This document shows positions 1 through 47,087 of a stretch of 47,087 nt of DNA, piece by piece. The stretch comes from Dactylosporangium sp. (lineage in GTDB: Bacteria; Actinomycetota; Actinomycetes; Mycobacteriales; Micromonosporaceae): NCBI GenBank assembly GCA_013041765.1, contig JABDRL010000288.1, positions 1 through 47,087 of the forward strand, in the 5' to 3' direction. The position numbers and the translations under genes are program-made. Position 1 is the stretch's first letter, and every line of letters starts with the position of its first letter. The notes beneath the pieces were generated by a model. That model was given only the letters and a program-made list of their open reading frames with translations. It was not told the origin of the DNA and searched no databases.

Positions 1-1441
1 CTCCTCGGCCGAGGAGACCCGGGACCTGTCGTCGTATCTGGAGACGACGGTGGTCATCGCCCTGCCGACGATCTCGACCGACCCTGTCGATGAGCTGGTG
101 GAGCGGGTCCGCTCGCGGGTGTCCCGCGCGGTCGACTCCCTTCAGGTCGCGGCCTTCCTGGAATCCGAGGGCCTCAGCGACCGCATCGCCCGCGTCGAGT
201 ACGGCTACGCCGACATCTTCCGGCTGGCCGACGAGGTCTATCGGCGCCTGGGGCCGTGCGAACCGACCCCGTGGCCGGCCGAGGCGATCCGGCCGGACCG
301 GATGCGAGCGCTTCGCGATGTGCTGCACGGTTCGCTGTACCTGCTGCCCGCGGCGGTGTTTCCGGCGGTCCTGACGGTGGTCGGCCGCCGCTCGCTGGTG
401 CTCGGGCTGATCCTGGCCGGCGGGTTGGCCTGGATGCTGGCCGGTGGGGCCAGCTGGCTGGCCTACCGCTTGCTCGGTGCGGGCCGCCCCGGCGACGCCG
501 CCCGGGTGCTGCGCTGGTCCGCCCTGGGCGGGCTGCCGCTCGCCGCGGCCCTCGGCCTGAGCGTCGTCCTGGTGACCGGGGACGCGCCGTGGCTGATCGC
601 CGTCGCCGCCGGCCAACTGGCCTATCAGATGGCCAGCACGCTGCTGATGTTCTACCAGCGGGAACTGCTGCTCGCCCCGATCATGGCGCCAGCGGTCGCG
701 GTGGGCATCGGCTACCTGTTCCTCGGTTCGCAGCTGCGGACGCTGGCCATTGCCCTGGCCGGGACCGCCACGGTGGCGGCGCTGGCCCTGGGCCTGCGCC
801 AGACGCTGCCGGGCGGTCGGCAACAGCAGCGACCGATGCCGCGCCAGGTCCTGGTCAGCGAACTGCGAACGCTGCCCCTGGTCGTGCTCTACGCGGCCGG
901 CTCTGCGGCCTTCCTGCTGCACGCGCAGGTGCCGTACCTGCTCGACCGGATCGATATCGCGGTCACCGTGCTGCCCCTGATCGTCGGCATGGGGTTCGTG
1001 GAGTGGCGGGCCCGGCGGTTCGGGGAGCGGGCGCGGTTCTGGCTGCGGCGGGTGCGGCTGCCCAGCCAGTTCGTCCGGCGGGTGTGGTGGGCACTGGCGG
1101 TCGAAACCCTGGCCTGCGCGGCGGTCGTCGCGGCGCTGGCCGGGCCGCTGCTGCTGGCCCTCGCCCGGTGGCGCGGCCCGCTGGACCCGGCCAGCGCCGC
1201 CATGGCGGGCGCGTACGCGGTCCTGGCCGGCGCGTACTTCCTGGCGTTTCTTCTGGCCGAGCGCAGCCGGTACGGATGGCTGTGCGGCGGCCTCGGCTGT
1301 GCGATAGCGGCGCACCTGGTAGCGACGTGGATCTATCCGGCCATGGATCCGCTGTGGTACCTCGGCTCCGCAGTGTTGCTCCAAGTGATCTTTATTGCGG
1401 GCCTGGCCCCGGTGCTTGGCCAGGTCCAGCGGTATCGGTAG
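1..1441 (+). CDS. Polytopic membrane protein of polysaccharide locus (5' partial)
   Basis: The reading frame is open to the window edge, so the true start lies upstream; a GTG at 50 is only the first internal candidate. The first ~110 visible residues are hydrophilic and helical. They are followed by about 12 hydrophobic segments, which suits a flippase/exporter-like polysaccharide membrane protein. I see no nucleotide-binding or transferase motif. The gene ends 26 bp before a nucleotidyltransferase and belongs to the same strand-consistent polysaccharide cluster as a GH114-like hydrolase. By analogy with Pel-type loci, where a 12-TM PelG protein accompanies a GH114-like PelA domain, it may be the export component. 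That is inference from topology and neighbours only; sequence similarity to PelG was not demonstrated. Confidence 0.65.
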   Translation, partial: SSAEETRDLSSYLETTVVIALPTISTDPVDELVERVRSRVSRAVDSLQVAAFLESEGLSDRIARVEYGYADIFRLADEVYRRLGPCEPTPWPAEAIRPDRMRALRDVLHGSLYLLPAAVFPAVLTVVGRRSLVLGLILAGGLAWMLAGGASWLAYRLLGAGRPGDAARVLRWSALGGLPLAAALGLSVVLVTGDAPWLIAVAAGQLAYQMASTLLMFYQRELLLAPIMAPAVAVGIGYLFLGSQLRTLAIALAGTATVAALALGLRQTLPGGRQQQRPMPRQVLVSELRTLPLVVLYAAGSAAFLLHAQVPYLLDRIDIAVTVLPLIVGMGFVEWRARRFGERARFWLRRVRLPSQFVRRVWWALAVETLACAAVVAALAGPLLLALARWRGPLDPASAAMAGAYAVLAGAYFLAFLLAERSRYGWLCGGLGCAIAAHLVATWIYPAMDPLWYLGSAVLLQVIFIAGLAPVLGQVQRYR

Positions 1442-1467
1442 TCGAACTGTGGGGAGGCGGATCTGCC

Positions 1468-2196
1468 ATGCATGCGGTCATTTTGGCCGGTGGCAAGGGC
1501 GTGCGGCTGCGGCCGTACACGACGGTGTTGCCGAAGCCGCTGATGCCGATCGGCGACCACCACGCGATCCTGGAGATCGTTCTCCAGCAACTGGCATCGC
1601 GTGGATTTGCCTCGGTGACACTGGCGATCAACCACCTGGGCCGGCTCATCCGGGCATTCGCCGGAGACGGCTCGCGGTGGGGAATGCACATCAACTACAT
1701 CGAGGAGAGCGTGCCGCTGAACACGGTCGGTCCGCTCTTTTGCCTCAAGGACACCCTGCCGGACGACTTCCTCGTCATGAACGGTGACGTCCTCACCAAT
1801 CTTGACTATGGAGAGTTGCTGCATAGCCACCTCCTGTCCGGGGGGCCGTTGACGGTCGCGACAGCGGCTCGCCACGCCAAGGTCGACTTCGGGGTGCTGA
1901 CCGTGTCCGGCGACAAGGTTGTGGGATTCACGGAGAAGCCGTCCATGACCTACTGGGTGAGCATGGGGGTGTACGGCATGTCCCGCAAGACGCTGGAGCC
2001 CTACCAGCCGGGCCTCGCCATGGGGTTTGACCAGCTGGTGCTGGACCTTCTCCGGCGCCGGATCAACCCGGTCACATACCCGTTCGACGGGTTCTGGCTG
2101 GACATCGGCCGGCCGGAGGACTACGACGAGGCCAACCGGGCCTTCGACCGGCTGCGGCCGATCCTGCTCCCCGAGCGGTGTGGGGAGCCGGTATGA
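1468..2196 (+). CDS. Sugar-phosphate nucleotidyltransferase (NDP-sugar pyrophosphorylase)
   Basis: This 242-residue protein starts with the signature of the NTP-transferase family (RmlA/GCP-like): LAGGKGVRLRPYT near residue 6, then PKPLMPIGD. Further on are the metal/nucleotide-binding NGDVLTNLDY and a GFWLDIGRPEDYDEAN tail typical of mannose-1-phosphate guanylyltransferase and glucose-1-phosphate nucleotidyltransferases. It should activate a sugar-1-phosphate to an NDP-sugar in the cytoplasm for the polysaccharide made by this locus. The exact sugar and base are not determinable here. The ATG at 1468 has a GGGGAGG ribosome site 10 bp upstream. The stop overlaps the start of the next gene (ATGA), so the two are translationally coupled. 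The protein is short, with no C-terminal beta-helix acyltransferase domain. Confidence 0.9.
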   Translation: MHAVILAGGKGVRLRPYTTVLPKPLMPIGDHHAILEIVLQQLASRGFASVTLAINHLGRLIRAFAGDGSRWGMHINYIEESVPLNTVGPLFCLKDTLPDDFLVMNGDVLTNLDYGELLHSHLLSGGPLTVATAARHAKVDFGVLTVSGDKVVGFTEKPSMTYWVSMGVYGMSRKTLEPYQPGLAMGFDQLVLDLLRRRINPVTYPFDGFWLDIGRPEDYDEANRAFDRLRPILLPERCGEPV

Positions 2197-3089
2197 CCAG
2201 GGTGCTGCTGTTCGGATCCTCGGGGTTCATGGGCGGACCCGTGCGGGAGGCGCTGGCCGCCGACCCCCGGACCACGGCGTTGACCTGCCCCGGGCGGGCC
2301 CGCCACAACCTGGTCACCGACGACGTGCCAGCGCTGGTGGCCCTGATCGACGAGGTCGCACCGGACGTCGTGGTCAACTGCGCCGGGCGGCTGGCCGGCA
2401 CGCCGACGGAACTCATGGTCGGCAACGCCGTGGTCACCGCCAGGCTGGTCGAGGCCGTCGCGACGGCGGCGCCCGGGGCCCGGGTGGTCCGGATCGGCTC
2501 GGCCGGCGAGTATGGCGCGACCGTCACCGGCACGGCGATCGGGGAGGAGGCCGCGACCCATCCGGTCAGCGCCTACGGCATCAGCCACGTGGCCGCCACC
2601 GACCTCGTGCGCCTGGCCAGCGAGGCCGGGCAGATCGACGGCGTGGTCCTGCGGGTGTTCAACCCGATCGGGCCGCACTGCGGCGAGGAGAACCTGCTGG
2701 GCCGGGCGATGGGCAGGATCCGCGAGGCCATGGGCAACGGGGCCGGCCACATCACGCTCGGCCCGCTGACGGCGTACCGGGACTTCGTCGATACCCGCGA
2801 TGTCGCGACCGCCGTCGTCGCGGCGGCGCTGGCCGCCAAGGTCGACCACCGGGTGCTCAACGTCGGCAGTGGCCGGGCCGTTCCCGCGAGCGCCGCCGTC
2901 GAGTCGCTGGCCAGGGCCGCGGGGTTCGACGGCGAGATCGTCCAGCGGGGGACCGGCTCGGCCAGGTCGGGGACGGTCGACTACATCCGGGCGGACATCA
3001 CCCGCATCCGCACGGCGCTGGGCTGGACGCCGGAACACGACCTGGACAGCACGACCCGGGCCATGTGGAACGCGGCCGTCCGGAGCTGA
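2193..3089 (+). CDS. NAD-dependent epimerase/dehydratase (extended SDR)
   Basis: A 298-residue extended short-chain dehydrogenase. The Rossmann motif appears as GSSGFMG near residue 8, slightly degenerate from GxxGxxG. The catalytic region has the SAYGISH segment, where Tyr is followed by H in place of the usual YxxxK Lys, so the active site is unusual. Later features are VFNPIGP and YRDFVDTRDVA, both typical of NDP-sugar epimerases/dehydratases. It probably reshapes the sugar activated by the upstream pyrophosphorylase. The start at 2193 was chosen over a GTG at 2178 because it gives an ATGA overlap and has GGGGAG just upstream. The substrate is unknown. Confidence 0.82.
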   Translation: MTRVLLFGSSGFMGGPVREALAADPRTTALTCPGRARHNLVTDDVPALVALIDEVAPDVVVNCAGRLAGTPTELMVGNAVVTARLVEAVATAAPGARVVRIGSAGEYGATVTGTAIGEEAATHPVSAYGISHVAATDLVRLASEAGQIDGVVLRVFNPIGPHCGEENLLGRAMGRIREAMGNGAGHITLGPLTAYRDFVDTRDVATAVVAAALAAKVDHRVLNVGSGRAVPASAAVESLARAAGFDGEIVQRGTGSARSGTVDYIRADITRIRTALGWTPEHDLDSTTRAMWNAAVRS

Positions 3090-3124
3090 CACCGCCGGAT
3101 CATCACCACACGATGGAGGAGAAC

Positions 3125-4465
3125 ATGTTCACCACGATCGGTGTCGTCGGGATGGGCTATGTCGGGCTCACCCTGACTGCGGCCCTCGCCCGAAAGGGCT
3201 ACGTCGTCCACGGTGCGGATGCCCAGCCCGCCGTCGTCGAGTCGTTGGCCAGCGGGCACCCGCACATCTTTGAACCAGGGGTGGAAGAGATCTGCACGGA
3301 GCATGTCGGGAAGACGATTTTTGTCGGGGAGACGCTGCCGTCGCGGGGCGTCGAAGTCGCGGTGATCAGCGTCTCGACACCGGTCGACCCGGCGACGCGG
3401 ACGCCGAATCTGACGAATCTCGCCGCGGCCGCCCGCCAGGTCGCGGCCTGCTGCGATCCGCAGACCCTCGTCGTGGTGCGCAGCACCGTGCCCATCGGGA
3501 CCAGCCGCCGGATCGTCCTGCCCGAGCTGCTGGCGGCCTGGGGCAGCGCCCGGCTGGTGATGGCTCCCGAGCGGACCATCCAGGGGCAGGCGCTGCGAGA
3601 ACTGGTCGAACTGCCGCAGGTCGTCGGGGGGCTCGACGAAGCGAGCCTCGCCGCGGGGACGGCATTCTTCAGTGGCCTGGCCAAGCAGATCGTGCCCGTG
3701 TCATCGCTCGAAGCGGCAGAGATGATCAAGTTGGCGAACAACTGTCATACCGATCTCATCTACGCCTACGGCAATGAGATCGCGTTGATCGCCGAGCGCC
3801 ACGGGCTGGACCCGCTGGAGGTCATCCGGTCGGCCAACCTCGACTACCCCAGACCCGACCTGTGCAAGCCCGGCTACGTCGGGGGCGGGTGCCTGTCGAA
3901 GGACCCGTACATCATGATCGACAGTGCGGGGGAGCGTGAACCGTTCCTCGTGGGACGGGCCAGGGAACTCAACGAGCGGCTGCCGGTGCACGTGGCCGAG
4001 GCCGTGGTGGAGATGCTCCGCCGGGCGCGCGGGGGAACCGCGGGGACCAGACTGGCGGTCCTCGGCTGGGCCTACAAGGGCTGGCCGCCGACCGACGACA
4101 TGCGGGGTACGCCGATCGCGTCGATGATGCCGGTGTTCGATCGGGCCGGCATCACGGTGCTCGGGCACGACCCGATGGTCACCGACGACGTGATCCGGGA
4201 CTACGGCGGCGAACCGGTCAGCCTCGACAAGGCCTTCGGTGACAGCGACGGGGTTCTGGTGATCAACGACCATCCCGATTACCGGGCGCTGACCGTGTCC
4301 GAGGTACTGGGGGAGGCCAGACGACCGGCGTTCGTCTACGACTCGTGGCGGGTGATTGACGAAGCCGAGGTCCGGGCCGCCGGGGTGCACTACGTCGGCC
4401 TTGGCTACCTGCCGGCCGGCGGGGCCGGCCCGGAGACCGGATCATCGATGGAGGTGCCAGCATGA
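3125..4465 (+). CDS. UDP-sugar 6-dehydrogenase (UDP-Glc/UDP-ManNAc dehydrogenase family)
   Basis: A 446-residue nucleotide-sugar dehydrogenase. It has the N-terminal NAD-binding GMGYVGLTLTA, the VRSTVPIGTSR strand, a MAPER segment, the central EMIKLANNCHTD helix, and a catalytic cysteine in GGGCLSKDPY (usually GGxCLPKD). The C-terminal UDP-binding domain contains LGWAYKGWPPTDDMRGTP. It oxidises a UDP-hexose or UDP-HexNAc to the uronic acid with 2 NAD+. Features recall the WecC/WbpA group (UDP-N-acetylhexosamine uronates) as much as UDP-glucose dehydrogenases, so the substrate is left open. A GGAGG ribosome site precedes the ATG. The gene end overlaps the next ORF by ATGA. It points to a polymer containing a uronic or aminouronic acid. 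Confidence 0.9.
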   Translation: MFTTIGVVGMGYVGLTLTAALARKGYVVHGADAQPAVVESLASGHPHIFEPGVEEICTEHVGKTIFVGETLPSRGVEVAVISVSTPVDPATRTPNLTNLAAAARQVAACCDPQTLVVVRSTVPIGTSRRIVLPELLAAWGSARLVMAPERTIQGQALRELVELPQVVGGLDEASLAAGTAFFSGLAKQIVPVSSLEAAEMIKLANNCHTDLIYAYGNEIALIAERHGLDPLEVIRSANLDYPRPDLCKPGYVGGGCLSKDPYIMIDSAGEREPFLVGRARELNERLPVHVAEAVVEMLRRARGGTAGTRLAVLGWAYKGWPPTDDMRGTPIASMMPVFDRAGITVLGHDPMVTDDVIRDYGGEPVSLDKAFGDSDGVLVINDHPDYRALTVSEVLGEARRPAFVYDSWRVIDEAEVRAAGVHYVGLGYLPAGGAGPETGSSMEVPA

Positions 4466-5421
4466 GGACGCTACTGCTCGGCGGCGCGGGCTTCATCGGC
4501 CTGCACCTGGCCCGCCGACTGATCGCCGACGGTCACTCCGTGACCATCGTTGACGATTTCTCCCGGGGGCGGGACGACGACGACCTCGCGGCGGTCCGGG
4601 CGGAACCCGCCGTCGAGATCATCTCCGGCGATCTGACCGACCCCGCGACCTGGGCCGGCCTGCCGCACGGCTGGGACCAGATCTACCTGCTGGCCGCCGT
4701 GGTCGGGGTCCGCAACGTCGAGCGGGACCCCGCGCGGGTGGTGCGGGTCAACACCTTCGCGGCCCTGCACCTGCTCGATTGGCTCGAACCGGGGGAGCTG
4801 GTCTTCTTCGCCTCCACCAGCGAGGTCTACGCCGGCGGCGTCGAGCTGGGGGTCGCCACGGTGCCCACCCCGGAGACCGTCCCCGCGGTCGTCGCCGACG
4901 TCACCGCACCCCGCTTCGCCTACGCCGTCAGCAAGATCCTCGGGGAGGCCGCGTTCATCCACGGCGCGCGGGCCGGCGGATTCCGTGCGATCGTCGCCCG
5001 CTTCCACAACATCTACGGGCCGAGAATGGGTGCGGACCATGTGATTCCGGAAATGTCGCTGCGGGCGGCCCGGGGCGAGGACCCGTTCCGGGTGTGGGGC
5101 TTCGACCAGTACCGGGCCTTCTGCTACGTCGACGACGCCGTGGAGGCGATGATCCGGCTGATGGCCACACCATCGGCGGCGGGCCAGATCGTGCACATCG
5201 GCAACGACGCCCAGGAGACCAACATTGGTGATCTGGTCAAACTGGTGCTGCGGGTCGCCGGTACCAGCCCCGCCCTGGAAATCCTGGCGGCGCCACCGGG
5301 CTCGGTGGCCCGCCGCTGCCCCGACCTGTCCAAGCTGCGGGCACTGACCGGATACGAGCCGGCGGTCTCGCTGGAAGAGGGCGTGCGCCGGACCTTCGCC
5401 TGGTACCGGCGGTGCGCCTGA
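4462..5421 (+). CDS. NAD-dependent epimerase/dehydratase (UDP-glucuronate decarboxylase/4-epimerase-like)
   Basis: A 319-residue extended SDR with a perfect Rossmann GGAGFIG at residues 8-14, an acidic strand end (IVDDFSRG), the FFASTSEVY segment, and the catalytic FAYAVSKILGE (YxxxK). These are followed by RFHNIYGPRMG and the FCYVDDAVEA motif of NDP-sugar epimerases and decarboxylases. Position directly after the UDP-sugar dehydrogenase, in ATGA overlap, suggests it acts on the uronic acid product, either as a 4-epimerase or a decarboxylase. This assignment is inferred from context. Compared with the SDR at 2193 this one has all catalytic residues. Confidence 0.87.
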   Translation: MRTLLLGGAGFIGLHLARRLIADGHSVTIVDDFSRGRDDDDLAAVRAEPAVEIISGDLTDPATWAGLPHGWDQIYLLAAVVGVRNVERDPARVVRVNTFAALHLLDWLEPGELVFFASTSEVYAGGVELGVATVPTPETVPAVVADVTAPRFAYAVSKILGEAAFIHGARAGGFRAIVARFHNIYGPRMGADHVIPEMSLRAARGEDPFRVWGFDQYRAFCYVDDAVEAMIRLMATPSAAGQIVHIGNDAQETNIGDLVKLVLRVAGTSPALEILAAPPGSVARRCPDLSKLRALTGYEPAVSLEEGVRRTFAWYRRCA

Positions 5422-5449
5422 GTCGGCTCTGGCGCCTGGGGAGGTTGGC

Positions 5450-6145
5450 ATGACCGACAGGAAGCCGATCTGCTTCTACTACGGAGCGGGCCAGCTTGAA
5501 GCGTTGACCAGGTACCAGCGGGTGGTGCTGCAACCGGAGTTCTTCCTGCCGAGGCAGCTGGGGTTTCTCGCGGCTCGGGGGGTGCAGACCCTCGCGTACC
5601 TGTCCCTGTCAGAGGACCAGGGGCCGCCGGCACCGTGGCAGCGGCCGGAGCGCAACGCCGACTGGGGCGGGATGTTCGTCCATGTTGACCATCCGCTGTG
5701 GGTGGACCATATGGTCAGGCAGGCCCTGGCCGCCATGGCATCGGGGTTCAGCGGGCTGTTCCTGGACACGCTCAATGTGGAACTGACGTTTCCGGAAGAC
5801 GTCCCCCACCTGCTGAAACTGGTCGGGGCGATCGTTGAGGAGGCCAAGCCGGCGTACCTGCTGGCCAACCGGGGCTTCGGCATGTTGCCCCAGCTGGCAG
5901 AACTGGTCGACGGCATTCTCTTCGAGTCGTTCTCCGCCCGCTGGACGGATGAGGGCTATGCCCCGTGGCCGCCGGATGTGCTGGAGTTCCATGCCCAGAT
6001 CGCCGAGCGGCTGCTTCAGCTCAACGTTGAGCTGTATGCCCTGGACTACGCCGACAGCCCGGGACTCGCCGACTTCGCGGTGCGTCGGGCACGGCAGTTC
6101 GGGTTGCAGTGTGTGGTGAGCGACCGGGCGCTCTCGCGGGTGTGA
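5450..6145 (+). CDS. GH114-like endo-alpha-1,4-polygalactosaminidase (TIM barrel)
   Basis: A 231-residue protein with the pattern of GH114/PelA-hydrolase-like TIM barrels. It has an N-terminal strand CFYYGAG, then VVLQPEFF, TLAYLSLSE, a GLFLDTLN strand with an acidic residue, LLANRGFGM, a VDGILFESF strand with a Glu, and LYALDYADSP near the C-terminus. Known members cleave alpha-1,4-linked galactosamine polymers or modify Pel-type exopolysaccharide. No signal peptide is visible from this start, so the protein may be cytoplasmic, or the family member may act as a processing partner of the synthase. An AGGTTGGC region rather than a strong Shine-Dalgarno precedes the ATG. It is the last gene of the polysaccharide operon and hints that the polymer contains galactosamine. 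Confidence 0.75.
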   Translation: MTDRKPICFYYGAGQLEALTRYQRVVLQPEFFLPRQLGFLAARGVQTLAYLSLSEDQGPPAPWQRPERNADWGGMFVHVDHPLWVDHMVRQALAAMASGFSGLFLDTLNVELTFPEDVPHLLKLVGAIVEEAKPAYLLANRGFGMLPQLAELVDGILFESFSARWTDEGYAPWPPDVLEFHAQIAERLLQLNVELYALDYADSPGLADFAVRRARQFGLQCVVSDRALSRV

Positions 6146-6276
6146 GCGACGCCGCGCGAGCCACGGGGTCTGTCCATCCCCGCGGCCCGCGCGGCGGGTG
6201 CCGCTTCGCCGCCGGGGCCAGCCCGGCCGGGTGTCCGGACCCGGTTGGCCCCGGACCCGGTTGGCCTCTGGCCCGG
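6146..6276. other. Intergenic stretch with short direct repeat
   Basis: This 131-bp convergent intergenic region separates the polysaccharide operon (+) from a gene on the minus strand. It is strongly GC-rich and contains GGACCCGGTTGGCC-type units repeated back to back around 6237-6266. The units can form alternative GC-rich stems, so a bidirectional terminator is possible. No T tract is present. Confidence 0.3.
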
Positions 6277-7371
6277 CTAGCCCTTGGCGAGCGTGGCGAG
6301 TATGGCCTTGGCCTCGGCGACGGTCTTGTCCTTGATCTTTGACTTCGGGGTGTAGGCGTCGGCGAACGTGGTGACCTCCGTGGACAGGGACAGGTTGCCC
6401 GATCGGAGTTCGACGGTGTATGTGCTCACCTTGAGGCCCAGGTCCCAGTCTCGGCTGGTGCCGTAGGCCTCGTCGCCGAGACCGGAAATGGTCGTGTCGT
6501 AGTACATGCTCTGGTCGAAGCTCAGACTGACCTCGTAATCGTCCTTCGCGTCTGCCAGCTCTTCGAACACCTGCACCGCGACGTTGAGTGTCACCTTGAC
6601 CCCCTCGGCGGAGCGCAGGTCAAACCGGCACTCGGCCCGCTGGTACAGGTCCTCCACCTCGGAGTCGTTTTTCTCCAGGCCCTCTTTCTCCCTGGCCCAG
6701 TCGCCGAGCGGGGACAGATCGATCTCTGTGCACAGGTTGCTGATCATGGCGTAGGTGCCGCCGGGCGGGACGGTGCCGGTGGCGCTGGGCTCGGCGGTGG
6801 CCGTCGACGACGGCGTGGCCGGATCGGAGGTCGCGCTGGGCTCGGTGCCGAAAAAATCTCCATTCGCGAGGCTGTTGAAGAGCAGTACCCCGCCGCCCAG
6901 GCACAGCACGAGCAGCAGGGCGACGCCACCGAGAATCCACCCCAGGGGGCTGCGGGATTTCGTTGCCGCCGCTGGCGGGGGCGGTTGCCAGGCCGGCGGT
7001 GGGGTGGGCTGGTGCGGCTGGCCGGGGTAGGGGGACATCGGCTGGGGCTGGCCGGGGCCCGGGTACGGGGGCGCGCTGTGCTGGTGTGGTGGGCCCTGGT
7101 GGCCGAACGGCGAGGGCTGCATATCCGGCTGGTACGGCAGGTGCGGCGGCGGCCCGGCCTGGTATGGCCCGGGTTGTGCCGGGTCAATGGGATACGGGCC
7201 CGGCTGCGGGGGAACGACGGGGTACTCCAGGTTCGGCGGGGGGCCGGCCTCCGGCCGCGGGGCGGGCGGGTACGCCGCATCGGCTTCCGGGGGCAGGGTG
7301 TAGCCGGCAGGAGGGTCGTGTGGTTCCCCAGCCGGCTGCGCGTTCGGATCGTCTGCGGAAGGGTAGGTCAC
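6277..7371 (-). CDS. Proline-rich single-pass membrane protein with extracellular domain
   Basis: A 364-residue protein. Residues 1-140 are low-complexity Pro/Gly/Tyr/Gln-rich (many PPG, PYP and PGQP units). A single transmembrane helix follows (WILGGVALLLVLCLGGGVLLF), then a Ser/Thr/Ala/Pro linker and a ~160-residue extracellular domain with two cysteines. The topology, a cytoplasmic disordered Pro-rich tail followed by one TM and a small outer domain, is common in actinobacterial DUF3558/sensor-like or lipoprotein-like surface proteins. I do not recognise the family of the outer domain. It is divergent from the cellulase gene at 7658 and shares a 286-bp promoter region with it. The function is unknown. 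Confidence 0.75.
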   Translation of the reverse strand: MTYPSADDPNAQPAGEPHDPPAGYTLPPEADAAYPPAPRPEAGPPPNLEYPVVPPQPGPYPIDPAQPGPYQAGPPPHLPYQPDMQPSPFGHQGPPHQHSAPPYPGPGQPQPMSPYPGQPHQPTPPPAWQPPPPAAATKSRSPLGWILGGVALLLVLCLGGGVLLFNSLANGDFFGTEPSATSDPATPSSTATAEPSATGTVPPGGTYAMISNLCTEIDLSPLGDWAREKEGLEKNDSEVEDLYQRAECRFDLRSAEGVKVTLNVAVQVFEELADAKDDYEVSLSFDQSMYYDTTISGLGDEAYGTSRDWDLGLKVSTYTVELRSGNLSLSTEVTTFADAYTPKSKIKDKTVAEAKAILATLAKG

Positions 7372-7404
7372 GGTCGCACCCTAGCCGGTGGCTGTGCTGC
7401 TCGA

Positions 7405-7423
7405 TGTCCCGAAGACCGGGACA
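7405..7423. promoter_or_regulatory. Perfect 7-bp-arm inverted repeat in divergent promoter region
   Basis: TGTCCCG, a 5-bp spacer, then CGGGACA. It lies between the minus-strand membrane protein (start 7371) and the plus-strand cellulase (start 7658), close to the former. This is the layout of a dimeric repressor operator. No regulator is assigned. A CebR-like cellulose-utilisation operator was searched for by eye in 7372-7657 and not found. Confidence 0.4.
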
Positions 7424-7657
7424 CGGATGTCAATGTGATAGCGATCGCCCGCTCGCGGCTGGGCGTGTCGCTGGTGCCTGGCTGCCGTCGTGGACCTTTC
7501 ACCCGGCACCGAGCCGGTGAGCAGGGCAAGCGGGTCCCCGGGGGATGCGGTCCTGCACCGTCCGACCAGGGCGGGGATACAGTCCGGCAACATCCGCCGG
7601 TCACCGTCCGGCAACCGTGCGCGAAGTCGAGCCGACGGAAGGAAACGGAGGCCTGCC

Positions 7658-10000
7658 GTGCGATATCGAAGGTTCACTCCCCGCTCCCTGATGGGCATGC
7701 TCGTGGTCGTCGTGGTGGTTGTGGCCGGTGGGGTCGTCACCCGGATCGCGACGGCGGCGCCCTCGGCGACCGGGGCGTACAACTACGTCGAGGCCCTGCA
7801 GAAGGCCATCTGGTTCTACGACGCCCAGCGTGAGGGGGCGTTGCCGGACACCAACCGGGTGCCCTGGCGCGGGGACTCGTTCCTGTCCGACGGGGCCGAC
7901 GTCGGCCTCGACCTCGTGGGAGGCTTCGCCGACGCCGGAGACCATCTCAAGGCGACGTTCCCCCTGGTCCACGCGCTGGGCGCGCTGGCATGGGGCATGG
8001 TCGAATGGCCGGACGGGTACACGGCCGCCGGCCAGGCCGACTACGCCCGGAGCAACCTGCGCTGGGGCATGGACTACCTGATCAAGGCGCATCCCTCGGC
8101 GGGCAGGCTGGTGACCGAGGTCGCCGATCCGAGCAAGGACCACCAGGTGTGGGCCGCGGCCGAGGTGCAGACCTATGTCCGGGAGACGTACCTCATGGAC
8201 GCGTCGAGCTGCTGGGGCGCAGACCTGGCGGACTCCGCCGCCGCCACTTTCGCCGCCGCGTCGATGGTGTTCGCCGACTCCGATCCGACCTACGCCTCGA
8301 CCCTGCTGACGCACGCCGAGCAGCTGTACGCGACCACCGAGTCGACGGCGAAGGCGGAATACGACGAGTGCACGCCGGTCGTCAAGGGCTTCTACGACTC
8401 GTGGAGCGGGTATACCGACGAGCTGGTCTGGGGCTCGCTCTGGCTGTACCGGGCCACAGGGGACAGCGCCTACGCCGACCGCGCCAAGGCCTACTACGCC
8501 GACATGCCCAAGGCCGGGCAGAGCCCCACCGACCCGATCAAGTACACCTGGACCTACGACTGGGACGACAAGACCGCGGCCTCCTTCATCTTGATGGCGG
8601 CGCTGACCGGCGACACCACGGCCCTGGCCGACGCCCGGAACTGGGCCGACTACAACGCGGGCTCGGGTGTCGACGGCGCGACGGTCACGATGTCACCCGG
8701 TGGCCAGGCCTTCTACGGCAACTGGGGCTCGTTGCGGTACTCCAGCGGCGCGGCGTTCATCGCCTTCGTGCTGGCCGACTCCGGCAGGCTGGACGCCACC
8801 CGGAACCAGGAGCTGCACGACTTCGCCGTGCAACAGATCAACTACATCCTGGGTGACAACCCGTTGAACGTCAGCTACATGGTTGGCTTCGGGGCGAGCC
8901 ACATCATGCGCCCGCACCACCGCACGGCGCACGGCCCGTGGAGCAACAACTACGCCGAGCCGGTCGAGAACCGGCACACGCTCTACGGGGCGCTCGTCGG
9001 CGGCCCGCCGGCGGCCGATGACGTGTACGGCGCCGAGGACCGCAACGACTACCAGAAGGCGGAGGTCGCCCTCGACTACAACGCCGGGCTGACCAGTGCC
9101 CTGGCCAGGATGGTCACCGAGTACGGGGGCACGCCGGCCGCCAGCCTCCCCGATGACCCGAAGGACGACGAGATCTACCTGACGGCCGCGCTCAACCAGG
9201 CTGGCAGTGATTTCGTCGAGATCAAGACATTGTGGTACAACCACACCGCCTGGCCGGCCCGGGTGACCGACGACGTCTCCTTCCGCTACTACTTCACCCT
9301 GGACGAGGGGCAGTCGCCCACCGCCGTCACGCTGTCGACCGCGTACGCCCAGTGCGCCAGCCCGACCGGCCCCATGCAGCATGCCGGTAATATGTACTAC
9401 GTGACGATTTCCTGTGCGGGGCAGGAGGTCGCGCCGGTCGGTCAGAGCGAGTCGCGCCGGGAGAACCAGTTCCGCATCACCTTCCCCGGCGCGCACGACC
9501 ACACCCAGGACTGGTCGTTTGCCGGGGTGTCGACGGCCCAGTCGACGCCGGTGACCGTGGAGAACATCCCGGTCTATGACGGGTCGACGCTCGTCTGGGG
9601 CGCCGAGCCGGATCCCTCCACCTCGCCGAGCGGATCTGTTTCGCCGAGCGGATCTGTTTCGCCGAGCGGGTCGGTGTCGCCGAGCGTCTGCGGGGTGACC
9701 TACACACCGAGCACCTGGTCGACGGGGTTCACCGCCAGCGTCACCATCACCAACACCGGCACGTCCGCGATCAGCGGATGGGCTCTGGGGTTCACGCTGC
9801 CGGCCGGGCAGACCATCACCAGCACCTGGAACGCCGCGATCACACCGGCGAGCGGGTCGGTGACGGCGACCAACCTGTCGTACAACGGCGAGGTCCCGAC
9901 CGGGGGCGACGCCTCGTTCGGTTTTCAGGGGACCCTCTCCGGTACCTACAGCTCGCCGACAGCGTTTACTCTCAACGGTGTCACCTGCACGATCGAATAG
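7658..10000 (+). CDS. Secreted GH9 cellulase with CBM3 and C-terminal CBM2
   Basis: A 780-residue extracellular endo/processive glucanase. Residues 1-35 are a signal peptide (Arg-rich start, Val-rich core, ATAAPS cleavage region). The GH9 (alpha/alpha)6 barrel covers about 38-500, with the nucleophile/base motif DAGD at 92-95, HHRTAHGPW, and the C-terminal acid region KAEVALDYNAG. Residues ~505-660 resemble a CBM3c module, as in Thermobifida Cel9A. A Ser-Pro-Gly linker follows, then a ~100-residue CBM2 (first Cys in VCGVTYT, last in VTCTIE, conserved Trps). The start chosen is GTG 7658, with GGAAACGGAG just upstream and a signal peptide immediately after; the frame stays open upstream to 7490 without one. 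Product: cellulose hydrolysis outside the cell. Confidence 0.93.
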   Translation: MRYRRFTPRSLMGMLVVVVVVVAGGVVTRIATAAPSATGAYNYVEALQKAIWFYDAQREGALPDTNRVPWRGDSFLSDGADVGLDLVGGFADAGDHLKATFPLVHALGALAWGMVEWPDGYTAAGQADYARSNLRWGMDYLIKAHPSAGRLVTEVADPSKDHQVWAAAEVQTYVRETYLMDASSCWGADLADSAAATFAAASMVFADSDPTYASTLLTHAEQLYATTESTAKAEYDECTPVVKGFYDSWSGYTDELVWGSLWLYRATGDSAYADRAKAYYADMPKAGQSPTDPIKYTWTYDWDDKTAASFILMAALTGDTTALADARNWADYNAGSGVDGATVTMSPGGQAFYGNWGSLRYSSGAAFIAFVLADSGRLDATRNQELHDFAVQQINYILGDNPLNVSYMVGFGASHIMRPHHRTAHGPWSNNYAEPVENRHTLYGALVGGPPAADDVYGAEDRNDYQKAEVALDYNAGLTSALARMVTEYGGTPAASLPDDPKDDEIYLTAALNQAGSDFVEIKTLWYNHTAWPARVTDDVSFRYYFTLDEGQSPTAVTLSTAYAQCASPTGPMQHAGNMYYVTISCAGQEVAPVGQSESRRENQFRITFPGAHDHTQDWSFAGVSTAQSTPVTVENIPVYDGSTLVWGAEPDPSTSPSGSVSPSGSVSPSGSVSPSVCGVTYTPSTWSTGFTASVTITNTGTSAISGWALGFTLPAGQTITSTWNAAITPASGSVTATNLSYNGEVPTGGDASFGFQGTLSGTYSSPTAFTLNGVTCTIE
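9623..9688 (+). repeat. 18-bp tandem repeats encoding SPSGSV linker
   Basis: The unit TCGCCGAGCGGATCTGTT occurs at 9623-9640 and 9641-9658. A diverged copy follows at 9659-9676, then a partial one. Each unit encodes a Ser-Pro-Ser-Gly-Ser-Val repeat of the linker before the CBM2. Copy number can change by slippage without breaking frame, altering linker length. Confidence 0.85.
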
Positions 10001-10230
10001 CTTGCTACCGATCGCGACGGCGTGCGGTCTGGCGTATGGGTTTCGATCCACACGCCAGCACGCACGCGGGCGCACACTCGGTTCCCCGGCGTCTGTTCCC
10101 ATCCGGGCCGGCGGAGGGGATGATGGGCTTCTCGCCCTGACCGTGTGGAGCGTTCTCCAGGACATTTCGTCCCACTCGCGGCAGCAGCGGTTGGCTTCGA
10201 CAAAGTGATCAACGATATCTGACCTGGGCG

Positions 10231-10992
10231 GTGGATGTGAGGGACTGGGATCGGGACGCGATGTCGGTCGGGGTGTTGCCAATGACCGGAGAGTCCGGTG
10301 CCCTAGACAGGTCGAGCGTTATCAACGCGCTGATTGCGACCTATGGGAACATCACCACTGCGGTGGAGGGCCTGCGTGAGGCCCAGCTGATCCGCCCCAG
10401 CCGGTGCGCCGGCTGGACTGTGGGCGACGTGCTCTATCACGTGCTTCTTGATGCTCGGCGGGCGCTGCGGACGTTCGTCACGCCGACGTCGGCTGAGCCC
10501 GATGTCGACCACGTGTCCTACTGGCGTCCGTTCTCGCCGCGCAGCGGCAAGCCGTTCGCACTCGGGGGCGCCGCCGCCGCGGCGCACGCCCGCCACGTGC
10601 GGATCGCGGCCTCCGCCTATCCTCCTGGCGCGCTGTTCTGGGAGTGGCGGGAGACGTCGGCCGCCGCCTGCCGGGCGGCCCAGGGCTGTCCGTATGAGCG
10701 GGTCGCCGCGCAGGGGCACGTGCTGGGGATCGCCGACTTCGTGGCGACCCTCGTGGTCGAGGCGGCGGTGCATCTGCTGGACCTCAACGTCGGCCTGCCC
10801 AACGCCCCGGCCCCCGACCCCGTGGCGCTCGAACTCGTCCGGCGGGTGCTCGACGGCCTGCTGGAGACTCCGGTGCCGGTGTCCTGGGACGACGCGACCT
10901 ATGCCCTGAAAGGGACCGGACGGGTCGGGCTGACCGAGGAGGAGTGCTTCGTCCTCGGCCACCTGGCCGGGCAGTTCCCGATGTTCGGCTAG
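10231..10992 (+). CDS. Mycothiol-dependent maleylpyruvate isomerase-like (DinB fold) protein
   Basis: A 253-residue protein by the GTG at 10231. ATG codons at 10261 and 10282 are equally plausible starts, and none has a strong ribosome site. The N-terminal half has the MDMPI/DinB pattern: SVINALIATYGNI, then RCAGWTVGDVLYHVLLDAR, corresponding to the usual W(T/S)VxD(V/L)xxHV helix with the metal-binding His. A second conserved region is FVATLVVEAAVHLLDL, with a His in the position used for metal binding. Such proteins use mycothiol or act as thiol transferases in actinomycetes. The substrate is unknown. The stop TAG is part of the CTAG where the IS5-type element inserted, and the target duplication regenerated it, so the protein is probably intact. 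Confidence 0.75.
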   Translation: MDVRDWDRDAMSVGVLPMTGESGALDRSSVINALIATYGNITTAVEGLREAQLIRPSRCAGWTVGDVLYHVLLDARRALRTFVTPTSAEPDVDHVSYWRPFSPRSGKPFALGGAAAAAHARHVRIAASAYPPGALFWEWRETSAAACRAAQGCPYERVAAQGHVLGIADFVATLVVEAAVHLLDLNVGLPNAPAPDPVALELVRRVLDGLLETPVPVSWDDATYALKGTGRVGLTEEECFVLGHLAGQFPMFG

Positions 10993-11868
10993 GGCCTGTC
11001 TCGTGGATCAACATCGTTGGGCCAGGTCACGCAGCCAGATTTTGATGGTGGCGACATCAAGCGTGGCCTGGTACATGTAGTCGCGCTTGTCGTACCTGTC
11101 CGCCACGGCCCGGAACGCCTTGAGTTTGTTCACGGCGCGTTCGACCGTGTTCCGCCGCCGGTACTGGGTCTGGTCGAACGCCGGTGGTCGAACGCCGGTG
11201 GGTCCCTTGCGCTGGCGGTTGGCGATCTGGTCGTCGGGTTCGGCGATGGTGGCCGTGACGTGGTGGCGGCGCAGCCAGGTGCGGATGGCGCGGTTGGCGT
11301 AGGCCTTGTCGGCCAGCACGCGCCCGGGTCGGGTGCGGGGGCGCCCGACGCGATGTGGGATCCGCACACCGTTCATGACTGGGAGGAGGCCCCGGCTGCC
11401 ATGGCGCTGGCCTGGGGTGGTGTGGCGAGTGGGGTATGGCGAGCGCCGGCGGCATGCTGGTGGGCGCGCACGACGCTGCTGTCGACCCCCAAGGTCCAGT
11501 CGCGGCCTTCGTCGAGGTCGGCGTCCATCCGCAGGGCTTCGGCGATGCGTTGCCAGGTGCCGTCCAGGGCCCAGTGGCGTTTGCGCTGGTAGACGGTCTT
11601 CCAGTTGCCGAAGCGTTCGGGCAGGTCACGCCAGGTCGTGCCGGTGCGCTCACGGAAGAGAATGCCGCTGATGACGGTGCGGTGGTCGTTCCACTTCCCG
11701 CCGCGTGGCGGATCGGCTGGCAGGAGCGGGGCGAGGATCTCCCATTCGGCGTCGGTGAGTTCAAAGCGTCTGATCATGGTGTTATCCACAGCGTTGTGTC
11801 ATTCGACTGACATAGCACTGTCAAGCGTCAGAAAAGTTCCGAGTGTCGATCCACGAGACACGCCCTAG
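10989..11868 (-). mobile_element. IS5-family-type insertion sequence, internally deleted, flanked by CTAG duplication
   Basis: The ends match as inverted repeats. GGCCTGTCTCGTGGATC at 10993-11009 pairs with 11848-11864, which read as GGCGTGTCTCGTGGATC on the opposite strand. The element is bounded by CTAG at 10989-10992 and again at 11865-11868, consistent with a 4-bp target duplication. It carries one transposase gene on the minus strand, split and missing a central segment. At 872 bp between the duplications it is probably non-autonomous. Confidence 0.85.
11008..11789 (-). pseudogene. IS5-family DDE transposase, frameshifted with central deletion
   Basis: The N-terminal piece (11373-11789, 138 aa) begins MIRRFELTDAEWEILAPLLP and carries the first catalytic Asp in LGVDSSVVRAHQH. 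It then runs out of frame and stops. The C-terminal piece (11008-11376, 122 aa) carries the second Asp in RVLADKAYANRAIR and the Glu in RNTVERAVNKLKAF. Between them, relatives have a Gly/Arg-rich GRSRGGxxTKIHLA strand and a following beta-strand; those ~40-50 residues are absent. The loss, together with the frame change, suggests an inactive enzyme. A programmed frameshift alone would not explain the missing segment. DDE residues themselves survive. Confidence 0.8.
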
Positions 11869-12735
11869 CGGCCGATCCACTGGTTGATCGCCAGGAAGGA
11901 CAGTCCGGACGTCGGGTGGGTGGTCAGGTCGTGGCCGCAGTACAGCGCGTCCTGCTCACCGCTGACCAGCAGCACCGGTTCGTTGACCAGGTTGGACTGG
12001 TTGGCTCCCGAGGGCGCCCCGAGTTCACCGATACCGTCCAGCATGAAGGTCCCGGAGATGACATCCTTGCGGGCCTCGTCGCTCGCGATGGTCCTCGGGT
12101 CGGCGATCGCGGAATAGAACATCTCTCCCCGCCCGCCCGGCACCGAGGTCAGGTAGCCCTGGTCGTATCCCCGCCCGGCGAACTTCGGATCGCTGTCCGC
12201 GGGATAGAGCACGTCGTACCTGGTGGACGCCGGCCCCGTCGCGCCCGGCCCGCAGCCATTCCACGACCCGGTGCAGCACCTCGGCCTCCACGTCCACGGT
12301 GATCGCGTCGCTGGGCGGTCGGCTGCTGCCGCCCACGCCGAGCCGGTCGTAGGCGAAGGTCGCCCTCCCGGCCCACAGGGTCCGCAGCACGTAGGAGTAC
12401 CTGAACCGGTCGACCGGCCAGTCCCAGTACGAGCGGTTGTACGTCCCGCCGTGGAGCAGCACGTCCACGGCCGGCTGGGGTCTTCCCCGCGTCGCCGGGC
12501 GGCAGAGTGTTCCAGCGATCGTCTGCTCCGCGTCCCCGAGGGACCGCACCGGAACCGTGAGGCGCACCTCCGTGCACCCGCCGGCCCGGGTGGCCATCGC
12601 CGGTTCGACCCACTGACAACACGGAACAGCACCCAGCACGACGGCGAGCCCGACGACGGGAACCAGTCGCAGGGCAGCACGCAAGCACACGGTCAGCGCT
12701 GAAAGACACGCCCTTCCTCTGTTGCCGTGCCGCAA
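11865..12735 (-). pseudogene. Secreted alpha/beta hydrolase, frameshifted and lacking its nucleophile segment
   Basis: Two frames together make one protein. The upstream frame (start TTG at 12735) has a hydrophobic signal region, a cysteine-containing domain, the oxyanion segment VDVLLHGGTYNRSYWD and ATFAYDRLGVGGSS, ending near VVEWLRAGRDG. The downstream frame continues with LYPADSDPKFAGRGYDQ and VLLVSGEQDALYC and ends at INQWIGR. In intact actinobacterial relatives, a ~45-residue stretch between these parts holds the GHSxG nucleophile elbow; here it is missing at about 12210-12240. The gene is therefore dead by both frameshift and deletion. Its stop codon TAG is the CTAG at the IS5 junction. 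Confidence 0.8.
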
Positions 12736-12869
12736 CCGGCCCGAGAGGGGTGGGGATCTCGTCAGCGACCGCTGTTGATCGGTTTGAGCGTACGGGGATG
12801 AAATAGCGAGGTATAGCCATCAAACGGGCTATTCGCCCATTCAATGGATTCATACCCATAACTAATAAC

Positions 12870-12930
12870 AGAACAGGACAGACACCGCCGGCCACCTGAT
12901 CGTGGCCCGGTACGGCGCCTGTCCTGTTCT
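12870..12930. terminator. Long stem-loop downstream of SGNH hydrolase
   Basis: The outer arms AGAACAGGACAG (12870-12881) and CTGTCCTGTTCT (12919-12930) are perfectly complementary. Inside, GGCCAC...GTGGCC gives a second stem, so the whole 61 nt can fold as one extended hairpin. It lies just downstream of the minus-strand SGNH gene, next to an unusually AT-rich stretch (12790-12870). On the minus strand this is a credible transcription terminator. A mobile-repeat origin is also possible. Confidence 0.5.
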
Positions 12931-12978
12931 AAGACCCGCACGCCCGCCCGCTCCGGGCGGGGATCGTTGGCGCGGGGC

Positions 12979-13923
12979 TCAGGCGTGCGAATGAGCGTGC
13001 GGGTGCCGGGTGAGCCGCTGGTAGCCCGACGCCAGCCAGAACGCCTCGGCCAGCCGCGCGTACCCAGCGTCGCTCGGATGGATATCGGCCTCCGCGGTGC
13101 ACAGGAGGGTGAAGGTGCACAGCGAGGCGGTCTCGTCGCCCGGGATACCCAGGTTGATGGCGGCGAACCCGTCCACGGGCCGCGCCCGGTGCCGCCTGGC
13201 CACGGCGGCCAGGACGGCATTGACCTGGCCAACGAGGGCGCCGCTGCCAGGTGCGACGAAGTAGATCGGGTTGTAGAGCGTCAGGACAAGGATTTCCGTG
13301 TCCGGCGCCGCGGTCCGCAGGCCCCCGAGGATGCGCGACAGCCGCCGGTCAAGCCCCTCCAGGACGGCTGGCAGCCCCTGCGCCACGCAGGTCATGTCCT
13401 GCTGGCACCCGTCGGCGAGAGCAAGGAGATCGTTGGCTCCGATACTCACCGTGACCGGAGCGACCTTCCCCCGGTGCGCTCTCAGGAAGGCGACAGCGGC
13501 GCTGAGCTGGGAGCCGCTGTAGTCGTTGTGCAGAGCCCTCGGGTAGCCCAGCCCAAGGACCGTCTGCGCGAACGCGCAGGGTCCCGCGATCATCGAATCG
13601 GTCGTCTCACCGGGACATGCGTAGTTGACCACGGTCTGGTCCCGCTGAGTCTTCGTCTCCACCAGTTGTTCCAAGGGCACGACGTATCCGGGGTAGCTGT
13701 CCGGAACATATGTTCCATCCGCCAGATCCGACGCGATCCTGGCGCTCTGGTGGCCAAAGCCAAGAGAGTCGCCAAGGGCCAGCGTGTACGCCTTCGGGGA
13801 ATCGAACACCGGTGGTGGTGCGCCGGACGCGCGCGCGGGGTCGACGTCGGACACCAGGGCCGTCATGCACAAGGCAATGGCCAAGGAGTACACAATAGGG
13901 CGCTTTATGCCAAACATACTCAT
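12979..13923 (-). CDS. Secreted SGNH/GDSL hydrolase
   Basis: A 314-residue lipase/esterase-family protein. A signal peptide is at 1-33 (hydrophobic YSLAIALCMTALV, then ARASG). Block I is GDSLGFG at 51-57 (Ser53 nucleophile). Block III is IGANDLL, and block V is DIHPSDAGY with catalytic Asp/His near the C-terminus. Several cysteines suggest disulfides, as in secreted SGNH esterases of Streptomyces. The C-terminal HPHAHSHA is a small His-rich tail. A GGGGGAGG ribosome site stands just upstream of the ATG at 13923. It probably hydrolyses ester bonds of lipids or acylated carbohydrate outside the cell. It is divergent from the hox operon across a 488-bp regulatory region. Confidence 0.88.
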   Translation of the reverse strand: MSMFGIKRPIVYSLAIALCMTALVSDVDPARASGAPPPVFDSPKAYTLALGDSLGFGHQSARIASDLADGTYVPDSYPGYVVPLEQLVETKTQRDQTVVNYACPGETTDSMIAGPCAFAQTVLGLGYPRALHNDYSGSQLSAAVAFLRAHRGKVAPVTVSIGANDLLALADGCQQDMTCVAQGLPAVLEGLDRRLSRILGGLRTAAPDTEILVLTLYNPIYFVAPGSGALVGQVNAVLAAVARRHRARPVDGFAAINLGIPGDETASLCTFTLLCTAEADIHPSDAGYARLAEAFWLASGYQRLTRHPHAHSHA

Positions 13924-14181
13924 TACCTCCCCCCGTCATCCTATCGAGCCATGTCACGCCTCAGCGGCACGGCCGGGGTTCTGGGGTATCAAACGGGTGA
14001 AACCATTGGAGGCGGCATGATCAAGTATTTCCAATGCATTGATATCCGCCATGTTTTATACACACTCAGCCTCAGGCTGGGCGTTATCCCCCGCGCACCC
14101 TTCGCCACACCGCCGACCGAAGGCCACACCTCGCCGTGATACAAATAGGCCTCATGACCACTCCACCCCACCGGGGTGTGA

Positions 14182-14203
14182 CTGATCTGTCTTTGGAGAT
14201 CAG
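14182..14203. promoter_or_regulatory. Inverted repeat CTGATCT-N8-AGATCAG
   Basis: Perfect 7-bp arms with an 8-nt loop, about 210 bp upstream of hoxE. TGATCAG recurs at 14212, so a protein-binding site is as likely as an RNA hairpin. Confidence 0.35.
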
Positions 14204-14275
14204 CTAGGGTGTGATCAGGTGATAGTGCTGGGCCCCGGCGCGGGTGTGCGTACACCTGGGTGCGCTGTGTCGAAA

Positions 14276-14355
14276 ATTGATCACGTTGACGTCGCCCCCC
14301 ACATGAAACAACCACAGGCGGCACATCAATGCGATTGATCAATTTCGGACGTCGC
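14276..14355 (+). promoter_or_regulatory. Paired operator-like direct repeats upstream of hoxE
   Basis: ATTGATCA-N4-GACGTCGC lies at 14276-14295 and ATTGATCA-N6-GACGTCGC at 14334-14355. The copies start 58 bp apart, and the second ends 56 bp before the hoxE GTG. The flanks also form an inverted repeat (CGAAAATTGATCA / TGATCAATTTCG), and ATTGATCAAT in copy 2 is a 10-bp palindrome. The duplication next to a redox operon suggests a regulator-binding pair. The regulator is not identified; TTGAT half-sites recall the FNR/CRP family, but the spacing does not match a canonical FNR box. Confidence 0.5.
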
Positions 14356-14411
14356 TCCGCTCGTGCAAAATGCCCGGGGTGCTCGGCGACAGTGAACGAA
14401 GGGGGCGACGC

Positions 14412-14897
14412 GTGCGCCAAGCAAGTCCGAAAGCACCGAGTGACGACAAGCGTTGGAGAATGATCGACGCCCGGATACGACGACTCGGCAGCAGCCCGGA
14501 CGCACTCATCGAGGTCCTGCACACCGCACAGGAGGCATTCGGCTATCTCGACCCGGAGACGCTGGCGTACGTCGGGGCGGCACTCGGCGTGCCGCCGAGC
14601 CGTACCTACGGTGTCGCGACGTTCTACTCCCACTTCACCCTCAAGCCCCAGGGCAAGCACACCTGTGTCGTATGTACCGGCACCGCGTGCTACATCGGCG
14701 GGGCGCGCGGCATCATCAAGCGCATCTCCCAGGATCTGAACATCGGTCCCGGAGAGACCACAGAAGACAAGCGGATTTCTCTGCTGACCGCCCGGTGTAT
14801 TGGTGCGTGCAGCCTCGCGCCAGCCGTCGTCTTCGATGACGACGTCCAGGGCAAGCTCAGCCCGGACGACGTGATGACACACCTGGAGCAGCTATGA
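14412..14897 (+). CDS. hoxE: NAD-reducing hydrogenase subunit HoxE (NuoE-like [2Fe-2S])
   Basis: A 161-residue thioredoxin-fold ferredoxin. Cluster ligands are visible as C88 and C93 (VCTGTAC) and C129 and C133 (CIGAC), spaced as in NuoE/HoxE. HoxE, with HoxF and HoxU, forms the diaphorase half of bidirectional NAD(P)-linked [NiFe]-hydrogenase in the cytoplasm. I chose GTG 14412, which has AAGGGGG about 7 nt upstream; an ATG at 14370 in frame would add 14 unconserved residues. The gene ends in an ATGA overlap with hoxF. Homology to NuoE alone would be ambiguous, but HoxY and HoxH downstream settle the assignment. Confidence 0.9.
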
Positions 14898-16525
14898 CCG
14901 AAACCAGTCCCCCCGCGGGCCGATCGCCCAGAGTTACCGCCAACGTCTGCCAAGCCGCTGGCTGCGTCTCGCTTCGATCGGTTGAGCTGTCCAAGGACCT
15001 CGGAGACCGCCTGCAGAAGGCCGGCGTCACGGACGCCGCAGTCAAGCGGGTCGGCTGCCTCGGTCTCTGCGCGGAAGGGCCGCTGGTCCGCGTTCCGGAA
15101 ACCGGGCAACTCTTCAGCGAGGTCGGCGTCGGGTCGGAGGCCGAAGCGGCGCTGGTCGAGCACCTGGCCACCGCCGACCCGACGCGGGAGCCACGCCCGA
15201 AGCCCTCGTCGTTCTTCGCCAGCCAGGTCCCGATCGTGCTGGAGAACTCCGGGCTGGTCGATCCGGAAGACATCGACGACTACATCGCCCGCTCCGGCTA
15301 CGAGGCCCTGACGACCGCCCTGACCGAAATGACTCCGGCCCAGGTCATCGACCAGATCGTGGTCAGCGGCCTGCGCGGAAGGGGCGGTGCCGGCTTCCCC
15401 GTCGGCATCAAGTGGCAGACGGTCGCCAAGTCCACGACCACCGACCACAAGTACGTCATCTGCAACGCCGACGAGGGCGACCCCGGAGCGTTCATGGACC
15501 GCAGCGTCCTGGAGAGCGATCCGCACCGGGTGCTGGAAGGCATGGCCATCGCCGCATACGCCGTCGGGGCCGACAGCGGATACGTCTACTGCCGCGCCGA
15601 GTACCCGCTGGCCATCAAGCGGCTCAAGACCGCGATCCGGCAGGCACGCCGCAAGGGAATGCTCGGCCAGAACATCGGCGACTCCCAGTTCAACTTCCAC
15701 GTCGAGGTCCGCCTCGGCGCGGGAGCGTTCGTCTGCGGTGAGGAAACGGCACTGATCGCCTCGATCGAGGGACAACGGGGCACGCCCCGGCCACGGCCGC
15801 CGTATCCGGCCGTCTCCGGCCTGCGCGGGCGACCGACCCTCATCAACAACGTCGAGTCGCTCGCCAACATCGCGCCGATCATCCGCAACGGCGGGGAGTG
15901 GTACGCGAAGACCGGGGTGGGACGCTCCAAGGGCACGAAGGTGTTCGCCCTCGCCGGCCGGGTGGTGCGCACCGGCCTGATCGAGGTGCCGATGGGGATG
16001 ACGCTACGAGAGGTCATCTTCGACATCGGCGGGGGCATCCTGGACAACCGCCCGTTCAAGGCCGTGCAGACCGGTGGCCCGTCGGGTGGATGTCTTCCGG
16101 CGGAGATGCTGGACACGACGCTCGACTATGAGTCGTTGAGCGAGAAGGGCTCCATCATGGGGTCCGGCGGCATGATCGTGCTGGACGACACCTCCTGCAT
16201 GGTCGATGTCGCGCGGTACTTCATGGACTTCTCCCGCGACGAGTCCTGCGGCAAGTGCATCCCCTGCCGCAGCGGTACCACCCAGCTGCGCATGCTGCTG
16301 GACAAGATCGTTGAGGGCAACGCCGACATGCTCGATCTCAGCCGGCTCGAAGAGCTGGCCTCGATGGTCAAGGCGACGAGCCTCTGCGGGTTGGGCCAGA
16401 ACGCCCCGAACCCGGTTCTCAGCACCCTGCGGTACTTCCGCTCGGAGTACCTCGCGCACATCAAGGAACGCACGTGTCCCGCAGGGGTGTGCGCGATCGC
16501 GTCAGGAGAGGCCAAAACCTCATGA
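14894..16525 (+). CDS. hoxF: NAD-reducing hydrogenase diaphorase subunit HoxF
   Basis: A 543-residue NuoF-like flavoprotein. An N-terminal thioredoxin-like [2Fe-2S] domain has C19, C24, C55 and C59. The FMN/NADH-binding core carries GRGGAGF at 162-168, [14 protein letters not shown] and [14 protein letters not shown]. The SLBB and C-terminal [4Fe-4S] region shows [11 protein letters not shown] (C452, C455, C458) and a further Cys in [10 protein letters not shown]. It exchanges electrons between NAD(H) and the Fe-S chain. Length and domain order match HoxF of group 3d hydrogenases. It is coupled by ATGA on both sides. Confidence 0.95.
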
Positions 16526-17229
16526 ACGTTTGCACGTTGAAGATTGACGGGGTCGAGGTTGTCGGCACGGCGGGCGAGACCATTCTCGACGTCGCCCGCA
16601 GCAATAACATCGAGATTCCGACGCTCTGCCACCTCGACGGGCTCAGTGACGTCGCGTCCTGCCGGCTGTGCGTCGTGGAGGTCGCACCCTCCGGCAAGCT
16701 CCTGCCCGCCTGCGCGGTCGCCGTGGAAGAGGGCATGGAGATCACGGCAAACAGCGACCGGCTCCACCGGTACCGGCAGCAGATCATTGAGATGGTCTTC
16801 CTGGAGCGCAACCACGTGTGCTCGGTCTGCGTCGCCAACAACCACTGCGAGTTGCAGGACAAGGCCGCCGAGTTCAACCTGACCCACTTCGACCTCTGCC
16901 CGGTCAACCCGAGGCTCGAGGTCGACGCGACCCACGAGCGCTTCGCCATCGACCACAACCGCTGCATCCTGTGCCTGCGGTGCGTGCGCGTCTGCTCCGA
17001 GGTCGAGGGCGCGTTCACCTGGGGTGTCAGCGGTCGGGGGCTGGACACCAGGGTCGTCACCGACGCCGGGGCGCCCTGGGGAGAGTCGGACACCTGCACC
17101 AGCTGTGGCAAGTGCGTCCAGGTCTGCCCGACCGGCGCGCTGTTCGAAAAGGGCAGGTCCGTGGCCCAGGAGAAGCCCAGACGCCCCTTCCTGCCCTATC
17201 TGACGGACAAAGCGGGAGTACCGGCATGA
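16522..17229 (+). CDS. hoxU: NAD-reducing hydrogenase subunit HoxU
   Basis: A 235-residue NuoG-N-terminus-like electron-transfer subunit. It has a [2Fe-2S] site at C36, C47, C50, C64; a His/Cys3 [4Fe-4S] site at H98, C100, C103, C109; and two ferredoxin-type [4Fe-4S] sites at C148/C151/C154/C158 and C192/C195/C198/C202. All ligands are present. It bridges HoxEF and the hydrogenase dimer. The frame is open upstream to 16474, but the ATG at 16522 overlaps the hoxF stop (ATGA) and starts the conserved sequence. Confidence 0.95.
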
Positions 17230-17759
17230 CCAAAGTCAAATTCGCGACGACCTGGCTCGACGGCTGCTCCGGCTGTCACATGTCGTTCCTCGATCTCGAC
17301 GAGCGACTGATCGAACTGGGTGAACGGATCGAACTGGTCTACTCCCCCCTGGTGGACTTCAAGGATTTTCCGACCGACGTCGACGCCTGCCTGATCGAGG
17401 GCGCCGTCAGCAGCGAGGATGACCTCCACAAGGTACAGATGGTGCGGGAACGGTCCAAGGTGCTCATCGCCTTCGGCGACTGCGCTGTCACGACGAACGT
17501 GCCGGGGATGCGCAACGCCATCGGCACGGCCGCCGTCCTGGAGCGCGCGTACTGCGACAACGCAACGCACAACAGGGGCATTCCGGATGAAATCATCCCC
17601 CGGTTGCTTCCCAAGGCCCTGCCCGTGCACCACGTCGTCCATATCGACTGTTTTCTGCCAGGATGTCCGCCCCAAGCTGATCTGATCTGGCGGGTCCTCA
17701 ACGAGCTGCTGGATGGGCAAGCCCCAGCCGCCGCGAAGCTCGCCCGTTTCGGAAAGTAG
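17226..17759 (+). CDS. hoxY: NAD-reducing hydrogenase small subunit HoxY
   Basis: A 177-residue short [NiFe]-hydrogenase small subunit. Proximal [4Fe-4S] ligands are visible at C14 and C17 (DGCSGCHMS), C86 (GDCAVTT) and C147 (CFLPGCPP). It lacks the twin-arginine signal and medial/distal clusters of membrane uptake hydrogenases, so it is cytoplasmic. It pairs with HoxH as the H2-activating module. The ATG at 17226 overlaps the hoxU stop. Confidence 0.95.
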   Translation: MTKVKFATTWLDGCSGCHMSFLDLDERLIELGERIELVYSPLVDFKDFPTDVDACLIEGAVSSEDDLHKVQMVRERSKVLIAFGDCAVTTNVPGMRNAIGTAAVLERAYCDNATHNRGIPDEIIPRLLPKALPVHHVVHIDCFLPGCPPQADLIWRVLNELLDGQAPAAAKLARFGK

Positions 17760-17765
17760 GGTGCG

Positions 17766-19201
<1,436 letters not shown>

Positions 19202-19205
<4 letters not shown>

Positions 19206-19675
19206 CCGAGCCGACGTCCACCCCACGCCGCCCGCTGGTCATCGGGTACGGCAATTCGCTGCGCCGCGACGACGGCGTGGGGTGGCACGTCGCACAGGCC
19301 CTGGCCGTAGATCCCCGAGCGGCCGATCTCGAGGTGCTCGCGGCCCACCAGCTGACGCCGGAACTGGCCGAGGATCTCCATCGGGCCACGGTCGCCGTGC
19401 TGGTCGACGCGACCCCCGACGCACCTCCCGGGAGCTGGCAGGTCCTGCGGCTGTCTCCGGCGGCCCAGTCTCCGGGCGGGGCCTCCTCCCACGCGTGCAC
19501 CCCGCAGACGCTCATCGCCCTGGCCCGGCAGCTGTACGGCGGGGCGCCCCCGGTCGCGCTGGTCGCCGTCGGCACCGCATGCTTCGACGACGGCGACACC
19601 CTGACCCCCGCGGTCGCCGCAGCGGTCGGCCCGATCGTCGACCACGTGCTGGAGCTGGCCGCCGAGGGCTGGTGA
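19202..19675 (+). CDS. hoxW: Hydrogenase maturation endopeptidase HoxW
   Basis: A 157-residue HyaD/HybD/HoxW-family protease. It has the N-terminal GYGNSLRRDDGVGWH motif, in which the Asp pair binds nickel. VLVDATPD, SSHACTPQTLIALARQLYG and VAVGTACFDDGDTLTP are further family elements. It should cut HoxH after H454, allowing assembly with HoxY. It starts with a GTG in a GTGA overlap with the hoxH stop and is the last gene of the operon. Confidence 0.9.
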
Positions 19676-19755
19676 TTCCCGCGACGACGCCGACCCGGCC
19701 GGTCGCGCGGCGGGAGACGATGACGTGATCACGATAAGTGGGAAAGACCTACCCT

Positions 19756-19792
19756 GGAACCGCAAAAAGGGTTCCCAATATCTTGGAAACCC
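19756..19792 (+). terminator. Two mutually exclusive hairpins after hoxW
   Basis: GGAACC (19756-19761) can pair with GGTTCC (19770-19775). The overlapping GGGTTCC (19769-19775) can instead pair with GGAAACCC (19785-19792), with a bulge. The first loop carries an A5 run. The site lies 80-120 bp after the hoxW stop. A terminator is plausible. Because the stems exclude each other, an attenuator-like switch cannot be ruled out. Confidence 0.4.
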
Positions 19793-19834
19793 GTGATGCC
19801 GGGAGCCTGACCGATCGTTCCGGTCGCCACCGCC

Positions 19835-20056
19835 CTAGTCGCCCCCGCCGCTGTCGCCGCCGCTGTCGCCCCCGCCGCTGTCGCTGTCGCCCCAGCTGTC
19901 CTGGTCATCGGAATCGCCGGAGTCGCTGCCGAAGTGGACCATGCTGTGGCCCCATCCTCTGGGCCTGGGGCGACGGCGGATATCACGCCTCGCAATCATG
20001 ACGAATACCAGCAGCGCCGTTATCAACAGCAGTGGTACCAGCAAGCTCGCTTTCAT
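19835..20056 (-). CDS. Small membrane protein with Ser/Asp/Gly low-complexity tail
   Basis: A 73-residue protein. It has one N-terminal hydrophobic helix (LLVPLLLITALLVFVMIA), a basic stretch (RRDIRRRPRPR), then a ~35-residue tail of Ser, Asp and Gly repeats. Upstream in-frame codons reach 20098, but the ATG at 20056 has GGTGGAGG just before it. It is convergent with the hox operon. The tail is translated from near-perfect GCCGCT/GTCGCC repeats. No family is recognised; the acidic tail might bind cations or be a disordered spacer. Confidence 0.6.
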   Translation of the reverse strand: MKASLLVPLLLITALLVFVMIARRDIRRRPRPRGWGHSMVHFGSDSGDSDDQDSWGDSDSGGGDSGGDSGGGD

Positions 20057-20211
20057 ACCCGTCCTCCACCGTCCGACCGCCAGCATCAAGCTGATCACTA
20101 GCTAGGATCCCGTACCTGCGCAAGCCCCGTCCCGAGCCGGGGGCAAAGTGGCGAAAATCGTTCGGACTTGTCGTCGGACCCGGCGAAGATGGGGGTGGAG
20201 GTCTCCCCCCT

Positions 20212-21612
20212 ATGCGCCTTGAGCACTATCGCCAGGTTTTCGCCCTGCCCGGATTTCCCACGCTCACGATAGTTCTGTTCCTCGCCCGCATTCCCGTGGC
20301 CGCCGCCGGCATGACGCTCACCCTGTACGTCGTGGAGGACCTGGACCGGGGCTACGCGGCGGCGGGGGCGGCGGTCGCCGCCATGACTGTTGGAACGACC
20401 CTGGGTGCCCCGCTGCTCGGTCGGCTCATCGACCGCCGGGGCCTCCGCATGGCGCTGCTGCTCACCACGGTGGGCGAAACGGTGGTCTGGTTCACGGCAC
20501 CGCTGCTGCCGTTCTCCGTCCTGCTGCCATTCGTCGCCGTCGCCTGCGTTCTTCGCCTGCCGGTCTTCTCGATCGCCAGGCAGGCCATCACCGCCGTGGT
20601 GCCGCTCCACCAGCGCCGCCAGGCGTTCGCACTGGACTCGATGGGCGTCGAACTGTCGTTCATGGTCGGACCGGCCCTGGGGGTGGTCCTGGTCACCCAC
20701 TACTCCGGACGGCTGGCGTTGGTGACCCTCGGCCTCGCGATGGCGGTCTCAGGCATCACCCTGTTCACGATGAATCCCCCGGTCACCCGGCCGGGGTCCA
20801 CGCCCCCGGCCAAGCCCATGGTGCTCCGGGAGCCGGGTCAGTCGCCCGCGCCCGGGACGCCGGCGCCCGGAGCACCGCCGTCCCCGAGCGCCGACGGCAG
20901 ACCTCGGTGGCTGGGACTGGCGATACTCATCCAGTTCGCCCTGGCCGGTGCCGCGTTGCTCTCCCTGAGCGGCACCGATGTCGCCCTGGTCGCCGTCTTG
21001 CGGGCCGCCGACCAGGTCGAGTGGACGGGCTTCGTGTTCGTCGTCTGGTGCGCCGCGTCCCTGGTCGGCGGGTTCGTCTTCGGGATGGTCCGGCGGTCGG
21101 TCTCCCCCGCGCTGCTCATCGGCGGGCTGGCGCTCCTGACCGTCCCCGTCGGCCTCGCCACCGGATGGGAAGCGCTGGCGCTGGCGCTGATCCCAGCGGG
21201 GATGCTCTGCGCCCCGGCCCTCACCGCCTCGACCGACGCGGTGACCAGGCTCGCCCCGGCCAGCGCGCTCGGGGAGGTCCTGGGATGGCACGGCGCGGCG
21301 ACGACCATCGGCGCGTCCGCCGGAGCGCCCCTCGCTGGTATGGCCATCGACTACGGGGGCCCGTCCATGGGCTTCGCGGCCGTGGGCTGTGCCAGCATGC
21401 TGGTGGTGCTGCTGACGGTGGCGGTCCAGCGCCATGCCGACCGCCACCGGGTGTCCGCTGGAACCGCGTGGCGCCCGACGAGTCTGGAGCACTCAGCCGG
21501 GCGCCACGGTGTGGGGTGCGCACCACCCCCAGGGCCGGAATCAGCCGCTGGCCGTGCAGGAGACTGTCGCTCCGCTGCCGGAGCCGGTGCCCTGGAACCC
21601 GAACTCCGTTGA
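20212..21612 (+). CDS. MFS transporter
   Basis: A 466-residue major-facilitator protein. Roughly 12 hydrophobic segments are arranged as two bundles separated by a Pro-rich loop (residues ~185-235, GSTPPAKP...PSADGRP). The typical MFS loop 2-3 motif is seen as GRLIDRRGLR. A polar drug or small-molecule exporter is likely, but the substrate is not readable. GGGGTGGAGG precedes the ATG. The last ~55 residues (after HADRHRVSAG) are not membrane-like; the final 72 bp overlap the 3' end of the convergent CE1-CBM2 gene, so the C-terminal tail may be an accidental extension. Confidence 0.85.
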   Translation: MRLEHYRQVFALPGFPTLTIVLFLARIPVAAAGMTLTLYVVEDLDRGYAAAGAAVAAMTVGTTLGAPLLGRLIDRRGLRMALLLTTVGETVVWFTAPLLPFSVLLPFVAVACVLRLPVFSIARQAITAVVPLHQRRQAFALDSMGVELSFMVGPALGVVLVTHYSGRLALVTLGLAMAVSGITLFTMNPPVTRPGSTPPAKPMVLREPGQSPAPGTPAPGAPPSPSADGRPRWLGLAILIQFALAGAALLSLSGTDVALVAVLRAADQVEWTGFVFVVWCAASLVGGFVFGMVRRSVSPALLIGGLALLTVPVGLATGWEALALALIPAGMLCAPALTASTDAVTRLAPASALGEVLGWHGAATTIGASAGAPLAGMAIDYGGPSMGFAAVGCASMLVVLLTVAVQRHADRHRVSAGTAWRPTSLEHSAGRHGVGCAPPPGPESAAGRAGDCRSAAGAGALEPELR

Positions 21613-22857
21613 CTGGCCAGCGCTCAACGCGCCGTTGTACGCCAGGTTGGTCACCGAAACCGTGCCGGTGGTGCCACTGGCCTGCCCGTTCCATACGTTG
21701 ACCACGGTCGCACCGCTCGGCAGGGTCATCGTGACGGTCCATCCACCGATCGCCGCGCTTCCCGCGGCCACGGTGACGGCCGCGACGAACCCGGTGGACC
21801 ACGAGCTGCCGACCGCGTAGGTCGCGGCGCACGATCCCGGGACGGTCGACGCCGAGGCCGAGGCCGAGGCCGAGGCTGAGGCTGAGGTCGAGGTCGACGG
21901 CGGGTCTGCGGCGGACGCCGAGGCACTGGCCGGCGGGCTCGACACGGTGTCCAGGCCGAAGAAGTGGACGGCCGCCGCCGCGTCGACCGGCAGGTTGTGC
22001 GGCGTGTCCGCCAGGCTGTACGCCTCGACGACCACGGCGCCGGTGCTGGTGGTGTACCGCGTGCGGGTCTGCCCGGTGGCCGGGGTGTCGGTGGAGGCGG
22101 GTGTCTGGCTCACGCCGTGGACATTGGTCCACTGCTCGATCGCTTCCCCGAAGTTGACGTAGTCGAGGACCTCGTCATTGGTGCCATGCCACAGCTGGAT
22201 CGGTGGTCGCGCCCCGGAGTATCCGGGATGGGCGTCGCGTACCAGGTCGCCCCATTCCTGCGGCGTCCGGTCGATGAGCCCGTCGGCGCAGTCGCTGTTC
22301 CAGCTGGTCGTGCCGGCGAAGCAGGCGAAGGGCACCCCGGCGAACGCGGACCCCGCGGCGAACACGTCCGGGTACGCCCCCAGCAGGACGTTGGTCATCA
22401 TGCCGCCGGAGGAGACGCCCGTGGCGTACACCTGGGTGGGATCGGCGTCGTAGTGCTCCAGCACGTAGTCGACCATCGAGACGATGCCGAGGGAGTCGCT
22501 GCCGCCGCCGTGGGTCAGGCTCTCCGCCGAGGCGACGTCGAAGCATCCGTCGCTGGCCTGGGTGACCGACGGGTAGATGACGATGAACCCGTACTGGCTG
22601 GCGAGGGTGGCGAACTGGCTGCCGTTGTAGAACGCGACCCCGTCGCCGTGGCAGTAGTGCACGGCGACGACGACAGCCGGGTTGGGCGCCACGGTGTCGG
22701 GAACATACAGGTACATCCGGAGTTGACTCGGGTTGGCGCCGAAGTCCGTCACCTCCGCCAGCGACGCCGCCGAGGCCGGTCTGGCGGCCAGCACGACGGC
22801 CGCCACGAGCAGCGGCACCAGTCCGAGCAGAACCTTGACGACGCGTCCGCTCCGCAT
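21541..22857 (-). CDS. Secreted CE1/PHB-depolymerase-type esterase with CBM2
   Basis: A 438-residue secreted esterase. It has a signal peptide at 1-31 (Val/Leu-rich, ARPASA), then an alpha/beta hydrolase domain of the PHB-depolymerase/acetylxylan or feruloyl esterase family. HYCHGDG is the oxyanion region, GVSSGG (147-152) holds the nucleophile Ser149, and WHGTNDEV and DTPHNLPVD supply Asp and His. A Ser/Ala-rich linker (SASAS repeats) precedes a ~95-residue CBM2 with paired cysteines (SCAATYAV... and VSCTASG). The start is ATG 22857, with GGGGAA upstream; the frame runs on to 22986 without a signal peptide. It probably removes acetyl or feruloyl groups from plant polysaccharide, in line with the GH9 enzyme. 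Confidence 0.9.
   Translation of the reverse strand: MRSGRVVKVLLGLVPLLVAAVVLAARPASAASLAEVTDFGANPSQLRMYLYVPDTVAPNPAVVVAVHYCHGDGVAFYNGSQFATLASQYGFIVIYPSVTQASDGCFDVASAESLTHGGGSDSLGIVSMVDYVLEHYDADPTQVYATGVSSGGMMTNVLLGAYPDVFAAGSAFAGVPFACFAGTTSWNSDCADGLIDRTPQEWGDLVRDAHPGYSGARPPIQLWHGTNDEVLDYVNFGEAIEQWTNVHGVSQTPASTDTPATGQTRTRYTTSTGAVVVEAYSLADTPHNLPVDAAAAVHFFGLDTVSSPPASASASAADPPSTSTSASASASASASASTVPGSCAATYAVGSSWSTGFVAAVTVAAGSAAIGGWTVTMTLPSGATVVNVWNGQASGTTGTVSVTNLAYNGALSAGQSTEFGFQGTGSGSGATVSCTASG
21850..21900 (-). repeat. Low-complexity GAGGCC/GAGGTC repeat encoding Ser-Ala linker
   Basis: Six-base units GAGGCC, GAGGCT and GAGGTC are repeated about eight times. On the coding strand they give alternating Ser-Ala/Ser-Thr. 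This is the linker between esterase and CBM2 and is prone to in-frame length change. Confidence 0.75.
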
Positions 22858-23395
22858 GCGTTCCCCAGTTTCCTCGGCGTGCCGGCCGGCTACCGATGAC
22901 CGAGCACAGGTCCAGGCGACCGCCCACATGATGATCACGCGGGCTATTCCAGTATTGGGCACGAGCCATCGACGAACAACGAGCACCCGTCACGGGCCGA
23001 CCTGGCGTTTCGGCCAAGCCGCAGGTCAGCACCGCGAATGCGGCCGGGTGTCCGCGTACCTTTCACCGGGGGTCCCCGGCCGGCGGCTGCCGGCCCGGCC
23101 TGCGGCCTCTCCATGGCGCCCCCCTAGGGGCGCGGGTCGTGGCATCCGTCCGAAGAACGAGTAGCCCCGTTGGTTTTTCCGGATTTAACCGTACATATCG
23201 CGTCGCTTTCCCGCCCTGAAGCCGGGGAACCGCTGGACGTTCCGGCCAGCCCTACCCCGGCCGGTCCAGGCAGCCGGTCGGGGATCTTTCCGGCACGACA
23301 CCGGATGGCTGGGGCTGCCGCATTCCCTACCGTCAGACGCGGCACATCCAGACTCGTCCCTGCCTGACCCGGATGCCGAGGGAGCACCACGAATC
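22858..23395. other. 538-bp divergent intergenic region
   Basis: It lies between the esterase (minus) and the MMPL transporter (plus). I see no convincing gene in either strand. A perfect hairpin is present at 23116-23133 and a locally AT-rich stretch at 23170-23205 could hold a promoter. Confidence 0.5.
23116..23133. promoter_or_regulatory. Perfect hairpin GCGCCCC-CCTA-GGGGCGC
   Basis: Seven-base arms with a 4-nt centre, in the divergent region. No T run follows on either strand, so an operator-like or structural role is more likely than a rho-independent terminator. Confidence 0.3.
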
Positions 23396-25609
23396 GTGAA
23401 CAGGAAACCATTGACCGTGCGGGTCGCACGGTGGAGCGCGACCCACCCCTGGCGCGCCATAATCATCTGGTTGGTGTTCGTCGCCGCCTCGATCGTCGGT
23501 GGCAGCGTCGCTGGCACGCAGAAGGCCACGGACGAGGGCAACGTCGGGGAGGCCGCACGGGCCGAACAATTCATCGATGACGGAGAATTCCCCGAGCAGC
23601 TGGCGGTCGAGCGAATCCTGATCACCGCCAGGTCCGGCGAGCTGGACACCGCCGAGGCGATGCGGGCGGCGGACGACGCGGCCGGCCGGGCCCGGAACCT
23701 GCCCGAGGTCGCCGACGTCGAGGGCCCGGTACCCTCCCCGGACGGTACCGCCCTGATGCTGTCCATCACCATGAATGGTGATCCGGATACCGCGAGTGAC
23801 CGGGTCCAGCCGCTCCTGGACCTGACCGCCGCCGTCCAGCATGACCACCCGGCCCTCCTGATCGAGGAGGCCGGCGACGGGTCAATCATCAAGGACCTCA
23901 ACAAGAAACTCGGGGACGACTTCGTGCGGGCGGAGCTGTTCAGCATCCCGGTGACCCTGGTGATCCTGCTGATCGCGTTCGGGGCGCTGATCGCGGCCGG
24001 GGTGCCGGTGCTGCTGGCCCTGTCCGCCGTCGGCTCGGCGATCGGGCTCGCGGCCCTCGCCTCGCATCTCGTGCCGGCCTTCGATTCGGTCAACAACGTG
24101 ATCCTGCTGATCGGGATGGCGGTCGGGGTCGACTACTCGCTGTTCTACCTGCGGCGGGAGCGGGAGGAACGGGCGAGGGGGGCCGGTCACCTGGACGCCG
24201 TCGAGATCGCGGCGGCCACCTCCGGCCATGCGGTCGTGGTCTCGGGTCTGGCCGTCATCATTTCGATGAGCGGGATGTTCCTGGCCAACGACGGCATCTT
24301 CACGTCCTTCGCCGTGGGATCGATCCTGGTCGTCGGCGTGTCGATGCTCGGCTCGCTGACCGTGCTGCCGGCCATACTCGCCAAGCTCGGACGCTGGGTC
24401 GACCGGCCGAGGATCCCCCTGGTGTGGCGGCTGAGCGCGGTGGGTCAGAACGGCGGCCAGCCCCGGCTGTGGACCGCCCTCCTCACTCCGGCCCTGCGAC
24501 ACCCGGTGATCACCCTGATGCTGTCCGTCGGAGCCCTGGTCGCGCTGGCCGTTCCGGCCTTCGACATGAAGCTCAAACTCTCCGGCATGCAGGACCTGCC
24601 CCGCGAGGTCCCCTCCATGGTGGCGTATGAACACCTGACCGCGGTGTTCCCCAGTACCGGGTCCAACCACACCATCGTGGTCAAGGCCGCCCCGGAACGG
24701 GCCAAGCAGGTCGCCAGCGCTCTCGACGCCCTGGCCGCCCGGACGGCAACCGATCCGCTCTTCGCCCATGATCAGGAGCCGGTCCGGACGGTCTCGCCCA
24801 ACCAGGCTGTCACCACGCTGGAGGTCGGCACTCCGTACTTCAGCGGCACGACGGAGGCGGAACAGTCCCTGAACCGGCTGCGGGACACGCTGCTCCCGCA
24901 GATTCTCGGGCAGGTCGACGGGGCGGAGTACGCCGTCACCGGGGAAATCGCCGGAACGATCGACTATGCCCAGCACGTCAGGGAGAAGCTGCCGATCGTC
25001 GTCGGGTTTGTGCTGGTGCTGACCTTCCTGGTGATGGCGTGGACCTTCCGGTCGCTGGTGGTCGCGGCCTCCTCGATCATGCTGAACCTGCTGTCGGTCG
25101 GTGCCGCCTACGGCCTGCTGGTCCTGGTCTTCCAGCACACCTGGGCCGAGAGCCTGCTGGACTTCCGGTCGACGGGCGGCGTCGTGGCCTGGCTGCCGCT
25201 GTTCCTGTTCGTCGTGCTGTTCGGGCTGTCGATGGACTACCACGTCTTCGTCGTCAGCCGGGTCCGGGAGACGTTCCTGGCCGGCGCGTCCAACCGGGAC
25301 GCGGTGGCGGCCGGCATCACCAAGTCCGCCGGGGTCGTCACCAGCGCGGCCGTCGTCATGGTCGGGGTTTTCTCGATCTTCGGAACGCTCAGCTTCATCG
25401 AGATGAAGCAACTGGGCGTCGGCCTGGCCGCCGCGATCCTCATCGACGCGACGATCATCCGCGCGGTGGTGCTGCCGTCGCTGATGACGCTGCTCGGCAA
25501 GGCGAACTGGTGGGCGCCGAAGTTCCTCGGCTGGGGCACACCGCAGGCAACCGCCCAACCAGACGCCGCGACGGCCGAGGGGCAGAAGAACCTCCTGCGT
25601 GTGGGGTAA
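23396..25609 (+). CDS. MMPL-family RND-type transporter
   Basis: A 737-residue membrane transporter with two MMPL repeats. Each has an extracellular loop followed by 5-6 TM segments. The proton-relay Asp-Tyr pair is visible in both halves: GMAVGVDYSLFYLRRE near residue 245 and FGLSMDYHVFVVSRVRE near residue 612. The family exports lipids, glycolipids or antibiotics in actinobacteria. It starts at GTG 23396, with GAGGGAG about 15 nt upstream. It appears to be transcribed alone. Confidence 0.9.
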   Translation: MNRKPLTVRVARWSATHPWRAIIIWLVFVAASIVGGSVAGTQKATDEGNVGEAARAEQFIDDGEFPEQLAVERILITARSGELDTAEAMRAADDAAGRARNLPEVADVEGPVPSPDGTALMLSITMNGDPDTASDRVQPLLDLTAAVQHDHPALLIEEAGDGSIIKDLNKKLGDDFVRAELFSIPVTLVILLIAFGALIAAGVPVLLALSAVGSAIGLAALASHLVPAFDSVNNVILLIGMAVGVDYSLFYLRREREERARGAGHLDAVEIAAATSGHAVVVSGLAVIISMSGMFLANDGIFTSFAVGSILVVGVSMLGSLTVLPAILAKLGRWVDRPRIPLVWRLSAVGQNGGQPRLWTALLTPALRHPVITLMLSVGALVALAVPAFDMKLKLSGMQDLPREVPSMVAYEHLTAVFPSTGSNHTIVVKAAPERAKQVASALDALAARTATDPLFAHDQEPVRTVSPNQAVTTLEVGTPYFSGTTEAEQSLNRLRDTLLPQILGQVDGAEYAVTGEIAGTIDYAQHVREKLPIVVGFVLVLTFLVMAWTFRSLVVAASSIMLNLLSVGAAYGLLVLVFQHTWAESLLDFRSTGGVVAWLPLFLFVVLFGLSMDYHVFVVSRVRETFLAGASNRDAVAAGITKSAGVVTSAAVVMVGVFSIFGTLSFIEMKQLGVGLAAAILIDATIIRAVVLPSLMTLLGKANWWAPKFLGWGTPQATAQPDAATAEGQKNLLRVG

Positions 25610-25965
25610 GGGGGCGGGGCGGGCCCCGTCGGGAGCCTGTCGCTAGTGCCGCTCGCGGTCGGAGTCCCCTGACGCGTCGTTCGCACATGCGGTTGAGTGA
25701 CTTGCGTCGGGGGCGTCCGGCTGGTTCGTCGCTGCTCCATGAGCGGATCGGACGAGCCTCGATGGATGGTGCGGCGGCCCCAGACCCAGATCGCCGCGGT
25801 CGGCCGGCTGGAGAAGCAATGGGGATCACTGCCGGTGATCGAAGATTTGCCTTCGGTCTACGTCAGCCGGGTATCCCGGCCTCGAACACCCGACTGACGT
25901 AGACCGGGCCGTGGTGGGCGGCATTCGTAGCGCACTTGGCCCAACCCCATGGGCGAACAGCGGGT
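25610..25965. other. Intergenic region with hairpin repeat copy 1
   Basis: This 356-bp stretch between two convergent genes holds the long hairpin at 25855-25905. A short in-frame peptide (VRRPQTQIAAVGRLEKQWG, about 25768-25825) looks coding-like and may be a gene remnant, but I cannot name it. Confidence 0.4.
25855..25905. repeat. Hairpin repeat, copy 1
   Basis: The arms GGTCTACGTCAGCCGGGT (25855-25872) and ACCCGACTGACGTAGACC (25888-25905) pair over 18 bp with one mismatch, leaving a 15-nt loop. A near-identical copy is at 46195-46243. A diverged CGAACA(G/A)CGGGTC follows both copies at different distances. It stands between convergent genes here, so it could also stop transcription in both directions. 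Confidence 0.85.
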
Positions 25966-26646
25966 CTAGCTGGCGATGTGCCCGTCGAAGATCGACGTGC
26001 GGCCGATGGTGTTGCTGAAGTCGGGGATCTGGTACCGGGCCGTGTCCCTGGCCCGGGACTTGGCCTGGTACATCGCCGTGTCGGCCTGCCGGACGGCGTC
26101 CGAGAGATCGCCGTCGTCCCGCATGGGCGCCAGCCCGACGGAGGCGGTGACAACGAGATCGCGCTCCAGGACGCGGATGGGGGCCGACAGGAACTCGGCC
26201 AGTCGCAGCGAGGCCAGGCACTGCCAGTGCTCGTCGGCGGGCGGGGTGGTCAGCAGCCCGACGAATTCATCGCCGCCCAGCCGGGCCACCAGGTTGTCGC
26301 CGGCGTACGCCGCGAAGCGCCGCGCGATCGTGACGAGGACCTCGTCACCAGCCGCGTGCCCGTAGTCGTCGTTGACCCGTTTGAAGTCGTCGAGGTCGAC
26401 CAGCACAACCATGAACGAGTGGCGGATCGGGCTGGCGAGGGACGCGGCGCCCATCTGGTAGAAGGCACGGCGGTTCGGTAGACCGGTCAGCGGATCGTGG
26501 CTGGCCGCATGGCGCTCGGCTTGGAGTTCGAGACGCAGCACGGCCGCTTCGGCTTCGGCACTGGATGCACGACCCCGCCAGTACAGCACGGTGCTGAGTG
26601 TGGTGAGGGCGGCAACGCTGGCCGCCGTGACAGTGAGGGGGTCCAT
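25966..26646 (-). CDS. Membrane-anchored GGDEF (diguanylate cyclase) protein
   Basis: A 226-residue protein. It has a short N-terminal hydrophobic helix (VTAASVAALTTLSTVLYW), a coiled-coil-like Ala/Glu linker, then a complete GGDEF domain beginning DPLTGLPNRR at 51. VVLVDLDDFKRVNDDYGH carries the metal-binding Asp, and the GGDEF active site is at 124-128. It should make cyclic-di-GMP from 2 GTP at the membrane. An RxxD inhibitory site is not obvious. AAGGGA precedes the ATG. No EAL domain is present. Confidence 0.9.
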   Translation of the reverse strand: MDPLTVTAASVAALTTLSTVLYWRGRASSAEAEAAVLRLELQAERHAASHDPLTGLPNRRAFYQMGAASLASPIRHSFMVVLVDLDDFKRVNDDYGHAAGDEVLVTIARRFAAYAGDNLVARLGGDEFVGLLTTPPADEHWQCLASLRLAEFLSAPIRVLERDLVVTASVGLAPMRDDGDLSDAVRQADTAMYQAKSRARDTARYQIPDFSNTIGRTSIFDGHIAS

Positions 26647-26920
26647 GTGGATGTCCCTTCAGCGAACGACGACTCGGCGGTTCGGGGTCACTGGCCGGGT
26701 GGTTTGGAAGTTTTGCCCGACTCTAGGTTGAGAGAATCAGATGCATATGCGTTATCATGCTCGTTATCTCGTGTAGAAGCAAGAGCGGATGCACGTGCAG
26801 ACGACCGATATTAGCGGAATGGGGGTGCCGGATCTGGCCCGGGTCGCTGAGGTCCACACATCACGCGGGTGGGGATAGGGCTGGACCTCTTCGGAGCATC
26901 GCGGATGAGAGAGAAGCACC

Positions 26921-27157
26921 ATGCACAAACAACACAGCGCTGTGACCACGGCGGTCCTGCCGCCCCTGGCCTGGCAGAAGAGCAAGCGCAGCAACCCCAG
27001 CGGAAATTGCGTGGAGATGGCCCCGCTGCCGAACGGTGGCATCGCGGTCCGGAACTCCAGAGATCCCAACGGACCGGCGCTGGTCTACACGCTGGACGAG
27101 ATGTCGGCGTTCATCGGTGGTGTCCGGGACGGGGACTTCGACAATCTCATTGGCTGA
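26921..27157 (+). CDS. DUF397 domain protein
   Basis: A 78-residue protein with the DUF397 pattern: WQKSKRSNPSGNCVEMAPLP, GGIAVRNSRDPNGPAL and a C-terminal F-rich helix (MSAFIGGVRDGDFDNL). These small proteins are encoded beside XRE/DUF5753 regulators in Streptomyces-type actinomycetes and are thought to act with them in development or as toxin-antitoxin-like pairs. GAGAGAAG precedes the ATG. The regulator follows 149 bp downstream. Confidence 0.85.
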   Translation: MHKQHSAVTTAVLPPLAWQKSKRSNPSGNCVEMAPLPNGGIAVRNSRDPNGPALVYTLDEMSAFIGGVRDGDFDNLIG

Positions 27158-27306
27158 TGCGGACGCGGCGTCAGCGCTGTCCGTGCGGAACGCCGCGTCT
27201 TCATGAACTTCCTTGCCCCATGTTCATTCCTGTCATGGCATGCTTACGCGGGGACTGCCGGCCAGCGCTGGCGATCGAAGAAGAAGAGTACGGGGGAGGA
27301 CGGTAG

Positions 27307-28200
27307 GTGGCGATGTCTTCGCAGCAGGGCGAGACAACGAGTGGTCCGACCGTGCTGCGTATGCTGCTTGGCGCGCACCTGCGCAGGCTCCGCGAGGCGC
27401 GGGGCGTAAGCCGGGAGGACGCCGGGTGGGAGATCCGGTCGTCCGAGTCAAAGATCAGCCGGATGGAACTCGGCCGAGTCGGCTTCAAGGAGCGCGATGT
27501 CGAGGACCTGCTGACCCTGTATGGCCTGGACGATGCCGAGGAGCGGGACCGCCTGCTCGCCGTGGCTCGCGACGCCAATACCCCGGGCTGGTGGCACCGG
27601 TACGGCGATATCCTGCCGAACTGGTTCCAGTCGTACCTCGGTCTGGAGTCCTCGGCCTCGTTGATCCGCACCTACGAAGTGCAGTTCATTCCCGGGCTGC
27701 TGCAGACCCGGGAATACGCCAGAGCCGTGGTCCTGCTCGGGCACGGTCGGTCGGTGGGGGAGGAGATCGACCGCCGCGTCAACGTCCGCCTGACCAGGCA
27801 ACAACTGCTGTCCCGGGCCAACCCGCCACAACTGTGGGCCGTGATCGACGAGGCGGCGCTGCGGCGTCCGATCGGCGGCGTCTCGGTGATGCGCGGCCAG
27901 ATCGAAGCGCTCATCGAGATCACGAAGCGGCCCAACGTCCGGATCCAGATCGTGCCGTTCTCCGCCGGCGGCCACGCCGCTGCGGGCGGGGCGTTCAGCA
28001 TCCTGCGCTTCCCCGAGGGCGACCTGCCGGACGTCGTCTACATCGAGCAGCTGACCAGCGCCCTGTACCTGGACAAGCGCGATGACGTCGAGTTGTACAT
28101 CACGGCGATGGAGACGCTGTGCGTGGAGGCCGAAACGCCGGCACGTACCGTCGAGATACTCCACGAGATGCTTGATCGGTTCCAGCCGCAGGGTGGCTGA
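27307..28200 (+). CDS. XRE-family regulator with DUF5753
   Basis: A 297-residue regulator. The N-terminal helix-turn-helix (residues ~17-75) reads LRRLREARGVSREDAGWEI, then SESKISRMELGR. The rest is DUF5753, with the usual WWHRYGDILPNWFQSYLGLE, IPGLLQTREYARAV and IVPFSAGGHAAAGGAFSIL. GTG 27307 is used, with GGGGGAGGACGG upstream. It forms a pair with the DUF397 gene upstream; the reverse order (regulator first) is also common. Confidence 0.9.
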   Translation: MAMSSQQGETTSGPTVLRMLLGAHLRRLREARGVSREDAGWEIRSSESKISRMELGRVGFKERDVEDLLTLYGLDDAEERDRLLAVARDANTPGWWHRYGDILPNWFQSYLGLESSASLIRTYEVQFIPGLLQTREYARAVVLLGHGRSVGEEIDRRVNVRLTRQQLLSRANPPQLWAVIDEAALRRPIGGVSVMRGQIEALIEITKRPNVRIQIVPFSAGGHAAAGGAFSILRFPEGDLPDVVYIEQLTSALYLDKRDDVELYITAMETLCVEAETPARTVEILHEMLDRFQPQGG

Positions 28201-28214
28201 GCACCGCCCCGGCC

Positions 28215-29042
28215 CTACGCCATCCGGGCCAGCCCGCCGACGAAGGTGTGGTATGTGTGGGGCTGGAGGTCGTGCGTCTGACCGGGATCGGGGCGCCAGT
28301 CCGGCAGCGGGACCAGGCCCGGCTCCAGCACGTCCATGTCCCCGAAATAGCGCATGATCTCCTCGGTGGAGCGCCAGCGGCCGGTCCCCAGCGTCTCGTT
28401 GAAGACCTTCTCCGCCGCCCGCGCCTTCCAGGCGATGTCTGGCAGCCGGTCCCCGGGATTGTGGAAATGGGACAGGGCCAGATGGCTGCCGGGCGGCAGT
28501 GCGGCGCGCAGCCGGTCGGTGATGCCGACCGGGTCCTCGTGATCGTTGATGTGGTGCAGGATCCCGATGAGCAGCAGCCCGACGGGATGCGTGAAGTCGA
28601 TGCGTTCGCGGATCTCCGGATGCGCGAGGATCTCCTCGGGCTGCCGGAGATCGGCCTGTATCACCGTGGTCGTGCCGGTGCCGGCGAGCAGTGCCCGCCC
28701 ATGGGCGAGCGCCATGGGGTCGTTGTCGATGTAGACAACTCGCACGCTGGGATCGATCGAATGGGCGATCTCGTGGACATTCCCCTGGGTGGGCAGCCCG
28801 GACCCGATGTCGAGCAGCTGGCGGACCCCGACCTCCGTGACGAGATACCGGATGACCCGGCCGAGGAAAGCCCGGTTGGCCCGGCCCGCGACCGGAGCGT
28901 CCGGCGTGATGCGTAGGGCCTTGTCGCCCGCGTCCCGGTCCACGGCGAAATTGTTCCTGCCACCGAGCATGTAGTCGTACACCCGGGCGATGCTGGGCTT
29001 GGTCGGGTCGACCCCCAGGGGTACCCGCAATTCACTCACCAT
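28215..29042 (-). CDS. DUF574-type (SAV2177 family) SAM-dependent methyltransferase
   Basis: A 275-residue protein of the actinomycete DUF574 family: PSIARVYDYMLGGRNNFAVDR near the start, the SAM-binding LLDIGSGLPTQGNVHEIA, VYIDNDPMALAHGRALL, and a GLLLIGILHHI strand. The fold is Rossmann-like methyltransferase. Members are numerous in Streptomyces and Frankia genomes, often near DUF397/XRE genes, with no firm substrate. The ATG at 29042 has AAAGGTCAGG upstream. It is convergent with the XRE gene, 14 bp apart. Confidence 0.88.
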   Translation of the reverse strand: MVSELRVPLGVDPTKPSIARVYDYMLGGRNNFAVDRDAGDKALRITPDAPVAGRANRAFLGRVIRYLVTEVGVRQLLDIGSGLPTQGNVHEIAHSIDPSVRVVYIDNDPMALAHGRALLAGTGTTTVIQADLRQPEEILAHPEIRERIDFTHPVGLLLIGILHHINDHEDPVGITDRLRAALPPGSHLALSHFHNPGDRLPDIAWKARAAEKVFNETLGTGRWRSTEEIMRYFGDMDVLEPGLVPLPDWRPDPGQTHDLQPHTYHTFVGGLARMA

Positions 29043-29355
29043 CGCCTGACCTTTCGCTGTAGCCCTCCACGACCGGCGGCCGTGGAGTGACCGTCAGCGT
29101 AGATGATGATGGTTCGGGCGTCGAACATCTCCAATGGCTCGTTGCGGGGGTGTCGGGCCGGTTTGCCCGGCGGTTCGGCCCCCAGCCGGCCCGTCCGGGC
29201 AGCGCCATCGTCGCCGGGACACGGAGTCCTCGCCCGACGGCCGGGTCTCCGTCCACGGACCCGTCCCCCTGCCGATTCACCAGAAACCAGAGGATGGACC
29301 AGACCGCCGCCACGATCGCCGCTCGGCTGACTGCGCTGAGCGAAGCATTCTCCAT
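29032..29355 (-). CDS. Small membrane protein candidate
   Basis: A possible 107-residue ORF. It has an N-terminal hydrophobic helix (AAIVAAVWSILWFLVN), then a Gly/Arg/Pro-rich tail of low conservation value. It ends 11 bp inside the DUF574 methyltransferase start, which allows translational coupling. The ribosome site is weak. No family recognised; it may be non-coding. Confidence 0.3.
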   Translation of the reverse strand: MENASLSAVSRAAIVAAVWSILWFLVNRQGDGSVDGDPAVGRGLRVPATMALPGRAGWGPNRRANRPDTPATSHWRCSTPEPSSSTLTVTPRPPVVEGYSERSGDGE

Positions 29356-29590
29356 ATAGCCAGCTCAGTGGCATAGCGTCGGGGACCGTCGGGCCCCGGG
29401 CGGCGGGGCCGCACGATCGGCGGCTCTCCCGGGGATCACGCACCGCCGCTGCCGCGCCCGGCGGGTGCCCTCGCCGGTACCCGAGCGTGCCATGTCGATC
29501 TGTCGAGTGATAGTCGGCGGCGGATTGAGCTGCTATACCGAAGACATGCCCAATCTGCGGGGTCGCGGCGGGAACGGTCGGTAGGGGCCG
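29356..29590. other. Divergent promoter region of methyltransferase and PAS-sensor genes
   Basis: 235 bp with no convincing gene. GGTAGGGGCC at 29579-29588 is the ribosome site for the sensor gene. No clear operator was seen. Confidence 0.4.
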
Positions 29591-31435
29591 GTGTCGACCT
29601 TGATCTTGGCGGGCTACACCCTGGTGATGGCGGTACTCGGGACCTGCGTTTTCGCCGTCCCCGGCTGGAATGTCGCGATCTGGGGAGCGATCGGGCTACT
29701 CAGCGCCACCGCCATGGTCGTCGGAACCCTGCGGAACGCGCCGCGGAAGCGGTTGGCGTGGCTGCTGCTGGCCACGGCCATGCTGTTCACGACCCTGGGG
29801 GATGCGGCGTACGGTCTCAGCGCCGACCACCTGCCAGGACTGCCGCTCCTGGCCACCGTGTGCTACTTCGCGGTGCTGCCCCTGACCATGTTCAGCCTCA
29901 TCGCCCTCACCCGGGCGAGCGTCGTGCTGCGCGATCGGGCCGGCCTGGTCGACCTGCTCATGTTCACCTGCGCCGCCACGCTGGTGGCCTGGGTGTTCCT
30001 GGTCAGCCCCAGCCTGCGGGCCGCGAACCTCGACGACACCGAGCGCTCGACCATCGCCATGTGCACCCTCGGGGACCTGCTGATCCTGGTCGTCACGGTG
30101 CGGCTGGTCCTCGCCGCCCGGCGGACCTGGTCGGTGGTGCTCCTCGGGCTGGGCGCCGCCGGAACGCTGGCCGGCGACGTGATCTACACCCTGCTCCAGG
30201 TGCACGGTGGATGGCACCCCGGCGCTCTGTCCGAAGTGGGATACCTGCTGTGCTACGCCTGCTGGGGCGCCGCGGCCCTGCATCCGTCGATGGTCGAACT
30301 GACCATGCCGGTCGCCAGCCAGCGGGGCCGGCTGGCCCGGCCGGCGACGGTGCTGCTGCGGCTGTCCCTCGCGGCCCCCGCGGGGACGCTGTTCGTCGTG
30401 GCGGCGATCGGCCAGGGGCAGGACATCCTCGCGATCGCCGTGGCCGGGGTGATCATCGGAGAACTGGTGATCACCCGGCTGACCGACACCATCGAGCGCC
30501 ACCGCCGGTCGATGGCCAGGGAACGCGCGCTGCGGGAGGCCTGCGGCGCGCTCGTCGCCGGCCTCGGGGATGCCGAGGTCGTCGAGGCCGTGCGGGTAGC
30601 CGTCGACCAGCTGATGCCCTCTGGCGCCGACTACGAGACCGTGGTTTCGTTGCGGGAGCGGGCCGCGACCACCGTCGACACCGGGCCACCGGCCGCCGCC
30701 GCACCAGGGATCGATGCGGTTCCGGCCCCGGCGGGGGACCGGCGGAGCCGGATGCTGCGTCCCCAGCGGCTCCACCCGGAACTGCGGCAGGGACTGGACC
30801 GTTTCGAGATGGCGCTGATCTGCCCGCTGGTGCCCGGTACCTGCATGCCCGGCAACGCCGGGGCCGGCGTGCTCTGCGTGGCGGCCGACGAGCGGGTGCT
30901 CGACACCATGCGGGACGCGCTGGAGGTGCTGGCAGCGCAGGCGACCCTCGCCCTGGAACGGATCGCCCTGAGCGACGTGATCAACCGGCGGGATGGCGAC
31001 CAGTATCTGCGGACGGTGGTCCGGCACACGGCCGACATCGTCCTGATCCTTGACGAGGACGGTCGGCTGCGGTATGCCAGCCCGTCGCTGACGACGGCCC
31101 TCGGGATCGATCCCTCGGCGGCGGCGACCCTGCTCGATCTCGTCCACCCCTGTGACCACGGCGAGGTCGAGCGGATGCGCGAGCAGGCGCGGCGGCTGGA
31201 CGACCCCGAGGGGGTCCGGGGGGCCTGGCACCTGCGGCGAGCGGACGGCGAGCGGATTCTCGTCGAGGTCAGCTTCCGGGACCTGCGCGCGGACCGGATG
31301 GTCCGAGGGTTCGTGATCACCATGCGGGACGTCACCGAACGGCGGGAACGCGAGCAGCAACTCATTCGGCGGGCATTGGAAAGCTCCAGCGGATGGCAGA
31401 ATCGGCAGAGTTCGCTGAGCCGCTTCCGGCGATAG
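29591..31435 (+). CDS. Membrane GAF/PAS sensor protein without output domain
   Basis: A 614-residue protein. Residues 1-305 contain about 9 hydrophobic helices (MASE-like multi-TM sensor). Residues ~315-475 look like a degenerate GAF domain (LREACGALVAGLG..., then LCVAADERVLDTMRDALEVLA). Residues ~485-600 form a PAS domain (YLRTVVRHTADIVLILDEDGRLRYASPSL, RFRDLRADRMVRGFVITMRDVTER). The C-terminus stops 30 residues after the PAS, where relatives continue into GGDEF/EAL (the usual linker REREQQL is present). The sensor therefore appears truncated relative to the family, or signals by partnering. GTG 29591 is the start. Confidence 0.85.
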   Translation: MSTLILAGYTLVMAVLGTCVFAVPGWNVAIWGAIGLLSATAMVVGTLRNAPRKRLAWLLLATAMLFTTLGDAAYGLSADHLPGLPLLATVCYFAVLPLTMFSLIALTRASVVLRDRAGLVDLLMFTCAATLVAWVFLVSPSLRAANLDDTERSTIAMCTLGDLLILVVTVRLVLAARRTWSVVLLGLGAAGTLAGDVIYTLLQVHGGWHPGALSEVGYLLCYACWGAAALHPSMVELTMPVASQRGRLARPATVLLRLSLAAPAGTLFVVAAIGQGQDILAIAVAGVIIGELVITRLTDTIERHRRSMARERALREACGALVAGLGDAEVVEAVRVAVDQLMPSGADYETVVSLRERAATTVDTGPPAAAAPGIDAVPAPAGDRRSRMLRPQRLHPELRQGLDRFEMALICPLVPGTCMPGNAGAGVLCVAADERVLDTMRDALEVLAAQATLALERIALSDVINRRDGDQYLRTVVRHTADIVLILDEDGRLRYASPSLTTALGIDPSAAATLLDLVHPCDHGEVERMREQARRLDDPEGVRGAWHLRRADGERILVEVSFRDLRADRMVRGFVITMRDVTERREREQQLIRRALESSSGWQNRQSSLSRFRR

Positions 31436-31903
31436 CCGGCAGTGGCGAGTGGCTCGCGGCATGCCCGTGGCATGTCCATGGCAAGGTTTCGCCAAGCGCG
31501 CACCGCTTGAATCATGGCTGCGGGAGCTGAGCATCCACGCGCGGTACGGGGGCGTTCGGATGCGCCATTGGGAAGAACGCCGGTCGCTGTCCTTGTCCGG
31601 ATCGAGCTGGCACCACTGTCGGGGCGGCGGTGGCTGCGGCATCATCTGGACGGGACAGCGGCCGGTGGTCCCGGCGCAGCCGAACGATCATTGGGGGAAT
31701 CCGCTGGAACAGGGGATTCCACCTACGCCAAGATCACATAAGTTGCGTGCGTACGGGCAGGAAACGTGCCCTCCTCCGATGGACCATGCGGCTCGCTGAG
31801 AGTCGCACCGTTCGGAGGGAGGCACGTTTGGCATTCCGGGGTACCCTCGCACCGGTAGATCTCCTAGTCTCGCGACAGGGGGGATCGATACGGAGGGCCG
31901 AGA
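31436..31903. other. 468-bp region upstream of SARP regulator
   Basis: I see no gene with sensible codon usage. It contains the inverted repeat at 31762-31829 and, at 31891-31897, the CGGAGGG ribosome site of the SARP gene. Confidence 0.5.
31762..31829. promoter_or_regulatory. 18-bp inverted repeat upstream of SARP gene
   Basis: AAACGTGCCCTCCTCCGA (31762-31779) is the reverse complement of TCGGAGGGAGGCACGTTT (31812-31829) except for a transposed base pair. Spacing between arms is 32 bp. It lies 75 bp before the GTG of the regulator. It may be an operator or a leader hairpin. Confidence 0.45.
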
Positions 31904-34900
31904 GTGTCGATCACGGCGCGGTTGCTTGGTCCGTTCGAGATCGAGGTGGCTGGTCGGCCCGTTCTGATCAGCCGGCGACAGGAGCGGGCCCTCCTCGCGC
32001 TGCTGCTGCTGGAACACGATCGTCCAGTCCCCGCCGAGCGCCTGGCCGATCTGCTGTGGGACGGGCAGTCGCCAGCTCGGTACCGGGCGCTTATCCAGTC
32101 TCAGATGTCCCGGCTGCGCGCGGCCCTGCGGGCCGTGGGGGGCGAGGAGTGGATCCAGTCCGCCCGCTCGGGCTACGCGCTGCGCGCGCCCGGGCTGACG
32201 CTCGACGTGGACGTCTTTCGCCAGACGGTCCGCCAGGCCCGGGCGGAGCCCGACGCGTGCGGGCGCGCGAGGCTGCTGCGGGTCTCGCTGGAGCTGTGGC
32301 GCGGTCCGGCCCTCGTAGACGTCGCTTCGGACCGGCTGCGGTCCCGGGTACTCGCGCAGCTGGAGGAGCTTCGAGCCCAGGCCGCGGAGGAGTGGCCGGC
32401 GGCGATGGTGCTGGCGGGGCGGTGTGCCGAGGCGCTGGAAGCCCTGGTCGGCCTGGTCGCCGAGTACCCGCAGCGGGAGTCGCTGGTCGAGCTGACCATG
32501 CGGGTGCTGCACGGCGCCGGCCGCACCTCGGAGGCGCTGGAGGTGTTCGAACGCTTTCGCGGCACCCTCGCGGAGGAGACCGGGCTGGATCCCTCGCCGA
32601 AGCTGCTGCGGGCCCAGATGATGCTGCTGCGCCAGGGGGAGCATCGGGTGGACAGACCGGAATGCGGCCCGGCCAGCACCGATCCCGGAGCCTCGGCCGG
32701 GGCGGTTCCCGCCCAGGTCCCCGGGGACGTGCGCGGGTTCGTCGGCCGGCAGGAGGAGTTGGCGGAGCTGGACCGCCTCCTGCTCGGGGACCCGGATCCC
32801 TCGGCCGTGGTGATTTCCGCGATCGCCGGAACGGCGGGGGTCGGAAAGACGGCACTGGCCCTGCGCTGGGCGCACCGGGCCCGCGCGCGCTTTCCGGACG
32901 GGCAGCTCTACGTCGACCTGCGGGGCTACGACCCGGACCGGCCACTGCCGGTGGAGGAGGTGCTTGTCGGGTTCCTCCGGGAACTCGGTGTCGCCGCTGG
33001 CGACATCCCCCGGGACCTCGCCGGACGCTCGGCCCGCTTCCGCAGCCTGGTCGCGGGGCGCCGCATGCTGGTGCTGCTGGACAACGCCGGGTGCGTTGAG
33101 CAGGTGCGCCCGCTGCTGCCGGGGGACGCCTCCTGCCGGGTGCTGGTCACCAGCAGGGACAGCCTGGCGGGCCTGGTGGCCAGGGACGGGGCATGCCGCC
33201 TGAACCTGGACCTGCTACCGGCGGCCCAGGCCGTCGCGCTGCTCCAGACGATGATCGGTGACCGGGTCGTCTGCGACCTGCCCGCCGCGGATCGGCTGGC
33301 CTCCCGATGTGCCAGGTTGCCGCTGGCCCTGCGGATCGCCGCCGAGTACGCCACCAGCCGGCCCGGCGTCGGGCTGGCCGACCTGGCCGCCGACCTGGCC
33401 GACGAGCGCCAGCGGCTGGACGTGCTGGACGCCGGGGGAGACACCCGGACGGCGCTGCGGGCGGTGTTCTCCTGGTCGTACAGCCACCTGCCGGCCCCGG
33501 CCGCGCGGGTGTTCCGGCTGCTGGGGTGCTATCCGGGCCACGACTGGGACGAGTACGTGGTCGCGGCCCTCGCCGGCATCGACCTCGCCTCGGCCCGCGG
33601 CCTGGTGCTGGTGCTCACCCGGGCGCACCTCGTTCAGCCGGCCCCGATGGCGGCCGGTGCCCGGCACGGCATGCACGACCTGCTGCGGGCGTATGCCGCC
33701 GAGCTGGCCGGGTCGGAGGGCGACGAGACCGAGCGGTCCGAGGCGATCACCCGGCTGCTGGACTACTACCTGGCCACCACCGCCAGCGCCGTGAACGCCG
33801 CTTACCCCGCCGAGCGCCATCACCGGCCCGAGGTCTCCCCCGGCGACCAGCTCTGCCCGGCGGTCAACGAGCTGTCCAGCGCCGTGGCCTGGCTGTCGGC
33901 CGAGCGGGCGAACCTGATCAGTACGCTGCTGGCCGCCGGGGACGGCTGGCCGGGGCACACCGTCCGGCTGGCCGCCGTCCTGTGGCGCTATCTCGATACC
34001 GGGGCACGCTACGCGGACATCCTCCTGGTCTGCGGCTTCGCCCGGCGGATCGCGTGCGCCAGCGGCGACCGCGATGGCGAGGCGACCCTGCTCAACGGCC
34101 TGGCGTCGGCCCACTTCCAGCGGGGAGAGTACGAGCAGGCGATCACCTGTCTCCAGCAGTCGGTCGCCGCGGCGATCGAAACCGGCAACCGGATCTGCCA
34201 GGCGCGGGCGCTGACCAACCTGGCCACGGCCCTGCTGCACGGCGGTGAGCACGAGCGGGCCGCGGAGTACGCGGCGCAGGCGCTGCCGCTGCACCGCACG
34301 GCCGGCAACACCTACGGCGTCGCCCGGACCCTCAACGCACTGGGCGAGATCCATCGGATCGCCGGCCGCTATGCCGCGGCGCTCGACCTGTACCAGCAGG
34401 TGGCCAAGGTGCACCGGTGCACCGGCGATCGGCTCAACGAGGGCATCGTGCTCGGCAACATCGGCATCGTCCAGCACCGGCTGGGCAACGCCGACCTGGC
34501 GGAGCGGCATCTGCGGCACTCCCTGGCCATCGTCCGGGAAGCGGGGTTCCCGCAGGGCGAGGGCTTCGCCCTGGACGGTCTTGGCCTGGTGTTCCAGCGC
34601 CTGGGCCGGTACGACGAGGCGATCGACCACCACCGGGAGGCCCTGGCCATCCACCAGCGGGCCGGCAACCGCCGGCTGGAGACCGAGACCAGCAACAACC
34701 TCGGCGAGACCCTGCGGGCCGCCGGCCGGAGGCCGGAGGCCATGGCCTGCCACGAGCACGCGCTGGCGGTGGCCGCGGAGCTGGGCGACCGGTTCCAGCA
34801 GGCCAGGGCACACGACGGCATCGCGCACCTGTACCAGCTGGCTGGTGCCGACGATTTGTCGAAGCAGCACTGGCGACAGGCGCTGGTCCGCTACACGGAC

Positions 34901-34957
34901 CTGGATCTTCCCGAGGCGGAGACGGTACGGGGGAACCTGGCCGCGCCCCGCCACTGA
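31904..34957 (+). CDS. SARP-type transcriptional regulator (BTAD, NB-ARC, TPR; AfsR-like)
   Basis: A 1017-residue regulator. Residues 1-95 form a winged-helix DNA-binding domain (OmpR-like, ending GYAL). Residues ~97-245 are BTAD. The NB-ARC ATPase follows, with Walker A GTAGVGKTAL at about 309-318 and Walker B RRMLVLLDNAG. About eight TPR units fill 660-1010. Such proteins activate secondary-metabolite or developmental genes in response to a ligand or partner. GTG 31904 follows CGGAGGG. No biosynthetic cluster lies in the window, so the target is not obvious. Confidence 0.92.
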   Translation: MSITARLLGPFEIEVAGRPVLISRRQERALLALLLLEHDRPVPAERLADLLWDGQSPARYRALIQSQMSRLRAALRAVGGEEWIQSARSGYALRAPGLTLDVDVFRQTVRQARAEPDACGRARLLRVSLELWRGPALVDVASDRLRSRVLAQLEELRAQAAEEWPAAMVLAGRCAEALEALVGLVAEYPQRESLVELTMRVLHGAGRTSEALEVFERFRGTLAEETGLDPSPKLLRAQMMLLRQGEHRVDRPECGPASTDPGASAGAVPAQVPGDVRGFVGRQEELAELDRLLLGDPDPSAVVISAIAGTAGVGKTALALRWAHRARARFPDGQLYVDLRGYDPDRPLPVEEVLVGFLRELGVAAGDIPRDLAGRSARFRSLVAGRRMLVLLDNAGCVEQVRPLLPGDASCRVLVTSRDSLAGLVARDGACRLNLDLLPAAQAVALLQTMIGDRVVCDLPAADRLASRCARLPLALRIAAEYATSRPGVGLADLAADLADERQRLDVLDAGGDTRTALRAVFSWSYSHLPAPAARVFRLLGCYPGHDWDEYVVAALAGIDLASARGLVLVLTRAHLVQPAPMAAGARHGMHDLLRAYAAELAGSEGDETERSEAITRLLDYYLATTASAVNAAYPAERHHRPEVSPGDQLCPAVNELSSAVAWLSAERANLISTLLAAGDGWPGHTVRLAAVLWRYLDTGARYADILLVCGFARRIACASGDRDGEATLLNGLASAHFQRGEYEQAITCLQQSVAAAIETGNRICQARALTNLATALLHGGEHERAAEYAAQALPLHRTAGNTYGVARTLNALGEIHRIAGRYAAALDLYQQVAKVHRCTGDRLNEGIVLGNIGIVQHRLGNADLAERHLRHSLAIVREAGFPQGEGFALDGLGLVFQRLGRYDEAIDHHREALAIHQRAGNRRLETETSNNLGETLRAAGRRPEAMACHEHALAVAAELGDRFQQARAHDGIAHLYQLAGADDLSKQHWRQALVRYTDLDLPEAETVRGNLAAPRH

Positions 34958-34960
34958 ACT

Positions 34961-35002
34961 GGTGCGCCGGTGGGTCGGTGCGCCGGTGGGTCGGTGCGCC
35001 GG
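34961..35002. repeat. 16-bp tandem repeat GGTGCGCCGGTGGGTC
   Basis: Two perfect copies (34961-34976, 34977-34992) and a partial third (to 35002), just downstream of the SARP stop and between convergent genes. A slippage-prone, GC-rich intergenic repeat. Confidence 0.8.
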
Positions 35003-35034
35003 GGTCCGCGCCCGGCGGCCGGTGCCGGGGTGCC

Positions 35035-35793
35035 CTACCCGGTCGTCACGAGATCGATCTGATGCGGGCCGCCGGGCGACCAGGTGGAGACGAACCGGTA
35101 GCGGTCTCCCCGGACGAGGGTGGTACGGCACTCGACGGGGCGCCCGCCGCTGGTGGCCGTGCGCTGGACGGCGAACACCCCGACGCTCCGCGCGATGTCC
35201 AGGTGCTGGCGGATCGGCTGGTCGGGGACGACCGGCACGATCACTTCGCGGCCCCCGTCGACGTGGACGCCGCACCGGCCGGCCAACTCGTCGTAGAGGC
35301 CGGTGTGGGTGAAGTCGGCTTCCAGTAGCGGCCGGGCCAGACTGGCCGGCAGCCACGCGGTGTCCAGGGCCAGCGGCTGGTCGTCGGCCAGGCGCCGGCG
35401 GCGCAGCAGAATCAGCGGCGTCTCGCCGGGCAGGACCAGGCGCTCGGCTGCCTCCGGGTCCGTGACGACGGCGAGGTCGAGGACCTCGCTGCGCTGCCGG
35501 GCACCGGTGGACTCGATGGTGCGGTACAACGAGTACAGCGCGCCGAGGGGCTGATCGAACCCGGTGGGGGCGAGTCGGGAGGTGTAGCCCCGGCGGGAGA
35601 CGAGGACGCCGGTGGCTCGCAGCCGGCGCAGTGCCTCCCGCACGGTGTGCCGGCTGATGGCGTACTCCGACGCCAGGCGCGGTTCCGAGGGGAAGGCGGC
35701 CGTGAACTCGCCGCCGTCCGCGCGTCGGCGCAGGTCTTCGACGAGCTGCGCCCACAGGGGGACCGGGCTGTCCCGATCCAGGGTATTGATCAT
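35035..35793 (-). CDS. GntR/HutC-family regulator with UTRA domain
   Basis: A 252-residue regulator. The N-terminal winged HTH shows FPSEPRLASEYAISRHTVREALRRLRATGVLVSRRG at about 34-68. The C-terminal UTRA ligand-binding domain includes LILLRRRRLADDQPLALDTAWLP and a GVFAVQRTATSGGRPVEC end. HutC-type members repress sugar or amino-sugar genes. It is divergent from the sulfur module at 35887 and shares its 93-bp promoter region. The ligand is unknown. Confidence 0.9.
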   Translation of the reverse strand: MINTLDRDSPVPLWAQLVEDLRRRADGGEFTAAFPSEPRLASEYAISRHTVREALRRLRATGVLVSRRGYTSRLAPTGFDQPLGALYSLYRTIESTGARQRSEVLDLAVVTDPEAAERLVLPGETPLILLRRRRLADDQPLALDTAWLPASLARPLLEADFTHTGLYDELAGRCGVHVDGGREVIVPVVPDQPIRQHLDIARSVGVFAVQRTATSGGRPVECRTTLVRGDRYRFVSTWSPGGPHQIDLVTTG

Positions 35794-35852
35794 GGTGTGA
35801 ACCTAGCGTTCCGATCGGGAATGTACGGACAACCGGACGGTGTTACGCTGAC

Positions 35853-35870
35853 TATACCTGCCGGGGTATA
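35853..35870. promoter_or_regulatory. CsoR/CstR-like operator TATACC-N6-GGTATA
   Basis: A perfect 18-bp palindromic arrangement, TATACC TGCCGG GGTATA, 16 bp before the ATG of the persulfide dioxygenase gene and overlapping a plausible -10 (TATAGA, 35867-35872) of a -35 TTACGC promoter. The ATACC...GGTAT layout matches operators of the CsoR/CstR/RcnR persulfide and copper sensors. No csoR-family gene is in the window. The GntR gene is an alternative regulator. Confidence 0.55.
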
Positions 35871-35886
35871 GAAAAGGGGGTTCGTC

Positions 35887-37251
35887 ATGGTTGAGATCAT
35901 TCCGCTGGACACGCCGTCACTCGGCGATCGCAGCTACATCGTCCATGACGGCGAGGTCGCCATCGTGGTCGATCCGCAGCGTGACTACGACCGGGTGCTC
36001 GCGGTCACCGGGCCCCGGGGCCTGCGTATCACCCATGTCTTCGAGACCCACATCCACAACGACTACGTCACCGGGGGATACCGCCTGGCGAGAACGGTCG
36101 GTGCGGCCTACGTCCTCAACGCCGACGACACCGTCGGCTTCGACCGGGTGCCGGCCCGGGACGGTGACATCTTCGAGACCGGACGCCTGCGGGTCCGGGC
36201 GCTGCACACCCCGGGCCACACGTTCACGCACCTGTCCTACGCGCTGGAGGCCGACGGCCAGCACCTCGCGATCTTCACCGGTGGTTCCCTGCTGTACGGA
36301 TCGACTGGCCGGCCCGACCTGCTCGGCACCCAGCACGCCGACACCCTGGCCCGGCACCAGCACTCCTCGGCCCGACGCATCGCGACGGAGCTGCCGCCCG
36401 AGGCCGAGGTCTACCCGACCCACGGGTTCGGCAGCTTCTGCTCGGCCACCCAGGCCGATGGGCTGTCCTCCACCGTCGGCGCCGAGGCCAAGACCAACCC
36501 GGTGCTGACCCTCGACCAGGAGGCGTACGTGCGGGTGCTGCTCGCCGGCCTGGACGCCTACCCGGCGTACTACGCCCACATGGCGCCGGCCAACGCCGCC
36601 GGCCCGGCCGAGGTGGATCTGACTCCGCCGGAGCAGGCCGACCCGGAGGAACTGCGTCGCCGCATCCACGCCGGAGAATGGGTCATCGACCTGCGCGAGC
36701 GCACGGCCTTCGCCGCGGGGCACCTGGGCGGCACCCTCAACATCGGCCTCGACGGGAACTTCGTGACGTACCTGGGCTGGCTCATCCCCTGGGGCATGGC
36801 GGTGACCCTGCTCGGGGAGAGCGCGGAGCAGGTCGCGGAGGCCCAGCGCGACCTGGCCCGCATCGGCATCGACCGGCCAGAGGCAGCCGCCGTCGGTACG
36901 CCGGAGGCCTGGTCCGGCGGTATGCCGCTGGCGATCCTGCCCACCGCCAACTTCACCGCCCTGCGGGAGGCCATGCGCACCGACCCGGCCCCGACCGTCC
37001 TCGACGTGCGGCGCGCGGCCGAGCGGCAGGCATCCCACCTGCTAGGGTCGCTGCACGTGCCGTTGCACGAGCTGTCCAGCCGGCTGGCCGAGGTACCCAC
37101 CGACCGCCAGGTGTGGGTGCACTGCGCCGCCGGCTACCGGGCGGCGATCGCGGCCTCGATGCTCGCCAGGGAAGGGGTTTCCGTGGTGCTCGTCGACGAT
37201 GACTATGACCGGGTGAGCGACACGGGGCTTCCGGTTCTCGTCGCGGCCTGA
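35887..37251 (+). CDS. Persulfide dioxygenase-like beta-lactamase-fold protein fused to two rhodanese domains
   Basis: A 454-residue protein. Residues ~1-200 form a metallo-beta-lactamase domain of the ETHE1/BlhA type. The metal motif is THIHNDYVTGG, with H55, H57 and D59; the last position, normally His in HxHxDH, is Tyr60, as in the actinobacterial branch. HTPGHTFTHLSY is the next ligand site. Residues ~260-345 form a rhodanese lacking the Cys. Residues ~370-454 form an active rhodanese with VHCAAGYRA (C413). It probably oxidises glutathione/mycothiol or protein persulfide to sulfite and transfers sulfur. GGGGG before ATG 35887 is the ribosome site. Confidence 0.88.
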   Translation: MVEIIPLDTPSLGDRSYIVHDGEVAIVVDPQRDYDRVLAVTGPRGLRITHVFETHIHNDYVTGGYRLARTVGAAYVLNADDTVGFDRVPARDGDIFETGRLRVRALHTPGHTFTHLSYALEADGQHLAIFTGGSLLYGSTGRPDLLGTQHADTLARHQHSSARRIATELPPEAEVYPTHGFGSFCSATQADGLSSTVGAEAKTNPVLTLDQEAYVRVLLAGLDAYPAYYAHMAPANAAGPAEVDLTPPEQADPEELRRRIHAGEWVIDLRERTAFAAGHLGGTLNIGLDGNFVTYLGWLIPWGMAVTLLGESAEQVAEAQRDLARIGIDRPEAAAVGTPEAWSGGMPLAILPTANFTALREAMRTDPAPTVLDVRRAAERQASHLLGSLHVPLHELSSRLAEVPTDRQVWVHCAAGYRAAIAASMLAREGVSVVLVDDDYDRVSDTGLPVLVAA

Positions 37252-37308
37252 GACAACGGGGAGGTTCGTGACGGCGGCATCCGGCACGGCGGAACGGGGT
37301 CAGCCGGC

Positions 37309-38106
37309 GTGAACATCGCCCTGACCCTGGTCGCCGCCGTGGTCGTGGGGCTGGTCGTCGGCACGCTCGGCGGGGGCGGTTCGATCCTGACCGTCCCGCT
37401 GCTGCTGTACGTCGCCCAGATCCCCCCGCGGCAGGCCATCGCGATGTCGCTGTTCATCGTCGGCACGACCTGCCTCGCCGGCCTGGCCACCCATGCGCAC
37501 GCCGGACGGGTGCGGTGGAAGACCGGGGCCATGTTCGCCTCCGGCGGCATGGTCGGCGCCTACCTTGGTGGTCGCGGTGCCGAGTACCTTCCGGCGGCCC
37601 TCCTGCTCATCGGGTTCGGGACCATGATGGCGGCGACGGCCGTCGCGATGCTCCGGCCGGGGACCGGTAGGTCCGCCGAGCCTGCCGGGACGCGTGACGG
37701 CGCGGCCCCCGGTGCGCGCCGGGCCACCGCCGGTCGCCGCCTCGGCGTGATCCTGGCCCAGGGCACCGCCGTCGGCAGCGTGACCGGGCTGGTCGGGGCC
37801 GGCGGGGGGTTCATCGTCGTGCCAGCGCTGGTGCTGCTCGGCGGGCTGGGCATGGCCGAGGCGGTCGGGACGTCTCTGTTGGTCATCGCCGCGCAGGCCT
37901 TCGCCGGGTTCGCCGGGCACCTGCACGGGGTGGCGCTGCCCTGGCCGATGACGATCGCGGTGACCGCTGTGGCGGTGGTCAGCGCCGTCGGCGGCGCGCG
38001 CCTGGCCGGCGGGATCGACGAGCGGCGGCTGCGGCAGGGCTTCGGCTGGCTGGTCGCCACCATGGCCGTGGTCGTGCTGGCCGGCCAGGCATATTCCCTG
38101 GCCTGA
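37309..38106 (+). CDS. TauE/SafE-family sulfite/organosulfonate exporter
   Basis: A 265-residue polytopic membrane protein with about 8 TM helices in two repeats. The TauE/SafE glycine motif occurs twice: VGTLGGGGSILTVPLLL near residue 20 and TGLVGAGGGFIVVPALVL near residue 160. It starts with GTG 37309, 57 bp after the persulfide dioxygenase gene. The likely role is export of sulfite produced by that enzyme. It lies in the same operon and probably shares the CsoR-like operator. Confidence 0.88.
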   Translation: MNIALTLVAAVVVGLVVGTLGGGGSILTVPLLLYVAQIPPRQAIAMSLFIVGTTCLAGLATHAHAGRVRWKTGAMFASGGMVGAYLGGRGAEYLPAALLLIGFGTMMAATAVAMLRPGTGRSAEPAGTRDGAAPGARRATAGRRLGVILAQGTAVGSVTGLVGAGGGFIVVPALVLLGGLGMAEAVGTSLLVIAAQAFAGFAGHLHGVALPWPMTIAVTAVAVVSAVGGARLAGGIDERRLRQGFGWLVATMAVVVLAGQAYSLA

Positions 38107-38644
38107 GCGGGCGCGGCCAGGACGATCGAGGCTCGGCACGCTGCCGTTTCCGCTCCGCCGTGCCGCATCGCGCCTCGCCCCGCATGCCGAACCGGACGGC
38201 ATCGGCGATCCGGAGTACCTGACCTGGAACGGCTGGCGCGGCTACGAGCGGGTGCGGGTGCGCCGGGGCGATGGCCAGACCATGACCACCCTGTCGGAGC
38301 ACACGTATCTGCGGGGGATGCACGGCGACCAGTTGCCCGGGGGCGGAACCCGGTCGGTGACCCGTACCGACTCGGTCGGCGGTTCCTACGTCGACGAGAA
38401 CGAGCTGGCCGGGTTCGAGATCGAGAGCGCGAGTTGCAACGGGTCGGCGGTGGTCGAGAAGACCACCACGTCGCCGTGGCGGTACGAGACGGCCAGCCAG
38501 ACCTGGTCGTGGGGCGGTGGCGTGTTCGGCGACCCCGGACCGGGCCACGCAGGTCATCGCGCACGGGCGTACCTGGTACGACGGGCTGTCCTTCGGCGCG
38601 GAGCCGGTGCGCGGCGATCCGACCAGGACCGAGAAACTCGCCTC

Positions 38645-38668
38645 GCACGACGGCACGACGGCACGACG
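38645..38668. repeat. Triplicated 8-bp unit GCACGACG (frame-changing)
   Basis: Three perfect head-to-tail copies. Two copies would keep the reading frame used upstream (DGTTATFVT); the third shifts it. This accounts for one of the frameshifts in the RHS gene. Confidence 0.85.
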
Positions 38669-41600
38669 GCGACGTTCGTGACGGTCACCGAGGGCACGTT
38701 CGACACCTACGGTCGCCAGCTGACCAGCACTGATGCCACCGGGGCCACGACCACCACCGGGTACACCGAGACCGATGGTCTGGCGACGGCGAAGGTGGAG
38801 ACCGCCCCGGCGGTCACGGTGGGGACCACCCAGGTGGCGTTCACCACGACCACGGAGTTCGCCCCGGAATGGGGGCAGCAGGTCGGGCAGGTGGACGTCA
38901 ACGGCCGGCGCACGGATCTGGGGTACGACGCCCTGGGGCGGCTGACCGGGGTGTGGCTGGCCAACCGGTACCAGGACCGGCAGACGCCGAGCATCCGGTA
39001 CAGCTACACGCTGGACGGGGTGCATCCCACCGCGGTGATGACCGAGAAGGTCAAGATCAGCGGCGAGTACATGGCCGAGTACCAGATCTATGACGGGTTC
39101 CTGCGGCCGAGACAGACCCAGGTGCCTGGGCCCGATGGCGGGCGGCTGGTGGCCGACACCTTCTATACGGCTACCGGGCAGGTGGCGAAGGCCAACGACA
39201 CCTACTATGCCGAGGGCGGGGCCTCGGGGGAGTTGCTGCCATCGACCAACGGCGATGTCGACCTGCAGATGGCCTACGTCTATGACGGTGCCGACCGGGT
39301 CACCGACACGATCACGCTGGTGGCCGGGCAGGAACGGTGGCGGACGGTCACGTCCTACGGCGGCGACCGCACGCATGTGGATCCCCCGGCCGGGGGGACC
39401 CCGACCACGACCATCACCGACGCTCGCGGGCAGACGGTGCGGCTGCGGCAGTACCACGGGGACGGGCCGTCGGGGGATTTCGACGCGACGACGTATGCGT
39501 ACACGGCCGCCGGCCAGCTGGCGTCGGTGGCCGATCCGGCGGGCAACGTCTGGAGTTACGGCTATGACCAGCGGAGTCGGAAGGTCTGGGCCGATGACCC
39601 GGATGCCGGGTACAGCACGTTCGGCTACGACGATCTGGACCGGTTGACGGCGACGACCGACGCCCGGGGCGTGCTGCTGACGACCACCTATGACGTGCTG
39701 GGCCGGCGGACGGCCAGCTACGAGGGCGATGCTGCCACGGGTACGAAGTTGTCGGCTTGGGGTACGACACGAAGTTCAAGGGGCAGCTGTTCTCCTCGAC
39801 CCAGTATGTCAACGGGCAGGCGTACATGGTGCTGGCCATGGACATGGATGCCATGTACCGGCCGATCCGGACCCGGTATGTCATCCCCGCCGATGCCGGG
39901 GCCGAACTCAAGGGCGTCTACGACTTCACCACCGGATACAACTACGACGGCACGGTGCAGGGCACTACGGTTCCCGCCGCTGGGGATCTGATTGGCGAGC
40001 CCGTGGTCTACATGTACGACGACCTGCAACGGGTGACCAGCATCATCAGCGCCACCAGCGGTCTGGCAAGCGGGTTCACCTATGCGCAGACCGGTGAGTT
40101 GCTGCAACTGGCGCTGAACACCGGGGGCAAGACGGCCTGGGTGACCAATACCTACGAGGAGGGTACGAAGCGGCTGACGCGGTCGATGCTGACGAGGCAG
40201 TCGACGACGGACGTGCCCCGGCCGACCAGTGACATCGATCAGCACTATGGCTATGACGATGCCGGGAACGTGCTGTCGATCGCGGATACCCCGGCAACGG
40301 GCGAGCGGGATATTCAGTGTTTCGCCCACGATTACCTGCGGCGAATGACGCAGGCGTGGAGCACGGCCACTACCGCCGAGGATCCGTGTGCTGGGGGTCC
40401 GGAGACCGGTGGGGTCGGGGGTCCGGCGCCGTATGCCCAGTCGTTCACCTTTGATACGGCCGGGAACCGGTTGACCGAGCAGAGTTTGGTGTCGGGGGTG
40501 ACCACCGGGGAAGTGGAGCGCACCTACACCTACCCGGACGCTGGGCAGGACCGGCCGCATGCGCTGACGTCCATGGTGGAGACGGCCTCGACCGGGGAGC
40601 GGTTGTCGTCGTATACCTACGATGCGGCGGGGAACACCACCGGGCGGGAAATCGTCGACCAGGAACAGGCGCTGACCTGGGATGCCGCGGGGCATCTGGA
40701 CTCGGCGACCCGGGCGGGGGAGACGACAGGGTTCGTGTATTCCGCCGACGGGGACCGGTTGCTGCGGCGGGAGTCCGGGGCGACGACGGTGTATTTGCCG
40801 GGGATGGAGCTTCGGCTGGATACGGCCACGGGGGCGGTGGCCACGACGCATTACTACCCGATCTCGGATACGGCGATGATCGTGCGTACCTCGGGTGGGG
40901 TGCAGTTCCAGATCGCCGACCGCCATGGGACCGGTCAGGCCGCAGTGGACGCCACCACCGGGGAGTTGGCGTATCGGCGGTCGACGCCGTTCGGGTCGCC
41001 TCGGGGGGTGCAGCCGGATGCGGGGCTGTGGAAGGGCGAGAAGGGCTTTGTCGGTGGGACTCAGGATGTGTCGACGGGGTTGACGCATCTGGGGGCGCGG
41101 GAGTACGACCCGGATACCGGGCGGTTTATTTCGGTGGATCCGGTGTTGGATGTGACCGATCCGCAGCAGATGAATGCGTATGGGTATTCGAACAACAGTC
41201 CGGTGTCGTTCAGTGATCCGTCGGGGTTGAAGCTGTGTTCGGATGATTCCTGCGGGATGGGTGCGGACTATGTGGACCTGGCTGGTAATTACCATGAGGT
41301 GCCGGGGCACAACGATGGGTGTGGTGGGTGTTCGGGGGCGGTTGATCCGACGGTCAACACGACGCAGACCAAGATGCGGAAAATCCGGGGGGAGAACAAT
41401 CGTGCCAAGCAGGTCGTGACCGAGGTTGCGATTGAGCTTGGGAAGATTCTCATGGATGAGTTGGGAATCACGGATGCGTTGGATTGTTTTACCACGGGGA
41501 ATCTGGGGGCGTGTGCGGCTACGGCGGTGACGGTGATTTCCAGTTTGATCGGGGGGATCGCCGGGAAGTTGATCGCGAAGTACGGGGCGCGTTGGGCCAA

Positions 41601-42141
41601 ACTCGGGAGGCTGATTGACAGGCTGAAGAACCTGGGGAGCAAGCTGATTGATGCTGTTGGGGACTGGATGAAGGGTCGTAAGGCCCTCAAACAGGCCGAG
41701 GCAGCCGTTGAGAGTTGTGCGACGGCCAACAGTTTTGTGCCGGGCACCCTGGTGGTGATGGCCGATGGGTCGACCAGGCCGATCGAGGAGGTCGAGGCCG
41801 GGGATACGGTGCTGGCCACCGATCCCGAGACCGGGCAGAGTGCGCCAAAGACCGTGGTGGCCACAATCGTGGGCAACGGTGACAGGAACCTGGTTCAGGT
41901 CACGGTGGACACCGACGGTTCGGCCGGGTGGGCGATGGGGCGGTTGGTCAGGCCACGCGGTCGGGGGCTGGGGCGGGCGACGGGGTCATCGTGGCCACCG
42001 ATGGGCATCCGTTCTGGGTGGTTGATCTCCAGGCGTGGGTGAAGGCCACCGCTCTTCAACCCGGGCAGTGGTTGCGGACGTCGGCTGGGACGTGGGTGCA
42101 GGTCACGGCCGTCAGCCGGTGGACCCAGCAGGCCGGGGTCC

Positions 42142-42213
42142 ACAACCTCACCATCGACGACATCCACACGTACTATGTGGTGGCCGGTAGCGCGCCGGTG
42201 CTGGTGCACAACA
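42142..42213 (+). repeat. Hint 3'-end repeat, copy A
   Basis: 72 bp encoding NLTIDDIHTYYVVAG...VLVHN of the RHS gene. It matches 45833-45904 in inverted orientation with 5 mismatches, the longest run being 28 bp. Codon phase is the same in both copies. Confidence 0.9.
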
Positions 42214-42511
42214 CTGGACCATGCGATATTGACGCAGCTACGCCGACGGGAAGCAAGGGAAATCCTTTACTCACAAGGACGCCAAATCAGCCGGGCACCA
42301 TCAATGGACGTGATTATTCGGGTCACGCGCTTGATCGCGTGCAGCAGCAGGGAATCATGCCGTCAGCGGTCGAAAATGCCACCCGCGGCCCAGCCATTCC
42401 AGGAAAGGTGCCTGGGACGACGGCGTATTATGACGGCGCTAACAACATCACCGTGATTACCGATAGCGCGAGCGGTCGAGTCGTCACGGTAGACTATGGG
42501 AAGATTCGGCA

Positions 42512-42847
42512 ATGAGTGAGGACGACGTGGCTCCTGACCTGCGGCTTCGTGCCGTGGCCAGTAGCGCGCTGGCTGGCTACAGGGCTGGCACTGTTCCGTT
42601 GCGACGGCTCATCGAGGACCTAGACGTTGTGTGGAGTAGGCTTTCCTCCTCGGAGTGGAGCGACGATTTCAGGGGCCATTGGTGGACTCTTGAGCAGGTC
42701 TATGCAGTCGCGGTGGATCGCGGGCAGATCAACTCAATGCCACTAGAATCGTTGGCTGCCATAGACGAAGCGATCGCAGGTCTCGAAGCGCTAGTAGAAT
42801 CCTGGTCAGAGGCCACAGATAGATCGACGGAGCGTCAGGACAATTAG
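42512..42847 (+). CDS. Probable immunity protein for the RHS toxin tip
   Basis: A 111-residue acidic, helical protein, ATG at 42512 in ATGA overlap with the toxin stop. The position directly behind the tip and its size are those of polymorphic toxin immunity genes. It contains DFRGHWWTLEQVYAVA and a C-terminal Ala/Glu-rich helix. No family name recognised. The region is less GC-rich than its flanks. Confidence 0.7.
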   Translation: MSEDDVAPDLRLRAVASSALAGYRAGTVPLRRLIEDLDVVWSRLSSSEWSDDFRGHWWTLEQVYAVAVDRGQINSMPLESLAAIDEAIAGLEALVESWSEATDRSTERQDN

Positions 42848-43174
42848 CGGCTGATTGGAGGATTGGTGTCACTACTGAGCGTATCGCTACCACCTCGTTG
42901 TGTGCTGGTGGCCGTGGTTGTTCGTCCCGGTTGCTGTCCCGGCCGCTGTCACGCACTTGGTACGTATGTAAATTAATGGATACGAGGCTGTCCGATTGCG
43001 ACGGTCGAATGACTTGGCTCGGTGGCACACCGCGTAGCGCCGTGGCGCGGATCGCCGGGAGCACGATGGCGGTTGACTCGTGAAGCGATCATCACGGCCG
43101 ATTCCGGCCGGTGCTCGGCTGCTGCTCACCCGGGTCAGATCTCGTTGCGTGGGCGCGTGCGCGCGGGCCGAAGG
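42848..43174. other. 327-bp region before IS3 element
   Basis: No convincing gene. Base composition is mixed and includes an AT-rich stretch at 42960-42980. It does not look like the missing 5' half of the IS630 gene at 44420. Confidence 0.4.
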
Positions 43175-43226
43175 TGTCCCGCCCCGGGTTTGATGGAGAC
43201 ATCGAAGCCTGGGAGGAATACCAGCG

Positions 43227-43544
43227 ATGCCCGCACCGAAGAAGTACCCCGACGACCTGCGTGAGCGTGCGACCCGGTTGGCGGCCGAGGCCCGCCGTGA
43301 TCCGGCCAGCGCGGTCGGAGCGATCCGGCGGATCGCCGGTCAACTCGGTGTGCACCCCGAGGCGCTGCGGACCTGGGTGAAACGGGCCGAGACCGATGTC
43401 GGTGACCGGCCGGGCACCACCAGCACCGACGCCGAACGCATCGCCGCCCTCGAACGAGAGAATCGGGAGCCGCGCCGGGCGAACCAAATCCTGAGGTCAG
43501 CGGCGACTTTCTTCGCGGCGGAGCTGGACCGTCCATCGCGATGA
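43227..43544 (+). CDS. IS3-family OrfA
   Basis: A 105-residue OrfA. It has the N-terminal helix-turn-helix KYPDDLRERATRLAAEARR, then VHPEALRTWVKRAE, and a C-terminal leucine-zipper segment ERIAALERENREPRRANQIL. It binds IS ends and is fused with OrfB by programmed frameshifting in intact elements. A GGAGGAATACC ribosome site precedes the ATG. Confidence 0.9.
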   Translation: MPAPKKYPDDLRERATRLAAEARRDPASAVGAIRRIAGQLGVHPEALRTWVKRAETDVGDRPGTTSTDAERIAALERENREPRRANQILRSAATFFAAELDRPSR

Positions 43545-44389
43545 AGGTCGAATTCGTCGACTCCCAGCGGGAAGAGCACGGTGTCCAGCCGGTCCCGCGG
43601 GCGCTCGAAGGCACGCCGGCACAGATCGCACCGTCGACCTACTACGCTGCCAAGATCCGTCCGGCCTCGGCCCGCTCACGGTGCGACGACGCCCTGACCG
43701 CGATGATCGAGCAAATTCACGTCGAGAACTACGGCGTCTACGGCGCTCGCAAGATCTGGCACGAGCTGCTGCGCGACAGGTCACCGCGCACGACCTGGCC
43801 CGCACCCGAGACCGGACGCCCCGGTGACCTGGTCAAACGTGACTTCACCGCAGTGCGCCCGAACCAGCTGTGGGTGGCGGACCTGGCCTACGTGCGCACC
43901 AGCGTGGGTTGGGTGTACGCCGCGTTCGTCCTGGACGTGTACTCCCGCATGATCGTCGGCTGGCAGATATCGACGAGCCTCTACGCCGACCTGGCCCTCG
44001 ACGCGCTGAAGATGGCGATCTGGCGCCGCGAGAACCAGGATGCTGACCTGCAAGGACTGGTCCACCGCTCCGACCGGGGAGTCCAATATCGAGCAATCCG
44101 CTACACCCAACGCCTCGCCGAGGCCGGGGGCGTCGCCTCGGTCGGATCCAAGGGCGACTCCTACGACAACGCCATGGCCGAAGCCTTCAACTCCCTCCAC
44201 AAGGCCGAACTCGTCCGCAACAAGGGACCCTGGCGCGGACTCGACGACCTGGAGATGGCCACCGTCGAGTACATCGACTGGTACAACAACCGGCGGCTGC
44301 ATGGCGAACTCGGCCACGTCCCACCCGCCGAGTACGAAGCCCTACACGCGATGACCCAGCCGGTCACCGCATCCCTGAAAACCAGCTAA
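43541..44389 (+). pseudogene. IS3-family OrfB transposase with in-frame internal deletion
   Basis: A 282-residue OrfB. The integrase core is present: LWVADLAYVRTS (D), VHRSDRGVQY (D), and GDSYDNAMAEAFNSLHKAEL (E). The HTH_21 segment that should follow VYGARKIWHELLRD (around 43780) is missing: the protein jumps directly to SPRTTWPAPETGRPGDLV. About 30 residues are gone compared with relatives. Activity is doubtful. The ATG overlaps the orfA stop, where a -1 frameshift would be expected. Confidence 0.75.
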
Positions 44390-44419
44390 CCAACTCTCCA
44401 TCAAACCCGGGGCTTGACA

Positions 44420-45017
44420 GCTAGCGGCGGCCCGGAGCGCCTGGCTGTGCTTCGAAGACGAGGCCGGGGCGACCCGTCGGCCGCCGCGTGCGAAGACCTG
44501 GGCCCGACGCGGTCACCGGCCGGTGGTCAAGACCAGTGCGGGGGGTTCGGGGCGGGTATCGATCGCCGGGCTGCTGTGCCTGAGCCCGGGCGAGGTGGGC
44601 CAGGTGTTCTACCGCACGCGGGTCCACCGTGGTCGCCGTGGTGAGCGGCGCAGCCTCAGCGAAGCTGACTACATCACGCTGCTCGACCACGTCCACCAGC
44701 GCCTGGGCGCCCCGATGATCGTGATCTGGGACGGAGCCAACACCCACCTCAGCGCCCGGATGCGCGCGTTGGTCGAGGCCAGAAGCTGGTTGACGGTCAT
44801 CCGTCTGCCCGCCCACGCACCCGAGCTCAATCCGGCGGAGGGGATCTGGTCGCGGCTCAAGGCCCGGCTGGCCAACCAGGTGATCACCACACTGGACGAC
44901 CTGCTCCGGCTGGTCCACGACGGGATGCGCGACATCCAGCGACACCCGGACCTGGCAGCCGGGTTCCTCGCCCAGACCGGAATGACCTTGGAACCCGAGA
45001 TCCCCTGGCCACCCTGA
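44420..45017 (+). pseudogene. IS630-family transposase, 5'-truncated
   Basis: The frame is open from the IS3 edge to 45017. The DDE catalytic core is readable: SAWLCFEDEAGATRRPPRAK (first D), VIWDGANTH (second D) and LNPAEGIWSRLKARLANQ (E). The N-terminal HTH half is absent, most likely removed when the IS3 element inserted or by deletion at its right end. The GTG at 44523 is an internal codon, not the original start. Confidence 0.85.
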
Positions 45018-45049
45018 CTCTGACCCTGACCATTCAGCAGGTGTAGGAA

Positions 45050-45511
45050 CTATGGATTATCATCACGGAGGATTTCAAGCTTTTCGAGAGGGAAAGAAGC
45101 CCCTTGCCAAGCCCCCGCATACAGTTCAGCAGTATCGTACCGTTCGAGGAGGGCTTCGGTCAGCATTCGCACCTGGAGAATCAGATTTGCGGTGTCAACG
45201 CTGCCCTGCCAGCGCAGCACCCCACCGCTCCACCGTTTATGCTCCGACTCCATATCACAGAAGCTCACTATCTGCACATACACACCCTCTGCGGCACCAG
45301 CAAAGAATATACAGTTACCGCCCGGCTCTGCGGGCAGAAACGCAATCGCCGAACTAGATCCGCGCCGCAAATCAATTGCGGCTTGAACCAATGATCCGAG
45401 ACCATCTCCCACATAAGTGGTACGGACCTTCACCGCCTCTCCCCGAAAGTTCCAGACTAAACTTGCCGAACCCACGTTCTCGATATTCCATTCAAGTGAC
45501 AACTCATCCAT
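45050..45511 (-). CDS. Probable immunity protein of the orphan toxin tip
   Basis: A 153-residue protein. The ATG at 45511 starts 4 bp after the toxin stop, with GAAGGG upstream; the frame remains open to 45550. It reads ELSLEWNIENVGSASLVWNF and has a C-terminal helical half (DTANLILQVRMLTEALLER). GC content is clearly lower than the flanking DNA, suggesting acquired DNA. No family recognised; assignment is by position. Confidence 0.65.
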   Translation of the reverse strand: MDELSLEWNIENVGSASLVWNFRGEAVKVRTTYVGDGLGSLVQAAIDLRRGSSSAIAFLPAEPGGNCIFFAGAAEGVYVQIVSFCDMESEHKRWSGGVLRWQGSVDTANLILQVRMLTEALLERYDTAELYAGAWQGASFPLEKLEILRDDNP

Positions 45512-45515
45512 CAAA

Positions 45516-45971
45516 TCAGCCCTTCGGGTACGCCGTCCGAAGCGTTCCATCTGGATTGCGCACGACCTCTACAATTTGCTCACCCCGAGATCCAATGGGA
45601 TACTCGAGATCCTGGGTATGAATTGTCCCGTCCCGAGAAAGTCCGGTCACGGGGTCCAGTGTATTTGATCGACCTGGAGTTTTGGCAGTATCTTCGATTA
45701 GATCACCAATATCATCTAACTCAAGGTAATTGGAATACTGCCTATTTTCCGGCGTAACTCCCGGACTACCATCGACATGCTCGTAAAGCACGTGTTGCCA
45801 TCCGTCGCCTTCGAAGAGGTTGCCGCAACTGCTGTTGTGCACCAGCACCGGCTCGTTGCCGGCTACCACATAGTACGTGTGGATGTCGTCGACGGTGAGG
45901 TTGTACATGTCCTGGCCGCCGGTGTGGGTGTCGACCGCGAGAACGATGACCTTGTCGTCGGCGGATGACAC
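45516..45971 (-). CDS. Orphan Hint-tail/toxin tip (BECR/EndoU-like nuclease candidate)
   Basis: A 151-residue ORF with GTG at 45971. Residues ~10-48 are the end of a Hint domain (MYNLTVDDIHTYYVVAG, then VLVHNS). The rest is a toxin-like domain: WQHVLYEHVDGS (two His), DDIGDLIEDT, GEQIVEVVRNPDGTLRTAYPKG. The H...H and TAYP endings recall BECR-fold RNases, but this is a weak match. There is no RHS core upstream, so it is an orphan tip. It cannot be made into a toxin unless joined to an RHS shell. Confidence 0.7.
   Translation of the reverse strand: MSSADDKVIVLAVDTHTGGQDMYNLTVDDIHTYYVVAGNEPVLVHNSSCGNLFEGDGWQHVLYEHVDGSPGVTPENRQYSNYLELDDIGDLIEDTAKTPGRSNTLDPVTGLSRDGTIHTQDLEYPIGSRGEQIVEVVRNPDGTLRTAYPKG
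45833..45904 (-). repeat. Hint 3'-end repeat, copy B (inverted)
   Basis: Same 72 bp as 42142-42213, read from the opposite strand; 67 of 72 bases agree. Confidence 0.9.
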
Positions 45972-46361
45972 ACCCCAGGTAGCGGACCGCCCGCAGCGGA
46001 ACCGTCACCGGCCGATGGGACACCCGCAGAGAAAACGTCAATGCAATCCGCGCCACGGCGGGGGGACGGGGACAGTGGAGGCCAGTCGCCTGGGCGGGGT
46101 TCTGGAAACGGCGATCGTGGGCCGGCTCCCAGCCGGGGTGAGAACAGCGACGTCAGCGGGTCCTGCCCGTGGCCGAGTGTGGGCCGCAGTTTCTGTCTAC
46201 GTCAGCCGGGTATCCCGGCCCTGAATACCCGACTGACGTAGACCGCATGTGCGAACAACGGGTCCAGGACGAGGATCGCCCGCACGACCGGACCGGGATA
46301 CCCCACCCGGTGGGGACGGTACCCTGAGCCGACGATCAGCTGGGGACCGTAAGGAACGCTC
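45972..46361. other. 390-bp region before acyltransferase, with hairpin repeat copy 2
   Basis: Contains the hairpin at 46195-46243. No gene is supported. AAGGAA at about 46350 is the ribosome site of the acyltransferase. Confidence 0.5.
46195..46243. repeat. Hairpin repeat, copy 2
   Basis: The arms GTCTACGTCAGCCGGGT (46195-46211) and ACCCGACTGACGTAGAC (46227-46243) pair over 17 bp with one mismatch. Same arms and nearly the same loop as 25855-25905. Confidence 0.85.
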
Positions 46362-46937
46362 ATGATCAGAAAGAAGCTGTTTCCGCTGATCCTGCGCGCG
46401 GCTGGGTGGAGATTGGTCGGAGAGGTCCCGAAGGCGGGCGTGCTGATCGGCGCACCCCACACCTCCAACGTCGACTTCGCGCTGATGCTGCTGGTCACCG
46501 GCGCTGGCGGGATCAGCCCGAAGGTGCTGATCAAGGAGGGCTGGTTCTGGGGACCGGTCGGCTGGTTCCTCCGGAAGGTCGGCGGTGTGCCGGTGGACCG
46601 CCGCAACGCCGCCGGCATGGTGCGCGAGCTCGTCGGCGGGCTGCGGGGCGACGAGGTGTTCCCGTTGGTGATCGCCCCCGAGGGCATGCGGAGGAAATCC
46701 AACTACTGGAAGTCGGGCTTCTACCGGATCGCTGTGCAGTCGGGCCTGCCCATCGCCATGGGGTTCATTGACGGGCCGACGAAGACCGTCGGGTTCGGGC
46801 CGACGCTCGCTGTCACGGGAAACGTCGTCGAGGACATGAACCAGATCCGGGCCTTCTATGCCGACAAGCATGGCCTGCGGCCAGCCTGGCGCACCGAGCC
46901 GCGCCTGCGGGAGGAGCGTCGGGCCGGCGGATCGTAG
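46362..46937 (+). CDS. PlsC-like 1-acyl-glycerophosphate acyltransferase family protein
   Basis: A 191-residue short acyltransferase. The HX4D motif is PHTSNVDF (H33, D38), and the substrate-binding APEGMRRK at 105-112 replaces the usual PEGTR. Family members transfer acyl chains to lysophosphatidate at the membrane, or acylate lipid-linked sugars. At 191 residues it is shorter than typical PlsC (~230-250) and lacks an obvious TM segment. The ATG has AAGGAA about 8 nt upstream. Role in phospholipid synthesis is not certain. Confidence 0.82.
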   Translation: MIRKKLFPLILRAAGWRLVGEVPKAGVLIGAPHTSNVDFALMLLVTGAGGISPKVLIKEGWFWGPVGWFLRKVGGVPVDRRNAAGMVRELVGGLRGDEVFPLVIAPEGMRRKSNYWKSGFYRIAVQSGLPIAMGFIDGPTKTVGFGPTLAVTGNVVEDMNQIRAFYADKHGLRPAWRTEPRLREERRAGGS

Positions 46938-47087
46938 GCCGTGGTGCGGTGTGGCGAGAGCGTTCCAGGCCGGCGAAGCATTGGCCGGCCAGGTCCGAAT
47001 GTCTGTGATCGCCGGCCTCCTCAGAGCCGATGCCAGCCGCCGGATCGCCGGGCCGGATCGCCGGGTCGTGCGCAAGGGCGGGGGGGG
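46938..47087. other. 3' end of window, no gene
   Basis: 150 bp with no supported feature. It ends in a G run (GGGGGGG), which may be a contig end or a low-quality tract. Confidence 0.5.

Follow-up and report, generated by a model that had tools for sequence, protein, structure and literature searches.

Genes and insertion site

The window, by which we mean the whole 47,087-nucleotide stretch of Dactylosporangium sp. DNA that was analysed, contains an isomerase-like gene and a convergent hydrolase frame with an insertion element fitted between their stop codons. The locus comprises the following features:

10231-10992, plus strand: mycothiol maleylpyruvate isomerase N-domain protein of 253 aa (open reading frame; Pfam MDMPI_N, 9e-15).
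10989-10992: left copy of the CTAG target duplication, carrying the TAG stop of the isomerase (read from the sequence).
10993-11864, minus strand: IS5-family element of 872 bp, internally deleted (inverted-repeat ends; gap relative to a 967-bp relative in genome G121).
10993-11012, plus strand: terminal inverted repeat on the transposase 3' side, GGCCTGTCTCGTGGATCAAC.
11008-11376, minus strand: transposase ORF B of 122 aa with the second Asp (DKAY) and the Glu (VERAVNKLK) (DDE_Tnp_1, 5e-7).
11373-11789, minus strand: transposase ORF A of 138 aa with the first catalytic Asp (VDSS) (DUF4096, 4e-27).
11845-11864, minus strand: terminal inverted repeat on the transposase 5' side, GGCGTGTCTCGTGGATCGAC.
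11865-11868: right copy of the CTAG target duplication, carrying the TAG stop of the minus-strand hydrolase frame (read from the sequence).
11865-12735, minus strand: alpha/beta hydrolase pseudogene (frames 12025-12735 and 11865-12680; alignment with homologues).

The isomerase frame terminates in ...MFG-TAG and the hydrolase frame 11865-12680 in ...INQWIGR-TAG, and the two identical CTAG tetramers that contain these stops bound the element on its left (10989-10992) and right (11865-11868) sides. When the flanks are joined at a single CTAG, the resulting site is GATGTTCGGCTAGCGGCCGATCC, in which the two TAGs overlap exactly within the palindrome. A preliminary description of this locus had claimed that (i) each CTAG provides the TAG stop of one of two convergent genes, (ii) the stops would overlap in one CTAG after removal of the element, and (iii) the 4-bp duplication gave each frame a TAG of its own. 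The coordinates and reading frames behind the first claim are correct, the joined site confirms the second, and the third is supported, as neither frame is cut by the element. The accompanying statement that both neighbours are intact holds for the isomerase and fails today for the hydrolase, now a pseudogene whose frame is shifted once and has lost two internal stretches.

In the hydrolase, the N-terminal and C-terminal parts lie in different frames, with the frameshift near 12225-12260, and comparison with homologues of the family reveals loss of the nucleophile (GHSxG) region and of ~40 residues before GHD. Its last residues align with the natural C-termini of the homologues, and the lesions are internal and do not reach the insertion point; thus, shortening of the hydrolase by the element was rejected. 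We assume that the gene was intact when the element arrived.

According to the preliminary description, an orthologue of either gene extending past the CTAG would contradict an insertion at a shared stop. The isomerase orthologue of a congener (G001), 76% identical, stops with TGA at the same codon, and the stop in the window lies only a few residues from the ends of the hydrolase homologues. An element-free allele of the exact isomerase-hydrolase junction was not found, and in the same congener no convergent hydrolase is present in the 305 bp of available sequence behind the isomerase. In two Asanoa genomes (L044 and L045, ~5633-5663), an isomerase homologue (47%) ends in a CTAG without an element, and this CTAG is common to a convergent gene with a DnaB-like C-terminus, identified by eye only. 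The event in the window is very probably the insertion of an IS5-family element into a shared CTAG stop, common in type although neatly placed.

An internally deleted IS5-family element

The ends of the element, GGCCTGTCTCGTGGATC and GGCGTGTCTCGTGGATC, form an inverted repeat that is 92% complementary, with arms of 26 nt when CTAG is included. The search with NF033580 (IS5 family transposase, NCBIfam) gave 122 bits for ORF A, above the 110-bit cutoff of the model, at model positions 2-111 of 258, and 72.7 bits for ORF B, below this cutoff, at positions 168-258 of 258. The element combines the features by which descent from the IS5 family was judged, namely the profile match, short inverted repeats bounding 0.8-1.1 kb, and a YTAR/CTAG duplication. 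Judged by its sequence, it is a member of the IS5 family of the NF033580/DUF4096 type and a relative of IS1648.

About 55 positions of the NF033580 model are absent between ORF A and ORF B, and alignment with the 967-bp relative shows a 132-column gap in the transposase core; overall, the transposase lost about 40-55 codons. A complete transposase, a trait of active members that descent from the family does not require, is absent from the window copy, which retains apparently sound ends and is probably unable to move by itself. Intact copies of 909-1032 bp occur among the relatives, for instance of the kind in genomes G081 or G067. A 14-bp direct repeat at 11171-11198 was considered as a disrupting duplication and rejected, since it is frame-compatible coding sequence that looks similar in related copies.

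The hydrolase (12225-12260) and the transposase (11370-11430) resemble each other in that both have internal deletions but are otherwise little altered; this may reflect genuine erosion or an assembly effect. As the draft genome consists of 434 contigs, some of these deletions could be assembly errors.

CTAG as the target duplication

An exact search of 394 genomes of the class with a 17-bp end and four flanking bases matched nearly only the genome of the window. The survey was therefore based on related transposases: transposase-bearing loci were collected in 151 genomes of the family, and their inverted-repeat ends were resolved without presupposing any target, which gave a sample of ~60 insertions. 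Five loci with doubtful element ends (L224, L199, L187, L241, and L243) were either left out or marked as such. CTAG was the duplication in 61/61 cases with a recognizable YTAR duplication, and in all 15 cases collected independently from plasmids and viral contigs.

Such invariance of CTAG at the surveyed ends, together with an inverted repeat that can be extended through the palindrome, would also be expected if CTAG were part of the element ends, so that the element supplies the stops and its neighbours are truncated genes. The sequences outside the CTAG pair argue against this reading. Direct repeats of 2 bp were found there in 3/60 cases against ~5 expected, which is no excess, and repeats of 3 bp in 4/60 against 1.8 expected, a slight excess only; the window has one such 3-bp repeat, CGG, outside its CTAG pair, a point against CTAG as the duplication. 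No other target duplication is evident, and the isomerase orthologue of the congener, as described above, stops at the same codon.

Element-free sister sites provide further evidence against an element-supplied CTAG, as congeners have CTAG or TTAG at the orthologous junctions of two surveyed insertions, L222 and L268. For L222, the empty site in four congeners reads GGCATGTAYCTCTAG and continues into the end of the dehydrogenase gene, which is encoded on the opposite strand; the CTAG is common to both stops. For L268, the empty site in one congener reads ATCGTGAACTACCCGGCTTAGCCGTTGGCCCGGGCCA, in which a TAG on one strand and the TAA of Rho on the other share a single TTAG. Thus, insertion into a shared YTAR stop is directly confirmed for both loci. 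Moreover, natural C-termini of Rho, a zinc-binding dehydrogenase, and an aldehyde dehydrogenase end at the insertion sites, as do proteins of the window's own genome that resemble, by eye, the CBM2, FUR, and LuxR-type families. A CTAG carried by the element is refuted for the two sister cases by their empty sites; the idea was rejected on these sites and the lack of clear outer repeats, and we give truncated neighbours almost no credence at the window locus. Taking together the 61/61 CTAG cases, the lack of a clear excess of outer repeats, and the element-free sister sites, we conclude that the CTAG pair is a true target duplication and that CTAG is the normal target of the NF033580-type group.

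Two further arrangements involving CTAG were noticed in the survey. At L006 976-1013 (contig C402 of the same genome as the window), two element ends stand back to back with one CTAG between them, as if one copy had been inserted into the target duplication of another. Two copies in genome G120 (L258 and L259) are associated with a longer palindrome, TTAAAGATCAAG-CTAG-CTTGATCTTTAA, into which they were inserted or which they bring with them; it may represent either an inverted repeat of greater length or a palindrome favoured as target.

Recurrence at stop codons

To compare insertions with the background, genes were called by one simple home-made method on the joined sites and on their surroundings alike, and the background CTAGs were drawn from the neighbourhood of the insertions. 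Stop-codon CTAGs account for 23-24 of the 60 insertions (38-40%) against 51-57 of the 406 nearby CTAGs (13-14%), roughly a threefold difference in frequency, with an odds ratio of ~4 and p ~1e-5. Convergent stops shared by two genes make up 5-6/60 insertions and 5-6/406 CTAGs (p 0.002-0.005). With the window excluded, both enrichments persist, at p 1e-5 for stops and p 0.018 for shared stops. Within the genome of the window, stop codons make up 6/7 of the insertion sites whose ends are clear and 22/124 of the CTAGs (p 4e-4), and the proportion among insertion sites becomes 6/9 when two weaker matches are added.

The preliminary description had called for a survey of other copies, and three additional secure insertions were found to split shared convergent stops:

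L222: shared convergent stop of a TY-chaperone gene and a zinc-binding dehydrogenase gene.
L268: shared convergent stop of an unknown gene and Rho.
L279: shared convergent stop of a hydrolase gene and an unknown gene.

Together with the window, these are the secure cases; L224 is a shared-stop case with doubtful ends. A single event of this kind proves little, as shared convergent stops make up ~1% of all CTAGs in these genomes (1/124 non-IS CTAGs in 417 kb of the genome of the window), and a CTAG insertion might simply have happened upon one. The three independent further cases and the four-fold enrichment of stop-codon sites make pure coincidence improbable.

What deserves to be retained from the observation is this recurrence at stop codons. 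The partly covered literature on insertion sequences at stop codons, and on CTAG in connection with Streptomyces IS5 elements, does not describe this bias, and a stop-codon target bias of CTAG-duplicating IS5-family elements is possibly undescribed so far.

Target preference, CTAG distribution, and selection

CTAG is a rare tetranucleotide in this genome. The window contains 22 copies against 59 expected from dinucleotide shuffles, and 417 kb of the genome contain 132 against 1186 expected from base composition, an approximately nine-fold deficit; the existing CTAGs are mostly outside coding interiors. The bases around the tetramer also matter: G or C at both ±3 positions was observed in 50/59 targets and in 141/320 background CTAGs (p 4e-9, for a motif derived from the same survey data), and the hold-out set of plasmid and viral insertions has it in 11/15 cases (p 0.025).

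Part of the stop enrichment remains after these features are considered. Among CTAGs with the ±3 motif, stops are still enriched (22/50 targets vs 30/141 background, p 0.003), and in tandem gaps they account for 6/8 targets vs 8/26 background CTAGs (p 0.04). Such an enrichment can be produced either by loss of insertions in genes and promoters or by a targeting bias. Active targeting of stop codons or convergent 3' ends beyond the CTAG preference, whether mediated by an extended motif, by DNA structure, by supercoiling, or by the state of transcription, would account for the persistence of the enrichment within both subsets and for the high proportion (6/7) in the genome of the window; it would also agree with the reported preference of E. 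coli IS5 for destabilized, intergenic DNA (PMC5493358, PMC11677980). However, convergent gaps of up to 400 bp show no such preference: stops make up 11/12 targets vs 24/29 background CTAGs there (p 0.65), so nearly all CTAGs in such gaps are stops and an additional preference is unnecessary there. Furthermore, resident copies have passed through selection, which is itself sufficient to enrich stops, and survivorship and targeting are therefore inseparable in resident copies. We consider active targeting unlikely. The recurrence is likely caused by the CTAG target, the rarity of CTAG inside genes, the ±3 G/C preference, and the loss of harmful insertions.

The proposal of the preliminary description that the insertion represents a target choice can thus be retained in part: the element selects CTAG with G/C at ±3, whereas the enrichment of stops is explicable by the distribution of CTAG and the loss of harmful insertions. 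A more far-reaching formulation would be that CTAG-duplicating IS5-family elements of high-GC actinobacteria are effectively stop-codon-seeking, combining an SNNCTAGNNS target with a further bias so that they enter native stops, including shared ones beside genes such as rho, and keep the coding sequence; we offer this generalization only tentatively and consider it rather doubtful.

Alongside what was observed directly, that is, the anatomy of the locus, the CTAG duplication, the targets in the survey, and the empty sites of two sister cases, we propose the following scenario. A copy of an IS1648-like IS5-family element would have transposed into one CTAG that served as the TAG stop of both the isomerase-like gene and the convergent hydrolase gene. 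The transposase presumably cut the strands four bases apart around the palindrome, and repair would have duplicated the CTAG, so that each gene was left with a stop of its own and an uncut frame. The element has decayed, and the hydrolase carries independent deletions that may be older or younger than the insertion; the order of events at the locus is inferred. Recurrence would arise from the CTAG target with G/C at ±3, given that CTAG is depleted about nine-fold in these GC-rich genomes, lies mostly outside gene interiors, and in short convergent gaps is nearly always a stop, and insertions that cut genes or promoters were probably lost, a form of survivorship that would leave stop codons over-represented. 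We regard this account as a whole, from insertion into a single shared CTAG and its duplication to recurrence via target and survivorship, as very probable.

CTAG is avoided inside genes and yet forms a stop on both strands, and a gene that ends there survives the insertion via the duplication. The scenario offers a concrete and testable account of how insertion sequences may survive in a gene-dense genome with little harm. Should the bias originate during insertion rather than through selection, such elements would act as natural safe-harbour inserters, placing DNA behind a gene that stays untouched.

Comparison with known elements

The nearest named relative that we met is IS1648 from the Streptomyces coelicolor plasmid SCP2. 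Like the element in the window, it has two overlapping NF033580 transposase ORFs (58% identity for ORF A and 54% for ORF B) and CTAG on both sides; unlike the window copy, it retains the central transposase region.

E. coli IS5 has the target Py-T-A-Pu with CTAG as the commonest duplication, and CTAG has been noted as an under-represented tetranucleotide (PMC5493358). Its target is looser (CTAG in 15 of 24 listed cases, PMC5493358) than that of the group studied here (61/61), and its transposase belongs to a different subgroup. Elements of the IS427 group, for example those of Paracoccus, are 830-865 bp long, with short imperfect inverted repeats and two ORFs with a frameshift (PMC3281130). 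The window element agrees with them only in size, two-ORF layout, and target; the duplication in the IS427 group is usually given as 2 bp (PMC3281130), in contrast to the 4-bp CTAG observed here.

Short MITE-like elements were also encountered. A non-autonomous element of ~410 bp on contig C207 of the genome of the window (L093 3863-4269) is flanked by CTAG at each end and lies directly at the stop of a LuxR-type gene. Another of ~410 bp on contig C428 (L104 ~12996-13412), with the same ends, is flanked by CTAG at one end and by TCAG at the opposite end, and lies directly at the stop of an ORF of 119 aa. In genomes G100, G109, G047, and G084, pairs of similar ends lie ~150-170 bp apart, many with an outer CTAG, which suggests a short MITE family across the bacterial family. 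The MITE-like relatives, such as the one on contig C207, share with the window element the CTAG duplication and ends of the GGCnTGTCTCGTGGATC type; they differ in having no transposase reading frame, whereas the window copy still has most of one.
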